Made by a program: the position numbers and the translations under genes | Assembly: GCA_903844155.1 (NCBI GenBank) | Contig: CAIMSU010000034.1 | Coordinates: forward strand, 1-61,782 | DNA: 61,782 bases | Origin: an uncultured Pseudomonadota bacterium | GTDB lineage: Bacteria; Myxococcota_A; UBA796; SXON01 | Direction: 5' to 3' | Notes under the pieces: generated by a model | Database searches by the model: none | What the model was told of the DNA's origin: nothing | What the model saw: only the letters and a program-made list of their open reading frames with translations | Shown: positions 1 through 61,782 of the stretch, one piece after another | Layout: each line of letters starts with the position of its first letter | Numbering within the stretch: the stretch's first letter is position 1

Positions 1-137
1 AGAAGGTCCAAAACGTCGTCCCAGGCCCCGTCGATGAGATCAGCGTGCGAGGTAGCGGTCGAGGCGTGGCGGCGGCGGGCGGAGTGCATGCCGCAGACTC
101 ACCCGGAACTCTTGACGTGTCAAGTAAGTTAGCGCCT

Positions 138-497
138 ATGCTCCTGACCCCGGTGCCGGGCGAGAAGATCGAGGTTCTCGGCGAGCCGTTTGGCGGTCCC
201 TGCGCCTTTCGGGTCGAGTCCGGGCTGCCTTGCCCCATGTGCGGGATGACCCGAAGCTGGGCCTGGGCGACCCGCGGCGAGCCGGTCCGGGCGTTCGCCT
301 ACAACCCTGCGGGCGCGACGCTTTGGGGCGGTCTGGTGCTCTGCGGCATCATCGGGCTGTCGAGGCTCGTCAGCGGCGACCCCAAACGGCTCGCGGTGCC
401 CTGGCAGCTGCTCGTTGGCGCTACGATCGTGTGGCTCGGGCCGCTCTACGCGGGCGTTTGGCTGCTCCGCACGCAGGGGTTCTTCGCCCTGCCCTGA
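138..497 (+). CDS. DUF2752 family small membrane protein
   Basis: This 119-residue protein is a probable inner-membrane protein of unknown function. The N-terminal half carries the DUF2752 signature: a Cys-containing stretch around CAFRVESGLPCPMCGMTRSW, followed by a short basic loop and F-A-Y-N-P. Two hydrophobic segments follow, at about residues 58-80 and 88-110. The frame is open back to position 45, but the family begins near the ATG at 138, so I chose that start. It converges on the broken membrane gene at 507-889. DUF2752 proteins often neighbour other small membrane proteins, and no reaction is known for them. Family assignment is fairly sure; function is not. Confidence 0.75.
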   Translation: MLLTPVPGEKIEVLGEPFGGPCAFRVESGLPCPMCGMTRSWAWATRGEPVRAFAYNPAGATLWGGLVLCGIIGLSRLVSGDPKRLAVPWQLLVGATIVWLGPLYAGVWLLRTQGFFALP

Positions 498-506
498 GCG
501 ACCGCC

Positions 507-889
507 TACTGGAGGTCCGTGCTCTCCAGGTAGGCCTTGACCTCGGGGTCCGAGATCAGGAAAAGGTTGACGCCGCCCACGATCATGCCGGGCAACCCGC
601 CAAGCAGGCCAGCAAACAGCTCAATCCCGCACGTCACCTTGATCAGCGTGCCGGAGCGCCCGGTGAGCGTGAGGACGCCGCTCACGATCTCGAACAGGCC
701 GACCGGAATCAGCAGTTAGGGGATGAAGCCGCAGATCATGAGCGGCGTGCCAAGCCCGAGCGTGAGCGTGGCGATCAGGCCCGCCATCATCGAGATCAGG
801 AACGAGGACAGGCAAATAGTCGGGAACTGAACGAGCCCCGAGATGATCCGTCGGACGCCGACGGCTTGGAGTTTTTGCGGTTTTTGCAC
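507..889 (-). pseudogene. Small multi-pass membrane protein broken by an in-frame TAA
   Basis: Read on the minus strand, this frame gives a typical hydrophobic small membrane protein, but a TAA at 716-718 interrupts it. Before the stop there are about 57 residues, including I-S-G-L-V-Q-F-P-T-I-C-L and L-I-A-T-L-T-L-G-L-G-T-P. After it come about 69 residues, L-L-I-P-V-G-L-F-E-I-V-S-G and then L-F-A-G-L-L-G-G-L-P-G-M-I-V-G-G, ending in LESTDLQ. Both halves are hydrophobic in the same frame, so a single nonsense change or sequencing error is the simplest reading. The start is unsure; GTG at 889 is the nearest candidate. I do not recognise the family. Unlike the UGA in the next gene, this stop is TAA and cannot be selenocysteine. 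Confidence 0.5.
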
Positions 890-1049
890 GAGCGCCTTGG
901 GTTCTGGAGGGGAGTATCCGATTCTGGAGGCGGGTGTGCGGGGCCGACGGGGGATGGCGAGGAGCCGGGGAACCTGCCACTCCGTCGGGTCGGGCGGGCG
1001 TCAGCTGGCTTCGCTGCAGACCGAGCGCAGCGAGCCCGCAGCAGCGCGA

Positions 1050-1071
1050 CCCCGCCGGTCTTTCGGCGGGG
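1050..1071 (-). terminator. GC-rich hairpin downstream of the DUF3179 gene
   Basis: CCCCGCCG at 1050-1057 and CGGCGGGG at 1064-1071 are perfectly complementary around a 6-nt loop. The hairpin lies about 47 nt past the DUF3179 stop codon. No clear U-run follows on the minus strand, so this is a possible terminator or RNA 3' end stabiliser rather than a classical intrinsic terminator. The rest of the stretch 890-1117 holds nothing else I can name. Confidence 0.4.
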
Positions 1072-1117
1072 CACGCCCGCACCCCTCTGTCGCCCCGTTC
1101 CTCGCAGTCAATCGCCC

Positions 1118-1981
1118 TTACCGCTCCCAAATCGTGGTCGCCGGGTACGTCTGTGAGAAGCCGTACCAGCGCCCGAAAATGCCCATGGCGAGCGGGAGAC
1201 GCACGCCGTCGACGTCCTTTCCATTGGCTTGCCACCGAGCGCCGCTGGTTGGGTCTACGGCATCGTCGCCCTCCAGGCGCACGCCCGGCCCGGGCAGGAG
1301 GTAGGCAACCGGCGCTCCCTGTTCGGCGTCCATGGCGACGAGAACGTCGTGGTCGCCGACCTTGTCCACGATCATGCCGGCATCACGCACTGCCTGCATC
1401 GGGAAGAACCGCGCCGCGGGGGTCAAGCCGTGGATGAGGTTTCGCTGGCCCTGCACGACGCCCAGACCGAGCATCATCTCGGGCAGTCGGCGGTCCGCGT
1501 CTGTCATGGTCCGTCGAAACATGCCGGGTAGGGTAGGCGGTGAGAAGTACGTTTCGAACCAGCCAAGTACGCGACGCCAGAGCGCGTTGGTGGGTGCGGT
1601 GATCGAGCCGTCGGGGTGCGCCGAGCGAAAGTTTCCGAACCGGGTGATCTCACTTGGGAGCATCTCGATCTGTGCGCCGGCGGAGGGCCCAAAGATGCAC
1701 TCGCCGGTGTAGTGGAGCCATTGGGAGTGGGTTGCGTCGTCTTCCATGACAAAGAGACCCTCGTAGAGGCCGGAGACGATGAAGGTGAGGGGCGTGACCT
1801 GGCCGCCGGCCAGGGTCAGCAGCGGGTAGAACACCGCGCTGCTGTGACAGGCGTCTCAGAAGGTGACGAGGATCTCGCGCTCCGCGAGCCGGTCCGAGAC
1901 GATGTGATGGGAGGCGATGTACCGGAGTGGCCACGCTCGCGCGCTGGGTCCGGAGGGTCCGGAGATCGTGACGGCGAGCAC
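1118..1981 (-). CDS. DUF3179 domain protein with in-frame UGA, candidate selenoprotein
   Basis: The frame after the stop (1834-1118) is a clear DUF3179 protein, with V-S-G-L-Y-E-G-L-F-V-M-E-D and Q-W-L-H-Y-T-G-E-C-I-F-G-P. The same frame continues upstream through a TGA at 1856-1858 into the expected N-terminal half: D-D-E-E-V-L-A-V-T-I, A-R-A-W-P-L-R-Y and I-L-V-T-F. The TGA falls where the family has the first Cys of CxxC (V-T-F/Y-C-P-x-C), giving U-D-A-C-H-S-S-A. A SECIS-like stem-loop starts 11 nt later. With UGA read as Sec the protein is about 287 residues from GTG 1981. No good start codon or signal peptide is visible, and CTG 1999 is an alternative. The alternative explanation is a nonsense mutation in a 5'-truncated pseudogene. 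I know no SelA/B/C/D gene in the window. Confidence 0.6.
1817..1844 (-). promoter_or_regulatory. Candidate bacterial SECIS stem-loop
   Basis: On the minus strand, CAGCAGCG (1844-1837) pairs perfectly with CGCUGCUG (1824-1817). Inside this stem, after one bulged C (1836), GGU (1835-1833) pairs with ACC (1827-1825), closing a five-base loop GUUCU. The stem begins 11 nt after the UGA at 1858-1856, and the apical loop begins with G about 24 nt after the UGA. Published bacterial SECIS models expect a hairpin just downstream of UGA with a G early in the apical loop. The match is by eye; no folding energy was calculated. Confidence 0.55.
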
Positions 1982-2752
1982 CTCCTCGTCGTCAGCCAGG
2001 TCGCTCTCGGCGCGACTGCGTTCCGCGGGTCGAGGGGGGAGGTCGTGGTGATGGACGTTGGGCGGACGAACCGGACGACCGCGGACGCCACGGTCACCGT
2101 GTCCGCGTCGAGCGGGGATCTGCTCGGGGCCGGGGTTGCGGCGGCTGACGTGGACGGTGACGGCGTGGACGACCTCATCGCTGGCGCGTCTGGAGTCCGC
2201 AGCACTGGCGCCGTCTTCGTGTTCCTCGGACCCGTGAGCGGCGCCGTCGACGCCTCGGCGGCGGACGTACGCCTGCTTGGTGACGGCGACAACACGGGCG
2301 AACATGTGGTCGTGCTCGGGGACACCGATGGAGACGGGCTCGGCGACGTCGGCGTCTGCAGCACGGCGTCGACGTGGCTGTCGGTGCTTCGGGACCCGGC
2401 TCGGGGTCTGGGTCAGCTCGCGGATGCCCCGCTGATCGTCCGACTCGACCTCGGACCGGGGTGCGCCGCGCTCGCGGGCGCCGACGTGGACGGCGATGGC
2501 CTGGAGGAGCTGATCGTCGGGACGGGCACGGACCCCGCGGCGCTCGTTTTCGCCGCGGCGGGCACGGGCACGCTCGGCCAGAGCGATGCCCTCGCCGAGG
2601 TCACCACGAGCGGCGCTGGCGACGCCGGGGGTTCGGTCGCGCGGCTGGCGGACCGGGACGGTGACGGGTCGGACGAAGTGCTGGTCGGCGGCAAGGATGT
2701 CGGCGTTGGCGGCGAGGCCTTGATCGTCCCGGGCGCGAGTCTGATCCCATGA
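1907..2752 (+). CDS. FG-GAP/VCBS repeat protein, 5' end uncertain
   Basis: The protein is built of FG-GAP repeats with Asp-rich calcium-type loops, for example A-D-V-D-G-D-G-V-D-D-L-I-A-G (about 2143-2190), D-T-D-G-D-G-L-G-D-V, D-V-D-G-D-G-L-E-E-L-I-V-G and D-R-D-G-D-G-S-D-E-V-L-V-G. Such repeats form integrin-alpha-like propeller blades, normally on secreted or surface proteins. No signal peptide is visible here. In-frame ATGs lie at 1907 and 2051. Repeat-like sequence (G-D-R-D-G-E-H-L-L-V-V) starts near 1960, antisense to the N-terminal part of the DUF3179 gene, so one of the two genes has probably lost its 5' end. The stop overlaps the next start by ATGA, so the two plus-strand genes are coupled. 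Confidence 0.6.
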   Translation: MGGDVPEWPRSRAGSGGSGDRDGEHLLVVSQVALGATAFRGSRGEVVVMDVGRTNRTTADATVTVSASSGDLLGAGVAAADVDGDGVDDLIAGASGVRSTGAVFVFLGPVSGAVDASAADVRLLGDGDNTGEHVVVLGDTDGDGLGDVGVCSTASTWLSVLRDPARGLGQLADAPLIVRLDLGPGCAALAGADVDGDGLEELIVGTGTDPAALVFAAAGTGTLGQSDALAEVTTSGAGDAGGSVARLADRDGDGSDEVLVGGKDVGVGGEALIVPGASLIP

Positions 2753-3933
2753 CCCTCGCCCTCCTCGCCCTTCTGCTGAGCGCCCACCCGGCACGCGCCG
2801 GCTGCGTCAACACGCTGGTCCAGGACCTGAACTGCAACGGCATCGACGCCGAGCACGAGGCGCTCGTCGACCTGACCGACCCCATCTGCGCGAGCACCCT
2901 GGACGCTGACGGAAATCCGTATCCCAACGCGGACTACTACTACGACTACGCCACGCAGGGCTGCCAGTGGCTCCTCGTCTCGTTGGACGCGGACGGCGAC
3001 GGCATGTCCTACGGCACGTTCTACATCGACCCCAACGACGCCTTCCCGGACCTGCTCGTCGGCGTGCTCTGCGACAACTGCCCGGACGTCTACAACCCTG
3101 ATCAGGCCGATCTCGACTGCGACAACGTGGGCGACGTCTGCGACAACTGCCTGGACGTCATCAACACCGACCAGGCCGACCAGGATGGCGATGGCGTCGG
3201 TGACGCCTGCGACGATTGCCCCACCGTGGCCGACCCGGACCAGGCCGACTACGACGGCGATGGTGCGGGCGACGCCTGCGACGTGTGCCCCTGGGTCCCC
3301 GACGACCAGACCGACAGTGACCGCGACGGTGTCGGCGACGCCTGCGACGACTGCCCCGGGGTGCCCGACCCGGACCAGCTCGACAGCGATGGCGACGGGC
3401 TCGGGGACCCCTGTGACTCCTGCCCGGAGGTGTCCAACTGGTCCGACGCGGACACGGACAACGACGGGGTGGGCGACGCCTGCGACGATTGCCCGGGCGT
3501 GCCCGACCTCGACCAGACGGACCGCGATCACGACGGGTTCGGCGACGCCTGCGACCTCTGCCCCGTCGATCCCAGCCCGAACAACGTGGACTCCGACGGG
3601 GACGGCATCGGCGATGCCTGCGACCTCTGTCCGACCCTCCCCGATCCGGGTGACAAGGACGCGGACGGCGACGGGGTCGGCGATGCCTGCGACAATTGCC
3701 CCACCGCTCCCAACCCGGACCAGCAGGACCAGGACGCGGACGGCGTCGGCGATGCCTGCGACAACTGCCCCGGCGTCTCAAACCCCGAGCAGGCCGATAC
3801 CATCGATGGGGACGGCACGGGCGATGCCTGTGACGCGGAGCGGCTGCGCGGGGGTGGCTGCCGGGATCCGGGGTTCATCGCGGTGCTGTTCGTGGGGCTC
3901 TGGGGGTTGAGGCCACGTCGGCGGAGGGCGTAG
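2749..3933 (+). CDS. Secreted thrombospondin type 3 repeat protein with C-terminal anchor tail
   Basis: This is a 394-residue exported protein. A signal peptide covers residues 1-18 (L-L-A-L-L-L-S-A-H-P-A-R-A). From about residue 105 to 365 it consists of thrombospondin type 3 repeats of the form D-x-D-x-D-G-x-G-D-A-C-D-x-C-P, about ten units, each with a Cys pair and Asp ligands for calcium. The end has G-G-G-C, a hydrophobic stretch and then R-P-R-R-R-R, which resembles the MYXO-CTERM anchoring tail of myxobacterial surface proteins. It overlaps the FG-GAP gene by 4 nt and probably acts with it on the cell surface. The partner or ligand is unknown. Confidence 0.85.
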   Translation: MTLALLALLLSAHPARAGCVNTLVQDLNCNGIDAEHEALVDLTDPICASTLDADGNPYPNADYYYDYATQGCQWLLVSLDADGDGMSYGTFYIDPNDAFPDLLVGVLCDNCPDVYNPDQADLDCDNVGDVCDNCLDVINTDQADQDGDGVGDACDDCPTVADPDQADYDGDGAGDACDVCPWVPDDQTDSDRDGVGDACDDCPGVPDPDQLDSDGDGLGDPCDSCPEVSNWSDADTDNDGVGDACDDCPGVPDLDQTDRDHDGFGDACDLCPVDPSPNNVDSDGDGIGDACDLCPTLPDPGDKDADGDGVGDACDNCPTAPNPDQQDQDADGVGDACDNCPGVSNPEQADTIDGDGTGDACDAERLRGGGCRDPGFIAVLFVGLWGLRPRRRRA

Positions 3934-3935
3934 GG

Positions 3936-4760
3936 TCAGGCCTTCCGCGCGACCACGATCCGCGTGACCCCGCCCAACCGCGCCCGCCCCTCTGACCAGA
4001 GCGGGCGGCACTCCGTCAGGAACTCCGCTTCCCACGTGGCGGATACCGCAGCGGGGACGGTCGACAAGAGCCGCTCCAACCCAAACGCGCGCACCCACGC
4101 CAGGAGCTCGGCGTCCGAGCGGGCCTCCATCACCGGCACCTCGACCTCGTCGACCGTCTCGACCCTCCACCCCGCCTCGCCAAGGTGGCGTTCGAGCCGC
4201 CCGGGGTCTGCATAGTAGAACGTCCCCGGTGTGTTCATGTCCGGATCGGCCACGCGCACGTGCCGCGCGAGTACCCGCCTTGGAAGCGAGTAGTACGGGA
4301 CTCTCGCCGGTTCGACCCAGACCGCTCCGACGAACACGCCGCCCGGCCGCGTCACCCGCCGCACAGCCCGCAATGCCGCCACCGGGTCGGCCATGTACAT
4401 CAGGCCCCACCGCGCCAGGACGACGTCAAAATCGCCATCGACCGCGAGGTTTTCGGCGCGACCCGCGTGCAGGTCCAGGTTCGTCAGCCCCTCGTGGTCG
4501 GCCCGCGCCCGCGCCATCGTCAGCATCTCCGCGTCGACGTCCACGCCGACCACCCGGCCAGAGACGCCGACCCGATGCGCCGCGCGTATGGCCGGCTCAC
4601 CGCGACCTGTCGCGAGGTCGAGGACGCGCATGCCGGTGCCCACGCCTGCGCTGTCGAGCATGCGCTCGGAGAGCGGGGCGCTCAGGCGCTGCTCGTCTGC
4701 GTCGTAGCGGCGCCAGACCGCGGCGAGGTCGGTCGGGAGGTGCGCTTTGGGGTGGGGCAC
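3936..4760 (-). CDS. Class I SAM-dependent methyltransferase (UbiE/Coq5-like)
   Basis: A soluble 274-residue methyltransferase. SAM-binding motif I is V-L-D-L-A-T-G-R-G-E-P-A (about residues 53-64), followed by the acidic motif V-V-G-V-D-V-D-A-E-M-L and then F-D-V-V-L-A-R-W-G-L-M-Y and R-V-T-R-P-G-G-V-F-V-G. This layout fits Methyltransf_11/UbiE-type enzymes. The frame is open upstream to 5060, but the extra sequence is antisense-like and low in family character. GTG at 4760, giving VPHPKAHLPTDLAAVW, is my start. The substrate cannot be told. It converges on the thrombospondin-repeat gene with only 2 nt between the stops. Confidence 0.8.
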   Translation of the reverse strand: MPHPKAHLPTDLAAVWRRYDADEQRLSAPLSERMLDSAGVGTGMRVLDLATGRGEPAIRAAHRVGVSGRVVGVDVDAEMLTMARARADHEGLTNLDLHAGRAENLAVDGDFDVVLARWGLMYMADPVAALRAVRRVTRPGGVFVGAVWVEPARVPYYSLPRRVLARHVRVADPDMNTPGTFYYADPGRLERHLGEAGWRVETVDEVEVPVMEARSDAELLAWVRAFGLERLLSTVPAAVSATWEAEFLTECRPLWSEGRARLGGVTRIVVARKA

Positions 4761-4840
4761 GGTGGGTTCCGGGCGGAGCGCCCATGCTGGGATTGCGCCG
4801 CGGGCCAGCCCGTATCCTCCCGGCTCGTCCGGGGGGCGCG

Positions 4841-5095
4841 TCAGCCCGGTCCCGGCGTTGCCGGTGGAACATCGAGCGCTTGCTGACGATCCCGCCGATG
4901 AGCCAGAGTGCCGGCGCAACCGCCAATCCGACCACACGCGGGCGCCGGACGGTCGGCCCGACCCAGCTCGTCGAGGGAGGCGTTTGGCATCGCGATGGCC
5001 AGACAGCCGAGGATCAGCACCGGCAGCGGCAGCACGAAGAGGGTCAGCGCCGCCGTCCACGGGCGTCGACCGCGTCGGACCGTGGCTTCGTCCAT
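4841..5095 (-). CDS. Small membrane protein, possibly frameshifted
   Basis: The 84-residue reading has one hydrophobic segment (A-L-T-L-F-V-L-P-L-P-V-L-I-L-G-C-L-A-I-A-M-P) after a basic N terminus. Its ATG overlaps the stop of the upstream membrane gene as TGATG, so translation is probably coupled. The segment G-C-L-A-I-A-M-P-N-A-S-L-D-E-L resembles G-C-A-V-L-A-N-T-P-N-D-T-V-D-R-V in that neighbour, so the two may be diverged duplicates. In the other minus frame, beginning near 4985, a second hydrophobic stretch appears (V-G-L-A-V-A-P-A-L-W-L-I-G-G-I-V). A one-base shift would therefore give a two-helix protein like the neighbour. Function unknown. Confidence 0.5.
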   Translation of the reverse strand: MDEATVRRGRRPWTAALTLFVLPLPVLILGCLAIAMPNASLDELGRADRPAPACGRIGGCAGTLAHRRDRQQALDVPPATPGPG

Positions 5096-5607
5096 CACGA
5101 ACCGTCTCCCCGTCGCCCGTCCGATGGCGCGAGCGCCGGGCGCTTCCCGAGGCGCCACAGCGCGATCATCGCCCCCACGGAGATGGCCGGCAGGCCGAGC
5201 GCCAGGGTCCCCATGAGGGCGTTATCTCCGGCGTGGAAGCCCGTTTCCAGCATGAGGGCCACGAGGAAGAGCGCCGGCACGGCGATGCTCGCAGCGACAC
5301 CGATCTGGAAGATCGTTCCTCCCTGCTCCGGCGTTCGGGTCGGCCAGACCGCGAGAAAGGCCGCCACCGGGGCGAGGACCAGGCCCGCGGCCGACGCCAG
5401 GCCCCCAAAAAGCAGGAAGCCAATCGCCAGGCTGAAGCCGGCACCGAAGAAGCCGTCGCTCGTCCCTCCAAGGGAGGCTCCGACGCGGTCCACGGTGTCG
5501 TTCGGGGTGTTCGCGAGTACCGCGCATCCGATCACGTAGAGCGGCGTGATCAGGGCGAGCGCGACGGACGCCCCCCAGAGCAGACGCGCGCGGGTGATGG
5601 GGCTCAA
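5095..5607 (-). CDS. Four-helix membrane protein of unknown function
   Basis: A 170-residue integral membrane protein. Four hydrophobic segments are visible, at about residues 9-30, 52-75, 76-90 and 105-125, with a further one at 138-155 that may be a fifth. The only polar region of note is N-T-P-N-D-T-V-D-R-V-G-A-S-L between the first two. I do not recognise a family. It lies upstream of, and overlaps, the small membrane protein at 4841-5095, and the pair share a Gly-Cys then Pro-Asn motif. It follows the beta-helix lipoprotein gene by 93 nt. The 5608-5700 gap shows no clear signal. Confidence 0.6.
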   Translation of the reverse strand: MSPITRARLLWGASVALALITPLYVIGCAVLANTPNDTVDRVGASLGGTSDGFFGAGFSLAIGFLLFGGLASAAGLVLAPVAAFLAVWPTRTPEQGGTIFQIGVAASIAVPALFLVALMLETGFHAGDNALMGTLALGLPAISVGAMIALWRLGKRPALAPSDGRRGDGS

Positions 5608-5700
5608 GGGAGGCCAGCGCGGTCGACGGACGTTGGCGCTGCAGGTGTCGACATCCCCCGGAAGTAACCGGCTTCCTTGCGCGGCCAGCCCGCCGAGTGG

Positions 5701-7251
5701 TCAGTGGGGGCTGTAGAGATACCGCGCCGAGAGCGGCTCGCCGATGACGCTGCCGTCGCTGCCGGTGAGGGTGGCGGTCCACGTGGTGTCGGCGGTGGTC
5801 GTGCCGTCGTAGGTGGAGTCGGCGATGGTGCCGAACCAGACGGAGTTTTCGGGGAGGTCGAGGGTCCAGCCATCACCGGATCTGGCCGCGCCCGGATAGG
5901 CGAGGTCGAGGGTGGCGGGCGCGCCGTTCTCGGTGATGGACAGCGTGACGATCTGCTCAGGGCCGGGGTTGTAGACGGTCAGGAACACCGGGACGTCGTC
6001 GCCGGCGTTGGTGTACTCGAGCTGTCGGGAGGCGATGACGGCGCGGGCGACGGGTGCCGTGGCGATGGACGTGGCCGCGGGATTCGTGACGGTGACCGTG
6101 GAATACGTCGCGTTGTCGGCGCCATCGTAGAGGGTGTCGGCGATGGCGGTGGCGTCTGTGGTGCCCCAGTAGTCGCCGTCCAGGACGGGGTTGGCGATCC
6201 AGGACGGGAAGGCGTCGGCCGTCAGGTTGAACCAACTGAAGTCGGAGGGGGCGGTTCCGCGGAGGTTCCCGTAGACGTCGTTGTGGTCGAAGCCGCCGAG
6301 AAATGCCGCGCCGATGCCGGCAGCGCCGCCGTCGGGGGAGGTCGCCGCGCTGGTATTTGCCTCGATGACGTCGTCGTAGAGGTAGGGCGAGGCGTGCGGG
6401 TTGCAGTCGACGCAGACGTGGACGCCGGCGCCGTCGCCCTTTGCCCCGTTCTCGTAGAACTCGAGGTAGAGCAGCGCGGATACGCTCGAGACCAGGCTGA
6501 TCCCGCCGCCGTCGGACTGGCTCGTGTTGGCGCTGAACGTTCCGCCCACGATGGGGGATGCGGAGAGGAACGTGGAGAGGCCACCGCCGTAGCTTGCGGA
6601 GTTGCTCGCGAATTCGTCGTCCTGCAGGATCGGATCGGCCTGATCGATGTAGGCTCCGCCCCCGTACGCGAAGGTGTTGGCGACGTTGTTCTGGAACACA
6701 CAGTCGCGGATGCGCGGGGTTGCCCCTGCGCTGATCAGCAGGCCGGCGCCTCCGATCGTGTCGGTCGTCGCGGCGATGACGTTGTCGAAGAACTCGACGC
6801 TGTGCACGTACGGCGAGCTGCCGAGGATGTGCATGCCGCGGGTCGCGTAGGCGATCCGCGCATGCTCGACGATGGAGCCCGAGGCGTAGGTGTCCACGCG
6901 GTCGAAGGTCGCGGAGACGGCGTCCGCGTTGAAGACGATTCCTCCCCAGGGATCGGCGACCGGCGTGGTGTCGCTCGGATCCGAGGGCGGGTCGGCCGAC
7001 TCAAAGCTGATCCGCCCGGCCTCGTCGTCCGTGCCAGCGGCGTCCAGCTCGCCGTCCACCGTGATCGTCACCCCCGCCGCGGCCTTCACCCACGTCCCCG
7101 GCCGGATCACGAGCGTTTCCCCCGCCGCCACGACGTAGTCACTGTCGAGCGTGATGGTGCCGGACCACGGCGACGCCAACGGATCACCAGCCGTGCCGGA
7201 CTCGCCAGCGGGCGTGGGCGCGTGACATGCGAGCGCGAGGAAGAGGAGCAT
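5701..7251 (-). CDS. Right-handed beta-helix lipoprotein
   Basis: A 516-residue lipoprotein: the N terminus M-L-L-F-L-A-L-A-C gives a very short lipobox with Cys-9. Residues about 30-380 show the parallel beta-helix pattern, with T-L-V-I-R-P-G-T-W-V-K-A and repeated N-N-V-A-N-T, G-G-G-A-Y-I and G-G-G-L-S-T turns typical of pectate-lyase-like or polymorphic-outer-membrane-like repeats. The C-terminal 120 residues look like a beta-sandwich. No catalytic residues can be named. It could be a surface binding protein or a polysaccharide-acting enzyme. It lies 15 nt downstream of the ABC transporter gene on the same strand and may be co-transcribed with it. Confidence 0.75.
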   Translation of the reverse strand: MLLFLALACHAPTPAGESGTAGDPLASPWSGTITLDSDYVVAAGETLVIRPGTWVKAAAGVTITVDGELDAAGTDDEAGRISFESADPPSDPSDTTPVADPWGGIVFNADAVSATFDRVDTYASGSIVEHARIAYATRGMHILGSSPYVHSVEFFDNVIAATTDTIGGAGLLISAGATPRIRDCVFQNNVANTFAYGGGAYIDQADPILQDDEFASNSASYGGGLSTFLSASPIVGGTFSANTSQSDGGGISLVSSVSALLYLEFYENGAKGDGAGVHVCVDCNPHASPYLYDDVIEANTSAATSPDGGAAGIGAAFLGGFDHNDVYGNLRGTAPSDFSWFNLTADAFPSWIANPVLDGDYWGTTDATAIADTLYDGADNATYSTVTVTNPAATSIATAPVARAVIASRQLEYTNAGDDVPVFLTVYNPGPEQIVTLSITENGAPATLDLAYPGAARSGDGWTLDLPENSVWFGTIADSTYDGTTTADTTWTATLTGSDGSVIGEPLSARYLYSPH

Positions 7252-7266
7252 GGGGGTGGATAACCC

Positions 7267-9066
7267 CTACGCATACCCCGACGCCTGCAACGCGAACAAC
7301 TGGGCGTACCGCCCCGCGCGCGCGAGCAGCTCCACGTGGGTGCCCTGCTCCACGATCTGTCCGCCTTCAAGCACGAGGATCCGGTCTGCCATCCGCACGG
7401 TGGGGAACCGGTGGCTGATCACGATGGTCGTGCGGCCCTTCGCCAGCGTGCGGAAGCGCTCGAAGACAGCGTGCTCGGATTCGGCGTCGAGCGCGGCCGT
7501 CGGCTCGTCGAGGATCAGAATGTCGGCGTCCTCCCGCATGAACGCGCGGGACAGCGCAATGCGCTGCCACTGCCCGCCGCTAAGCTCGGTCCCGTCGCGC
7601 GAGAACCAGCGCCCGAGCGAGGTTTCGAGGCCGGCTTTCAGGGCGGCGACGTCTGCGGTCGCGCCGCCATTCTCGATGGCGCGGCGTACCCGGGGCTCGT
7701 CATCGCGCGCATCCACACTTCCGAAGCCGACATTCTCGCGCACCGGGAGCTGGTACTGGTTGAAGTCCTGGAAGATGACGCCGATCCGCCGATGCAGCGC
7801 GGCCCGGTCCAGCCCGGCGATGTCCACGCCGTCGAGCAGGATGCGCCCCTCCGTCGGCGCGTAGAGCCTCGTCAAAAGCTTGATGAACGTCGTTTTTCCC
7901 GCGCCGTTGTGGCCGACGAGCGCCAGAGATTGGCCGGCGGGGATGAACAACGCGAGGTTCCGGAGCGCCCAGGCGTCCTTGCCGGGGTAGCGAAAACCGA
8001 CGTTGTCGAAGCGGATTCCCTGTTCGGCCTTCGCCGCCGACGCCAAGGGGCCGGGCGCGACGATCGCCGCCGCTCGTCCCGTCGGCAGCTCCAGGTATTT
8101 GAACAGGTTCGACATGTACAAGTTGTCTTCGTACATGCCGCCGATCGAGGTGAGGATGGACTGGAAGGCCTGTTGGCCCTGCCGGAACGCCACGACGTAG
8201 AGGGTCATCTGGCCGAGGGTCAGGATGCCTTGGGCCGTCTGCAGCACCATCGCGGCGTAGCAGCCGTAGAAAGCGCCGGTGCCAAGGAGCGAGAGCAGCC
8301 AGGCCCAACCGGCGCGCCGCGTGCCGAGACGGCGGTCGTCCTCGTAGAAGGTCCAGGCGAGCGTCTTGTAGCGGTCCAGAAGCAGCGGGCCGAGGCCAAA
8401 AAGCATCACCTCCTTGGCGTGCTCGTCGTTGGCGAGCACGTATTCGAGGTAGTTCAGGCGGCGTGTGTCGGGCGAACGCCAGTTGCGTAGGCTGAAGGCC
8501 GCTTTGGAATACCGCATCTCCACGAGCGTGGCGGGGATCGCGGCGACCACCATCCCGAGGACCGCGAGGCCGGAAAAGCCCGTGAGGAGGCCGGCATAGC
8601 CGGTGAGCGTGAGGGCGTTCTGGACGAGCTGGGCGCTGTCACGGACGACGGCGAGGGGGCGGGTGGACGCCTCGCGGCGCGCGCGCGTGAGCTGGTCGTA
8701 GAATTCGGGATCCTCGAACTGGGAGAGCTCCAGCGTGCGCGCCTTTTCGAGGATGGCGACGTTCACGTCGATGCCCAGCCCGTTCCCGACCAACTGCCAC
8801 ACCAGGCCGAGCCCACGCATCACCAGCGACGTTGCGGCCACGAGGCCAAGCTCGGCCGCGACCTGCCAGGTCGCCCGTGTCGCGTCCTTCGCGACGACCG
8901 CATCGACGATCGACTTGCCGACCCACGCCACGCCGAGCGGCAGGACGGCCGAGACGACCGTCAGCACGATGAGCAGGATCGAGAGGCCGGGCGCGGACTT
9001 CCACACCAGCGCGAGCGTTCGCGGCGTCTCGGTGAAGCTGGCGCGCAGGCGGGCGAGCAGGGACAT
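7267..9066 (-). CDS. ABC transporter, fused permease and ATPase
   Basis: A 599-residue half-transporter of the exporter type that would work as a homodimer in the inner membrane. The first 330 residues hold about six transmembrane segments. The ATPase domain has Walker A G-H-N-G-A-G-K-T-T (about 385-393), Q-loop Q-D-F-N-Q, signature L-S-G-G-Q (about 494), Walker B I-L-I-L-D-E-P (about 515-521), D-loop and switch His in V-I-S-H-R. All catalytic residues are present. The substrate cannot be predicted; no C39 peptidase domain or precursor peptide is nearby. The start at 9066 is followed upstream by a 56-nt divergent spacer to the 9123 gene. Confidence 0.9.
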   Translation of the reverse strand: MSLLARLRASFTETPRTLALVWKSAPGLSILLIVLTVVSAVLPLGVAWVGKSIVDAVVAKDATRATWQVAAELGLVAATSLVMRGLGLVWQLVGNGLGIDVNVAILEKARTLELSQFEDPEFYDQLTRARREASTRPLAVVRDSAQLVQNALTLTGYAGLLTGFSGLAVLGMVVAAIPATLVEMRYSKAAFSLRNWRSPDTRRLNYLEYVLANDEHAKEVMLFGLGPLLLDRYKTLAWTFYEDDRRLGTRRAGWAWLLSLLGTGAFYGCYAAMVLQTAQGILTLGQMTLYVVAFRQGQQAFQSILTSIGGMYEDNLYMSNLFKYLELPTGRAAAIVAPGPLASAAKAEQGIRFDNVGFRYPGKDAWALRNLALFIPAGQSLALVGHNGAGKTTFIKLLTRLYAPTEGRILLDGVDIAGLDRAALHRRIGVIFQDFNQYQLPVRENVGFGSVDARDDEPRVRRAIENGGATADVAALKAGLETSLGRWFSRDGTELSGGQWQRIALSRAFMREDADILILDEPTAALDAESEHAVFERFRTLAKGRTTIVISHRFPTVRMADRILVLEGGQIVEQGTHVELLARAGRYAQLFALQASGYA

Positions 9067-9122
9067 GCCGAGGGGTAATCACTCGTCTGCCGGCCGGTTA
9101 GCTGGCCTTACGAGGAGGGCCG

Positions 9123-11258
9123 ATGGCGGTCGCGACGGACGGACCCGCCATCCCGGACAACGAGGCGCTGCTTCGTCGGGCGATGGCCACGGACACGCTG
9201 GCGAAGGTCGGGCCGATGGCGCTGCGGAACTACTACGCAGGAAGGCGGGTTGTCGCGCACTTCATGCTCCACAGGCAGCGGGCGAAGGGCGCGCAGTCCG
9301 ACCTCGTCGACGGCATGCTCGCGGACGCGTTCCTGTGGATCGATCCTCCGCCGGGCGTGCGCCCGCCGGGCCCGCTGCGGGACGACAACCTGGGATTGGT
9401 CGCCGGGTTTCCGGTCAAGACGCTGTGGTCGACGGTAGCCCGGATTCCGGTCAAGCCGGTGCGCAATTTCCTCGTTCGCTCGTCGCTCGCGTCTGCCGGG
9501 AGGGACGAGCCGCCGGGCGATGTCATCGTCGCCGAGATCCCCCTCACCGCCGTGCAGCGGTCCCGCGGCGCGCGCCGGGAAGCGGGCCTGGCGTTCGGCG
9601 TGATCGCGGGGATCGCCAGCCTCGTCGTCGGCTTCTTCCCCCACACCGTCAGCGTCTACAACGGTTTTCCCGTCCCCATCCACGTGGAGGTCAACGGCGA
9701 CCCCCTGACCGTTCACCCCGACGGCGTCGACACCCGCTCGATCCTCGGCTGGCGCCTGCACCTGCACGCCACCGCGGTCCCAACCGCAGGCCAGACCGCC
9801 GCTGTCATCGACGATCGCGACGTCACCTTCCGCTGGAACGACGACCTCGTCTACACGCCCGGCAAGCAGGCGGCGCTCGCGGTCGAGGACGTCGTCTACG
9901 GCGAGGGCAAGGCGGCCGATCCCACCTTTCTCCCCCTGGAGGTCGTGCAATCGGTCCACGCCGACTACGTCCTGCGCGAACCGCCTCAGTCGATCCAGCT
10001 CGATCAGGGCCAGAACGCCCACCGCGCGCATGTCCTCAACGTGCTCTCGCTGGCGGACTACCGGAGCGCCAACGAACGGGTCGCGTTCGTCGCCAGGCGC
10101 TATGGACGCACCGCAGCGATCGCGATGATCGACGACTCCCTCGCCGTCGCGCCCGACCAGATCTACCTGGCGATGTGCAAGGACTGGTCGCTTGGCCAGG
10201 GTCGCCGTGCGTTTTGGGCCGATCTCCGGCAGCGGGCACCCGACGCGTTCCCCATCTGGCGCCGCTACGGCGAGGTTGTCGCGGACCGGGCAGCGTTCCT
10301 GGCCGCGGCGCGCAAAGCGGCCGAAGCAGGGGACGAAAACGCCGTCGCGATCGTGGCGCTCTATGCCCCCGACCCTGCGGAGTCGCTGGCCCTGTCACCC
10401 TCAAAGCCGCTCCCGGCGGTAGCGGGCGCCATCCTGACGGACGACGTGCGGGAGCGCCGGTATTCGCAGGCCGAGGCCCGCGCGGACGCGCTCACCCGGC
10501 TCGGCCGCTGGTCGGACGCCGTAAGCGCCTGGGATGATTATCTGGCGTTGCAGGGGTCGGATGAGGGCATGGGGCGTCGGGAGCAGGCGCGTGCAAGGCG
10601 GCTCGGTCACCTTCCGGACGGCGATCCGCCAAAGGAGGCCTCCGCGGACGAAATCCGGCTGCTGACGGACACCGCCACCGTCACCGAGCACCCCGACCAG
10701 GCCGACGCCGTCGTCGCTGCGACGACAACGTACCAGGATCCTGCGTTTGCCCGGTATGTCCTGGCGTTGGCGCGCGGGCGGGCGGGCGAGGCGCGGATGG
10801 CCCTGAACGACATGAAGGGCAAGGTCGACGACGACTATTTCGCGAAGCTGGCGTTGATCGTGGAGCTTGGTGGGGGTGGCGACCCGATGGGCCTGCGGGT
10901 GCTGCTTGGCACTGTCGCGTCGGTAGACCCGGGCTGGGGTCGCGTCGCGGCGGCAGCAGCAGAGGCCCTGGCCCTCCCGACGGCACCGGCGTGGGCAGCC
11001 GAGGCGGAGGAAGATGGCGATCGCGGCCCAACCCTCGCGGACATTCGCGCGCGTGCCGCGGCCGGGCCAGCGTGGGACGCCTGGGTTGCGTGGCCGCCCC
11101 GGGCGTGGCCGGCGGCGTCGCTGGCGGCGGCATGGCTCTCGGGCGACGAAAATGCCCGTGCAGGCTGGCGAGCGCTCGCGGAGGACGAGGCGTTGCCCGG
11201 CGACATCCTGGCCGCGCCGACCGTCGGCCCGACGACGCCCTGGGGTTCGCAGCGATGA
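9123..11258 (+). CDS. Large protein of unknown function with one membrane segment
   Basis: I do not recognise this 711-residue protein. The N-terminal 180 residues are basic and cytosolic in character. One membrane segment is clear at about residues 160-177 (F-G-V-I-A-G-I-A-S-L-V-V-G-F-F). A short beta-rich stretch follows (V-Y-N-G-F-P-V-P-I-H-V-E-V-N-G). The C-terminal 400 residues are Ala-rich helical sequence with a TPR-like look (A-D-A-L-T-R-L-G-R-W-S-D-A-V-S-A-W). The stop overlaps the ATG of the zinc-ribbon gene at 11255 as ATGA, so the two products probably work together. A membrane-tethered scaffold is one possibility, but that is inference only. Confidence 0.65.
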   Translation: MAVATDGPAIPDNEALLRRAMATDTLAKVGPMALRNYYAGRRVVAHFMLHRQRAKGAQSDLVDGMLADAFLWIDPPPGVRPPGPLRDDNLGLVAGFPVKTLWSTVARIPVKPVRNFLVRSSLASAGRDEPPGDVIVAEIPLTAVQRSRGARREAGLAFGVIAGIASLVVGFFPHTVSVYNGFPVPIHVEVNGDPLTVHPDGVDTRSILGWRLHLHATAVPTAGQTAAVIDDRDVTFRWNDDLVYTPGKQAALAVEDVVYGEGKAADPTFLPLEVVQSVHADYVLREPPQSIQLDQGQNAHRAHVLNVLSLADYRSANERVAFVARRYGRTAAIAMIDDSLAVAPDQIYLAMCKDWSLGQGRRAFWADLRQRAPDAFPIWRRYGEVVADRAAFLAAARKAAEAGDENAVAIVALYAPDPAESLALSPSKPLPAVAGAILTDDVRERRYSQAEARADALTRLGRWSDAVSAWDDYLALQGSDEGMGRREQARARRLGHLPDGDPPKEASADEIRLLTDTATVTEHPDQADAVVAATTTYQDPAFARYVLALARGRAGEARMALNDMKGKVDDDYFAKLALIVELGGGGDPMGLRVLLGTVASVDPGWGRVAAAAAEALALPTAPAWAAEAEEDGDRGPTLADIRARAAAGPAWDAWVAWPPRAWPAASLAAAWLSGDENARAGWRALAEDEALPGDILAAPTVGPTTPWGSQR

Positions 11259-12016
11259 AGTGTACGCTTTGCGGCTACGTGAACCGCGACGGCGCGACGC
11301 AGTGCGGCGCCTGCTTCGGGATGCTCCTGACGCCACGGCCCGGGTCCGCGCCCGTCGCCGCAACGACGATCGGGTCGGTCGCCCCGGCGCCCCGCCCGCC
11401 GACAGGCCCGGTGCCCTGCTCGCGCTGCCAGCACCCGAATGAGGCCGGGGCGGTGCTCTGCGGGGGGTGCGGCACGATGGTCAGCGCCGTGGCCCGCGCC
11501 GAGGCGCTTCCCGAGGGCTTCGCGACCGTCATCCCCGGACCCGGAACGCTCACGGGCATGGCGGCCGCCGCCAACGACCCGGCGCTGTTCCCGCCCAACG
11601 TCGTCGCGCTCTTTGAGGCGGGCAACCGGCTCGATGCCCACGCCGCGCTGCGGAAGGCCCTTTCATCGGACCTTTCGCGTCGCGCCGCGCGTCGCCAGCA
11701 CCTGCTCGATCGTCGGCTCTGGGCCCAGTCTGGGGGCGCGCCCACGATGTTCACGTTCAACACCATTGGTTTTCGCCCCTACGGCTACGACGATGCCCAC
11801 CCGGATGGCACGTTCATCCTCACCAACTACCTTGTCGTCGCGTTCTTCCCGATGTTCCCATCGAGCTCGCACATCGTCGTCAAGGGGAGCCGGGGGTGGC
11901 ACTTCTTCGCCGAGGTGCCGTTGAGCGAGCTGGCGAGGCAGGTGCGGTTGGTGCTCGTCGGGCTGTTCGTCCTCGGGATCGGGGCGGTGGTCGTGACGGC
12001 GTGCGCGGGGGCTTGA
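11255..12016 (+). CDS. Double zinc-ribbon protein with C-terminal membrane helix
   Basis: The 253-residue product starts with a zinc ribbon, C-T-L-C-G-Y-V-N-R-D-G-A-T-Q-C-G-A-C (residues 3-20), and has a second, C-S-R-C then C-G-G-C, near residues 57-76. A hydrophobic membrane helix lies at the very end (V-L-V-G-L-F-V-L-G-I-G-A-V-V-V-T-A). The middle region with F-T-F-N-T-I-G-F-R-P-Y-G is not a domain I know. The start is fixed by the 4-nt overlap with the upstream gene and by the Cys motif right at the N terminus. Zinc ribbons of this kind bind metal and often protein or nucleic acid partners. Confidence 0.7.
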   Translation: MKCTLCGYVNRDGATQCGACFGMLLTPRPGSAPVAATTIGSVAPAPRPPTGPVPCSRCQHPNEAGAVLCGGCGTMVSAVARAEALPEGFATVIPGPGTLTGMAAAANDPALFPPNVVALFEAGNRLDAHAALRKALSSDLSRRAARRQHLLDRRLWAQSGGAPTMFTFNTIGFRPYGYDDAHPDGTFILTNYLVVAFFPMFPSSSHIVVKGSRGWHFFAEVPLSELARQVRLVLVGLFVLGIGAVVVTACAGA

Positions 12017-12018
12017 TC

Positions 12019-12089
12019 TACCACAATTGCAGAGAGCATTTCTGGTACATGCGCAGCATGTACCAGAAATGCTCTCCGCAATTGTGGTA
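12019..12089. repeat. Near-perfect 33-bp inverted repeat (dispersed family, full copy)
   Basis: The left arm 12019-12051 and right arm 12057-12089 are complementary over 33 bp with one mismatch, around a 5-nt spacer. The arm begins TACCACAATTGC and ends GGTACATG. It lies between two convergent genes (stops at 12016 and 12111) and could form a long hairpin in RNA from either side. Related half-copies are at 18189-18220 and 61759-61782. Confidence 0.85.
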
Positions 12090-12110
12090 GGTCCCAGGTC
12101 GCTTGCGCTT

Positions 12111-12755
12111 TCAGCGCCGACGAAGGAACTCGAGGATGGCCGCCGCAACTTCCCGGGGATGTGTCGACGGCGCGTCGTGGCCGGCGTCCGGGAGGACGAC
12201 GACCTGGGAATCCGCGACGCGATCCCCGAGGTAGCGGGCGTATTTTGGCGGGGTGAGGACGTCGTCCGCGCCGACGAGGACGAGGGTGGGGACGGCGATC
12301 CGGTGGACCTCCGGCAACCGGTCGAAAGCATCGCAGGCGCGCCAGTCTGCAAGGTTCGCGGCGAGGAGATCGTTCGCCGGCTCTTCCGCGCAGGCAGCCT
12401 CGGCCCCGGCGAGGATGTCCGGGTGCGCGCGGAGGCGGGCGCCGGTGTCCATCAGCACGAGCCCCGCGACCAGCCCGGTCCCGTCCTCCCCGCAGAGGAG
12501 CGCAAGCTCGATGGCCACCCCACCGCCGTAGCTGTGCCCGCCGATGATGGCCCTGGAAACGCCAGTTTCCCGCAGCCTCGCTCGAACCCAGAGGGCCGCC
12601 TCCCGCGCGCTGGCCGGCGCCGGCCCGGGGATCCCGTCGCGCCCGGGAAGGCTCAGCGGGATGACGTCGACGCCGTCGAGGCAGGCAACGAGCGGATCGT
12701 AGGCGTGCCGGTCACGCCCGCAGCCGGGGATGAGCACGAGGGCCGGGACGCTCAC
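12111..12755 (-). CDS. Alpha/beta hydrolase
   Basis: A 214-residue alpha/beta-hydrolase fold protein. The nucleophile elbow is G-G-H-S-Y-G-G, so Ser is the likely nucleophile. The Asp of the triad is probable in V-G-A-D-D-V-L and the His in D-A-G-H-D-A-P, near the C terminus. An oxyanion-type L-I-P-G-C-G stretch lies at the N terminus. It starts at GTG 12755, overlapping the stop of the LCMT-type methyltransferase as GTGA, so translation is coupled. The fold is certain; the substrate is not. In this family the fold serves as esterase, lactonase or thioesterase. The hydrolase, methyltransferase and extradiol dioxygenase form one operon. Confidence 0.85.
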   Translation of the reverse strand: MSVPALVLIPGCGRDRHAYDPLVACLDGVDVIPLSLPGRDGIPGPAPASAREAALWVRARLRETGVSRAIIGGHSYGGGVAIELALLCGEDGTGLVAGLVLMDTGARLRAHPDILAGAEAACAEEPANDLLAANLADWRACDAFDRLPEVHRIAVPTLVLVGADDVLTPPKYARYLGDRVADSQVVVLPDAGHDAPSTHPREVAAAILEFLRRR

Positions 12756-13579
12756 GGCGCCTGCCTGCTGGCGACGGTGATGTACTGGAACCGGAAGCCC
12801 CGGGAGCGCTCGTACGTACCGGTGCGCTCCAGCGCGATCGCGTCGAACGTCGTTGTTCGAACGTAGCGAAAACCCTCCTCGTACAGCAGCGGCAAGACGT
12901 CGTCGCTGCCAAAGCGCAGGGGCTCGCCAACGTGATCGAGATGGGCGTGCAGCTCCACCGCCTCGGCCTGTTTGACGCGCCGCTCCGCGAACGCCCGAGC
13001 GACGTGGTCGAACACCACCGTCGACCGTGGATGGCACCCGTGCGCGAGGCGACGCAGCGTGGCCCGGACCACCGCTTCTGGCAGGTACATCGTGACACCT
13101 TCCCACACGATGACCGCCGGCACCGCCGCGTCCAAGCCCGCCGCCGTCAGCCGGTCGAGGAAGTCCTCCGCTTCGAAGTCACATTGCACAAACGTCGCGG
13201 CGTCCGCCGGGTAGCCCGGGATACGGGCGATGCGACTGCGCTTTTCGGCCTGGCTCGCGGGCTGGTCGACCTCCCAGAACCGGACCCCTGCCCGCGCCAT
13301 CCGCGCCGCGCGCGTGTCGAAGCCCGCCCCGAGCACCACCACCTGCCGTACACCGTCGTCCAGGGCGCGCTGGACCACGTCGTCGATGTACGCGGTCCGC
13401 ATGCCCAGCCACAGCTCCCCGTCGGCCCAGCCGCCCGCCTCAAAGCGGGCCGCCAACGCCAGTCCTTCGTCGCCCGCGAGCAGGATTGCCCAGGGGTCGG
13501 CGCACAGCCCCTGCCCGGTTGCCCTCGCCCGGAACCCTGCCACCATCAGTGCGGTCTGGCTCGCGCGAGTTACCCCCAT
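12752..13579 (-). CDS. LCMT/TIGR00027-type SAM-dependent methyltransferase
   Basis: A 275-residue methyltransferase of the leucine carboxyl methyltransferase superfamily, which in bacteria includes TIGR00027 enzymes acting on small molecules. Seen in the sequence: R-A-S-Q-T-A-L-M-V-A at the N terminus, the motif V-V-V-L-G-A-G-F-D-T-R-A (SAM site), F-W-E-V-D-Q-P and V-I-V-W-E-G-V-T-M-Y-L. The frame also allows ATG 13609, but the ATG at 13579 fits the family start and overlaps the upstream stop by 10 nt. The acceptor is unknown. Being between a dioxygenase and a hydrolase suggests a short secondary-metabolite or aromatic pathway, which is inference. Confidence 0.85.
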   Translation of the reverse strand: MGVTRASQTALMVAGFRARATGQGLCADPWAILLAGDEGLALAARFEAGGWADGELWLGMRTAYIDDVVQRALDDGVRQVVVLGAGFDTRAARMARAGVRFWEVDQPASQAEKRSRIARIPGYPADAATFVQCDFEAEDFLDRLTAAGLDAAVPAVIVWEGVTMYLPEAVVRATLRRLAHGCHPRSTVVFDHVARAFAERRVKQAEAVELHAHLDHVGEPLRFGSDDVLPLLYEEGFRYVRTTTFDAIALERTGTYERSRGFRFQYITVASRQAP

Positions 13580-14328
13580 TGCACCGACCGTTTTGAGAAC
13601 GGCCCCCACCAGAAGCCGGTGATCGGGAAGGACACTTTGCGTTCACCATCGGCCGCGCCCGCCGCGACCAGCACGGGGACGTAGTGTTCGGTGCGCGGGT
13701 GGGCGAGGGTGGCGGAGGGGTGGTCGAGGCGCACGAGCGCGTCGGTGTCGCCGCGGAGGATCGCGTCGGCGAGCCACTGATCGAAGGCCGGCGCCCAGGC
13801 AGGGACAGGCTGGCCGAGCAGGCGGAGGTTGTGGACCAGAAAGCCGCTGCCGCAGATGAGCACGCCCTCGTCACGCAATGGGGCGAGCGGGCGACCAAGC
13901 GCGAGCAGGGGAGCGCGCTCCAGCGTGGGGAGTGAGAGCTGCAGCACTGGCACGTCGGCGTCTGGGTACATCGCCATGAGCGGGACCCAGGCGCCGTGGT
14001 CAAGGCCGCGGGCGGGGTCGCTGGCGACGGGAACTCCCTTTGCGCCAAGCAAGTCCTGCACGCGCGCTGCGAGCGCAGGGGCCCCGGGCGAGGGGTACTT
14101 GAGCTGGTAGTAGCGCTCGGGAAAGCCGTAGAAGTCGTAGACCAGCGGCAGAGTGGACGTCGCGCCGAGCGTCACCGGGCGTGCCTCCCAATGCGCAGAG
14201 ATCATCAGGATCGCCTTCGGTTTTGGGAGCGCGTTCCCCCAGGCGGCGAGCTCGGCCATCCAAGCGGCGTCGTCGAGCAGCGGCGGCGCGCCGTGGGCGA
14301 TGAAGAGGACTGGCATGCGCTGCGACAT
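13570..14328 (-). CDS. Class III extradiol dioxygenase, DODA/YgiD type
   Basis: A 252-residue LigB-family enzyme that cleaves catechol-type rings with non-haem Fe(II), or Zn in some homologues. The metal-binding His residues are visible in I-A-H-G-A-P-P (residue 11), S-A-H-W-E (about 46) and a C-terminal R-T-E-H-Y. The conserved L-D-H-G-A-W-V-P-L motif gives the catalytic His at about residue 110. The full length matches 4,5-DOPA dioxygenase homologues of plants and bacteria. It is the first gene of a three-gene operon with a methyltransferase and a hydrolase. Substrate is unproven; bacterial homologues act on L-DOPA-like catechols. Confidence 0.9.
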   Translation of the reverse strand: MSQRMPVLFIAHGAPPLLDDAAWMAELAAWGNALPKPKAILMISAHWEARPVTLGATSTLPLVYDFYGFPERYYQLKYPSPGAPALAARVQDLLGAKGVPVASDPARGLDHGAWVPLMAMYPDADVPVLQLSLPTLERAPLLALGRPLAPLRDEGVLICGSGFLVHNLRLLGQPVPAWAPAFDQWLADAILRGDTDALVRLDHPSATLAHPRTEHYVPVLVAAGAADGERKVSFPITGFWWGPFSKRSVQWG

Positions 14329-14388
14329 GCCCCCTGTCTACCTCGCCGCCGATCCCGGTGCTCCGCGAGCCTCCCCTACCTCGCAGGG

Positions 14389-16374
14389 TCAGGGTGCCGA
14401 GCCCCCGCGCTGGCCCCCGCCCTGTCCTCCCAGCCGGCCGAACAGCGCCAGAAGCTCCTTCACCGGGTAGGGCTTCTGGATGAATTCCACAGATCCGCGG
14501 CCGACAAGTCGGCGCGTCGCCTCCACCTCGTTGTAGCCGCTCGTGAGCACGATCGGCGTGGCCGCGCGGATCTTGCGCATCTCGGTGAGCGCCTCCTCGC
14601 CGCTCATCCGGGGCATCGTGAGGTCGAGCAGGACGATGTCGATCTCGCCGGCGAGCGCCCGGAAGGCCTCAACCCCCTCGCGCCCATCGCCTGCCTCGAT
14701 CACCCGATACCCACCAAACTCCAGGGCCGCCCGTGCAAAGTCTCGGACCGCCGGCTCGTCGTCGACCACCAGCACCGTCCCCTGCTGAAGCAACGTCGGG
14801 GTGTGGACCGGCTCGATCTCCGGCATCGCCTCGCCGCCTGCCGGGAGGAACACCTTGAACGTCGTTCCCCGGCCAACCTCGCTGTACACACGGATCAGCC
14901 CCTTGTGCCCGCGAATGATGCCCTGCACCGCCGCCAGGCCGAGCCCCCGTCCGCTCACCTTCGTCGTGAAGAACGGGTCGAAGATCCGGGCCAACGAGCG
15001 GTCGTCCATGCCCTGTCCGGTGTCCGAGACCTCGATGAAGACGAAGGTCCCCGGCACCGTCTCCGGGAACGAGCCGACGGACAGATCCCGGGCTTCGAGG
15101 GCCTGGACACCCGTTCGGACCATCACGGTCCCGGCCTCGTCGCCGATGGCTTCTGCCGCGTTGATCACCAGGTTCATGAGCACCTGGTTGAGCTGCGATA
15201 GGTCGGCTTCGACCATCGGCAGCGTCGCCTTCGTCTCCACCCGCAGGCTCACCTTCTTGGAGACGCTGGCCTCCAGCAGCACGATCAGCTCCCGGATCTG
15301 GCCGTTCACGTCGACCGGCTGCACCCGAAAGTGACCGCGGCCCGAGAACGCCAGGAGTTGGGTCGTGAGATCGCTCGCTCGGCGTGCGGCCGCCACCATG
15401 GCCTGAACGGAGCGAAGGGCGGGATGTGCCGGATCGAGCTGCATCTCCGCGAGCGATGCGTTGCCGAGGATGGCGGTGAGGAGGTTGTTGAAGTCATGCG
15501 CGATGCCGCCTGCGAGCACGCCGAGGCTCTCGAGCTTCTGCACGTGCAGGAGCTGCGCTTGCAGGCGTTCGCCCTCCTTCTGGTGGGCGACGCGCTCGGT
15601 CACGTCGTGCATCAGCCCGACCACCCGGGGCCCGTCCGCACCGGGTTCGACGACGATCTGCGCGGACTCGGCGATCCACCGCCATCCAGCCGCCTCGCTG
15701 CCGTGGCGGTACTCAATCCGGTACTGGTCGCCGGGCTTGCTGGCCGAGCGCCTCGCGGCGGTCACGGTCGCCCGGTCGTCCGGGTGGATGCCGGCCCACC
15801 ATCGCTCCGGATTCAGCGCTTGCTCCGTGGGGATCCCGAGGAGCTGGCTCACGTCGCCCCGCACCCACTCGGGTGTCCAGCCCGTCGGGTCCACGCGCCA
15901 GACGACGACGTTGAGCGCGTGGACGAGGTCGCCGTACCGTTTTCCCGCGGCCTCCGCCTCACGGCGCATGAGCACGTGCTCGGTCACCTCGAACGAAAAG
16001 GCAGTGACTCCCTCGATCGCCCCGGTCTCGTCGCGGGTGGCCTGAAAGGTGGTGTTCCAGTACCGCTCCTCGGGCGGCCCGCCCGTGGTGCGAGGGGTGT
16101 CGCCCCGCCGCCCGCGCGCCACAAAGGGCTCGCCGGACCGGTACACCTGGTCGAAGTGCGCGACGTAGCCCTGCTCCTCGAGCTCCGGGAACGCCTGCGC
16201 GAAGGTCAGCCCGGTCACGTCCCGCCCGCCGATGGTCTTCCGGAACTCGCGGTTCACGTAGACGAACCGGTGGTCAGGTCCGCGGTGCACGCCGATCACG
16301 GCCGGCGCGTCCTCAAACGCGGCCTGCACGTGGCGCTCCACGGCCCGTTCGGTGTCGGCGGGGGGGTGGGGCAT
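14389..16374 (-). CDS. PAS-PAS hybrid histidine kinase with receiver domain
   Basis: A soluble 661-residue hybrid kinase. Two PAS domains (about residues 15-130 and 140-265) end in V-T-E-H and D-V-T-E-R motifs. HisKA follows with G-G-I-A-H-D-F-N-N (His about 291), then an HATPase with N-A-A-E-A-I-G, D-T-G-Q-G-M and G-R-G-L-G-L-A. A C-terminal receiver (from about 533, V-L-V-V-D-D-E-P) has its phospho-acceptor Asp in V-L-L-D-L-T-M-P (about 580) and a K-P-Y motif. No membrane segment is seen, so it senses a cytosolic signal through the PAS domains. ATG 16374 fits the start; upstream sequence in frame is not PAS-like. No partner regulator is adjacent. Confidence 0.93.
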   Translation of the reverse strand: MPHPPADTERAVERHVQAAFEDAPAVIGVHRGPDHRFVYVNREFRKTIGGRDVTGLTFAQAFPELEEQGYVAHFDQVYRSGEPFVARGRRGDTPRTTGGPPEERYWNTTFQATRDETGAIEGVTAFSFEVTEHVLMRREAEAAGKRYGDLVHALNVVVWRVDPTGWTPEWVRGDVSQLLGIPTEQALNPERWWAGIHPDDRATVTAARRSASKPGDQYRIEYRHGSEAAGWRWIAESAQIVVEPGADGPRVVGLMHDVTERVAHQKEGERLQAQLLHVQKLESLGVLAGGIAHDFNNLLTAILGNASLAEMQLDPAHPALRSVQAMVAAARRASDLTTQLLAFSGRGHFRVQPVDVNGQIRELIVLLEASVSKKVSLRVETKATLPMVEADLSQLNQVLMNLVINAAEAIGDEAGTVMVRTGVQALEARDLSVGSFPETVPGTFVFIEVSDTGQGMDDRSLARIFDPFFTTKVSGRGLGLAAVQGIIRGHKGLIRVYSEVGRGTTFKVFLPAGGEAMPEIEPVHTPTLLQQGTVLVVDDEPAVRDFARAALEFGGYRVIEAGDGREGVEAFRALAGEIDIVLLDLTMPRMSGEEALTEMRKIRAATPIVLTSGYNEVEATRRLVGRGSVEFIQKPYPVKELLALFGRLGGQGGGQRGGSAP

Positions 16375-16475
16375 CTGCAGCTCCGGTGGAAGAAGGCGGG
16401 GAAGATAGCGTAGATCGCTGATCCGTGCGAGGCGGGCCCCGCGGGCTGTTACACCGCCGGCCACCCGGAGTCTCC

Positions 16476-17015
16476 ATGTTCCTCGCCCTCGCGCTCCTCC
16501 TCGCACCCCTCGCGCGCGCCGCCACACCTGATCCGCGCGTACACGCGACGATGGCAGAGATCCCGAGCGTGTTCATCTTCAACGCGCTCGACGTCGTGAC
16601 GGAGGGCTGGGAGCTGCACCTGCAACAGAGCCAGATGGCGGGGTCCACCGGGCCCGAGTACGGCGACAACCAGGTGTGGATCGGCGCGCCCGGCCGGCCC
16701 GCGATCGGCGCCCCGATGCCGGTCACCGTCTCGTTCGTGCAGGTGCACGACCCGAGCCAACCCGTCGTCCTGGGGCCTGCGCGCAACATCACGACCGGCT
16801 GCACCGGCACCGGCACGGTCACGTTCACAGCGCTCCCGAAGGTCCCGAAGGCGCTGCCGAAAGAGTGGGCGCAGCTTGGCCCCGCGACCGCGACGGTGGA
16901 CGTCAAGGTCGATTGCGGCGGCGACCACGCGAAGTTTGAGATTGGGACGGACAAGTATGGCACGTTCACGGTCACCGGCCTCGCGGCTGACGTGCCGACT
17001 TCTGCTGCGAAGTAG
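16476..17015 (+). CDS. Secreted protein of unknown function
   Basis: A 179-residue exported protein with a signal peptide (M-F-L-A-L-A-L-L-L-A-P-L-A-R-A, cleavage after about residue 16). The mature part is soluble and beta-rich, with two Cys residues (C-T-G-T-G and D-C-G-G-D) that could form a disulfide. I do not recognise a domain. The start at 16476 is preferred because it opens the signal peptide; the frame runs further upstream without one. It is divergent from the histidine kinase gene (101 nt apart) and followed by a lipoprotein gene after 25 nt on the same strand. Confidence 0.65.
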   Translation: MFLALALLLAPLARAATPDPRVHATMAEIPSVFIFNALDVVTEGWELHLQQSQMAGSTGPEYGDNQVWIGAPGRPAIGAPMPVTVSFVQVHDPSQPVVLGPARNITTGCTGTGTVTFTALPKVPKALPKEWAQLGPATATVDVKVDCGGDHAKFEIGTDKYGTFTVTGLAADVPTSAAK

Positions 17016-17040
17016 TCCGGCTTCCGGGTACACTTCCGCC

Positions 17041-18159
17041 GTGCAACGCCTCCTTTTGCCCCTCGCCCTCATCCTCGCAGGCGCCTGCCACCCCGCCGCG
17101 GGCCTCGTCGTCCAGTCCGCGACCGACCTCGGGCCGCAGGCGCAGGGTGCCTCGATCAAGGGCCGCGATGGCGGCTATTCGGTGCTGTTCGACGGCGTCT
17201 CCGTCTGGGACTACGGCGACAGCATCCTCTCCGTGGCGGGCGTGGACGGCTCCTCGTGGCGCAACAACACGATGTCCTGGACCAGCGATCTCACCGTCGC
17301 CGACGGCATCTCCGGCTACCAGCAGAGCGTGGACGCCAACGGCGCGCCCTACGAGTTCATCCCGCAGACCGCCGAGGAGCAGGCGTACAACACAGCGCAC
17401 GCGGACGTCGACACCAACGGCGACGGCGTCTCCGACTGCACCGACCCCTGCGGCGCTCGCGAGGCGATCTGGCCGAGCGCCATGGTCGTCGACCCGGCCT
17501 CCGGCACCGCGCTCATCTTCTACGCGAAGATCCACGGCGAACCTGGCGCCTGGAACTTCTACGGCCTCGGCCGGGGCATCGCCACCTGGGACTCGCTCAC
17601 CGCTGAGCCCATCCGCACCGACGTCTCGCCCGCGCCCGACCCCGCGGACCCCACCCTCCTGTGGCTCGGCGAAGGCGTCACGCCCGGCGACGCCGCCTTG
17701 CTCGTCGGCGCCAACGTGTACGCCTACTCCTGCAACGCCGATTCGGCCGACAAGACCTGCCGTCTCGCCCGCGCCCCCTTCGCCAACGCGCTGGACCTCT
17801 CGGCCTGGGCGTGGTGGGACGGCTCGACCTGGTCCCCCGACATCACGCAGGCAACCGGCATTTTCGTCGGCGCCCCGCAGCTCTCCATCCACTACGCGGC
17901 CACCCTCGGCGTCTACCTCGCCGTGTACATGGACTCCGTCTCCGGGGAAATGGTCGCGCGCACCGCCCCCGCGCCCGAGGGCCCCTGGTCCGACCCCGTC
18001 ACGCTGCTGACCGGCGTCGCGCCCTACTCCGGCTTCCTCTACGCCGGCATGGCCCACCCCGAATACGAGGTTGGAGGCACGGAGTTTTTGAGCTACTACC
18101 GCTCGACCGGCGACTGGACCGGCGAGATCCGCCTCGCCACCGTCACCCTCTCCCGCTGA
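17041..18159 (+). CDS. Lipoprotein with DUF4185-like propeller domain
   Basis: A 372-residue lipoprotein. The signal peptide ends L-I-L-A-G-A-C-H, with a lipobox Cys at about residue 18. Features suggesting a five-bladed propeller of the GH43/DUF4185 kind are G-R-D-G-G-Y-S-V-L-F-D-G-V-S-V-W near the N terminus, D-Y-G-D-S, blade motifs such as G-I-A-T-W-D-S-L and S-I-H-Y-A-A-T-L-G-V-Y-L-A-V-Y and the C-terminal E-F-L-S-Y-Y-R-S-T-G. A D-V-D-T-N-G-D-G-V-S-D calcium loop is also present. Such folds bind or hydrolyse glycans, but I cannot name catalytic acids with confidence. GTG 17041 is the start because it opens the signal peptide. Confidence 0.65.
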   Translation: MQRLLLPLALILAGACHPAAGLVVQSATDLGPQAQGASIKGRDGGYSVLFDGVSVWDYGDSILSVAGVDGSSWRNNTMSWTSDLTVADGISGYQQSVDANGAPYEFIPQTAEEQAYNTAHADVDTNGDGVSDCTDPCGAREAIWPSAMVVDPASGTALIFYAKIHGEPGAWNFYGLGRGIATWDSLTAEPIRTDVSPAPDPADPTLLWLGEGVTPGDAALLVGANVYAYSCNADSADKTCRLARAPFANALDLSAWAWWDGSTWSPDITQATGIFVGAPQLSIHYAATLGVYLAVYMDSVSGEMVARTAPAPEGPWSDPVTLLTGVAPYSGFLYAGMAHPEYEVGGTEFLSYYRSTGDWTGEIRLATVTLSR

Positions 18160-18188
18160 CCCCCTCGCGGTCCAAGCACCTCCCATCT

Positions 18189-18220
18189 CCCACAACTGCG
18201 GAGAGCATTTCTGGTACATG
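18189..18220 (+). repeat. Half copy of the 33-bp inverted-repeat family
   Basis: From 18189 the sequence CCACAACTGCGGAGAGCATT continues to GGTACATG at 18220, matching one arm of the full hairpin at 12019-12089 with two or three differences. The second arm is absent. It sits between convergent genes ending at 18159 and 18272, the same setting as the full copy. Confidence 0.75.
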
Positions 18221-18271
18221 GGCGGCTCGCTCCCCCTCGCGCCGATCCCGATCCTGCCGTGGAACGCCGCG

Positions 18272-19363
18272 TCAGCCCCGCGCCGTTCGCGGGATGTTCG
18301 CCACCCCCGCCGAGACCGCAACTCGGGCGTCCGTGAGCGCCGGGCACGCCGGATCCGCCGCCTCTGCCGTTCCCAGCCACTCCGTCGCCCTCCCGGCGTC
18401 GCCCCGCGCCGCCCACCCGCGCGCCAGCCCGCACGCCGTGAACGCGCGTGACTCGGGCAGCAGCGCAATCGCCTCCTCCGACGCCCACACCCGCTCCAGC
18501 AACGCCATCCCCGCCTCCACCTCAGCCGCGCGGACCAGCGCCTCCCCGCACGTGTCCAGGTACGCCGCGCTGTCGGGCATGTGTGCGAGCGCTGCCTTCG
18601 CCGCCGTGACGGTCTCGACGGCTGCAGGCCCCGGCTCGGAGCGAAGGCGGGCCCAGGCGTAGAGGTTTTGGGCCATCGCGTGCACGTCCGGGGGCCAGGC
18701 GCCCCGCTGGGTGCACCACCCGAGGTGGGCGGCGACCCGGGTGTAGTCCTGGTCCTCGCCAAGCCGAAGCCCGAGGAGCAGGTTGGCGAGCGGGTGGCGC
18801 TCGATGAGGCGCACCACGAGAGCGGCCGTGTGGAGGGCGTCCTCCGCTGCGCCGGCCTTGACCTGCGCCGCAAGCCGTGGAATCAGCGTCTCGACGTGGT
18901 CGCGCGTCGCGAGGTCGCGCCAGATCCTCACGCCGTCGCTCGGCTGGTCGCGGCGCCCGAGGAGCAGCAGGTTGGCTGCGGTCATCGTCAGGTTTGTACT
19001 ACCGAATCCCCACCAGAGCGCTGCGGGGTAGGGGCCCCAGGCGTGGAACTCGCGCCAGCACAGAAGCACCAGACCGAAGTTCGCGGTCGGGCCCCCCGCG
19101 ATCGCCACGAGGTGCTTCCACCGCCACGCCGTGAGGGACGTCCACGCATACTCAGTTTGCCCGCCAACGAAGAACCATCTTGCGACGCCGAACCGCGTCG
19201 CCCCCAGCTTGAACGCACATACGTGCGGCCCCCGTCCCAGGGTCACGCTCCGGACCTTCCAGCCCACCGCCCAACCCGCGATCGCGTGCCCCAGCTCGTG
19301 CGCCGCTGTCGCCACCGGCCACGACAGCACGCTCGACGCCAACACGAGAAAGACCGGGTCCAT
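18272..19363 (-). CDS. M50-type membrane metalloprotease with helical C-terminal extension
   Basis: A 363-residue site-2-protease-like protein. The active site H-E-L-G-H lies in the first transmembrane region (about residue 23-27), and a second motif Q-P-S-D-G-V-R-I-W (about 140) supplies the third metal ligand, Asp. G-G-P-T-A-N is the usual intermediate motif. About four hydrophobic segments occupy residues 1-135. The remaining 220 residues are an Ala-rich TPR-like helical array, which is unusual for the family. S2Ps cut transmembrane segments of anti-sigma factors or signal proteins in the membrane. No obvious substrate gene is adjacent. ATG 19363 is divergent from the adhesin gene at 19444. 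Confidence 0.8.
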   Translation of the reverse strand: MDPVFLVLASSVLSWPVATAAHELGHAIAGWAVGWKVRSVTLGRGPHVCAFKLGATRFGVARWFFVGGQTEYAWTSLTAWRWKHLVAIAGGPTANFGLVLLCWREFHAWGPYPAALWWGFGSTNLTMTAANLLLLGRRDQPSDGVRIWRDLATRDHVETLIPRLAAQVKAGAAEDALHTAALVVRLIERHPLANLLLGLRLGEDQDYTRVAAHLGWCTQRGAWPPDVHAMAQNLYAWARLRSEPGPAAVETVTAAKAALAHMPDSAAYLDTCGEALVRAAEVEAGMALLERVWASEEAIALLPESRAFTACGLARGWAARGDAGRATEWLGTAEAADPACPALTDARVAVSAGVANIPRTARG

Positions 19364-19443
19364 CACCCCCTCTACCCCATCCCCTCCCGCAACCGGTCGC
19401 TCGCCCCGCACGTGCTACCCTTCGCCACCGAACCGGAACGACC

Positions 19444-22400
19444 ATGACGCCCCTCCGTCGCGCCCCCGCCGTGCGCAGCCTCGTGCTCCTCGCCTTGACC
19501 GCTTGTACCGCGGACTCCGCGATCACAGCGCACGCGTCGCACGCGTCGCACGCCCGCACAGCCCCCTCTTCCACCGCCGCGTGGACCGGCAACGGCACGG
19601 CCGAGAACGACCACTACGGCCTGCCCGTGGCGCACGCCGGCGATGTGAACGGCGATGGCTATGACGACCTGCTCGTCGGTTCGGAGGGCTACTCCAGCTT
19701 TCACGGCGCGGCGGACCTGTACGCGGGCGCCGCGGGGGGCCTGAGCACCACCTCGGCGCACACCTGGGTCGGCACGGCGGCGGACGGCTGGTTCGGGACC
19801 ACGGCCGCGGGTGTGGGCGACGTGAACGGCGATGGCTACGACGACGTCATCATCGGCGCGCCGTACACCGCGACGAACGGTGGACGCGCGTTTGTGTACG
19901 ACGGGTCGGCGAGCGGGTTGCCGGCCGCGGCCAGCGCCACGCTCAAGGGTGAGGGCGGCGGCGGGCAATTCGCGATCGCGGTCGATCGCGCGGGCGACGT
20001 GAACGGCGATGGGTACGACGACATCGTTGTTGGCGCGTGGACGTACGGGGCGGGCGGGCGCGCGTACATCTACGCCGGGTCGGCCTCGGGCATCTCGACC
20101 ACGCCGCTGGTGAAGCTGGATGCGCTCGGCGAAGGCGACTTTTTTGGATGCAGCGTGGCAGGGGTGGGCGACGTGAACGGCGATGGCTACGACGACGTCG
20201 TGGTCGGCGCCGAATTCCAGGCCGGGAACCTTGGCGGGGCGAACCTGTACTACGGCGGGCCGGATGGACCGGCGACGACGCCGGACCTGACGTGGGAGGG
20301 CAGCGCCTCGGGCGACGATTTTGGCGAGACGGTCGGCGCGCTCGGCGACATCAACCACGACGGCTACGCGGACCTCGGCGTGTACGACGATGCCACCGAC
20401 TACTTCGGCGAGGTCAACGTCTACCTTGGGTCGGCCTCGGGGCCGTCCTTGTCAGCCGACCAGTCGCTCGCAGGATCGGCCTACGATCAGGTCTTTGGCG
20501 CGGCGATCAGCCATGCGGACGTGGACGGGGACGGGTACGCCGACCTCGTCGTCGGCACGTCCACGGACGCTGAAGTCTACGCTGGCACGGCGTCCGGCTT
20601 GGAGACCACGCCGTTCTTCACGGTCGACGGTCAGGCGTACTCGGTCGCGGGCCTGGGCGACGTGGACGGCGACGGGTTCGAGGACATCGCGATCGGCGAC
20701 AACCAGTACAGCACCTCGACCGGGCGCGCCCGGGTCTACGCGGTGAACGCCGATGCCGACGGCGACGGGTACACGAGCGTGGCCGACGGCGGCACCGACT
20801 GCGACGACACCAACGCCGCCGTGAACCCCGGCGCGACCGAGGTGTGCAACGACGTCGACGACGACTGCAACGGCACCGTCGACGACAACGCCACCGACGC
20901 CACGACCTGGTACGCGGACAGCGACGCTGACGGCTACGGCGACCCGACGATCTCCTATGCGCGCTGCTCCGGCCTCCCCGGCCTCGTGACCGACGGCACC
21001 GACTGCGACGACACCGACCCGAACGTCCACCCCGGCGTGACCGAGCTCTGCAACGGCGTGGACGACGACTGCGATGGCACCGTGGACATCGGCGCCGCAG
21101 ACGCCGGTACCTGGTACGCGGACGTCGACAACGACGGCTACGGCGACCCGACCGTCTCCTACGTCCGCTGCACCGGCCTGCCCGGGCTCACGACCTCCGG
21201 CGGCGATTGCGACGACACCGACCCCAGCGTGTACCCCGAGGCCACGGAGCTTTGCAACGGTGTGGACGACGACTGCGATGGCACCGTTGACATCGGCGCT
21301 GCCGATGCGCGCGCGTACTACCTGGACGCGGACGGGGACGGCTACGGCCAGGGCACCGCCAGCGCCAGTGGTTGCACGATTCTGGACGGCTACGCGACCT
21401 CGTCGGACGACTGCGACGACACCAACCCCGCCGTGTACCCCGAGGCCGTGGAGGTCTGCAACGGCGTGGACGACGACTGCAACGGGCTCGTCGACGACGG
21501 CGCCACCGACCCGACCACCTGGTACGCGGACGCCGATCGGGACGGCTATGGCGACGCCTCCACCGGCGTTCTGGCCTGCACACCGCCGCCCGGCGACGTC
21601 GCGGACTCAACCGACTGCGACGACACCCGCGACGGCGTCTACCCGGGCGCCGCCGAGTACTGCGACGGCTACGACAACGACTGCAACGGGCTCGTCGACG
21701 ATGGCGCAGTCGACGAGCACACCTGGTACGCGGACAACGATGGCGACGGGTATGGCGAGGCCAGTGAGGCCTACACGGGGTGCACTCAGCCCGTCGGCTA
21801 CGTCTCGGACGGCACGGACTGCAACGACAGCGACCCGGCCTACTACCCCACGGCCCCGGAGCTCGACTGCACCGACCCGCACGACTACAATTGCGACGGT
21901 TCGACGGGCTATGCCGACGGGGATGCGGACGGATACGCGGCCTGCGAGGACTGCGACGACACCAACGCCGCCGTGAACCCCGGCGCGGTCGAGGTGTGCA
22001 ACGGTGTCGACGACGACTGTGACGGCACCATCGACGTCTCCGCCGTCGACGAGACCGCCTGGTACGCCGACGCGGACGGCGATGGGTCGGGCGATGCCTC
22101 GGCCGTCCCCGCGACCTCCTGCACCGCGCCCGTCGGCACCGTCGCCTCCAACGACGACTGCGACGACACCAACGCCGCCGTCTACCCGACTGCGCCCGAG
22201 CTCTGCGACGGCGTCGACAACGACTGCGACGGCGTCGCCGACGAAGCGTGCACGTCGGACACGGGGCCCTCGGACACAGGCTCCCCGGACACCGGCGCGG
22301 ACAGCGGGACGGGCGACACGGGCGCCGCGGATTCCGGGACGGGCGACAGCGCGTCTGACTCCGGCGGCCACGACTCCGGGACCGACACGGCGTCTGACTC

Positions 22401-22605
22401 CGGCGGCCACGATTCCGGGACCGACACGGCGACGGACTCCGGCGGCCACGACTCCGATCAGCCGCCCGGCGACAGCGCTGCGGGCGACACGGGCACGGGA
22501 AAGACGGGCGGGTGTGGCTGTGCTACGGCGCCGGACCCGGCGGGGGCGTTCGCCGCGCTCGTTTGTGCTGCAGCGCTGCTCGGACGGCGGCGCGACCGGC
22601 GCTGA
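19444..22605 (+). CDS. Large adhesin-like lipoprotein with FG-GAP and MopE-type repeats
   Basis: A 1053-residue surface lipoprotein. The signal peptide ends L-L-A-L-T-A-C (lipobox). Residues about 60-430 hold seven FG-GAP blades of the form G-D-V-N-G-D-G-Y-D-D. Residues about 430-935 contain eight or so putative metal-binding repeats, D-C-D-D-T-N-P-x-V-x-P-G-A-x-E-x-C-N-G-x-D, of the MopE/PF11617 type. A low-complexity Asp/Ser/Thr/Gly stalk with a 13-residue repeat follows. The end is G-G-C-G-C-A, a hydrophobic stretch and R-R-R-D-R-R, a MYXO-CTERM-like tail. Calcium binding is likely. The role may be adhesion, but this is not demonstrated. A lipoprotein Cys and a C-terminal anchor together would be unusual. 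Confidence 0.88.
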   Translation: MTPLRRAPAVRSLVLLALTACTADSAITAHASHASHARTAPSSTAAWTGNGTAENDHYGLPVAHAGDVNGDGYDDLLVGSEGYSSFHGAADLYAGAAGGLSTTSAHTWVGTAADGWFGTTAAGVGDVNGDGYDDVIIGAPYTATNGGRAFVYDGSASGLPAAASATLKGEGGGGQFAIAVDRAGDVNGDGYDDIVVGAWTYGAGGRAYIYAGSASGISTTPLVKLDALGEGDFFGCSVAGVGDVNGDGYDDVVVGAEFQAGNLGGANLYYGGPDGPATTPDLTWEGSASGDDFGETVGALGDINHDGYADLGVYDDATDYFGEVNVYLGSASGPSLSADQSLAGSAYDQVFGAAISHADVDGDGYADLVVGTSTDAEVYAGTASGLETTPFFTVDGQAYSVAGLGDVDGDGFEDIAIGDNQYSTSTGRARVYAVNADADGDGYTSVADGGTDCDDTNAAVNPGATEVCNDVDDDCNGTVDDNATDATTWYADSDADGYGDPTISYARCSGLPGLVTDGTDCDDTDPNVHPGVTELCNGVDDDCDGTVDIGAADAGTWYADVDNDGYGDPTVSYVRCTGLPGLTTSGGDCDDTDPSVYPEATELCNGVDDDCDGTVDIGAADARAYYLDADGDGYGQGTASASGCTILDGYATSSDDCDDTNPAVYPEAVEVCNGVDDDCNGLVDDGATDPTTWYADADRDGYGDASTGVLACTPPPGDVADSTDCDDTRDGVYPGAAEYCDGYDNDCNGLVDDGAVDEHTWYADNDGDGYGEASEAYTGCTQPVGYVSDGTDCNDSDPAYYPTAPELDCTDPHDYNCDGSTGYADGDADGYAACEDCDDTNAAVNPGAVEVCNGVDDDCDGTIDVSAVDETAWYADADGDGSGDASAVPATSCTAPVGTVASNDDCDDTNAAVYPTAPELCDGVDNDCDGVADEACTSDTGPSDTGSPDTGADSGTGDTGAADSGTGDSASDSGGHDSGTDTASDSGGHDSGTDTATDSGGHDSDQPPGDSAAGDTGTGKTGGCGCATAPDPAGAFAALVCAAALLGRRRDRR
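22351..22467 (+). repeat. 39-bp tandem repeat in the adhesin stalk
   Basis: Three direct units of 39 bp (starts at 22351, 22390 and 22429) encode the 13-residue unit A-S-D-S-G-G-H-D-S-G-T-D-T. The first two are almost identical at DNA level, suggesting recent unit duplication; the third has diverged. Unit number could vary between strains. Confidence 0.8.
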
Positions 22606-22637
22606 AGCCCGGACGCTGACTCACCGCAACCGCAGGC

Positions 22638-24404
22638 TCACCCCAACCGCGCCGCGACTCCATCCAGCTCCGCGGTCAGCGCTGCCGGCACGGTCCCGCC
22701 AAACTCAGCGAAGAACGCCCGCTGTCCCTCGATCTCGGCACGCCACTCCGCCGTGTCGATGCTCAGGAGCCCGTCCACGTCCACGCCGTCCAGACCGGTC
22801 ACGTCGAGGTCGCCGTGGTTCGGCACGAGGCCGATCGCGGTCTCCCGCGCCTTCGCCTCACCCCGAACGCGCCCGCGCACCCAGCGGAGCACGCGCAGGT
22901 TGTCGCCGTACCCGGGCCAGAGGAACTTGCCGTCCTCGCCCTTGCGGAACCAGTTCACGTGGAACACCTTCGGCGGATTCTTGAGCTTGGCGCCCATCTT
23001 CAGCCAATGCTCGAAGTATTCGCCCATGTTGTAGCCGCAAAAAGGCCGCATCGCCATCGGGTCGCGGCGGACCACGCCGACCGCACCGGTAGCGGCTGCC
23101 GTGGTCTCAGAAGCGACGGTCGCGCCGACGTAGACGCCGTGCTGCCAGGAGCGCGCCTCGAACACCAGCGGGGCCACGCGCGCGCGCCGCCCCCCGAAGA
23201 GGATCGCGGAGATCGGCACCCCGCGCGGATCGTCCATCAGCGGAGAGGCCTGCGGGCACTGGCTCGCGGCGACAGTGAACCGGCTGTTCGGGTTTGCGGC
23301 GTCCGTCTTGCTGGCGGGTGTCCAGTCGTCGCCCTTCCAGTCGATCGCGTGCGCGGGCGGGTTGCCCATGCCCTCCCACCACACGCTGCCGTCGTCGGCG
23401 AGCGCGACGTTCGTGAAGATGGCGTTCTTTGCGATGGTCGCCATGGCGTTCGGGTTGGTCCGCAGGCTCGTCCCCGGCGCGACGCCGAAGAAGCCGGCTT
23501 CGGGGTTGACCGCCCACAGTTGCCCGTCCTCGCCGATGTGCATCCACGCGATGTCGTCGCCGACCGTCCAGACCTTCCAGCCGGCCTGGGTCATCGGCGC
23601 GACGAGCATCGCGAGGTTGGTCTTGCCGCAGGCGGACGGGAACGCCGCGCCCATGTAGGTGATGTCGCCTTCGGGCGATTGCAGGCCGAGGATGAGCATG
23701 TGCTCGGCCATCCAGCCCTCGTCCCGCCCCTGCGCGGAGGCGATGCGCAGCGCGTGGCACTTCTTGCCAAGCAGCGCGTTGCCGCCGTAGCCGGACCCGA
23801 CCGACCAGATGAGCCGGTCCTGCGGGAAGTGGCAGATCGCCCGGCGATCCGGCGAAAGGTCGCCGAGGCTGTGCAGGCCGCGCACGAAGTCCGGCGAGTC
23901 GCCGATGCGCTTGAGCGCGATGGTGCCCATGCGGGTCATGATCCGCATGTTGGCGACGACGTAGGCGCTGTCCGTCAGCTCCACGCCGGGCCGCGAGTAG
24001 GGCGAGGTCGCGGGGCCCATGATGTAGGGGACGACGTACATCGTGCGGCCTTTCATGGCGCCCGCAAACCAGGGCCAGACCTGCGCGCGGGCGTCGGCCG
24101 GGGACTTCCAGTTGTTGGTCGGTCCGCACTGGGCCGCCGTCTCCGTGCAGATGAAGGTGAGGTGCTCGGTCCGCGCCACGTCGCTCTTGTGCGAGCGGTG
24201 CAGGTAGCTATCGGGGTTCTTCGCCGGGTTCAGGGCGATGAGCGTGCCGTCTGCCAGCATCTCCGCGGTCAGGCGGTCGGCCTCTTCCTGCGAGCCGTCG
24301 CACCACACGATGCGGTCGGGCTGGGTGTGGGCGGCGACCTCCTTGACCCACGCGAGGAGCGTGGGGTTGGTGGTGGCGGGCGAGGGGGACGTGGCGTTGG
24401 ACAT
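22638..24404 (-). CDS. pckG: Phosphoenolpyruvate carboxykinase, GTP-dependent type
   Basis: A 588-residue PEPCK that converts oxaloacetate and GTP to phosphoenolpyruvate, GDP and CO2, the entry to gluconeogenesis. The nucleotide-binding loop is P-S-A-C-G-K-T-N-L (about residues 260-268). The kinase-2 motif is G-D-D-I-A-W-M-H, and G-S-G-Y-G-G-N-A-L-L-G-K-K-C and F-G-V-A-P-G are also typical of the GTP class. The length agrees with that class, and the GTP form is not rare in Myxococcota. ATG 24404 has GGGAGC just upstream. It is divergent from def across 555 nt containing two copies of the structured repeat. Confidence 0.95.
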   Translation of the reverse strand: MSNATSPSPATTNPTLLAWVKEVAAHTQPDRIVWCDGSQEEADRLTAEMLADGTLIALNPAKNPDSYLHRSHKSDVARTEHLTFICTETAAQCGPTNNWKSPADARAQVWPWFAGAMKGRTMYVVPYIMGPATSPYSRPGVELTDSAYVVANMRIMTRMGTIALKRIGDSPDFVRGLHSLGDLSPDRRAICHFPQDRLIWSVGSGYGGNALLGKKCHALRIASAQGRDEGWMAEHMLILGLQSPEGDITYMGAAFPSACGKTNLAMLVAPMTQAGWKVWTVGDDIAWMHIGEDGQLWAVNPEAGFFGVAPGTSLRTNPNAMATIAKNAIFTNVALADDGSVWWEGMGNPPAHAIDWKGDDWTPASKTDAANPNSRFTVAASQCPQASPLMDDPRGVPISAILFGGRRARVAPLVFEARSWQHGVYVGATVASETTAAATGAVGVVRRDPMAMRPFCGYNMGEYFEHWLKMGAKLKNPPKVFHVNWFRKGEDGKFLWPGYGDNLRVLRWVRGRVRGEAKARETAIGLVPNHGDLDVTGLDGVDVDGLLSIDTAEWRAEIEGQRAFFAEFGGTVPAALTAELDGVAARLG

Positions 24405-24421
24405 GCGGGGCTCCCGGGCGG

Positions 24422-24655
24422 CGGCGGTTATCATGAAAACCGGCGTGATCGTGAACCGAGGAGCGCGTTCAGATGAAAGCGCTACCCTGTTTTCTGAGGG
24501 GGGCGGCTGCTCGCCGCCCCCCTCCGCCGCGCGCGGCGCGGCTACCCCCGGGCCGGGCCCTAACGTCGATTTGGAGTACCAAATCGCCGCGACTTTGCGC
24601 GACCGCGAGCGCCCGGGTACGGGCGGGCGGTGGCGCAAAGGTCCGGGCCGGCCGC
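24422..24655 (+). repeat. Structured repeat, copy A, with leader
   Basis: The core runs from TACCCTG at 24483 to 24655, with a 60-nt leader from 24422. Visible helices are GGGGGGCGGC/GCCGCCCCCC around a 5-nt loop (24498-24522), a GC-rich palindrome at 24526-24537, CGATTTGG/CCAAATCG with an AGTA loop (24567-24586) and an outer CTTTGCGC/GCGCAAAG stem (24593-24600 with 24633-24640) enclosing CGCCCG/CGGGCG. It sits between pckG and def. No convincing coding sequence lies here. Confidence 0.85.
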
Positions 24656-24694
24656 CCGGTTCGCCGGGGTGAGGCTGGCCGTCCATCCGGCTGC

Positions 24695-24855
24695 GACGGC
24701 GGGCTGCTCGCCGGCCCCCTCCGCCGCGCGCGGCGCGGCTACCCCCGGGCCGGGCCCTGACGTCGCTTTGGAGTACCAAATCGCCGCGACTTTGCGTGAC
24801 CGCGAGCGCCCGGGTACGGGCGGGCGGTCGCGCAAAGGTCCGGGCCGGCGGCAGG
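24695..24855 (+). repeat. Structured repeat, copy B, tandem with copy A
   Basis: A second copy immediately downstream of A, in the same orientation. It lacks the TACCCTG start and the leader. In its main stem the C of copy A becomes U, still able to pair with G. The AGTA-loop hairpin reads CGCTTTGG/CCAAATCG, with one mismatch. Tandem copies suggest duplication of the element. Confidence 0.8.
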
Positions 24856-24959
24856 TTTCAAAGCTGATCGTGCCCACCGTCGTGCGGCGCCGTGACTCTC
24901 GTGACCCTCGCGCTGATTCTCGCTGCCGGCGTGCGCGGAGCAAGGCTATACGGGCGATC

Positions 24960-25505
24960 ATGGCGATCCTCGGCATCCTGACCGTCCCCAATCCCCTGCT
25001 TGCGCGGAAGTGCCGCGCAGTTGAGCCGCAGGAATTCAACGACGATCTCCGCCGGTTCATCTCGGATCTGGCGGAGACGATGTACGCCGCGCCGGGCGTG
25101 GGCCTGGCTGCGCCGCAGTGCGGGGATCTGCGCCGCATCATCGTTACCGACCCGGGGAACGCCAAGCGCGAGGAGGACGAGAACGGCCGGCCGACGAACC
25201 CGCGGTTTGCGGCGATGTGCAATCCCATCGTGCTGGAAACCTCCAAGGAGAAGGTGATCTGGGACGAGGGCTGCCTCTCGGTGCCCGACTTTTCTGAGGA
25301 CATCGCGCGCCCCCGACGGGTGCACGTCCGGTGGCTCGACGAGTACGGCAAGCCTCAGCAGAAATGGTTCGAGGACTACGACGCCGTCGTCGTCCAGCAC
25401 GAGATGGACCACCTCGAGGGCACCGTGATCCTCGATCGCGTGAGCCGGCTCAAGAAGGGGCGGTACCTGCAGAAGCGGACGCGGCAGAAGGTCTACGCGG
25501 AGTAG
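24960..25505 (+). CDS. def: Peptide deformylase
   Basis: Removes the formyl group from the N-terminal fMet of new proteins; a cytosolic Fe(II)/Zn hydrolase. The three signature motifs are all present: G-V-G-L-A-A-P-Q (about residues 46-53), E-G-C-L-S-V-P (about 102-108, with the metal Cys) and Q-H-E-M-D-H-L-E-G (about 146-154, with the two metal His and the catalytic Glu). The 181-residue length is normal. ATG 24960 gives the usual M-A-I-L-G-I-L-T-V-P start; sequence in frame upstream belongs to the structured repeat. It stands alone, without fmt, and ends directly against bioD on the other strand. Confidence 0.96.
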   Translation: MAILGILTVPNPLLARKCRAVEPQEFNDDLRRFISDLAETMYAAPGVGLAAPQCGDLRRIIVTDPGNAKREEDENGRPTNPRFAAMCNPIVLETSKEKVIWDEGCLSVPDFSEDIARPRRVHVRWLDEYGKPQQKWFEDYDAVVVQHEMDHLEGTVILDRVSRLKKGRYLQKRTRQKVYAE

Positions 25506-26165
25506 TCACCCCGGGGGGAGCGCGGCGAGCAAGGCGGCGCCTGCGTTTGCGAGGGTCTCTCGCTCCAGGTTGGGGAGCCGCGGGAACGGCGCGACCACCA
25601 CGTCCGGCAGCAGCAGGCGCAGGTCCGCGAGGTTGTGACTCGTGCCCAGCTCGGGATCGACGAGCACGACGCCGACGAGGGTGAGCCCGCGTGCCCGGAT
25701 CGCCGCCACGGTCAGCAGCGTGTGGTTGAGGACGCCGAGCCGGTCGCGCGCGATCAGCAGGACCCGGCCCCTGAGCGCCGCCGCCAGATCGCTCACGTGA
25801 AAGTCCACCGTGATCGGCGCCTCCCAGCCACCGACCCCCTCCACGACGGTGACCTCGCCGAGATTTTCGGCGATCCAGTTGAGGATCATGGCGGGCTCCA
25901 CCGTGCGGCCTTCGATGATCGCCGCGCGATGGGGCGAGCACGGCGTCCGCAGGCGAACTCCCCCCTCGGGAACCGCATGTCCCGCGGCAAAGGCCAGGAG
26001 TTCGGCATCCTCGCCCGCCGTCCCGGGCTCGACGCCCGACGCGACGGGCTTGAGCGCTCGGACACCGCCCCCGCGCGCCAACGCAGCCGCCAACGCCGCG
26101 CTCACCACGGTCTTCCCGACCTCCGTGTCCGTCCCCGTCACGAAAATCGGCCAGCGCACGCTCAT
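25506..26165 (-). CDS. bioD: Dethiobiotin synthetase
   Basis: ATP-dependent carboxylation of 7,8-diaminopelargonate to dethiobiotin, the penultimate step of biotin synthesis. The P-loop is G-T-D-T-E-V-G-K-T (about residues 10-18), the metal-binding acidic motif is K-P-V-A-S-G-V-E and V-E-G-V-G-G-W marks the second loop. It has 219 residues, normal for BioD. The ATG at 26165 overlaps the stop of the hypothetical gene upstream by ATGA. The rest of the biotin pathway (bioA, B, F) is not in the window, so bioD here is an isolated member of an operon with an MBL-fold hydrolase. Confidence 0.93.
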   Translation of the reverse strand: MSVRWPIFVTGTDTEVGKTVVSAALAAALARGGGVRALKPVASGVEPGTAGEDAELLAFAAGHAVPEGGVRLRTPCSPHRAAIIEGRTVEPAMILNWIAENLGEVTVVEGVGGWEAPITVDFHVSDLAAALRGRVLLIARDRLGVLNHTLLTVAAIRARGLTLVGVVLVDPELGTSHNLADLRLLLPDVVVAPFPRLPNLERETLANAGAALLAALPPG

Positions 26166-26617
26166 GCCGGCCCCTCCTCGCCCGTCGCCGGTTCGGCCGT
26201 CGCCCCGGCATCGCCCGTCGAGGCTGCTTTCCCACGGGGCGCCACGACGTCCAGCACCCCCTCTGCAACCTTGTAGAGCCCGCCGCCAAGGTCACGAATC
26301 CCGGCCGTCAGCACGGTCTCTCCCTCGCCCGGCTCCGGCACGTCTACAAGCCGCTCGCGCGCTTCGTCGACCGCCCCCTTGGGGTCCATCGGATGCGCCG
26401 CCATCGCCTTTCCGGCGGCGTGCAGCCATCGCCCGACGGTCGCGCCCGCGGCGTCGATCGCGGCCTCCGCCTCGGGTGAGATCGGTGTGGACTCGCCGGT
26501 CGGTGGCGGCACGACCCTCGCCCCGAAAAGCCTTGTCCCAAGGCCCCAGACCCCGCGGCCGATCCGGTCGACGGCGTCCGTGAGCTCGTCGCCGGGCTTG
26601 TCGCGTTCCTCTGGCAT
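26162..26617 (-). CDS. Small soluble protein of unknown function
   Basis: A 151-residue soluble protein with no membrane segment or recognised motif. The middle has an amphipathic helix-rich region (A-E-A-A-I-D-A-A-G-A-T-V-G-R-W-L-H-A-A-G-K) followed by G-L-Y-K-V-A-E-G-V-L-D-V-V. The C terminus is Ala/Gly/Glu-rich and probably disordered. It lies exactly between the MBL hydrolase (start codon adjacent to its stop) and bioD (4-nt overlap), so it is a real operon member. It has no link to biotin that I can see. Confidence 0.7.
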   Translation of the reverse strand: MPEERDKPGDELTDAVDRIGRGVWGLGTRLFGARVVPPPTGESTPISPEAEAAIDAAGATVGRWLHAAGKAMAAHPMDPKGAVDEARERLVDVPEPGEGETVLTAGIRDLGGGLYKVAEGVLDVVAPRGKAASTGDAGATAEPATGEEGPA

Positions 26618-27406
26618 CTACGCCTCCTTCGCCGGGTTTCCGGTAGTTTCCTCTTCCAACCACACCAGGATCCCGGCGACCTGCATGGCCGCAATCCCGA
26701 ACTCCACGCCGGGAACGCCCGCATACACCCGCTCGGCCACCGAGAGCGCCGTCACCGTGAGCCCCTCCGCTCGCATCCCGAGCAGCGCAGCGCGCACCTG
26801 CTCCGTCCGCATCGCGCGATGCGCCAGGTACATCGCCAGGGTTTCGGGGCCGGGTAGGTCGGGCCCGTGCGCGGGGTACAGGCGCCGGGCCACGGGAAGC
26901 AGGCGCCGCAGGCTGTCCAGGTAGGTTTCGAGGTGACCCTCGGGTGGGGCGACGAGGATCGTGCCGATCCCAGCGACGAGATCGCCGCAGATCACGTCGC
27001 CGTCGTCCGCGAGGAACACCAGGTGGCCGTCGGCGTGGCCGGGCGTGTGGAGGGGGGTCAGGCGCGGGTGGGCGGGGTCGCCGGTGGCGATGACCTCGCC
27101 GTCTGCGAGGGTGCCGTCGAGCGTGAAGGGGAGGCGCGAGTCGGCGTGCGCGAGGATGCGGGCGGGCACATCCCTGCGACGGAGCTCGGTGCGGAGGGCC
27201 TCGGCGCCACCGACGTGATCGGCATGGTGGTGCGTCAGGACGATGGTGTCGACGGGCACCGGGCTCTCGAGCACCCACGCGAGGGTGCGGGCCTGCTCGT
27301 CCGGGTACGGCGATGCGACGTCGAAAACACAGCGTCCAACGCGGTAGATGTTCGTGTGGGTCGCCGGCGGGAGCGTGGGGGTGCGGACGGGGAGGACGTC
27401 GATCAC
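26618..27406 (-). CDS. MBL-fold metallohydrolase (LACTB2/glyoxalase II-like)
   Basis: A 262-residue zinc hydrolase. The metal motif is T-H-H-H-A-D-H-V-G-G (about residues 57-66), further ligands are H-T-P-G-H (about 118-122), the bridging Asp is in I-C-G-D-L-V-A-G and the final His lies in P-A-H-G-P. The fold is the hydroxyacylglutathione hydrolase/LACTB2 type, with C-terminal winged-helix-like residues 190-262. Substrate is likely a thioester or phosphodiester. It starts a three-gene operon ending in bioD. It is divergent from the acidic-tail gene at 27474, 67 nt away. Confidence 0.9.
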   Translation of the reverse strand: MIDVLPVRTPTLPPATHTNIYRVGRCVFDVASPYPDEQARTLAWVLESPVPVDTIVLTHHHADHVGGAEALRTELRRRDVPARILAHADSRLPFTLDGTLADGEVIATGDPAHPRLTPLHTPGHADGHLVFLADDGDVICGDLVAGIGTILVAPPEGHLETYLDSLRRLLPVARRLYPAHGPDLPGPETLAMYLAHRAMRTEQVRAALLGMRAEGLTVTALSVAERVYAGVPGVEFGIAAMQVAGILVWLEEETTGNPAKEA

Positions 27407-27473
27407 GAGGGCAACGTAGTCACCGACGGCGGCATCGGCGCGCTGGCCTCCCCTGCAGGTTACCCCGCCCGCG

Positions 27474-28601
27474 ATGCGCGCCTTCGGCTATTGTTTCGAC
27501 ACCCTCGACCCCCAGAACCCTGATCGCCTCTGTCGCGGCCGGGAGCGCTGGATCGAGCCGATCATCGACCCCGCCGACCCCTACCCGGAGCGCGTCCACC
27601 GCATGGTCGTGAGCGGGGCCAACTTCTCCGACGACAGTGCCCGGGACGCGATCCGCGGCATCCTGGAGGCGGGCGTGACGGTCGAGGCGCTGCTCAAGGC
27701 GGTGTTTCCCCGGCGGCACGTCCACGCGTTCCGGGAAGTCGGCGATCCTCGCGCACTTCCGGCGACGATGCTCGTCGAGGAGGATTGGACGTACACCCCC
27801 GGCGGCGGCGCCCGTCGGACGCCCGCGGTGCGCTGGCTGGCGCCGATCACCAAGGAAGAAGCTGACGCCTACATGCTCGGCGAGAAAGCCGGCCTGGCCA
27901 CGCCAAAGGCCGACGGCCTGCTCATCGACGCGAAGGTGGGCCCGGAGCTTGAGGACGCGCTCTTCAAGCTGGTCGGGTTCTCGGATCCGGACGGTCGACC
28001 GGCGCTCTTCTACAACGCGATGGGGATCCCGGCGGTCCTTGAGCACGCGCGCGCGCTCGTCGTCTTCCACCTCGACAAGCACGGCCCCGCCTTTGTCGTC
28101 TACTCGTTGGAGGCCCTGGAGGTGACGGACGCGCTGATCGATGTCGCCGCGAACGCCGACAGCTTTGCGGTGCCGTTCACCATCCCGCCCATGCTCGCGC
28201 GCTGGGATCGGGCGCTCTACGAGCTGCGGATGGCCTGGGACGAGGCGGAGCAAGGGCCTTTTCCGGTGCCCGTCGCGGAGGAGGCGGGCGGTCGTTGGTC
28301 GCGGCGCCGTCGGGGTGAGCGGGGCGGCGAGGAGGGCGGCGGCGAGGTGCAGGAGGAGGAGATTGAGGATGAAACCGGTGTTTCTGACCCCGGCGAACCC
28401 ATTTCGTTTGACGAGGAGGCGCGGCGCGAGGCCGAGGGGCCGGGCGGCGGCGAGGATGACGAGGCCGAAGGCGACGAGGACAGCGACGACGACGGCGACG
28501 ACGAAGACAGCGAGGACGACGACGGCGACGAAGACAGCGCGGACGACGCAGCCGACGACGCCGAGGACAGCGCGGACGATGGGGATGGGGACGGGCCGTA
28601 G
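27474..28601 (+). CDS. Unknown protein with long acidic C-terminal tail
   Basis: A 375-residue protein without a family I can name. The N-terminal 270 residues are globular and mixed alpha/beta (A-F-G-Y-C-F-D-T-L at the start, with a short C-R-G-R segment). After about residue 280 the sequence becomes disordered. A basic patch, R-R-R-R-G-E-R-G-G, is followed by nearly 100 residues dominated by Asp and Glu (D-D-D-G-D-D-E-D-S-E type). An acidic tail of this sort might bind metal, basic proteins or nucleic-acid-binding partners. Start ATG 27474 is unambiguous. No partner gene is adjacent on the strand. Confidence 0.75.
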   Translation: MRAFGYCFDTLDPQNPDRLCRGRERWIEPIIDPADPYPERVHRMVVSGANFSDDSARDAIRGILEAGVTVEALLKAVFPRRHVHAFREVGDPRALPATMLVEEDWTYTPGGGARRTPAVRWLAPITKEEADAYMLGEKAGLATPKADGLLIDAKVGPELEDALFKLVGFSDPDGRPALFYNAMGIPAVLEHARALVVFHLDKHGPAFVVYSLEALEVTDALIDVAANADSFAVPFTIPPMLARWDRALYELRMAWDEAEQGPFPVPVAEEAGGRWSRRRRGERGGEEGGGEVQEEEIEDETGVSDPGEPISFDEEARREAEGPGGGEDDEAEGDEDSDDDGDDEDSEDDDGDEDSADDAADDAEDSADDGDGDGP

Positions 28602-28660
28602 CGCCCATGCCGCCAGGTGTCTCGTTCCGGCCGCTCCGTCGCTGGACGCAGGGTTCAAAA

Positions 28661-28873
28661 CCTGCGGCCGGCCCGGACCTTTGCGCGACCGGCCGCCGGT
28701 ACCCCGCCGCTCCCGGTCGCGCAAAGTCGCTCGATTCGCCCAAGCGAATCGAGTTAGGGCCCGGCCCAGGGGGTAGCCGCGCAGCCGCCCCCCTCAGAAA
28801 ACAGGGTAACGCCCCCCTCTGAACGCGATGCGGCGTAAAGCACTCCGGACGGTTTCGTGATAAACGCCGCCGG
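28661..28873 (-). repeat. Structured repeat, copy C, with leader
   Basis: Minus-strand copy; core 28661-28808, leader to about 28873. The AGTA-loop hairpin of other copies is here CTCGATTCGC/GCGAATCGAG around TTGG (28730-28753), a different sequence but a perfect 10-bp stem. The main stem is CTTTGCGCGACCGG/CCGGTCGCGCAAAG, perfect over 14 bp (28713-28726 with 28679-28692). The upper GC hairpins are shortened. It occupies most of the gap between the genes ending at 28601 and starting at 28913. Confidence 0.85.
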
Positions 28874-28912
28874 TCCCCGGGATTCCTCCGCCGGAGACAA
28901 CAGGAAGCTCCC

Positions 28913-29809
28913 GTGGCCGACTACGAAAATCCCATCCCCGACCCTCCCCCCAGCCGCGTTGGCGGCTGCCTGATCCAGCTCGTCACCCACGCAGTGGCGC
29001 TGGCGCTCGGCGCGGTCGTCGGCATCGTCGGGATGAACGTCCTCGACTACTACCAGAACCCGGAGCTCGCGAACCGGCCGGAGGGCAGCATGTCCCGCTC
29101 CGAGCTCGTCGCCCGGCTGGACGCCTCCGAGAAGGCCTACGCCGACCTGCTGGCCGAAAAAGCCAAGCGCGAGGAGGCAGCAAAGACCGAGGTGCAGGCT
29201 GCCAACGACAAGGTCACCGACCTGCAGGGGCAGGTGGACAAGAAGTCGGACGACATCACCGTGCTCCAGGCCAAGGTCAAGAAAGCCAACGGCAAGAGCG
29301 CGGCGCTGAACAAGGAGCTGGCGGACAAGACCGCCGAGCTGGCAGCCCTGCAGACCCAGCTTGACACCGCGCTGGAGGAGAAGGCCAAGTTGCAGGCTGA
29401 TCTCGACGTCTCCAGGCAGGAGACGTCGACGGCGCGCGGCGAGACGACGGTGGCGAAGGGCCAGACGATCGACGCGAAGTGGGAGGGCTTCAAGTCCGAC
29501 GCGATGGTGCAGATCTGCGAGAAGGGCAACCGCAACAAGCTTGCGAAGTGCCGCGACGAGGTGACGACCGCGATGTCCTCGGACCGCGGCACGAAGTTCA
29601 AGCGCTGCCTCTCCAGCGGGCAGGCAACGCCGCGGCTGAAGCCCTTCGACAAAAAGACCGACAGCAGCGACCTTCCGAAGTGGGCCGAGTGGGTGAACCA
29701 AGACTCCAAGTTCACCCAGGACGCCTGGTACATCGTGTTCTGCGACCCGACGCTGCCCGAGTCCAACGCGGGCGACGGGAGCGGATCTATCGAGGATCTG
29801 GGCCAGTAG
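28913..29809 (+). CDS. Membrane-anchored coiled-coil protein
   Basis: A 298-residue protein. One membrane segment lies near the N terminus (about residues 20-45, I-Q-L-V-T-H-A-V-A-L-A-L-G-A-V-V-G-I-V-G-M). Residues about 60-190 form a long coiled coil rich in Ala, Lys, Glu and Asp (for example E-K-A-Y-A-D-L-L-A-E-K-A-K-R-E-E). A C-terminal domain contains Cys residues (I-C-E-K-G, K-C-R-D-E, R-C-L-S-S-G). Start is GTG 28913, with AGGAAG upstream. I do not recognise the domain after the coil. A periplasmic spacer or organiser role is possible. Confidence 0.75.
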   Translation: MADYENPIPDPPPSRVGGCLIQLVTHAVALALGAVVGIVGMNVLDYYQNPELANRPEGSMSRSELVARLDASEKAYADLLAEKAKREEAAKTEVQAANDKVTDLQGQVDKKSDDITVLQAKVKKANGKSAALNKELADKTAELAALQTQLDTALEEKAKLQADLDVSRQETSTARGETTVAKGQTIDAKWEGFKSDAMVQICEKGNRNKLAKCRDEVTTAMSSDRGTKFKRCLSSGQATPRLKPFDKKTDSSDLPKWAEWVNQDSKFTQDAWYIVFCDPTLPESNAGDGSGSIEDLGQ

Positions 29810-29827
29810 CCTCGGGTCCGGTGGCGC

Positions 29828-30184
29828 TTACTGCCCCTCGACCCCGCACGTCAGCCACACCTGCAGCAGATACCGGTCATCCGCCGTGGTTCCGCCAAGC
29901 GGCGGCATCGTCGGCGAGTCGCCGGTGGCCTTGGTGAGGACGGCGTCCTTGTAGGTCCAGACCTCCTCCGCCGTGTCGAAAAAGACGTACGACGGCGCGC
30001 TTTCGCGATTCTCGGACGTCGAGGAGTGGCACGTCTCGCAGTTCTGGGTCACAAAGCCGTGGCCGAACGTCTGCCAGTCTGCGGGCGGTGCGCCGGCGCA
30101 GAAGTTGGAGTCCTCGGCCGGCGTGCCGGTACACCCGGACAGCGAAAGGACGGCGATGAACCCGGCGACTCCCCACCACCTCAC
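29828..30184 (-). CDS. Small c-type cytochrome-like lipoprotein
   Basis: A 118-residue lipoprotein. The signal peptide ends L-S-L-S-G-C, the lipobox Cys being residue 18. One haem-binding motif, C-E-T-C-H (CxxCH), lies at about residue 50, and P-T-M-P-P-L-G-G (about 91-98) could supply the axial Met ligand. The protein resembles the domain often seen beside DUF1501 and DUF1588 proteins. It is the last gene of the operon running from 34034, and its GTG start overlaps the DUF1501 stop as GTGA. Periplasmic electron transfer is the expected role. Confidence 0.8.
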   Translation of the reverse strand: MRWWGVAGFIAVLSLSGCTGTPAEDSNFCAGAPPADWQTFGHGFVTQNCETCHSSTSENRESAPSYVFFDTAEEVWTYKDAVLTKATGDSPTMPPLGGTTADDRYLLQVWLTCGVEGQ

Positions 30185-31497
30185 GCGATGACCCCCTGGA
30201 TCGGCTCCACGCCCATCACGTAGTCTGTGGGGTCGATGTCCGCGATCGCGAGGAGCGTGGCGCCGATGGCCTCGGCGGAGAGGACCTGACCGGTGTCCGA
30301 GACGTCGCCCGTCGCCGGGTCGACGTTCTCGCCGTAATAGTTCTCATCAAAGCCGCCGATCACGCGGTCACCGATGAGCCCGCCGCCGATCATCATCACG
30401 CTGGTGTAGGGCCAGTGGTCCTTGCCGGTGAACGTGTTCAGGGCCGGCGTGCGACCCATCTCCGAGAGGACGCAAATCGTGGTCTCGTCCAGCAACGTCC
30501 CCTCCGTCTCGCCGGGCGCGGCCGCGAGCATCTGCACGAGCTGGCCGAGGCCAGAGAAGAGGTCTTCCCACAACGGGGACTGCCCGGTGTCGTTGGCCTG
30601 GTGTGTGTCCCACGAGAACGCCGCGCTCGCCGCGAGCGTGAGGCAGCGGCTGATGCCCTTCTGCAACGCGTCGACCGCGACGACGGCTTGATCGGCGAGG
30701 CTCGTCCCGCCCGTGAAGTCCATCAGGTACTGCAGGTCCTTCAGGTCGCCCGCATGCTTCGTCGCGGTCTTGAAATCGCTGTTGAGCAGGTCCTCGACCG
30801 TTGATCGGGCGACGGCTGCGCGGGCCGCGGCCCGTTCGGCGACGAAGCGGTCGACGAGGGCCTGCGAGGGGCTCCGCAGCGCGCTGATCGGCAGGTCCGT
30901 CATGGACAGCGCGTTGCCGTTCAGCAACGCCTCCAACTGACCGGAGGCGCCCGTGCGCGCGACCGCGACGCCGAGGTCTCCGGGAAAGCTTGGTCCGCCG
31001 AGCACAAGGTGCGGCAGGGTGAAGCTGTCGCGGTCGGCGTTGGCGAGGATCGCGGGCCAGTCCGGGGTGAGGCCGCTGGTCGTGCCGGTCATCGCGATCA
31101 TCGTGCAGATCTCGTGCGCGATCGAGCGCACCATCACGCCGTTGTAGATGGTGGTCTGGCTGTGCCAGGCGTTCATGAACACGTCGACGGCAGGCCGGTC
31201 GCCGTGGCTCACGTACGTGATGTTCCCGGCCGTCGCCAGGTCGGCATCGGCCTCCATCGCCACGTTGGCGTTGGAGAATTCCGTCGCGAAGACCCGCGTC
31301 GGGTCCCAGCCGCCCTGCGCGAAGACAAAGATGAACTTGCGCTTGGAACCGCCGTTGGAACCGGTGTCCGCGCGCGCGAGGCGGGGAAACAGGCCGGCGC
31401 CGAGCGTGAGGCCGACGCCAACGCCGGTCAGCGCGCCTTGCAGCAGGCGCCGGCGGGTGAGCATCTGCGCGATCCGATTCGGTTGGTAGGTGTGCAT
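30181..31497 (-). CDS. DUF1501 protein with Tat-type signal
   Basis: A 438-residue exported protein. The N terminus has T-R-R-R-L-L-Q-G-A-L-T-G-V-G-V-G, a twin-arginine-type signal, so the protein is probably folded before export. The body has the DUF1501 signature: F-I-F-V-F-A-Q-G-G-W-D at about residue 55, S-W-D-T-H-Q-A-N near 295 and S-E-M-G-R-T-P-A-L-N near 346. DUF1501 proteins belong to the alkaline phosphatase/sulfatase-like superfamily and usually occur in pairs with DUF1588/1592 or DUF1800 proteins. The biochemical role is not established. It follows the DUF1592-like gene after 18 nt. Confidence 0.9.
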   Translation of the reverse strand: MHTYQPNRIAQMLTRRRLLQGALTGVGVGLTLGAGLFPRLARADTGSNGGSKRKFIFVFAQGGWDPTRVFATEFSNANVAMEADADLATAGNITYVSHGDRPAVDVFMNAWHSQTTIYNGVMVRSIAHEICTMIAMTGTTSGLTPDWPAILANADRDSFTLPHLVLGGPSFPGDLGVAVARTGASGQLEALLNGNALSMTDLPISALRSPSQALVDRFVAERAAARAAVARSTVEDLLNSDFKTATKHAGDLKDLQYLMDFTGGTSLADQAVVAVDALQKGISRCLTLAASAAFSWDTHQANDTGQSPLWEDLFSGLGQLVQMLAAAPGETEGTLLDETTICVLSEMGRTPALNTFTGKDHWPYTSVMMIGGGLIGDRVIGGFDENYYGENVDPATGDVSDTGQVLSAEAIGATLLAIADIDPTDYVMGVEPIQGVIA

Positions 31498-31515
31498 CGA
31501 GGCTCCGATTCGGGC

Positions 31516-33090
31516 TTAGTAGTAGAGGAAGTCGGGGTCGCGGAGAAGGGCGGAGAGCACTGCCGTCCAGGCGCCCTGGGTCGTGCCTTCGACGGCGTAG
31601 ACCGAGGACCAGAGGGCCAGCGCGCCGTTGACCTCGTCGCCATCCGCGGTGACCTCGTGCGAGAGGACGCGGCGATGGAGCAGTTGAATCTGCGCGACCA
31701 TGGCGGCCTTGTTCGTGTCCGGCGTCTCGGTGAAGTCGATGGTGAACAGCCTGGACGGGTCGCTCGCGATCACGTAGGCGGACGCTGCTTCTGCGAGCCG
31801 CTCCTGGACGAGCACCAGCGTCGCGTTGGGCGACGTCGCCGTCGCGGTCACGTTGTAGCCATCGGCCCCGCCAGCGAGGGTGCGGAACCCGTAGGTGTCC
31901 GTCCGCAGCATGTCGTAGTTGGAATACGTCCAGGTGAACCCGGTCAAATCCTCGACGGACGAGGCGAGCTGGTCGGCCGTCAGCATCTTCTTCGGGACGT
32001 AGCCGGTCGCGTCCGTGGATCCGGAGAGGTACGCCGGGTCCTTCAGCACGCTCTTGAGCAACGAGCGGACAGTCAGCCCACCGCTGACAAAATCGTCGCG
32101 GTGCGTGACCAGGCGCGCCTCGTCGTCGACGGTGAGCGGGCGACGATAGAGCAGTTCGGCCGCCTGCTTTGTCGCGCACATCGGAAACCGACTGTCAGCG
32201 GCGATCTGCTCGCCGAGGTCCGAGAGGCTGTAGCCGGGCTGCCCGTAATAGCCGCGGTCGACGCCGGTATAGTCGCGGTACAGCTCCTCGCGGTCCGGAA
32301 AGTAGTAGCTGGCCTCGCCCGGATTGGTGTAGTCGTACCACCAGAAGCCAAAAAAGTAGCTGGCGAGGGGATCGAGCGAGGAGTGGCAGTTCAGGCAGGT
32401 CGGGTTGGTCTTCAGCGCGTCCGCGACCGCAGCGCTGTCGAGGAGGTTCACGTTGCGGTCAAACTCGATCGGCCGAACCAGGTAGTCGTTGCAGAGCAGG
32501 ATGCGACTGACAGCATTCGCCCGCTTGCGATTGGAATTGCTCGCGGTCGAGGTGTAGCGCCACCACATCGAATTCGTCGCCAGCACGCCCGCGGCGGGTC
32601 GCCCGTCCGTGTAGTGCGCCTGCTGCCAGCCGGTCGCCCCGTCGGGGTAGTCGAGCGGCCAGATGGCGCCGAGCGTCTCGTTCGCCATCGTCCAGTCGCC
32701 GGTCACCAGGTCGGTGTACGGAAGGTCGTTGTCGGCGATGTAGCTCATGATCTGGAGCGGCTCGTCGCCGATGGACTGCTCGAAGGTGGCCTGGTCGGTC
32801 AGCCCGTACTGGTAGGCGTAGATCTGGTAGGACTCGGTGCGGGTGAGGTAGACCTCGCTCCACATGTCGCGAATCCGGCCGGGAAAGCGGGGATCGTGCA
32901 GGTACGTGTCCGTCAGCGCGTCGAGCGCGGTCGGGTCCGCCTCGATCTGCGCGATCTCGTCTGTGGTTGGGCGAACGCCGCGAATATCCAGCGAGATCCG
33001 CGTGAGGGCCGAGAGCGGGTCCATCTGCGGCGGGGTCGACGTCGTCGGCGCGGACGTGCTGCACGACAGCGCGAGGAGGAGGGTCACCAT
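31516..33090 (-). CDS. DUF1592/DUF1588-type cytochrome-like lipoprotein
   Basis: A 524-residue exported protein; the signal peptide M-V-T-L-L-L-A-L-S-C gives a lipobox Cys at about residue 10. A haem-type motif, C-L-N-C-H-S-S-L-D-P (about residues 220-230), matches the DUF1588-style C-x-x-C-H and DP. Other family marks are L-T-R-I-S-L-D-I-R-G near the N terminus and R-R-P-L-T-V-D-D-E-A, typical of DUF1592/DUF1549-like proteins. It pairs with the downstream DUF1501 gene. The ATG lies inside the end of the previous gene (7-nt overlap). Its place in an oxidative polymer-degrading system is suspected, not proven. Confidence 0.85.
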   Translation of the reverse strand: MVTLLLALSCSTSAPTTSTPPQMDPLSALTRISLDIRGVRPTTDEIAQIEADPTALDALTDTYLHDPRFPGRIRDMWSEVYLTRTESYQIYAYQYGLTDQATFEQSIGDEPLQIMSYIADNDLPYTDLVTGDWTMANETLGAIWPLDYPDGATGWQQAHYTDGRPAAGVLATNSMWWRYTSTASNSNRKRANAVSRILLCNDYLVRPIEFDRNVNLLDSAAVADALKTNPTCLNCHSSLDPLASYFFGFWWYDYTNPGEASYYFPDREELYRDYTGVDRGYYGQPGYSLSDLGEQIAADSRFPMCATKQAAELLYRRPLTVDDEARLVTHRDDFVSGGLTVRSLLKSVLKDPAYLSGSTDATGYVPKKMLTADQLASSVEDLTGFTWTYSNYDMLRTDTYGFRTLAGGADGYNVTATATSPNATLVLVQERLAEAASAYVIASDPSRLFTIDFTETPDTNKAAMVAQIQLLHRRVLSHEVTADGDEVNGALALWSSVYAVEGTTQGAWTAVLSALLRDPDFLYY

Positions 33091-34034
33091 GGCGCACCTA
33101 CCCAGGTGTTGAGGGTCGAGAAATCGGGGCAGACAGGGCCGAGATCCTGCCCTTCGTACCAGGCGTCCGCGCAGCCGTCGCACTGGTTCTGGCGGGTGAC
33201 GTCGGAGGTCTGGAGCTGCCCGTCGAGGAAGAGGTCGTACCAGTAGCCGTTCGCGTCGCGCACGCTGATGGTGCCGCCGGGCTCTTCGGGGCAGTCGCCG
33301 CCGATGCCGGCGTCGTAGAGCGTCAGGTTGTCGAACACGACGGTGTCATACGCCCCGCCCAACCCCGACAAACCCCCGTTGATGTAGAACATGTGCCCGT
33401 CGTACTGCGGGTAGACGAGGGCCGTGAGGATCAAGTCCGGCGCCATCCCCGGCGTGACCCACGTCCCTTCGGTCCCGGCGCCGTCCCACGCGAAGCTGCC
33501 CTGCGCCACGCTGTACCAGTAGGTGTAGCTGTCATCCGTCGCCGTGAGCACGAGATCCGCCGCGCTCCCGCCGATGTCGAGCTCGTGGCCCTCCGGGTCC
33601 CACATCTGCGCGACGCCGTAGAGCTGCGCTCCGTTGTAGATGTTGCCGTCCCCACCGTCGTAATTGTCGTAGAGGTAGTAGAAGCTGTAGCCGCTGAACT
33701 GTGAGCCGGCGGTGGTCGTGCACTGGTCGTTCCAGTACATGCTGCCATTGTAGTCGTAGTAGCTGGGACATCCGTCGTCGGCCGTCGCCATCACGGTCGT
33801 GTAGGCGGTCAGGACGGGGGCGCCGGTGATCCCTTTCGCGGCCGTCATCGCGCCCTGGATCGCGGTCACCATGGCTGCAGCGTCGAATTGGGGCGTGCTC
33901 GCGCTGATGCCAGGCTGATCGTAGGGGACCGGGGTGTAGCTGGCCGTGTCGGCGTCGTAGGGGACGGAGGTACGACAGCTAGCGAGCGCGAGCAGGAGCC
34001 AGACTGGCGAGCGTGGAGACTTCAGCGTGGGCAT
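33084..34034 (-). CDS. Lipoprotein of unknown function at head of the DUF1501 operon
   Basis: A 316-residue lipoprotein; the signal peptide ends L-L-L-A-L-A-S-C. The mature region is rich in Tyr, Gly and Asp (for example Y-Y-D-Y-N-G-S-M-Y-W-N and Y-D-N-Y-D-G-G-D-G), with several Cys, and looks like a beta-structured surface protein. I do not recognise a family. It is the first gene of the minus-strand operon with the DUF1592-like, DUF1501 and cytochrome genes, which suggests a shared surface or periplasmic role. ATG 34034 is chosen over a further upstream ATG because it opens the signal peptide. Confidence 0.75.
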   Translation of the reverse strand: MPTLKSPRSPVWLLLALASCRTSVPYDADTASYTPVPYDQPGISASTPQFDAAAMVTAIQGAMTAAKGITGAPVLTAYTTVMATADDGCPSYYDYNGSMYWNDQCTTTAGSQFSGYSFYYLYDNYDGGDGNIYNGAQLYGVAQMWDPEGHELDIGGSAADLVLTATDDSYTYWYSVAQGSFAWDGAGTEGTWVTPGMAPDLILTALVYPQYDGHMFYINGGLSGLGGAYDTVVFDNLTLYDAGIGGDCPEEPGGTISVRDANGYWYDLFLDGQLQTSDVTRQNQCDGCADAWYEGQDLGPVCPDFSTLNTWVGAPW

Positions 34035-34139
34035 GGTGGAGATGCTCCGTCGCCAGTATTCCACAGAAATCGTTTGACGGAGCGCGGCTGGCGGGGTTTG
34101 TAGAACGCTTGACGAGCGCCGGCATCCACGATCCGTAGA

Positions 34140-34793
34140 TCAACGGGTCGGGAGCACGAACACCATCGGCGGGTCTGCGGCCTGATCCTCGGGCCCTTCG
34201 GCTCCGGGGAAGACCACAAGGACGCCGTCGGTCCCCCACACGGCCACTCCCGTCGGCGTGCCCGTCGCCCCCATCTTTGCCAGGGACTTCGCCCCGATCC
34301 GCGCGCTGCGCCCGTGCACGTGGTAGTCGGCGGCCTCCAGCGTGACGACGACCTCGCCCAGCCGCGCCCGCACGTCCAGGTTCGTGCCCTCGCGGAGCGG
34401 CATGCACGGCACGTACAGCATGGCCGTTTCGGTGCATTCGTCGCCGAGCATCGTGGTCCAACCCTCGCTTCCGTGCTCGGTCACCGTCCAGTTGGCGACG
34501 TACCGGTCCTGGTTCCAGTTGACCCAGGCGCCCGGGATCCACGCGGCGTCCAGCGCGGGGCAGGGCTCGTCAAAGGAGCAGGTGGCGAGGGCCTTTGCGA
34601 CGGAATCCTCGTTCGCGATCGGGTGGACCACGCCGGTGCGCGCGTCGCGCTCGCGCAGCGTGTGGGGCGTGTCGTCGAACGAGGTGAGCGTCCCGAGCAG
34701 CACGTGGTGACCGTCCGGGGCGACGGCGAGCACCTCGACGGTGTCGAGGAAGGCCTTGGGGTATGCGAGGGCTGGGGCGACGAGGAGGAGCAT
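34140..34793 (-). CDS. Secreted protein of unknown function
   Basis: A 217-residue exported protein with a short signal peptide (M-L-L-L-V-A-P-A-L-A-Y). The mature part is beta-rich with several Cys (C-S-F-D-E-P-C, C-T-E-T-A and C-M-P) that may pair. No domain recognised. It follows the GT4 glycosyltransferase gene on the same strand after a 38-nt gap and lies at the end of the exopolysaccharide operon, though it may not belong to it functionally. An upstream TTG at 34805 is possible, but the ATG at 34793 opens the signal peptide. Confidence 0.65.
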   Translation of the reverse strand: MLLLVAPALAYPKAFLDTVEVLAVAPDGHHVLLGTLTSFDDTPHTLRERDARTGVVHPIANEDSVAKALATCSFDEPCPALDAAWIPGAWVNWNQDRYVANWTVTEHGSEGWTTMLGDECTETAMLYVPCMPLREGTNLDVRARLGEVVVTLEAADYHVHGRSARIGAKSLAKMGATGTPTGVAVWGTDGVLVVFPGAEGPEDQAADPPMVFVLPTR

Positions 34794-34831
34794 GTCGGCG
34801 GGCAAAGCAAGGGGCGTGCCAGCGCGCCGGA

Positions 34832-35953
34832 TCAGCGCGTCTCGGCCTGCTCGATCGAGGGCGCCATGCGGTCGACGACGTCCGCCCAGGTGTGCCCGGT
34901 GCGGACGCGGTCGCGGGCGAGGGTGCCCATCGTCGCGCAGCGGGCGGGGTCGGAGAGGAGGGCGATGAGCGCCTCAGCGAGGGCGTTGTCGTCGGCGGGA
35001 GGGACGAGCAGCCCGGTGACGCCGTCGTCGATGATCTCGGGCATGGCGCAACAGCGCGTGCCGATGGCGGGCAGGCCGGCGGCGAAGGCCTCGTAGTAGA
35101 CGTGGCCCCAGGGCTCGAACAGCGAGGGCATGACAAAAACGCTGGCTTCGCCATACATTGTCGCCAGCTTCGTCCGGTCATCGATGCGGCCGTGGACCTC
35201 GACGCCGGGCGGGACGGGGCCGCGCGGGGCTTCGCCGACGAGCTGGAGGCGGGCGTTGGGCAGCTTGCGTCGGACCCTCTCCCAGGCTTTGAGGAGGATG
35301 TTCCCGCCCTTGCGCTCGAACTGCAGGCCGACGAACAGCGCCACCTGCTGATCGTAGCGCCTGCCGGCGCGCTCATTCAGGGCAAGGTTGGCGCCGCCGC
35401 CAACCCGGATGACGCGCGCCGGGTCGCACCCGTAGTCGTCGATGAAGGAGCGACGGAGCCACTCGCTACGCGGAAAAAGGAAGGCGGCGGCCTGATACAC
35501 GTCACGCTCCATCGCGAGCCAGCGCTCCCGGGCACGCCCCCGCAGCGGCGCCCAGGGTGCGTAGTGCCGCTCGGTGAGGGCGTAGGTGTTGTCCGTGTGG
35601 AGGACGAAGCGTCGCCCGGACCGCAAATCGCCAGGGCTGACCATCGTGTGGAGCTGGAAGATGAGGTCGTACCGCCCTTCCCAGCTCTTGAGTTGGCGCT
35701 CGGCGAGGGCGGTGCGGCGGCGAAACGTGAGCGGGCTCTTGTTGTACCGGTGCCGCCACCAGGCACGGTCCGGGTGCACGTGGAGGAGCTTGTGGACGAG
35801 GTCCTCGGCCCGCGGGAGCTCGGGGTGCACACTGCCGACGATGTCGTAACGCTCCGCGAGAGCGGCGAAGATGCCGGCGTTCTTCGCACCGGGGCGTGCC
35901 TCGAAATCGACGGACGCGTCCATCGACAGGGCGAGGATGCGGAGGCGGCTCAT
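34832..35953 (-). CDS. Glycosyltransferase family 4 protein
   Basis: A 373-residue cytosolic GT-B fold glycosyltransferase. The C-terminal half shows the GT4 pattern: L-F-V-G-L-Q-F-E-R-K-G-G (about residues 200-211), Q-L-V-G-E-A-P, S-V-F-V-M-P-S-L-F-E-P-W-G-H-V-Y-Y-E-A with the conserved E-x7-E-type pair (about 268-287) and G-V-T-G-L-L-V-P-P. It transfers a sugar from a nucleotide sugar to a growing glycan, acceptor unknown. The ATG overlaps the stop of the TIM-barrel gene as ATGA. It lies downstream of galE and the Wza-like gene, consistent with exopolysaccharide synthesis. Confidence 0.9.
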   Translation of the reverse strand: MSRLRILALSMDASVDFEARPGAKNAGIFAALAERYDIVGSVHPELPRAEDLVHKLLHVHPDRAWWRHRYNKSPLTFRRRTALAERQLKSWEGRYDLIFQLHTMVSPGDLRSGRRFVLHTDNTYALTERHYAPWAPLRGRARERWLAMERDVYQAAAFLFPRSEWLRRSFIDDYGCDPARVIRVGGGANLALNERAGRRYDQQVALFVGLQFERKGGNILLKAWERVRRKLPNARLQLVGEAPRGPVPPGVEVHGRIDDRTKLATMYGEASVFVMPSLFEPWGHVYYEAFAAGLPAIGTRCCAMPEIIDDGVTGLLVPPADDNALAEALIALLSDPARCATMGTLARDRVRTGHTWADVVDRMAPSIEQAETR

Positions 35954-36975
35954 GGCCGGAGCAGGGGGACGGCCGGGTTCGCCGCGACGATCGCGCCGAG
36001 CCTGGCGAGCGCCTCCTGCAGGGGCGGCTGGTTGAAGTAGGTCGCGCCGATGGACCCGTCGGCCCACTGTTCCTCGGCGTCGTACTCCCAATTCAGGAAC
36101 ATCCCGACTCCCGGGACGCTCGCCAGCGCCCGGCCGTCCGCGAGGATCTCCGCGGGTGACATGGCCCAGTGTTTTGCCCGATACCCCGCCTTCCTGCTGG
36201 ATCCATCGCCACCGTCGGCGATGTTCAGGCCCATGATCACGCCGAGCCCGAGCGCCCGGGCCGCGCCCGCTTGGGCGCTCGCGTAGGTCCCCACCGGCCC
36301 CTCAGCCGCCTCGTACTGGTTCACGTTCGCGTCCACCCACGTGTACCTTCCGCCGTCCGGCGGCGGCATCGCCGACGCTTTCTCCCGTACATACGTCATC
36401 AACCCCGGAAACAGGGTCTTGGAGCAACGCGCCATCTCATCCAATTCCGCGGCGTCCGGGTCCCGTCCATCAAAATTCTGGATGTCGTCCAGCAGCATGT
36501 GACCAACGAGCGTGCCGTCGTCGACGAACCCCTGAACGCCGGAGCCGTACCAGGGCAGGAGTGCGTTCTCCCACATCACAAGGTCAAAGTTACCCTTTGC
36601 GTCGGTGTAGGCTTCGTGATCGGGCGTGAGGCGCAGCGTGATCCGCATGCCAGCCGCCTTCACCATCGGCAGGAGCGTCGAGACCGCCCACGCCGGATCG
36701 CTGCTGGCCACCTGAAACACCGTGATGCCGTAGCGCGCCTCGACGTCGGCAAAGCCCTCGGGCGACGTATACCCGTTCAAGCCCCAGAAGCCGTAGAGCG
36801 GGCCCGGTCGAGGAGGCGTGAGCGTTCCCTGGGCGCGCGGCGCTCGGCCCGCCGTGGCGGTGTCGCACAGGCTCGGGCGGTGAATCGGGGGTGAGTGGGC
36901 GGGCGAGGACGCCGCGAGGGAGGTGCAGCCGGGGAGAATCATCAGGAACAAGGCGGAGATCGCCGGAAGCCTCAC
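35950..36975 (-). CDS. Glycoside hydrolase-like TIM-barrel lipoprotein
   Basis: A 341-residue lipoprotein; the signal L-F-L-M-I-L-P-G-C gives a lipobox Cys. The mature domain looks like a TIM barrel: G-L-Y-G-F-W-like G-P-L-Y-G-F-W-G-L-N-G-Y at about residue 60, G-H-M-L-L-D-D-I-Q-N-F-D-G-R-D (about 165-180) with acidic residues that could be catalytic, and Y-T-W-V-D-A-N-V-N-Q-Y. The GTG 36975 start overlaps galE's stop by GTGA. In exopolysaccharide operons such proteins trim or modify the polymer during export. The exact glycosidase family is not recognised. Confidence 0.7.
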   Translation of the reverse strand: MRLPAISALFLMILPGCTSLAASSPAHSPPIHRPSLCDTATAGRAPRAQGTLTPPRPGPLYGFWGLNGYTSPEGFADVEARYGITVFQVASSDPAWAVSTLLPMVKAAGMRITLRLTPDHEAYTDAKGNFDLVMWENALLPWYGSGVQGFVDDGTLVGHMLLDDIQNFDGRDPDAAELDEMARCSKTLFPGLMTYVREKASAMPPPDGGRYTWVDANVNQYEAAEGPVGTYASAQAGAARALGLGVIMGLNIADGGDGSSRKAGYRAKHWAMSPAEILADGRALASVPGVGMFLNWEYDAEEQWADGSIGATYFNQPPLQEALARLGAIVAANPAVPLLRP

Positions 36976-38081
36976 TTGATGCGGCCCTGCGTGGTGGGCG
37001 CCGCCGAGGGCGGGAGGGAGCCCCGGCCGAGCGGCAATGGCCGAGGGGCACGGGGCTCGATGGGGCCGTAGCCGGTCGGGTTGCCGCGGCACCACTCCCA
37101 CGCGGAGGTCACCATCGCGTCGAGCCCAAGCGTCGCCTCAAAGCCCAGCTCCCGTCGGAGCCGAGTGGGGTCCGCCACGGCGCACGCGACGTCTCCGGGG
37201 CGGCGCGGCGCCTCGTCGCACGGCACACGGATACCCGTCGCCCGCTGACACGCGGCGAGCACCTCGCGAACGCTATGGGGCCTTCCGGTCCCGACATTGA
37301 AGATCTGGTGGCCCCGGCTGACCGGCGTGTCGAGCAGGGCCCCGAGCGCGGCGAGATGGGCGCGGGAGAGGTCGACGACGTGGATGTAGTCCCGCAAGCC
37401 GGTGCCGTCCGGCGTCGCGTAGTCCGTGCCGAAGACCTGCAGCCGGGCGTCCTCCTTGAGGATGGCCTGCAGGGCGCGGGGGACCAGGCTGGCGGCGCCG
37501 TCCTGCGGCTGGCCGATGCGCCCGGAGGGATGCGCGCCCACTGGGTTGAAGTAGCGCAACGAGATCGCGGACCATTGACGGCACCATGCCATCCACTCCA
37601 GCATCTGCTCGCCCTGTGCCTTGGTGAATCCGTACGGGTTCTCCGGCCGCAAAGGCGCATCTTCGTCGATGGGGCGCTGCGGATCCGCCTGGGAGCCGTA
37701 CACCGCCGCGCTGGACGAGTACACGATCCGCGACACGCCGGCAACGTGCATCGACTCGAGCAATTGCGCCATTCCACCCAGGTTGTTCCGGAAGTAGCGC
37801 TCCGGCTCCACCATCGATTCGCCGACCATCTTGTAGGCCGCGAGGTGGAGGACGGCATCCACGCCGGCGAGCGCGCGGGAGAGGAGACGCCCGTCCGAGA
37901 TGTCGCCCCGAAAAACCTCGCTTTGCCGGCCTGTGAGCGCGTGGACGCGGTACAGCGCTTCCGGATGACCGGTGCTGAAGTCGTCCACGACGACGACCTG
38001 GTAGCCCGCGACGAGCAGATCGTGGACGAGCTGGGCGCCGATGTACCCGGCCCCGCCGGTGACCAGCAATTTTGCGCTCAT
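36972..38081 (-). CDS. galE: UDP-glucose 4-epimerase
   Basis: A 369-residue short-chain dehydrogenase-type epimerase that interconverts UDP-glucose and UDP-galactose (or the N-acetyl forms) using bound NAD. The Rossmann motif is V-T-G-G-A-G-Y-I-G (residues 7-15), the substrate-site S-S-S-A-A-V-Y-G lies near 122 and the catalytic Y-G-F-T-K (Y-x3-K) near 150. H-L-A-A-Y-K and R-Y-F-N-P-V-G-A-H are also typical of GalE. The 40-residue C-terminal end is a basic, Pro-rich tail beyond the normal length. It supplies sugar nucleotides for the exopolysaccharide operon and overlaps both neighbours by 4 nt. Confidence 0.93.
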   Translation of the reverse strand: MSAKLLVTGGAGYIGAQLVHDLLVAGYQVVVVDDFSTGHPEALYRVHALTGRQSEVFRGDISDGRLLSRALAGVDAVLHLAAYKMVGESMVEPERYFRNNLGGMAQLLESMHVAGVSRIVYSSSAAVYGSQADPQRPIDEDAPLRPENPYGFTKAQGEQMLEWMAWCRQWSAISLRYFNPVGAHPSGRIGQPQDGAASLVPRALQAILKEDARLQVFGTDYATPDGTGLRDYIHVVDLSRAHLAALGALLDTPVSRGHQIFNVGTGRPHSVREVLAACQRATGIRVPCDEAPRRPGDVACAVADPTRLRRELGFEATLGLDAMVTSAWEWCRGNPTGYGPIEPRAPRPLPLGRGSLPPSAAPTTQGRIK

Positions 38082-39025
38082 ACGGCGGACTCCTTCACGA
38101 ACACGCGGTCACCGGGCTGGACGACCACGTCCACGGCACGGCCGCTGAGGATCTTTCGCAGACTGATACGAATCCGCTTCTGCCCGCGCAGGATGTAGAT
38201 GCCGCCGAGATTTGCGGTGGTCAGGGCGCCGCCCGCTTCGGCGATGCATTGGGAGATGGTCATCCCCGCGCGGAAACCGATCTCGCCGGGGTGCGCCACC
38301 TGCCCCATCACCGACACCAGGCTTTGCGGGACGGTGATGATGTCTCCCGCCAGCACCGGCACATCGCCACCAGAGACAAGCGCGCCATACATCACGATCG
38401 TCGCGTCGTTCTGGCCGGCATGGGTGATCTTCACCTCGTTCACGCCATCGTGGCTTACACCGCCTGCAAGGCCGAGGATCTGCAACACCGTCGTCGGCCC
38501 GCGCAGGTAGTACAGGCCCGGTTTTCCCACCGCCCCGAGCACCTGCACCGGTTGGCTCTGGTATGCCACCACCGTTGCCGTGACACTTGGATTGACGAGA
38601 TAGCCCGGGGTGAGCCTGGACTTCAGCAGCGCCGAGATCTCGGCGGTGGTCAACCCTTGCACGGGTACCGCGCCGAGCAGCGGGAAATCAAGCGCCCCGC
38701 TGTCGTCCACGGTGAAGGCGCCCGACAGGCCCGCCTCGCCGTAGACCTGGATCTGCACGACGTCGCTTACGCCGATGCGGTACTGCGTGGACACCGGGGC
38801 CGGCATGGCCGCGGGGTCCGTCGCGGTCTCGGGAAGGGGGGTGGCGACCGGGGCTGGTTGTGCGACAGGCGTGGCGACCGGGGCTGGCTGTGCGACGGGC
38901 GTGGCGACCGGGGCTGGCTGCGCCGGTGGCGTCGGGGTGGCGGCCGTAGCGACCGGCTCCGCCGCAGCTCCCGCCCGCTGGAACACCAGCAGCAGGAAGG
39001 CGAGGACAGCGATGCGGAGGGCCAT
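38078..39025 (-). CDS. Wza/ExoF-type polysaccharide export protein
   Basis: A 315-residue outer-membrane or periplasmic export protein. It has a signal peptide (A-V-L-A-F-L-L-L-V-F-Q-R-A-G-A), then a Pro/Ala/Val-rich spacer with a repeated P-A-P-V-A-T-P-V-A-Q unit. The Poly_export domain follows (Y-R-I-G-V-S-D-V-V-Q-I-Q-V-Y-G-E, about residues 95-110), with SLBB-type repeats (V-Q-V-L-G-A-V-G-K-P-G and S-V-M-G-Q-V-A-H-P-G-E-I-G). Proteins of this kind form the channel for extracellular polysaccharide. It is the first gene of the operon with galE and is divergent from the CelD-like gene at 39080. Confidence 0.9.
   Translation of the reverse strand: MALRIAVLAFLLLVFQRAGAAAEPVATAATPTPPAQPAPVATPVAQPAPVATPVAQPAPVATPLPETATDPAAMPAPVSTQYRIGVSDVVQIQVYGEAGLSGAFTVDDSGALDFPLLGAVPVQGLTTAEISALLKSRLTPGYLVNPSVTATVVAYQSQPVQVLGAVGKPGLYYLRGPTTVLQILGLAGGVSHDGVNEVKITHAGQNDATIVMYGALVSGGDVPVLAGDIITVPQSLVSVMGQVAHPGEIGFRAGMTISQCIAEAGGALTTANLGGIYILRGQKRIRISLRKILSGRAVDVVVQPGDRVFVKESAV
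38841..38925 (-). repeat. 30-bp tandem repeats in the spacer of the export protein
   Basis: Two full 30-bp units (38841-38870, 38871-38900) and a partial third encode P-A-P-V-A-T-P-V-A-Q. The near-identity of the DNA shows recent duplication; copy number may vary and change the spacer length. Confidence 0.8.
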
Positions 39026-39079
39026 GCCCGCAGCTAACCGGGCTTGCAGTCGCGGGGAAGCGCGCGTTACCACCTGAAC

Positions 39080-40267
39080 GTGACCCTGGCGCCCCCCCGA
39101 GCGACGCACGTCCACGCCGCCCGGACGCCAGATGAGCTGCGGGAACGGATCCCATCCTGGGAGGGCCTCGCACTCAACGCGCTTGAGCCAAACGTCTGGT
39201 ACGAGCCGTTTCTCCTCGTGCCCGCGATTGAGGAATTGGGTCGGCAGGAGGCCGTGGTCACGCTGTTCATCTCTGGGCCGGGCGGGGAGCTGATCGGGGT
39301 GTTTCCGTTGCAACGGCTCCTGGGCAGCTTCGCGGTGCCGGCTCCGCACTACAGCATGTGGAAGCACCCGTATTGCTATCTGTGCACGCCGTTGCTCCGG
39401 CCGGGAGCCGAGATGCTCGCGCTGGGCGCCGTGTTTGGATGGCTCACCACCCACGGCCGGGAAACGCCGCTGCAATTCCGGCTGCATCCCGCGGATGGTC
39501 CGTTTGATCGTGTGCTTCGCCGCTTCCTGTTACAAACGGGGCGTCGGATGCACACCACCCTCTGTTACGATCGGGGGGCGATTGCGACATCGTTGCCGTA
39601 CGACGACTACGTCCAGGCCAACGTCGCCGCGAAGAAGCGCAAACAATCGCGTCGGCTCTGGAGACGCCTCGGCGAGCGCGGGAGGGTGCGAGTCGAGCGG
39701 GCGCGCACTGAGGACGAGGTGGATGGGGCGGTCGAGCAGTTTCTGGCTCTGGAGCACAGCGGTTGGAAGGGGCAGCGCGGCACGTCGTTCGCCTCAAACC
39801 AGCGGGATCAGGCGTTCCTTCGGGTCGCGATGCGGGCTGGTGCCGTGGATGGTCGCGTGGAGATCTGGTCGTTGACCCTGGATGATGCCCCGATCGCCAT
39901 GGCCATCGTGCTGCGCGCTTTGGCGGTCGTCTACACCTTCAAGATTGCGTACGACGAGGCGTTCGCGCTGTATTCGCCCGGCGTCCAGCTTGACCTGGCC
40001 ATGGTGGCCGGGCTCCTGGCCGAGCCCGGCGTGGAGCTGATCGACAGTTGTGCCGACCCCGGGTACGCCCTCCATGATTCCCACTGGGGCGAACGACGCG
40101 CCATCCGGGTTGGGACCGTCGTGCGGGGCTCAATCGTGGGGCGGGCGGTGGGTCAGGCGGGCGTGCAGGGCGAGGCCGCGTCGCGTGGCCTGCGGGCGTG
40201 TCTGGCCGAGAGCAGTCCAGAGGTTCAAGGCGCGTTACGACGCGTTCGTCGTGTGCTTGCGCGATGA
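39080..40267 (+). CDS. CelD/BioF2-like GNAT acyltransferase
   Basis: A 395-residue protein of the CelD/BioF2-like (PF13480) GNAT superfamily. Seen: an N-terminal P-D-E-L-R-E-R-I-P-S-W-E segment, the middle Y-D-D-Y-V-Q-A-N-V-A-A-K-K-R-K-Q-S-R-R-L lysine-arginine motif (about residue 185-205) and F-L-A-L-E-H-S-G-W-K-G, which together mark the family. No membrane segments. Such proteins in polysaccharide loci probably transfer acyl or amino-acyl groups to the glycan. GTG 39080 is the best start; it is divergent from the export gene, 54 nt apart. Its stop overlaps the next CelD-like gene by ATGA. Confidence 0.8.
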   Translation: MTLAPPRATHVHAARTPDELRERIPSWEGLALNALEPNVWYEPFLLVPAIEELGRQEAVVTLFISGPGGELIGVFPLQRLLGSFAVPAPHYSMWKHPYCYLCTPLLRPGAEMLALGAVFGWLTTHGRETPLQFRLHPADGPFDRVLRRFLLQTGRRMHTTLCYDRGAIATSLPYDDYVQANVAAKKRKQSRRLWRRLGERGRVRVERARTEDEVDGAVEQFLALEHSGWKGQRGTSFASNQRDQAFLRVAMRAGAVDGRVEIWSLTLDDAPIAMAIVLRALAVVYTFKIAYDEAFALYSPGVQLDLAMVAGLLAEPGVELIDSCADPGYALHDSHWGERRAIRVGTVVRGSIVGRAVGQAGVQGEAASRGLRACLAESSPEVQGALRRVRRVLAR

Positions 40268-41421
40268 CCGCGCGCACGCCCCCACGCCACCGCGTGCTGA
40301 CAAGTTTCGCGGAAGCCGAGGTGGTCTGGCGCCAATTGGAGTCGCTGACGCCGACGTTTCCGTTCCAGTGTTTTGACTGGCTCGAGAGTTGGCATCGCTC
40401 GATCGGGCTCGGAGAGGGGGTCGAGCCTGCGCTCGTCCTGGTGGAGGCGCAGGACGGTGCTCCGCTGCTGCTTTTCCCCATGGGAATTCAGCGTCGAATC
40501 CTCGGCAGGGTGCTGGCGTGGATGGGGGGCGAGCTCTCGGACTACCTCGGGCCGCTCATCTCCCCGGCCTGCCCGGAGTCGTTGCTCACACGCGACTTCC
40601 CCGCATTGTGGCGCTCGATCGTCTCGGCGTTGCCGCCGTTCACCTACGCACACCTGGAGCGGCAGCCCGAGCTGATCAGCGGCCGGCCGAACCCATTCCG
40701 GCAGCTGGACTGGCGCGAGAACCCCAGCCGCAGCCACCATACTGCGCTCGACCCAAGTTGGAAGACGTACTATCACAGCAAGAGTTCGTCGCGGACGAGG
40801 CAGACGGATCGGAGAAAACAGCGGCGGCTTGAGGATTCTGGCGTCGTCGAGTTTGAGATCGTGCGCACCCCCGAGCGGGCGGACGCGGTGCTTGCCACCC
40901 TGTTCGTCCAGAAGTCGCGGAGCTACCAGGAGCTTGGTGTAGAGGACCTCTTCGCGCAGGAGCGCTACCGTGCGTTCATCACGGATCTCACCCGGCGACA
41001 GCCCGACCTCATCCATCTGACCTGCCTCCGTATCGGCGACCGCATCCTCGCGGCCCACTGGGGGCTCCTCTACCAGCGCCGGTTCTATTGCCTGATTCCA
41101 ACCTACGAGCGGAGCGAGCTCACCCAGCATTCCCCGGGTTCGCTTTTGCGGCTCCGTCTGCTGGAGTGGGCATGCAGCTCGGGCGTCGAGATTTTTGACT
41201 TCACGGTGGGCGACGAACCGTACAAGGAGCGGTGGTGCGAGGCCTCGATGCCGCTCTACGACGGCCTCCTTCCCGGCTCGGCGTGGGGTCATGTCTGCGC
41301 GGCGGGCCTGCACGCCGGCAGCGCGCTGAAGCGCCGGTTGAAGGCGTCTCCCGCGCTCTTCCCGATGGTCGTCAAGGTTCGCGCGGCGCTCGGCGGCCCG
41401 GTGCGGGTCGACAAGGAGTGA
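40264..41421 (+). CDS. CelD/BioF2-like GNAT acyltransferase, second copy
   Basis: A 385-residue paralogue of the preceding protein, sharing family and operon. Marks: S-F-A-E-A-E-V-V-W-R-Q-L-E near the N terminus, D-W-L-E-S-W-H-R-S, the basic stretch S-S-S-R-T-R-Q-T-D-R-R-K-Q-R-R-L (about residue 180-195) and I-F-D-F-T-V-G-D-E-P-Y-K-E-R-W near the end. The last is typical of CelD-like proteins (D-F-x-x-G-x-E-x-Y-K). The two genes overlap by 4 nt, so expression is coupled. It probably acts on the same glycan or precursor; the substrate is unknown. Confidence 0.85.
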   Translation: MTARTPPRHRVLTSFAEAEVVWRQLESLTPTFPFQCFDWLESWHRSIGLGEGVEPALVLVEAQDGAPLLLFPMGIQRRILGRVLAWMGGELSDYLGPLISPACPESLLTRDFPALWRSIVSALPPFTYAHLERQPELISGRPNPFRQLDWRENPSRSHHTALDPSWKTYYHSKSSSRTRQTDRRKQRRLEDSGVVEFEIVRTPERADAVLATLFVQKSRSYQELGVEDLFAQERYRAFITDLTRRQPDLIHLTCLRIGDRILAAHWGLLYQRRFYCLIPTYERSELTQHSPGSLLRLRLLEWACSSGVEIFDFTVGDEPYKERWCEASMPLYDGLLPGSAWGHVCAAGLHAGSALKRRLKASPALFPMVVKVRAALGGPVRVDKE

Positions 41422-41436
41422 GCCGGCCGTCGGGTG

Positions 41437-42738
41437 CTACGGCGCTTGGACGCCCGGCCCGCCCCACGCGCCGATGTCATTCCGGGTCCCATCGTCGTCG
41501 GTGTGGCTGGAGTCCGGGTTGCCAGCGTCGATCAACGGCGAGCCGGCGGCGAGCGTAAAGTCGTCGGGGGCGGCTGTGAAAAGCGGGTCACCGGAGACGG
41601 TGGAGAAGCCGTCGGCCTTGCAATATCGGCCCGTGCCGATCGCGTTCCAGCCGATCCCGTAGGCCGTGTTGTCGCCCTTCATGGCGCAGCGGGACCCGAT
41701 GAGCGCCGAGTCGTAGACGTAGCTGGACGTGTCGCAGGTGTCGATCTGCAGGCCTACGCTGTCCGAGTAGAACACCGAGTTATCCGCCTTGAAGTGCATG
41801 TACTGGGCGTAGGCGCCAAGGTCGGTGCCGACGACGACCGTGTTGAACAGCCACAGCCGCTCGTTGTAGGTGTCGTCGCTGTCCGCGCCGTAGATGCCGG
41901 TGCTCCCGCCCTTTACGGAGGACCTGTGGGACGCAAACTCTGAGCCGTCCACGTAGATGCCGTAGGTCGCGTTCGGACAGTCGAGGGTGCTGTCCAGGAA
42001 CAGCGTGGCGTCGTGCTGGTAGATGCCCATGTCGGCGCCGTCGCAGGTGATCGCCAGACGTTGGGCGAGCATGCTGCCGTTGTCGATATAGGTGACCGCC
42101 CCGCCGGAAAGCTCGTGGTTGCCGGTAAAGCTGACGTCGACCATCGTGACGGAGATGCCCTCGCCGTACAGCACCGCGTAGGTCTGGTTGTTCCCGGTGA
42201 ACACCACGTCTTCGAGCGCGAGCACGCTCCCGTTCATCCAGAGGCCGGCGCCGTAGGACCCCGCGCCTCCGGTGACCGTCACGCCCGCGAGCCGCGTCCC
42301 GACGGTCTCACCGCGCACCGCCGTGATGACGGGTCCGTCGCCAAGCCCCTGGATCGTCGTGCTGCCGGACCCGTCAATGCCGTAGATATTCAGGTACTTC
42401 CCAACGAAGTTGACGTCCTCGTGGTAGGTGCAGGGCATCAGCCCGATGGTGGTGCCTGAGTGGGACGCGCTGATCGCGGCGGTGATGGTGGTGTAGGCGC
42501 CGGTTCCGTTGCAGTCGACCACCACGTCCGGCGGCGATGCGGCTGTGTCGCTCGCGCTGTCGGCCGTGTCTCCCCCACTGTCTGTCGCCGAGTCCGGGGC
42601 GGTGTCCGTGTCCGTCACGATGGGGATGCTGTCGCCCGTCACCGCCGAGTCGGTCGCGACGCTCTCGGTGCCGGGCTTCACCTTGTGCCCGGTGCACGCC
42701 GACAATGCCCCGAGGAGAACGAGGGAGGAGACGCGCAT
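41437..42738 (-). CDS. Beta-helix lipoprotein with Asp/Ser/Thr stalk
   Basis: A 433-residue lipoprotein. The signal peptide ends L-G-A-L-S-A-C-T (lipobox). A short low-complexity stalk (about residues 25-65, rich in D-S, D-T-A and S-A-T) is followed by a right-handed beta-helix domain with V-V-V-D-C-N-G-T-G-A-Y-T-T-I, then I-Q-G-L-G-D-G and many short turns. The end has D-D-D-G-T-R-N-D-I-G-A-W-G-G-P, a motif shared with its neighbour. These proteins often bind or cleave polysaccharide. It starts with TGATG overlap on the next gene upstream, of which it is a paralogue, so the two are a tandem duplicated pair in one operon. Confidence 0.8.
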   Translation of the reverse strand: MRVSSLVLLGALSACTGHKVKPGTESVATDSAVTGDSIPIVTDTDTAPDSATDSGGDTADSASDTAASPPDVVVDCNGTGAYTTITAAISASHSGTTIGLMPCTYHEDVNFVGKYLNIYGIDGSGSTTIQGLGDGPVITAVRGETVGTRLAGVTVTGGAGSYGAGLWMNGSVLALEDVVFTGNNQTYAVLYGEGISVTMVDVSFTGNHELSGGAVTYIDNGSMLAQRLAITCDGADMGIYQHDATLFLDSTLDCPNATYGIYVDGSEFASHRSSVKGGSTGIYGADSDDTYNERLWLFNTVVVGTDLGAYAQYMHFKADNSVFYSDSVGLQIDTCDTSSYVYDSALIGSRCAMKGDNTAYGIGWNAIGTGRYCKADGFSTVSGDPLFTAAPDDFTLAAGSPLIDAGNPDSSHTDDDGTRNDIGAWGGPGVQAP

Positions 42739-43898
42739 CACCACCCCCCGTCCATCGACATCGGCCCGCCGTATGCGCCGATGTCGTCGCGCGTGCCATC
42801 GGTGTCGAGAAAGCCGGCGTCCGGCGCGCCGGCGTCGATGAGCAGGCTGTGGCTCGCAAGGTGGAAGTCGGTGGCGCCCATGAAGTCGGGGCTGACGCCG
42901 ATGTTCCCGCTCGTCCCTACCGGATCTGCCATGCCGCAGATGTTCGACGTGTTGCCGTAGAAGTTGCTGTAGCTGACCGAGACCGCCGTATAGTCGGTCG
43001 CGTTGATGCCGCACGCCCCGCCGGTGAACACCGAGTTCTCCGCGGTGAACGAGACGTAGTCCAGGGTGATGGCAGCCTCCGCGACCACGTTGTAGAGCTG
43101 CACCCAGGTGTAGTAGGCGTAAGCGCCGCCGAGCAGCACGGAGCCCTCGACCACCGTCGGCTCGGAGTCTGTGCTCTCATCCTCCACGTCGAGCAGCCCA
43201 TCCAACACGCTGCGCTGGACCCGGCCCTGCGAGTGGAAGATCGAAACGGCGGTTGCTCCAGCACAATGGATCGTCGACCCGTCCACCATCGCGGATCCAT
43301 GCTCCTGCCGGTAGGCGATCGGGATGCTCCCGCACGTCACGTCCGAGTCCTTCAGGATCAGCTCGCCGCGCCGCGCCTGGAGCATCATGCCGTCGCTGGC
43401 CGTGTTGGTGCCGTCGATGGTCACGTGGTCGAGTGTCATGAACGACGAGCGCGCGTAGACTGTCAGGTTGCCGGTAGTCCCCGTGATGACATCGTTCTTC
43501 AACGTCAACGAGGAGAACTCCTCTTCGATCGCCGGGGTTGTGGCGTTGCCCCCGCCGGACAGCGTGAACCCGTCAAGGACCGTGCCCGGGCCCTCCCCGT
43601 TGCCCGCGTAGACGACCTGGTGGCCGGGGGAGGCGTAGATGGTGGTGACGGCGGCGCCGCCTGACGAGACGATGTCCAGCGCCTTGCCGGAAAAGTCGAT
43701 GGACCCGTAGTAAACGCCCGGTGCGACCGTGATTGTGTCGCCCGAGTTGGCCTTGGCGACGGCGTCCATGATCGCGGGAAAGTCTGCCCCGGAACCGCCG
43801 ACGGTGTAGTGGTGGACGTGCCTGGCGTGGGCTCCGCCTGCCGCATGCGGGGCCTTCGGCGAAGGGCTGACGCTACAGGCGACGGCGAGCGCGAGCAC
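42738..43898 (-). CDS. Beta-helix lipoprotein, start codon uncertain
   Basis: About 386 residues. The core is a right-handed beta-helix, beginning H-Y-T-V-G-G-S-G-A-D-F-P-A-I-M-D-A-V and ending D-G-T-R-D-D-I-G-A-Y-G-G-P, closely related to the next gene. The signal sequence S-V-L-A-L-A-V-A-C is in frame, but no ATG precedes it. GTG 43898 leaves only a few residues before the lipobox Cys. In another frame ATG at about 43937 would begin M-S-R-T-G-R-Y-V-S-L-A, so a one-base indel may separate the start from the rest. The surface role is probably the same as that of its paralogue. Confidence 0.65.
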   Translation of the reverse strand: MLALAVACSVSPSPKAPHAAGGAHARHVHHYTVGGSGADFPAIMDAVAKANSGDTITVAPGVYYGSIDFSGKALDIVSSGGAAVTTIYASPGHQVVYAGNGEGPGTVLDGFTLSGGGNATTPAIEEEFSSLTLKNDVITGTTGNLTVYARSSFMTLDHVTIDGTNTASDGMMLQARRGELILKDSDVTCGSIPIAYRQEHGSAMVDGSTIHCAGATAVSIFHSQGRVQRSVLDGLLDVEDESTDSEPTVVEGSVLLGGAYAYYTWVQLYNVVAEAAITLDYVSFTAENSVFTGGACGINATDYTAVSVSYSNFYGNTSNICGMADPVGTSGNIGVSPDFMGATDFHLASHSLLIDAGAPDAGFLDTDGTRDDIGAYGGPMSMDGGW

Positions 43899-44012
43899 CG
43901 ATGCGCGAGCGAGACGTAACGGCCAGTTCGCGACATCTGTCGTGCGGGGACGCAGGGCGACGGACGGGAGAGCGAGCAGCGCGCGACCGGGAGGCGATGA
44001 GGATAACCTGAG

Positions 44013-45299
44013 GTGGTGCGAGTTCTGGTGCAGCGAGAGATCCCGGGTTGCGTCGACGGCCGTAGGTCCCCGTGGGTCCTCGCCCTGGGCCTCCTCGCTG
44101 GTTGCACCTCGGGCGTGACCCACGTCGGGTCGGATTCGAGCCCGGCGACGACGGACTCGAGTGTCAACGCCGATAGTCAGGAGTCCGGGTCGGAGTCGGC
44201 CACCGATTCCGGCGACACCACCGGCTGCGGGCAGATCGCCCTCGATCCGACCGGCTACGCCGCTCTGTTCGACGCGTCCGTCGTCCACACGATCGCCATC
44301 ACGCTCACGGACGCCGACAAGGCCGCGCTCATCGCCGACCCCGGCACCTACGTGACCGCGGACGTTGTCGTGGACGGGACCGCGCTCGCCGGCGTTGGCC
44401 TCAAGATGCACGGCAACTCCGACCAGGAGCGCTGGGAGGCCAAGCCGGGCCTCAAGGTGAGCCTCCGCACCTTCGGGAACTGCGACCCCTACGCGAACGT
44501 CGACCATCTGTACCTCGACGCCAACTCGGACGACCCCACCCAATCCAAGCTCGTCGTCAGCGCGCAGATCCTCGCGAACGCCGGTCGCGTCGCGCCGAAG
44601 GCGACGTTCATGACTGTCACGGTGAACGGCGACAGCCTTGGGTTGTACAGCAACGTGGAGGTGGTCGAGGGCAACTTCGTCGCCGATCACGAGCCTGAGG
44701 GCGGGGTCCTCTGGAGCGCGAGCGACGGCGCGGACTTCTCGGAGCGCGGCGGGAGCGCCTGGAGCGACGTGAACGGGGGCGGTGACTCGGCGACGATCGA
44801 CGCCGTGACAGCCGTTGTCGCGAGCGCTGGCGACGACTTCTACACCCAGGCAGACGTGCTCGTCGACATGGACGACTTCCTCTCCCACTGGGCGTGGCTG
44901 GCCGCCATCGGCCACCAGAAGTCCTATCCCTACGCCACAAAGGACGTGTACCTGTTCGCGCCCGCGAGCGACGGGCGGTTTGAGTTCGTCCCCTGGGCGC
45001 TCGACGAGGGCTGGGACCCCACCTTCGGTTGGAACTACGTCGAGAGCGCGCTCGCCCTGCGATGTGTGTACGACGCCACGTGCTCGGCGGCGCTGAAAAC
45101 CCATATTCAAACGGCTCTTGCGACGGCCGATGCGATGGATGTCCCTGCCATCGCCTCAGCCGCCTTCACCCTCTCCAACGCCGCCGTGAGCGCCGACACC
45201 CGTCGCGGAACGACGGCTGCAGACGTCGCCACGGCCCGCGCCGACCTGCTCGCTGCGATGCAGACCTGGCCGGCGACCGTCGGCTCGCAACTCCCCTAG
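44013..45299 (+). CDS. CotH-type kinase lipoprotein
   Basis: A 428-residue lipoprotein. The signal peptide ends L-L-A-G-C (lipobox) and a Ser/Thr/Asp-rich stalk follows. The CotH domain has V-G-L-K-M-H-G-N-S (about residue 133), L-K-V-S-L-R-T-F, L-Y-L-D-A-N-S-D-D-P-T and F-V-P-W-A-L-D-E-G-W-D-P-T. CotH proteins are atypical Ser kinases of spore coat and surface proteins. Whether this bacterial surface form has kinase activity is not known. Start is GTG 44013; a second GTG follows in frame. It stands divergent from the beta-helix gene and convergent with the Ser/Thr kinase gene, 18 nt away. Confidence 0.8.
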   Translation: MVRVLVQREIPGCVDGRRSPWVLALGLLAGCTSGVTHVGSDSSPATTDSSVNADSQESGSESATDSGDTTGCGQIALDPTGYAALFDASVVHTIAITLTDADKAALIADPGTYVTADVVVDGTALAGVGLKMHGNSDQERWEAKPGLKVSLRTFGNCDPYANVDHLYLDANSDDPTQSKLVVSAQILANAGRVAPKATFMTVTVNGDSLGLYSNVEVVEGNFVADHEPEGGVLWSASDGADFSERGGSAWSDVNGGGDSATIDAVTAVVASAGDDFYTQADVLVDMDDFLSHWAWLAAIGHQKSYPYATKDVYLFAPASDGRFEFVPWALDEGWDPTFGWNYVESALALRCVYDATCSAALKTHIQTALATADAMDVPAIASAAFTLSNAAVSADTRRGTTAADVATARADLLAAMQTWPATVGSQLP

Positions 45300-45317
45300 T
45301 TCCAGCCTCGGCAGGGC

Positions 45318-47222
45318 TTATTTTCGCCAGCTCGTGCCGCTGTACACCGGCTGTCCCCACGCCCAGACCGCGATCACGAGGATCATGCCGCTGGAGACGG
45401 TGATGAGCGGGTAGAGCGCGTCGGGCCACAGAATACTCCCGATGAACCCCAGCAGATACGTCGCCGACGCGATCGCGAGTCGTCGGTCGATGACCATGGC
45501 GGAGAACGCCGAGCCGACGAACCACAGGAACAGGTGCAGCGTGTGCCCGGTTTGGGGTGGGATGCCCATCGCTCGGCTCCCAAGGTCCAATACAACCTGA
45601 GCGCCCAATACAAGCGAGACGGCGCCGCCAAGCCACCGGTTGAAGTCCGTCGTGTGCAGGTAGCGACGGAGCAGCACCAGGGCGCCGACGAACGTCACGA
45701 AAAAGAACAGATCGAGGCTGATCTGGAGCGTGTACGAGGGCCCGCCGAAGGTGCGGGCCTCGATCGTCGGTCCCAGGATCGGGAGCACCGTCCAGAGCAG
45801 GGCGAACGAGGCGAACAACGCGAGGCGGAGGCGGCGTCCCTCGTTGGGGTCGCGGGAGCGCACAAGCTCGTCGAGGCGCTCACGCTCAGCCCGCTGGGTG
45901 GTGCGGAGGGCGGCGACGCGCTGGACCAGATCGGGAGGAGGAACCTCGATGGCGGCGAGGATGACGTCGGCGGCGTCGGGGTCGGCGCGGTCGAGCTCGA
46001 ACTGCGCCATGGCGATGTCCGCGGCGCGTCGGCCGTCGCGCGCGTCCGTGCGGGCGGGATCGATGCGCAGGGCCTCCTCGAACCCGAACACACATTGCGC
46101 ATGAAGGGCGTAGAGTGTCAGGCGTTCGGAGTCGGTCGCGATCGGGAGCCGAAGCCCGAGCAGGAGCCGGTGGAGCTGTCCAGCGCTGGACGCAATGAGC
46201 GGCTCGGCCACGCGGTGACGGAGATAGCGCTCGATCGCACGGCGGAACTCGTCAGCGGTGGCGTGCCGGTCAGCGGGGTTCGGCGCCATGGCCCGGCGGA
46301 TGAGGGCGAGGAGCTCGGGGGAGGCGGGCGCCGCCAGAGGGATCCCGGTCAGGGGCGGGTCGGCGGCGCGGATGCGGGCGAACATGGCGTCGTCGACGGG
46401 CCCGTCGTAGGGCGATCGGCAGGCAAGGATCGTGTAGAGCAGGCCGCCAAGCAGGAAAACGTCCGTGCGCTCGGACAGCGGCGCGTCGCCGAGCATCTCG
46501 GGCGCCATGTAAGCCGGGGTGCCCGCGAACCGGCCGAGCTGATCCGCACGAGGGAGGCCGGCGCAAGGCCCGGTCGCCGCGGTGCGCGTGGTGACCGCGA
46601 GCCCCCAATCCATCACGTAGACCTCGCCGAAGTGCCCGATCATCACGTTGTCGGGCTTCAGATCGCGGTGCACGATGCCGTGGCTGTGCGCAAAATGGAC
46701 GGCGTTGCAGACCTGCGCCAGCACCCGCAGGTGCCATTCAAATGGATCGCCGGCTGCGAGCGCTGCGACGAGGCCCTCGTCCTCCATCATCTCGGTCCAC
46801 GTATGGCCGGCGATCCGCTGCATGACGATGCGCGGGTGCCCGTCCGCATCGACGAGCAGGTCGTGGACGGGCACGATGTTGGGGTGTTCGAGGAGGCCGG
46901 TGACGCGCGCCTCGCGGAGCAGGAGGTCCCGGGAGCTGCTGCTCTCGATCGCCGGGTGCAGCTCCTTCATCGCCACGGCCCGGTCGAGCGCGTGCTGGTA
47001 GGCCTGGTGGACGACGGCGGTACCGCCGCTGCCGAGCACGGCGCCGAGGGAGTAGCCGCTGGCCCCGGGGGTGGCGGTCGTCGGCCCGGCGCCGTGGCCG
47101 GTCGGCTCGGAGACCATCGCGTGCGTGACGCTGGAGAGGCCGGCGCGTGACCAGTCGGAGAGGGCGTCGAGGGTGGTGTGGCCGCGGAGGCCGAGCGGTC
47201 GGCGAGGGGCGGGCTGGGGCAT
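45318..47222 (-). CDS. Membrane Ser/Thr protein kinase with C-terminal six-helix domain
   Basis: A 634-residue kinase of the PknB/Hanks type. The Gly loop is L-G-S-G-G-T-A-V-V (about residues 63-71), the VAIK-type Lys lies in V-A-M-K-E-L-H and the catalytic loop is H-R-D-L-K-P-D-N (about 186-193). The Mg loop reads D-W-G instead of D-F-G, common in myxobacterial kinases. An APE-type motif, Y-M-A-P-E, is present. After about residue 450 come some six hydrophobic segments, probably a membrane sensor or anchor. No extracellular PASTA domain. The partner is unknown; it may work with the CotH protein next door, but only position suggests this. Confidence 0.93.
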   Translation of the reverse strand: MPQPAPRRPLGLRGHTTLDALSDWSRAGLSSVTHAMVSEPTGHGAGPTTATPGASGYSLGAVLGSGGTAVVHQAYQHALDRAVAMKELHPAIESSSSRDLLLREARVTGLLEHPNIVPVHDLLVDADGHPRIVMQRIAGHTWTEMMEDEGLVAALAAGDPFEWHLRVLAQVCNAVHFAHSHGIVHRDLKPDNVMIGHFGEVYVMDWGLAVTTRTAATGPCAGLPRADQLGRFAGTPAYMAPEMLGDAPLSERTDVFLLGGLLYTILACRSPYDGPVDDAMFARIRAADPPLTGIPLAAPASPELLALIRRAMAPNPADRHATADEFRRAIERYLRHRVAEPLIASSAGQLHRLLLGLRLPIATDSERLTLYALHAQCVFGFEEALRIDPARTDARDGRRAADIAMAQFELDRADPDAADVILAAIEVPPPDLVQRVAALRTTQRAERERLDELVRSRDPNEGRRLRLALFASFALLWTVLPILGPTIEARTFGGPSYTLQISLDLFFFVTFVGALVLLRRYLHTTDFNRWLGGAVSLVLGAQVVLDLGSRAMGIPPQTGHTLHLFLWFVGSAFSAMVIDRRLAIASATYLLGFIGSILWPDALYPLITVSSGMILVIAVWAWGQPVYSGTSWRK

Positions 47223-47864
47223 CTACTGGGTGAACGTGGCGGTCAACGTCGTGTTTCCGGCCATCGGCGCGACGATGGTGGTCGCGTCGGTGTCCGAGAC
47301 GGTGCCCTCGCCCGACCAGCCAGCGAACGTCCAGCCGGCGGCAGGGAGGGCGGTGACGGTCACGGGCACGTTGAGGTAGTACGTGCCGCTCCAGGGCGGT
47401 GCCACGGTGACAACGGCGAGGTGGAATGTGCCTTGTCCCTCGGCTTTCAGGGTGAGACCTGCCTTGCCGGTGATTCCCAGGTTGGAGCGGAGCTGGCTCT
47501 CGAACGCTGCGGGCCGGTTCGCCGTGAAGCTCTCCGCGTAGGCGACGTCCGACTCCCAGCCATCCATGCTCGCACCCCCACACCAGCGTTCGCGCTGCAT
47601 CTGCATGACCGGGCGGGTCTCGGCCGCCAGGGCGTCGAGCCGAGCCGTGGCGACGTCCGCGCTGAGGGACGTGTTGAGAAAGTCGGCGTGGATGTTGATG
47701 AACCGGTCGCGGAAGTCGGGGTTCTGGAGTGCGGCGTGCTCCGGCAGGCCCTCCCAGTCGCCGTTCACGGTGGTCGCGAGGTGGTCATAGTTCCAGTCGG
47801 GCCAGCCGTGCCCGTAGTCGTAGGACATCCAGCGGAATCTGCCGTTGCCATCGGCGTCGGTCAA
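47223..47864 (-). CDS. C-terminal part of frameshifted CotH protein
   Basis: This frame continues the CotH protein after a one-base shift in a run of five C at 47865-47869 (minus strand). Removing one C gives N-N-P-L-T-D-A-D-G-N-G-R-F-R-W, a natural join. It carries the rest of the CotH domain (S-Y-D-Y-G-H-G-W-P-D-W) and a C-terminal InlB B-repeat/Flg_new-like module (W-T-F-A-G-W-S-G-E-G). On its own it has no plausible start other than TTG 47864. Confidence 0.6.
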   Translation of the reverse strand: MTDADGNGRFRWMSYDYGHGWPDWNYDHLATTVNGDWEGLPEHAALQNPDFRDRFINIHADFLNTSLSADVATARLDALAAETRPVMQMQRERWCGGASMDGWESDVAYAESFTANRPAAFESQLRSNLGITGKAGLTLKAEGQGTFHLAVVTVAPPWSGTYYLNVPVTVTALPAAGWTFAGWSGEGTVSDTDATTIVAPMAGNTTLTATFTQ

Positions 47865-49557
47865 GGGGGTTGTTCTCGTAGTCGTTGGCGTTCACCCGCC
47901 ACATCCGGATGTTGTTCACCCACCAGTCGGTGTTCCCGATCCACCCCTCCGCCACCGTCGCCGCGATGAAATTGTCGACGTCCACGCGCGAGGTGAAGTC
48001 CTTGTAGACGGCGGGGTCGGAGAGGTCGTCGTCCGCCGCCATTGTGTTCAGCTCGTTGAAGGCCTCCAGACTGCCCTCTTCGAGGGTCCAGTGCGCAACG
48101 TGGGTCCAGCCGAGCTTGACGCGGTCCAGCTTCGCCGTGTCGACGCCGTGGTGCTCATTGTCGTAGTATTCGTCGAGCCGCTCACGTAGCTCGTACAACC
48201 CCCAGAATTCGCCGTTGATGTAGACGAGGGCGGGCTCGTAGGCCTGCATGTCGAGCGCCGGGTTCTGCACCATGCTGTCGTCGCGGAACATCTGCTGCAC
48301 GGCATCGTCGACGAGCTGCGTGCTGCACCAGTCACCGCCGTTCCGAAGGTACAGGCGGTGAAAGTCGTCGATGGTCTCGTCGTCGAACACCTTGGCGGGC
48401 ATGTCGTCCAGGCCGTAGCCGGTGCCGGTGAGGACCTCGAAATTGCGCTGGTCAAAGGCACGGCTGTAGCCACCAGCGATCTGGATGCCGGCGTCCTCGT
48501 CCAGCATCCGGTCGCCGCCGGGCGCGTAGAGCTCAACGTGGACGTCGCGCTCCCAGGGCTGCCAGAAGTTGGCACCGAAGTATGGGTATTCGGGACTCGC
48601 GCCGGGCCCGGGCTCGTACATCCCAGTCACCGGGTCGAAGAGGTCCGACGGGTTCGCCGTGAGCGAGATGATCCGAACCCCGAGGTTCGCGAGCGAGGGG
48701 TCGCCAAAGTACGTCTCCGTCGTCATCCGGCTCGGCCACAGGCCGTCGACGAAGGCGCGGGCGCGGACGACGACGGGCTGGGTGACGGCGTCCAGCGCGA
48801 GGGGCGTCGAGGGAAAGAGCGGGCTGGACTCGTCGGGCAGCGAGCCGTCGAGGGTGTAGCGGATGACGGAGCCGGCGGGCCCGGTCGCGGTGACGGCCGG
48901 GTTGTCGTAGAAACCACCGAGCGGCGAGAAGGTCGGCAGGTCGGCGAAACCCGGCCTGGATTCGGTGGTGTTCAGCGCGCCCGGCGTCGACGCCACGAAG
49001 TACTCCCACGCGGCCGTGTCCTCCCGTCGCCCGTACGAGACGTCCTCGTACAGCCGCGGCACGACGACGTGATCGGCCACGCAGCCGTCCGGCATCCGCA
49101 GGAAAAGGTCGTCGCCAAGCGCGGAGAGGCCGAAATTCGCCGCGAGCTCGGGCGTGGTCGTGTCGTTGCCGGAGGCCCAGACGAGCAGGGTCGTCCCCGG
49201 CTGCAGCGTCTCGGCCGGCATCACCCAGCCCGCGTCCGTACCGGTCTGGGAGAGGATCCAGCCGGTGAGGTCGACGGGAGCGGCGCCGTCGGGCAGCTTC
49301 AATTCCAGCCAATCCGAGGTGCTGCCCTGGGCGTCTGTGAGGCCGTGCTGGTTGGCGGACATCAGCTCGTTGAGGACGACCGGAGGGGCGGCTGTGCACG
49401 GCGTCCAGGCCGGAGCGGTGTCGCCGGGGACCTGCTCCAGGGGTGCTGAGTCAGCGCCGGCCTCGCCGCTGTCGACGACTACGCTCCCGGGCCGCACGGC
49501 AGGCGCGTGCCCGCATCCGACGAGGAGAAAGCCAGTCGCGAGCCACCGGGTGGACAT
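47785..49557 (-). CDS. CotH-type surface lipoprotein with lamin-tail domain (N-terminal part of frameshifted gene)
   Basis: The 590-residue frame is the N-terminal part of a CotH protein, which with the fragment at 47223-47864 would total about 778 residues. The signal peptide ends L-L-V-G-C (lipobox). Residues about 45-185 are a lamin-tail domain (V-V-L-N-E-L-M-S-A-N-Q, W-L-E-L-K). A CHB_HEX-like Fn3 region follows, then the CotH kinase domain (from about 280) with Y-L-R-N-G-G-D-W and L-D-R-V-K-L-G-W. The frame ends in unrelated residues after the C-run. Whether the frameshift is real or a sequencing error is open. ATG 49557 is the start. Confidence 0.8.
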   Translation of the reverse strand: MSTRWLATGFLLVGCGHAPAVRPGSVVVDSGEAGADSAPLEQVPGDTAPAWTPCTAAPPVVLNELMSANQHGLTDAQGSTSDWLELKLPDGAAPVDLTGWILSQTGTDAGWVMPAETLQPGTTLLVWASGNDTTTPELAANFGLSALGDDLFLRMPDGCVADHVVVPRLYEDVSYGRREDTAAWEYFVASTPGALNTTESRPGFADLPTFSPLGGFYDNPAVTATGPAGSVIRYTLDGSLPDESSPLFPSTPLALDAVTQPVVVRARAFVDGLWPSRMTTETYFGDPSLANLGVRIISLTANPSDLFDPVTGMYEPGPGASPEYPYFGANFWQPWERDVHVELYAPGGDRMLDEDAGIQIAGGYSRAFDQRNFEVLTGTGYGLDDMPAKVFDDETIDDFHRLYLRNGGDWCSTQLVDDAVQQMFRDDSMVQNPALDMQAYEPALVYINGEFWGLYELRERLDEYYDNEHHGVDTAKLDRVKLGWTHVAHWTLEEGSLEAFNELNTMAADDDLSDPAVYKDFTSRVDVDNFIAATVAEGWIGNTDWWVNNIRMWRVNANDYENNPLDRRRWQRQIPLDVLRLRARLARLEL

Positions 49558-49594
49558 TCCCCTTCGGTAACGCATCGTCCTCCGCACAGCCCCG

Positions 49595-50308
49595 CTACAG
49601 CAGACTCAACCCGCCGTCGGCGACGATGACCTGCCCGGTGATCCAGCGCGCGCGCGGATCGCAGAGCAGGTGGACGATCGCGGCGATGTCGTCCGGGCTG
49701 GCAATGCCGCCCATTGGGGTGTGTTTTTCCGCGAAGGCGATCATCTGCGGCCCGTCCGTGAAGTAGTTCAGCGCGTCCGTCCTCACCAATCCGCCGCAAA
49801 CCGTGTTGACGCGCGCGCGCGGGGCCAGCTCCACGGCGAGCTGTCGCGTCAGCGCCTCGATCCCCGCTTTCGCCACGCCCATCGCCGCATAACCGGGCAC
49901 GTACTGCCGGCTGCCCATGCTGGAGAGGCCGATGACGTTCGCGCCCGCGTTCAGCGTGCACAGGCGCGTGAGCAGCCAGAACGGCCGAAGGGAGCTTTCA
50001 AGCGTGAGATCCCATTGCCCCGTGCGGATCTTGTCCCACGGCTTGAGCACGCCGATCGCCGCGTTGTGCACGAGCACGTCGACGCCGGCCGGGAAGACCG
50101 CGGCCAGCTTTTTCAGGTCGTCCTCGTTCCGGACGTCCCCGCCGACCACGATCGCCTCGGCGCCCGCCGCGCGCACCTCCGCAGCAACCTTCTCGGCCGC
50201 CTCCTCGCTCTTCATGTAGTTGATGGCGACGACGTTTCCGGGGGTTGCAAACCGCCGCGCGATGGCCGCGCCGATGCCGCGGGAGGCGCCGGTGATGAGG
50301 ATGTTCAT
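49595..50308 (-). CDS. fabL: Enoyl-ACP reductase III (FabL-like SDR)
   Basis: A 237-residue short-chain dehydrogenase, the last step of fatty acid elongation: trans-2-enoyl-ACP to acyl-ACP. The Rossmann motif is T-G-A-S-R-G-I-G (residues 6-13). The active site is Y-A-A-M-G-V-A-K, with Y (about 139) and K (about 146) separated by six residues. Y-x6-K is the FabL/FabI enoyl reductase spacing, against Y-x3-K in ordinary SDRs. The T-D-A-L-N-Y-F and H-T-P-M-G-G-I-A-S stretches also match Bacillus FabL. ATG 50308 is divergent from the PAAR gene, with repeat copy D between. Confidence 0.8.
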   Translation of the reverse strand: MNILITGASRGIGAAIARRFATPGNVVAINYMKSEEAAEKVAAEVRAAGAEAIVVGGDVRNEDDLKKLAAVFPAGVDVLVHNAAIGVLKPWDKIRTGQWDLTLESSLRPFWLLTRLCTLNAGANVIGLSSMGSRQYVPGYAAMGVAKAGIEALTRQLAVELAPRARVNTVCGGLVRTDALNYFTDGPQMIAFAEKHTPMGGIASPDDIAAIVHLLCDPRARWITGQVIVADGGLSLL

Positions 50309-50370
50309 CGAGCGCTCGTATCAACGCGCTCGGGGTTCCCCGGGCCCGGATCGCGTTTGGATCGCCGCGC

Positions 50371-50543
50371 TACTCTTTTTTCTGAGGGGGACGCCTACGC
50401 GGCGCCCCCTCCGGCCGGCAGAGCCGGCCTACCCCCGGGCCGGGGCCTAACGCCGATTTGGAGTACCAAATCGGCGCGACTTTGCGCGACCGGAGGCGCC
50501 GGAGTACCGGCGGCCGGCCGCGCAAAGGTCCGGGCCGGCCGCG
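50371..50543 (+). repeat. Structured repeat, copy D
   Basis: Fourth copy, plus orientation. Helices are GGGGG(A)CGCC/GGCGCCCCC (50386-50409), GGCCGGC/GCCGGCC around AGA (50413-50429), GCCGATTTGG/CCAAATCGGC around AGTA (50452-50475) and CTTTGCGCG...CGCGCAAAG with CCGG pairing inside. The inner CGCCGG/CCGGCG hairpin also has an AGTA loop. It lies between fabL and the PAAR gene; the rest of the 306-nt gap holds no other feature I can see. Confidence 0.85.
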
Positions 50544-50614
50544 TGATTCGGGTCGCCGGGACACTCGGTCCCTGTGATACGATTCCATCGCGCCCCCCGC
50601 GCACCGAGGTCTGC

Positions 50615-50932
50615 ATGCCCTTTCAAGGCCGCACGAACGATCTGGCGATGGTCCCGGCTGATGGTCACGGTTGCCCCGCCTGCCCGCACTGTTGTACGGG
50701 CCCGGCCGTCTCGGGCTCGCCCAACGTGATCGTGAACGGAAACGCGGCCTTGCGCATCGGCGATCCTGGCGTTCACATCGCCTGCTGTGGTCCGAACATG
50801 TGGATCGCGGCGATGGGGTCGAGCAAGGTGTTCATCAACGGCAGCGCGTCGCACCGGATCGGCGACCTGACCGCGCACTGCGGGGGCGTTGGCGCTCTCA
50901 TCACCGGAAGCGGCAACGTCAACGTCGGGTAG
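50615..50932 (+). CDS. PAAR-domain protein
   Basis: A 105-residue PAAR-motif protein. The repeated G-S-P-N-V-I-V-N-G-N-A-A-L-R-I-G-D and S-S-K-V-F-I-N-G-S-A-S-H-R-I-G-D units are PAAR. The Cys/His-rich N terminus (H-G-C-P-A-C-P-H-C-C) and C-C-G-P could bind metal at the cone tip. PAAR proteins sharpen the spike of type VI secretion systems or contractile injection systems and carry effectors. No other injection gene is in this window. The next gene, 7 nt downstream, is a zinc-ribbon methyltransferase-like protein that may be its cargo or neighbour by chance. ATG 50615 gives the normal start. Confidence 0.85.
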   Translation: MPFQGRTNDLAMVPADGHGCPACPHCCTGPAVSGSPNVIVNGNAALRIGDPGVHIACCGPNMWIAAMGSSKVFINGSASHRIGDLTAHCGGVGALITGSGNVNVG

Positions 50933-50939
50933 CGGGCGT

Positions 50940-51725
50940 TTGCAGCCGGTTCTGGTGTGTCCCCGGTGCCGACGGGCGGACGCCGAGGGCCTGCACGTCG
51001 CGACCCTGATGGCGGTCGACGGGGCCCTGCGCTGCGAAGGGTGTGGCGCCGACTACCCGCTGGTGGACGGCATCCCCGTTGTTGCCAGGGACCCGGACGC
51101 GCTGTTGGCGAGCGAGGACCCGGGGAGCGCGGCGCGGGCGGCGGTCTACGCGCGTTCTCGCGAGGGGCCGCTCCAGGACTGGCTGCGCGAGGTGGTGACG
51201 GCCGGCGCCCTTGAGCTTGCCGGCGGGCTCGGGGTCCGGGACGACACCGTGGTGGTCGACATGAGCCTCGCGATGCTGCGGGCTGGCCGAGCGGGCCTCG
51301 GGTCCGGGCGGGCGGGGCGAGGGGCTCGCATCTGCGCGGATCTCCTCGACCCGCCGTTCCTGCCGGCGAGCTTCGAGATGGTCGTGCTCGCGAACGTGCT
51401 GGACGTCATCGAAGCGCCCCTGCTGGCGTTCCAGCAGGCCGTTGCGCTGCTTGCCCAGGGCGGCCGGCTCGTGGTGACGTGCCCCTACGCGTTCACGAAT
51501 GGCGGCCACAACGGCTGCCGGCTGGAGCCATTTCCGCCCGCAGCGCTGCACGCCGGTTTCGGGGCGGTTGAGGCAGGCATCCTCGCCCTGGTCACTGCCA
51601 GGGAGCGCGACTGGCCCCTACGCACGACCGACCGGCTGACGCAGGTACATCGGACGGACGCCGTGATTTTCGAACGGCGGGGACCATCCTACGCGCCCGC
51701 CCACACGACCGCGATCGAGTCGTAG
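50940..51725 (+). CDS. Zinc-ribbon methyltransferase-like protein
   Basis: About 261 residues. The N terminus has a Trm112-like zinc ribbon (C-P-R-C-R-R, then C-E-G-C-G-A-D-Y-P-L-V-D-G-I-P). A class I methyltransferase-like domain follows, with the SAM motif L-E-L-A-G-G-L-G-V-R-D-D and V-V-V-D-M-S, then F-E-M-V-V-L-A-N-V-L-D and G-G-R-L-V-V-T-C-P. The motif-I glycines are irregular, so SAM binding is possible but unproven. TTG 50940 is the best start, only 7 nt after the PAAR stop. It overlaps the convergent methyltransferase gene by 37 nt at its 3' end. Confidence 0.7.
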   Translation: MQPVLVCPRCRRADAEGLHVATLMAVDGALRCEGCGADYPLVDGIPVVARDPDALLASEDPGSAARAAVYARSREGPLQDWLREVVTAGALELAGGLGVRDDTVVVDMSLAMLRAGRAGLGSGRAGRGARICADLLDPPFLPASFEMVVLANVLDVIEAPLLAFQQAVALLAQGGRLVVTCPYAFTNGGHNGCRLEPFPPAALHAGFGAVEAGILALVTARERDWPLRTTDRLTQVHRTDAVIFERRGPSYAPAHTTAIES

Positions 51726-52429
51726 TCAAAGTCGACGGCGGGCTCGGCCCCCCGCGCGCGCGCGTGCGCGACGAACACGGCGTCCAGGGCTTCGTTGAAC
51801 GCCGCTTTGTCCGAGATGCCGTGCTGGACGTAGCTGGCGGACCAGACCCGGGCATCCAGTCCGGCGCGGGTGAGGCGCTGGGTGCTGGGGACAACCAGCC
51901 GTTCCGTCGGGCGACGGGCGGACAGATCCGCGATGGTCTGGGGGACGGTGCGGATCTGCCGGTAGTCCGCCGACCATTCCCAGAGCAGCGCTTCGTATGC
52001 GTCGAGGAAGGGGGAGGACGAGCGCTCGTTCCAGAGTGCCGCGGCGACCCCGCCCACGCCGAGGATGCGGTCGATCTCGGGCAGCGCCCGGTCGAGGTCA
52101 AACCAGTGGAACGCCTGGCAGCCGACAACGAGGTCGCAACACCGGTCTGCCAAGCCCGTGTTCTCGGCGTCTCCCGCCACGAAGGTGACGCCGGGGACGA
52201 ACTCGCTGGCGGTCGGGGACTCGCCTGCCGCGCGCATCGCAGCGTTCGGCTCAACGGCGGTCACCCGCACGCGATCCCCAAAGCGCTCGCGGCCGAGGCG
52301 CGCGTACACGCGGCTGGAGATCCCCGTGCCAGCGCCAAGATCGACGATCTGGGGTCCCGGCGCCCGCGCCAGGACCTCCCGAATCAGCGCGTCCGGGTAG
52401 GTTGGGCGCGCCGCCGTGTACAGACCCAC
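51689..52429 (-). CDS. Class I SAM-dependent methyltransferase
   Basis: A methyltransferase of about 246 residues from GTG 52429. The SAM site is V-D-L-G-A-G-T-G-I-S-S, the acidic motif V-T-A-V-E-P-N and the post-motif C-Q-A-F-H-W-F-D. Family homologues begin earlier, with D-P-R-D-R-F-S-A-A-V, and these residues are encoded in frame upstream. No ATG, GTG or TTG precedes them; the only coupled start would be ATT at 52468, overlapping the stop of the acyl-CoA dehydrogenase. The real start may therefore be ATT, or the conserved N-terminal residues may be lost. Substrate unknown. Confidence 0.8.
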   Translation of the reverse strand: MGLYTAARPTYPDALIREVLARAPGPQIVDLGAGTGISSRVYARLGRERFGDRVRVTAVEPNAAMRAAGESPTASEFVPGVTFVAGDAENTGLADRCCDLVVGCQAFHWFDLDRALPEIDRILGVGGVAAALWNERSSSPFLDAYEALLWEWSADYRQIRTVPQTIADLSARRPTERLVVPSTQRLTRAGLDARVWSASYVQHGISDKAAFNEALDAVFVAHARARGAEPAVDFDYDSIAVVWAGA

Positions 52430-52463
52430 TGCGGCTGAGAAGCGATCGCGAGGATCGATGTCG

Positions 52464-54287
<1,824 letters not shown>

Positions 54288-54334
54288 GGGAGAACCTCGG
54301 GAATTTCAGAGTCGATGGAGGGGTCGGTGCTGAC

Positions 54335-54352
54335 TGAATGAACGGTCATTCA
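54335..54352. promoter_or_regulatory. FadR-like palindromic operator
   Basis: TGAATGAACGGTCATTCA is a perfect TGAATGA/TCATTCA inverted repeat with a 4-nt centre. It matches the consensus bound by the Bacillus TetR-type fatty acid repressor FadR (TGAATGA-N4-TCATTCA). It lies 47-64 nt before the acyl-CoA dehydrogenase start and overlaps the end of the gene at 54346. A fatty-acid-responsive repressor is implied; the repressor gene is not in this window. Confidence 0.6.
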
Positions 54353-55505
54353 CTAACACGCCGCCGCCGGAAGGAGAGGACGCCAAACGCGCACGCTGCA
54401 AGGACGGCCGCGTCGATGTCCGCCCGTCCGGGCTCGGCTGCGCACCCCAGGAGCGGCACGCTCGCTGCGCAGTGCAACCCCTCGTCGATCGCGCCGTTGC
54501 AGTTGTCGTCAACCCCGTTGCAGGTCTCGCCGACGCCGGGGAGCACGGTGCGATTCGCGTCGTTGCAGTCCTGCGCGTAGGCGGACATCGGCGAGGCGCA
54601 GGTCAGGTCCGGCGTGCTGGCGGTCGTCGGCCCGCCGTAGGTGTCTCCATCGGCGTCCACGTAGCAAAGCTCGGTGCCATCGCAGTCCTCGTCGATGCCG
54701 TCAGCCACGACTTCGGGCGCGCCGGGGTGGACGAGGACGTCGTCGTCGTTGCAGTCCAGGTTGTTCGTGGACTGGCCGAGGTCGTTGCAGGCGAGGCTGG
54801 GGGGCGTGGTGAAGGTGATGACGTCGAAGGCGCCGTAGCCATCGTGGTCGGCGTCCTCAAAACAGACCTCGATGTTGTTGCAGTCTTCGTCGATGCCGTC
54901 CGCGATGATCTCGATCTCGCCGGGGTTGATGTCCGAGTCGTCGTCGTTGCAGTCGGTGTTGTTGAAGGAAGCGCCGTTGCAATGGATGTCCGAGACCATC
55001 GTCTCGGTGGTCCCGAAGTGATCGCCGTCGTGGTCGACGTAGCAATAGTCGATGCCGTCGCAATTCTGGTCGACGCCGTCCGCAGGCGCGTCGGTGGCCG
55101 CCGGGTTGACGTTGGGATCTCCGTCGTTGCAATCGGTCTCGACGTTGGATTCCCCGGGGCCGTTGCACGCCAGGCTAGACCCGGTCATCACCGTCGTCCC
55201 GCCGAAGCGGTCGCCGTCGCCATCGACGTAGCAGAGCTCGGCGCCATCGCAGTCCTCGTCGACACCGTCGCCCGGGATCTCGGTGGCGCCTGGGTGGACG
55301 TTGGCGTCGCCGTCGTCGCAGTCGGCTGCGTCCAGGGATTCGCCCGGCGACGTGCAGCCGGTCGTGCTCGTGATCGGGAAGGCGGCCGACCCGTACCCGT
55401 CCTTGTCGACGTCTACGTAGCAGGCAACCGCCGCGCCGGTGTCGTCAGCGCGGGCAAGTGGCGGCGTCGCCAGACCGATCGCGATGGCGACCGCGAACCG
55501 CCCGG

Positions 55506-55509
<4 letters not shown>
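54346..55509 (-). CDS. Secreted MopE-type repeat protein with C-terminal anchor tail
   Basis: A 387-residue exported protein. The signal peptide has [16 protein letters not shown]. About six Cys-Asp-rich metal-binding repeats follow ([15 protein letters not shown] and Y-V-D-x-D-G-D types) like those of MopE. The C terminus G-C-A-A-E-P, a hydrophobic helix and R-R-R-R is a MYXO-CTERM-like tail. It overlaps the next MopE-type gene by ATGA and belongs to the operon with kinase 57185. Copper or calcium binding is possible; no proof. The FadR-like palindrome overlaps its end. Confidence 0.85.
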
Positions 55510-55918
<409 letters not shown>

Positions 55919-55922
<4 letters not shown>

Positions 55923-57163
55923 CCGCCGCCCAACGGAAAAGACAGGCCAAAGGCGACGACCCCGAGCCCGACCGTCACGAGGCCGGAGGTGAACAGGGCC
56001 GACCCGCCGCCCGCCGCAGCCGTGCGCGTCCGGTACTCGGCGTCCGACTCCGGGCCTGTCGCATCGTGGGTGGCACTCCAGACCAACACGCCCACGCCTG
56101 CCGACGCCGCGCCTGTCCCGGCCAGCACCGCGCCCGCCAGCCGAACCCCGCCCGCAACCCGCTTTTTTCTCGCTTCCAGGAACGCGTTGGACTGCGGCAC
56201 CTCATGCCAGGACCGTCTCTGGCCTTCGCTCTGCTCTGCATGCCAGGTCCGATCGCCGGCCCAGAGGTACACGTCCTGGGCCTCGGGGAACGCCTGATCC
56301 GCGATCGCGCCGAGCACGAGCTGATTCCCGGGGATCTCCACGTGGTCCACGAGCGCGTCCGGCGTCTGCAGCGGCACGAGCAGCGCGACGGGATGGAGCG
56401 GGTCGACGTGAACGGCGACGGTGGCGACGGTCGGCTGCAGGATCTGCACGAGGTGCGTGCCCGCAGGCAGGCTCAGGGCCGCGCCGGAGACCGTGGCCAG
56501 CCGGCCATCGACCCAGAGGGTGGTCGCGGTGGAAACGCCGGGTCCGAGGAGCACTTGCCCCATCGGCGTGCGCGGCAGGTTGCTCGGGGCGGCGGTGGCG
56601 GGGACGATCGCGCGGGCAGCGGCCGAGGCGGCGTCGAAGGGTGCGCGAAAGTCGGGGGACACGCCGCCGTCCCAGGCGAGGCTCGGTTGGAAGTAGATCG
56701 CCTGCTGAAACTCGGAGACGGCGTCGTTGGGCTGGCCCGTCGCCGTCAGCGCGATGCCCGTCAGGAACTTGAGCCGCGATGCGAGTGAGGCTTCGGACGG
56801 CTCCGACAGGCAGTTCAAGGCGTTTGAGGCGGTGGTCAGCTCGGTCAGCGCCTGCGACCAGCGCTGGTAGCTCACGTCGCCCTCGGCGTGCATCACGGCG
56901 TCTCGCACCGCCGTGTTCGTCGTCGGCACGGAGCTGCACGGCGGCGGCTGGTTCGCGCCAAGCGCGCGCAGGAGTCCGCCGGACATCGTCTCGCCGATCC
57001 GCGCCGGATGCAGATCCCAGACGGGCACGTTCGCATCCGACCCTGCGCGTGTCACGGCTTCGGCCGGGTCGCCCGCGTAGAGGAGCGGAATCTGCGGCGT
57101 GGTCTGGGGCGTCGGGCCCGGCGGCAATGCCCGAGCAACGCCGGTGAGGAGCAAAAGGAGCAT
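55919..57163 (-). CDS. Secreted protein of unknown function with C-terminal membrane helices
   Basis: A 414-residue exported protein with signal peptide M-L-L-L-L-L-T-G-V-A-R-A. Residues about 90-180 look like TPR or helical repeats (W-S-Q-A-L-T-E-L-T-T-A-S-N-A-L, then A-V-S-E-F-Q-Q-A-I-Y-F-Q-P). A beta-rich middle part contains L-W-V-D-G-R-L-A-T-V, as seen in PEGA-like domains. Two hydrophobic segments lie near the end (A-G-A-V-L-A-G-T-G-A-A-S-A-G-V-G-V-L-V-W and L-V-T-V-G-L-G-V-V-A-F-G-L). No family recognised. It lies between the kinase and the MopE-type genes in one operon; starting at ATG 57163 opens the signal peptide. Confidence 0.7.
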
Positions 57164-57184
57164 GGTGCAGTCTACCAAGCTCCG

Positions 57185-58909
57185 CTACTGCGGACACGCC
57201 GCGTCGAGATCGAAGCTCCAGCAAAATGCCGTCTCCGAGTCGGCGGGCACGGTCACGGGCTTGGACACGTTTCGACCGTCCGTCGTCGTCAAAACTACCG
57301 TGTGCGGACCCGCCGAAAGGTCGCGTTTCCACGTGCCGGTTCGACCCGCCGCGACGCCGTCGAGCGTGATGGTGCTCCAGGGCTGGCTGTTCACGCGGAG
57401 CGTTCCGAGGACGACCGCGGGCGCAGGCGATGGGGCAACTGTTGGCGGTTGCGCTTTGGAAAGAGCGGAGGTGGCGACGACGGCCGGGTGCGTGGGGGGT
57501 GGAGTGGGCGAGGAGCGGGGCGGGGGCAGCGGCGGTGCGGGCAGCTCGGACGCGGCGGCCACCTCGTCGTCCGTTGTCGTCGGCGTCGTGCCCGATGCCG
57601 CGGCCAGCACCCTGGGAAGTTGGCGCCCTGTCGGTGTGTCTGGGATCGGCACTGCCGGCGCGGATGGGGCAGCCGTCGCCTGGGCGGTGGTCGCGGTCGG
57701 TGTTGCGTCGACTTCTACAGTCGGCGTTGCTGGCCGGTCAAACCAGCCTGATCCGTACGCAGCAAACGTCGCCGCGGCGCCGAGCACCGCTACGATCAGC
57801 GCGCCCCGCCCCAGACCCTTCGCTGACGTCGCGCGGTCGGTCGACGGCGGAGCGGATGGGGCGACGCCGACCACAGCGGGGGCCGATGTCGTGGCGACGG
57901 CGCCTGGCGGGGCGGGTGCGGGGCGTTCGTCGGTCGCTGCATCGTCGACGGACAGGATCCCCGCAGCCGGGTCCCACGTCGCCGGTCCGCTCGGCTCGGG
58001 CGTTGGGATCACGGGTACGGGCGGGCGCGAGCGCCTGAGCAGGTCCGCCGACCACGCCCCTCCCCGGGTGGACGGGGTCGCCTGCCCCATCCAGAGGCGC
58101 AACAGCGTGTCGCAGTCGGGTACGCGCTTCTCCCGGTCGACCTCGAGCGCGGCGGCGATCGCCCGAACGATTCGGTCCGGTGCCTCCGGCGCGCGGTCGG
58201 TCACGGGGTTGTACCGCCCCTCCGTCACCCGCGTGAAGATCGCCATCAGATCCGGCCCGTCGAACGCCCGCTCTCCCGTCACCATCTCATACAGCAACGC
58301 GCCGAGCGAAAAGACGTCGGCGCGCTTGTCGACCGTCCGTGCGCTGCGGATCTGCTCCGGTGCCATGTAGCAGGGGGTGCCCATGGCCATCCCGCTGCGG
58401 GTCTGCGTTCCGACGGGACCCTCGCCGGTCGTCAGGATCTTCGCGAGCCCAAAATCCATCACCTTCGGAACAAACCCATGGTCGCGGGCCTGCAGCAACA
58501 CGTTCGCGGGCTTGAGGTCGCGATGGATGAGCCCGTAGCGGTGCGCCTCAGCCACCCCCGCCAGGATGCCGCGCGCGAGCTCGTCGGCCTGCTCCACCGT
58601 CAGCCGCACCTCGGCCAGCAGCGCGTCGAGCGACGGGCCCTCCACGAGCTCCATCACGAGGCCCGGCGACCCGCCCACCTCGATGACATCGGTAACGGTG
58701 ACGATGTTCGGGTGGCGTAGCGTCGCCTGGACACGGCCCTCCTGCAAGAGCCGCTCCCGCACCGCCTGCGCGGGCATGAGCAGCACTTTGATGGCGTGCA
58801 ACGTGCCAAGTTGGTTGTGGCGCGCCCGGTACACGACGGCCATCCCGCCGTTCCCGAGCCGCCCCTCGATCGTGTAGCGGTCGATCACGGTGCCGGATTC
58901 GAGGTTCAT
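57185..58909 (-). CDS. Ser/Thr protein kinase with PEGA domain
   Basis: A 574-residue membrane kinase. The Gly loop is L-G-N-G-G-M-A-V-V (residues 18-26), the catalytic loop H-R-D-L-K-P-A-N (about 131-138), the Mg loop D-F-G-L-A (about 152) and the APE motif Y-M-A-P-E-Q. After a long Pro/Ala/Thr-rich linker comes one membrane helix (about 365-385) and a PEGA domain (G-T-L-R-V-N-S-Q-P-W-S-T-I-T-L-D-G-V), which lies outside the cytosol. PEGA modules bind surface glycan or proteins. It is the first gene of the operon with the secreted proteins at 55919-54346, so it may sense their assembly. Confidence 0.93.
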   Translation of the reverse strand: MNLESGTVIDRYTIEGRLGNGGMAVVYRARHNQLGTLHAIKVLLMPAQAVRERLLQEGRVQATLRHPNIVTVTDVIEVGGSPGLVMELVEGPSLDALLAEVRLTVEQADELARGILAGVAEAHRYGLIHRDLKPANVLLQARDHGFVPKVMDFGLAKILTTGEGPVGTQTRSGMAMGTPCYMAPEQIRSARTVDKRADVFSLGALLYEMVTGERAFDGPDLMAIFTRVTEGRYNPVTDRAPEAPDRIVRAIAAALEVDREKRVPDCDTLLRLWMGQATPSTRGGAWSADLLRRSRPPVPVIPTPEPSGPATWDPAAGILSVDDAATDERPAPAPPGAVATTSAPAVVGVAPSAPPSTDRATSAKGLGRGALIVAVLGAAATFAAYGSGWFDRPATPTVEVDATPTATTAQATAAPSAPAVPIPDTPTGRQLPRVLAAASGTTPTTTDDEVAAASELPAPPLPPPRSSPTPPPTHPAVVATSALSKAQPPTVAPSPAPAVVLGTLRVNSQPWSTITLDGVAAGRTGTWKRDLSAGPHTVVLTTTDGRNVSKPVTVPADSETAFCWSFDLDAACPQ

Positions 58910-58951
58910 GGCCTTCGCCGGGTAACCCGCCGGCCCGTGCCGCCCGCGGCC

Positions 58952-60754
58952 CTACCGCGGCACCAGCACGACGCCGTCGCGCGGCGCGACCTCGATGGTG
59001 ACCGTCCCGTCTGGCTGCACGGTCCACGTGTTCGTGCTGCCGGGCGGGAAGACTTCTGTCAGGACGGTCCCGGGCGCGAAGCTCACCGGCATGCCAGCGC
59101 CGTTGTAAGCGGTGTGCGAGGTGTTGGAGTCCGACGTGTTGATGACCACGAGCACCGACTCACCCGTCTCCTGCTCCACGCGCTCATACGCGAGGATGTT
59201 GGCGTCTTCTTCGCCGTTCACGCGGTCGGTGGTCCAGCGGAACTCAAAGTCGCCCCGGCGCAGGGGCTCGTAGTCCCGCCGAAGTTGCGTGAGGGCGGCG
59301 ATGTGCTGGAAGATCTCGCCGGACGTGTCGTAGTTGCTCGTCCACAGCGGCTCGCGGTTGGCCGGGTCGTTTCCGCCCGAAAATCCTTGCTCCGTGCCGT
59401 AGTACAGGCAGGGAATGCCGTCTTCCGTCATCAGGAAGACGAGCGCGGACCGGAGCGCCGGGATGCTTGGCTTGTCGTACAGGAACCGCGGAATATCGTG
59501 GTTGTCCATGAAGTTCACGAGGATGTCGCGGGGTGCCTGACCCGCGCCAAGGTCCTGCGGCACGGTGTTGTAGTTGGTGTCGCGCGCGTCAAAGAGGGCC
59601 TGCACGGCCGTCGTCGCGGCGTTGTTCTTGAAGACGTCGTCAAACACCTGGAACTTCTCGGAGAAGTACACGACGCTGTCGACCTCGTTGGGGGCGGTGT
59701 AGCTGCCGATGAGCTGGTCGTCGCCATCAAAACTCTCGCCGAACATCAGGAACTTGTCCTTGCCGGCGAGCGCCTCATGATCCCGGATCTCCGTGCAGAA
59801 GCGCTGCCAGAAGCTGTGCTCCACGTGCTTGAGCGTGTCGATGCGAAAGCCGTCCAGGCCGGCCTTGTCGATCCAGTCTTCGTAGACGGCGATGAGCGCT
59901 GTCTGGACGTCCGGGTTCAGCGTGTCCAGATCCTTGAGGCCACCCGGGAAATCCCCGTTGACAACCTGGTCAAAATCGCTCCAGTCCGTCACCCGGCCGC
60001 GGCGGTGGTACCAGGTGTCGTTCTGGAATTCGGGCGGGTTGGGCGGCACGCGGTTGATCTCGGGCATGTTCACCCACCCAAGTGGCGCAAGTCCGCTCTC
60101 ACCGAGCGAGGTGTAGCCCTGGATTCCGCGCGCGTCGTACGCCGGGTCCCACTCGGACACGATGTTGACGGTATTGCTCCCATCCGTCGCGTAATAGGTC
60201 GTGATGTCCGGCTCGCCGTTCCGGTTGATGTCGTAGTAGAACAACTGGCCGATGTGGTTGACGACGATGTCCTGGACGAGCTTGATGTTGTGCTGGTGGA
60301 GCACGTCTGAGAGCTCGCGAAGCTTGGCGAGGTCGCCCCAGTGGGGGCTCACGTTCTCAAAGTCCTGCGTCCAATAGCCGTGGTAGCTGGCGGAGCCGGC
60401 GTCCTCCTCCACGTTCACCACCACCGGTGAGATCCACAGCGTGGTGATGCCCAGCGCATCGAGGTAGTCCACGTGGTCGATGATGCCCTGAAAATCGCCG
60501 CCCTGGTAGCGGGCGAGGTTCGAGGTGTCCTTGGTGACGTTGATGTCCGTGTTCAGGTCGCCGTTGGCGAAGCGGTCGGTCAGCGCCTGGTAGATGACCT
60601 CGTCGCGCCAGTCGCTCACGAGGTTGTCGACGGGGGGATTTTCGGCGTAGGGGCTCTGGGATGCGCAGGCCGGGAGGACGAGCGCAAGGAGTGCGGTGGC
60701 CGGGAGCGGCGCGGCTTTGGCGAGGGCTGGGAGCGGGCGGCGGGCAAGGCGCAT
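58952..60754 (-). CDS. GH13 alpha-amylase family lipoprotein
   Basis: A 600-residue lipoprotein enzyme. The signal ends L-A-L-V-L-P-A-C-A (lipobox). The GH13 regions are all visible: D-I-V-V-N-H (region I), G-F-R-I-D-T-L-K-H-V with the nucleophile Asp (about 303), F-G-E-S with the acid Glu (about 340) and F-M-D-N-H-D (about 418). It cleaves alpha-1,4 glucans such as starch or glycogen outside the cell, or at the outer membrane. C-terminal residues form the usual beta-sandwich domain. No carbohydrate-binding module is seen. Start ATG 60754 is only 23 nt from the divergent methyltransferase gene. Confidence 0.95.
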   Translation of the reverse strand: MRLARRPLPALAKAAPLPATALLALVLPACASQSPYAENPPVDNLVSDWRDEVIYQALTDRFANGDLNTDINVTKDTSNLARYQGGDFQGIIDHVDYLDALGITTLWISPVVVNVEEDAGSASYHGYWTQDFENVSPHWGDLAKLRELSDVLHQHNIKLVQDIVVNHIGQLFYYDINRNGEPDITTYYATDGSNTVNIVSEWDPAYDARGIQGYTSLGESGLAPLGWVNMPEINRVPPNPPEFQNDTWYHRRGRVTDWSDFDQVVNGDFPGGLKDLDTLNPDVQTALIAVYEDWIDKAGLDGFRIDTLKHVEHSFWQRFCTEIRDHEALAGKDKFLMFGESFDGDDQLIGSYTAPNEVDSVVYFSEKFQVFDDVFKNNAATTAVQALFDARDTNYNTVPQDLGAGQAPRDILVNFMDNHDIPRFLYDKPSIPALRSALVFLMTEDGIPCLYYGTEQGFSGGNDPANREPLWTSNYDTSGEIFQHIAALTQLRRDYEPLRRGDFEFRWTTDRVNGEEDANILAYERVEQETGESVLVVINTSDSNTSHTAYNGAGMPVSFAPGTVLTEVFPPGSTNTWTVQPDGTVTIEVAPRDGVVLVPR

Positions 60755-60777
60755 CCTCGGCGGATAACCGACGCGGC

Positions 60778-61716
60778 ATGATCTGCTGTCCGCGGTGCAT
60801 GCGCTTGCTCGCCCCGGCGGCGGCGACAGGCGAGGGGGCGACGGACGGGGCTTGCGCCTGCGGCCAGGCGTGGGCGGTGCGCGACGGCATCCCCGACCTG
60901 TACGTGCCCGCCCCCGAGGCGGGCGAGGACGTCGCTGCCACCGAGCGCGTGCGGCTCTTCTACGAAGAACGCCCGTTTCCCGACTACCGCGAGACAGACG
61001 ACCTCGGCGCCCTGGTTCGACGTGGCCGCGCCAACGCCTACACCCGCGCGCTGGACGATGGCATCCCCCCTCGGGCGCGGGTGCTCGAGGTCGGCTGCGG
61101 CACCGGGCAGATGGCGCTCTTTCTGGCGGTCCCGGGGCGGGAGGTGATCGGCGTGGACCTGACCTGGGCCTCGCTTGGGCTCGCCGAGGGGTTCCGGCGG
61201 AAAGCCGGCATCAACACGGCGCAGTTCGTCCGTGCCAATCTTTTTCGGCTCCCCCTCGCAGACGGCACGGTGGACGTCGCCATCGCCAACGGCGTCCTCC
61301 ACCACACCGCCAACCCCCGAGCGGCGTTTGCCGAGCTTGTACGGGTCGTTCGTCCCGGTGGCTACGTCGTCGTCGGCCTCTACAACCGGTACGGCCGCGC
61401 GCTTCTGCCGTTGCTCGCGCCCTCGCACGCCCGCGGCGCCGCTACCGGGGACGCCCGCGCAAAAGCCTGGTACAACGACCAGCATCATCACCCGCTGGAG
61501 AGCCGTCACACGGCTGACGAGGTCCTCCGCTGGCTGTCCCAAGCCGCCGTCGACTTCGTCTCCGCTTCCCCACCGCTGACCCTCGGCGTCACGCCCGGCG
61601 CCATCTTCGCGCCTTCATCGCCGGGAACAGCGGTCGGGCGGGTGCTGGCGCAGCTCTCGTGGCTCTCGCGGGCTGCGGACGGAGGGTTGTGGGTCACCGT
61701 CGGGAGAAAGCGGTGA
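60778..61716 (+). CDS. Zinc-ribbon class I methyltransferase
   Basis: A 312-residue methyltransferase. The N terminus has C-C-P-R-C and C-A-C-G, a Trm112-like zinc ribbon (about residues 3-30), then Y-E-E-R-P-F-P-D-Y. The SAM motif is V-L-E-V-G-C-G-T-G-Q-M (about 100-110), the acidic motif V-I-G-V-D-L-T-W and the later motif A-N-G-V-L-H-H-T. It is a full-length methyltransferase, unlike the irregular one at 50940 to which its N terminus is related. Substrate unknown; a glycan or lipid is possible. A strong hairpin-family repeat starts 43 nt after its stop. Confidence 0.85.
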   Translation: MICCPRCMRLLAPAAATGEGATDGACACGQAWAVRDGIPDLYVPAPEAGEDVAATERVRLFYEERPFPDYRETDDLGALVRRGRANAYTRALDDGIPPRARVLEVGCGTGQMALFLAVPGREVIGVDLTWASLGLAEGFRRKAGINTAQFVRANLFRLPLADGTVDVAIANGVLHHTANPRAAFAELVRVVRPGGYVVVGLYNRYGRALLPLLAPSHARGAATGDARAKAWYNDQHHHPLESRHTADEVLRWLSQAAVDFVSASPPLTLGVTPGAIFAPSSPGTAVGRVLAQLSWLSRAADGGLWVTVGRKR

Positions 61717-61758
61717 CGGCCGGCCAGGACCGAGGCGACCGAAGGTGTGAAGCCTGTT

Positions 61759-61782
61759 TACCACAATTGCAGAGAGCATTTC
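61759..61782. repeat. 33-bp inverted-repeat family, copy cut by the window end
   Basis: TACCACAATTGCAGAGAGCA at 61759 matches the left arm of the full copy at 12019 exactly, up to the window end at 61782. Again it lies just past a gene stop (61716). Whether the second arm follows cannot be seen. Confidence 0.8.

Follow-up and report, generated by a model that had tools for sequence, protein, structure and literature searches.

The DUF3179 locus

Close to one end of the window (the whole stretch of DNA that was analysed, 61,782 nucleotides), the minus strand carries a reading frame of the DUF3179 family with an internal TGA, and this frame abuts, head to head, a fragment of another gene. The features of the region are the following.

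1118-2023, minus strand: DUF3179 (PF11376) frame with a single internal TGA; the TAA terminator is at 1118-1120
1856-1858, minus strand: putative Sec-UGA codon, in the conserved Cys column of the homologues
1847-1849, minus strand: Cys of U-D-A-C, the second motif residue, in the translation with TGA read as U
1817-1844, minus strand: predicted bacterial SECIS hairpin, 8 + 3 bp with one bulged C and the loop GUUCU
About 2018-2050: apparent junction at which the 5' ends of the DUF3179 and FG-GAP frames meet head to head, both truncated
2048-2752, plus strand: fragment of an FG-GAP repeat gene (PF13517, PF01839), with a TGA stop in an ATGA overlap with the next gene

The original prediction, made from the sequence by eye, was that the DUF3179 frame crosses an in-frame TGA, with family-like sequence on both sides. 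This is borne out by the Pfam comparison, in which a single PF11376 match spans the TGA (2023-1202, 116.7 bits against a gathering cut-off of 27, E=1.7e-33, profile positions 14-267 of 292), and the part of the frame after the TGA is recognized even by itself (E=5.2e-17). Translated with a residue at the TGA, the frame yields one DUF3179 protein; under translation table 11, it is split at this point. No matching model for the frame was found in NCBIfam, and Rfam at the gathering threshold gave no match within the window. Apart from its 5' end, the frame is open for ~280 codons, and it is the sole DUF3179 gene detected in the genome. Its GC3 is 0.83, compared with 0.81-0.90 in the neighbouring genes, and this resemblance in codon composition does not favour, although it does not decisively reject, a foreign origin of the piece.

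Selenocysteine (Sec) is the 21st amino acid and is inserted at in-frame UGA codons, at which standard annotation stops or starts Sec genes. Because annotation breaks at the UGA, the window gene would be called as a 238-aa protein that lacks the active site.

The UGA codon in the homologue alignment

The residues around the TGA of the window gene read V-T-F-U-D-A-C-H, such that the UGA would stand for the first Cys of a CxxC motif, as had been predicted, and the identity of this column was followed in two sets of genes. The first consists of DUF3179 genes collected among relatives and within the phylum, and among the 58 aligned genes of this set, the column holds 39 Cys, 13 UGA, 5 Asp and 1 Ser; one more gene (L087), beyond this alignment, also has UGA. 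The second set was obtained by scanning named genomes with a profile from the alignment of the UxxC subfamily, which yielded 49 loci, 48 of them with the motif; a back-translation scan in which the window protein was the sole query had recovered no relatives. In this second set, the same site is UGA in 41 of the 48 genes and Cys in the remaining 7, and in none of the 48 does a UGA occur at another position of the domain. Thus, in both sets, the position of the TGA is one where homologues carry Cys or UGA, and the second Cys of the motif is invariant throughout the UxxC subfamily.

Because five of the 41 UGA genes in the second set repeat loci of the first, the two sets give 50 distinct UGA genes, the window gene included, from Myxococcota, Desulfobacterota, Planctomycetota, Gemmatimonadota, Chloroflexota, Bacillota and other phyla. 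The nearest relatives found are 33-38% identical to the window protein, with none closer than ~38%. Sec is strongly preferred in the HH...UxxC subfamily (41/48 among the genes found), and this recommends the subfamily for assays.

The hairpin downstream of the UGA

The stem with 8 + 3 bp and a 5-nt loop starting with G, noted in the first reading of the sequence, is indeed present at 1844-1817; it begins 11 nt after the UGA and places the loop 23 nt from this codon. The hairpin is stable, with an RNAfold energy of -18.8 kcal/mol (z -4.73, and 0/200 shuffles as low), and similarly stable SECIS-like hairpins at the same spacing follow only 7 of the 1176 TGA triplets on both strands of the window. 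The published limits for bacterial SECIS elements (bSECIS) are a loop of 3-9 nt, an upper stem of 4-16 bp, an MFE of at most -7.5, a G in the first two loop positions and a spacing of 16-37 nt, and the window hairpin falls within every one of them. The expectation that the sequence after the UGA would fold like a bacterial SECIS has therefore been realized.

The evidence from the relatives is comparative. Across 38 distinct relatives with UGA, pairing reaches 96.5% in a 6-bp stem (alignment columns 16-21/27-32), both sides are changed in 30 cells, and the covariation of 0.409 compares with 0.165 in shuffles, of which 0/500 were as high (n=38). When the stem is slid along the alignment, pairing goes down to 31-52%. 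The commonest loop is GGUCU (22/38), and the register of the window stem is near to, but different from, that of the relatives. In the Cys and Asp homologues, the stem after the site pairs much less than in the UGA genes. The stem score is higher in UGA genes than in Cys genes (Mann-Whitney p=1e-5) and the folding z is lower in UGA genes than in the non-UGA homologues (p=6e-4), but both tests count related sequences as independent, so that these p-values are only a rough guide. Together, these genes make up a large set of covarying DUF3179 SECIS elements that spans many phyla.

The Sec machinery of the genome

The search for the Sec machinery, which had been proposed as a check of the prediction, found all of it in the window's genome, namely selA (441.5 bits), selB (279.3 bits), selD (416.6 bits) and tRNA-Sec (65.6 bits with Rfam; tRNA-SeC(tca) according to ARAGORN), each over its cut-off. 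These genes come from a draft assembly of 375 contigs with ~5% estimated contamination. There is also a second selD-like gene (G000:C341:141632-142537; 224.5 bits, over the cut-off). Across the sampled genomes, selA is present in 10 of the 11 with UGA and in 42 of the 53 others, and it separates carriers of UGA from carriers of Cys poorly, as selA is found in most genomes of the sample.

The 5' end of the gene

The relatives in the subfamily usually start 75-80 codons before Sec. In the window, in-frame ATG, GTG or TTG codons upstream of Sec occur only at 41, 149 and 312 codons, with none between 41 and 149 codons in this assembly. A start at 41 codons would cut into the DUF3179 domain, and those at 149 and 312 codons lie within sequence antisense to the plus-strand FG-GAP gene. 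The window DUF3179 gene thus appears to have no credible start, its first 30-40 codons being missing in this assembly. The other side of the junction is truncated as well: the FG-GAP fragment has 234 aa and no N terminus, whereas the open frames around its homologues span 549 aa or more, and there is no space for a promoter between the two 5' ends (about 2018-2050). In frames other than that of DUF3179 upstream of 2018, where a frameshift might have placed it, the N terminus of the relatives was not clearly matched, and a search of the genome for another copy of the junction region was negative, the other matches being short and all inside the FG-GAP part.

The junction lies 2 kb from the contig end. 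The remaining sequence up to this end includes a DUF2752 gene (PF10825; 45-494, plus strand) and a small membrane-protein-like frame (~498-900, minus strand) that is broken by an in-frame TAA at 717-719, which is a second hint, within the first 2 kb, of damage or of an error in the sequence.

The truncated, head-to-head arrangement suggests either a rearrangement or an assembly join. Accordingly, the missing codons imply that either the contig is misjoined near 2020-2050 or this copy was damaged by a rearrangement. Under the second option, the gene could be a decaying pseudogene, a descendant of a Sec gene that has lost its 5' end by genomic rearrangement and whose product is no longer made. 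The absence of start codons in the interval where one is expected, the truncated FG-GAP gene and the TAA that interrupts the neighbouring small membrane ORF all fit this possibility. The state of what remains speaks against it: the long open frame has a normal codon composition, and the UGA, the second Cys, the hairpin and the conserved residues are all intact. Given that the assembly is in 375 contigs, a misjoin near the contig end is an easy alternative, and on balance decay of this gene seems rather unlikely. It would, in any case, be compatible with the Sec reading because the UGA would still be a Sec codon by descent. More generally, since the loss of the start may be an assembly fault, it concerns this copy and not the nature of the UGA.

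Probable Sec insertion at the UGA

Taken together, the family homology, the placement of the UGA, the hairpin with its covariation in the relatives and the Sec machinery in the genome form the basis for concluding that the window holds a gene for a UxxC DUF3179 selenoprotein, in which the UGA at 1856-1858 very probably directs SECIS-dependent, SelB-dependent insertion of Sec. The candidate selenoprotein of the original prediction is thereby supported on each of these counts. That the product of the window gene itself receives Sec can be inferred from the same evidence, and the result supports the use of Sec in the lineage of this organism.

The view that a random nonsense mutation or a sequencing error produced the TGA in a Cys gene, with no Sec insertion, could draw on the other in-frame stop within the first 2 kb and on the fragmented state of the draft genome, but it is highly improbable in the face of 49 other genes with UGA at exactly this column, a hairpin matched at so few of the window's TGAs and a complete Sec machinery. 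A general reassignment of UGA in this organism (e.g. to Trp or Cys), which would make a SECIS unneeded, agrees with the frame staying open once a residue is assigned to TGA but can be dismissed almost entirely, given that the TGA at 2750-2752 ends the adjacent FG-GAP gene in an ATGA overlap, that the genome has tRNA-Sec, selA, selB and selD, and that the hairpin covaries in the relatives.

In the favoured scenario of Sec insertion, the ribosome would reach the UGA at 1858-1856, SelB with Sec-tRNA-Sec would bind the downstream hairpin at 1844-1817, and Sec would be inserted in place of termination. The exchange of Cys and Sec at this site and the CxxC spacing suggest that U-x-x-C serves as a thiol/selenol redox centre; the pair would most likely alternate between its reduced form and a selenenyl-sulfide during a redox reaction of the thiol/selenol type.

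The predicted fold

The AlphaFold2 model of the window frame (1121-2023, minus strand) is confident, with a pLDDT of 89.6. In a VIA-align comparison, its first domain (residues 22-138) gave Z up to 9.4, and the matches listed are of the Rieske type. Other comparisons do not point the same way: Foldseek with the window model returned no significant match (PetC3 at E 0.14), hhalign against 27 Rieske domains gave probabilities of 0.2-2%, with no profile similarity, and neither the Rieske ligand motif CxH...CxxH nor similarity to PF00355 was found in the window protein. A tentative and somewhat doubtful idea is that DUF3179 has its UxxC centre in a Rieske-like beta domain whose iron-sulphur ligands were lost and which became a thiol/selenol or other metal redox site. 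If true, the architecture would depart from the thioredoxin-like ones that are usual among selenoproteins.

Variation in the family and comparison with known selenoproteins

The redox site varies within DUF3179. A group of genes (L026, L027, L031-L035, L043) has UGA at the aligned column with the second Cys absent, in the motifs UPLV, UPIV, UPYI, UPVV, UTNL and UAIV. As the reviews list only UxxC/T, this lone-Sec variant of DUF3179 may be undescribed. In five homologues (L020, L025, L037, L039, L045), Asp replaces the redox Cys or Sec (DPLT and similar motifs), so that redox activity does not extend to the whole family, and the replacement suggests that these proteins may form a non-redox branch. 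In Paludifilum halophilum (L116, 3290-4183), a Cys DUF3179 gene is followed immediately by another copy that is split by a stop codon at the Sec site, probably a tandem Sec paralogue. The flanking genes of 18 relatives, inspected by eye, include no shared neighbour, and hence the gene context gives no function for DUF3179.

The family itself is known to include selenoproteins. Two reviews (PMC9312934 and PMC13188914) include DUF3179 in their lists as a selenoprotein family of the UxxC/T type, and the latter credits a 2007 study of the Delta 1 symbiont of Olavius algarvensis for the DUF3179 selenoproteins. The '(seleno)protein' label that the original prediction mentioned for this family is genuine, a public record reading 'DUF3179 domain-containing (seleno)protein'.

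Compared with the bSECIS consensus, the window hairpin is alike in loop, stem, spacing, the G at the loop start and energy, with no notable difference. The Cys-containing DUF3179 proteins of the CPLCGT type have the domain and the position of the redox motif in common with the window protein but differ in that the site has a Cys codon and is not followed by a hairpin, and they show WHE..ND where the UxxC subfamily has HH..AQGELAG. Among UxxC members, the window gene comes from the same phylum as that of the Polyangia MAG G365 (Myxococcota). It differs from the known DUF3179 selenoproteins in its UDAC motif, in the limited identity to the nearest relatives found, in the slightly shifted register of its hairpin and in the 5' end that is missing in the assembly; it shares with them the PF11376 domain, Sec as the first residue of UxxC and a bacterial SECIS directly downstream. 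With DUF3179 already listed among selenoproteins, the window gene is thus a solid new example of these proteins, not a new kind.
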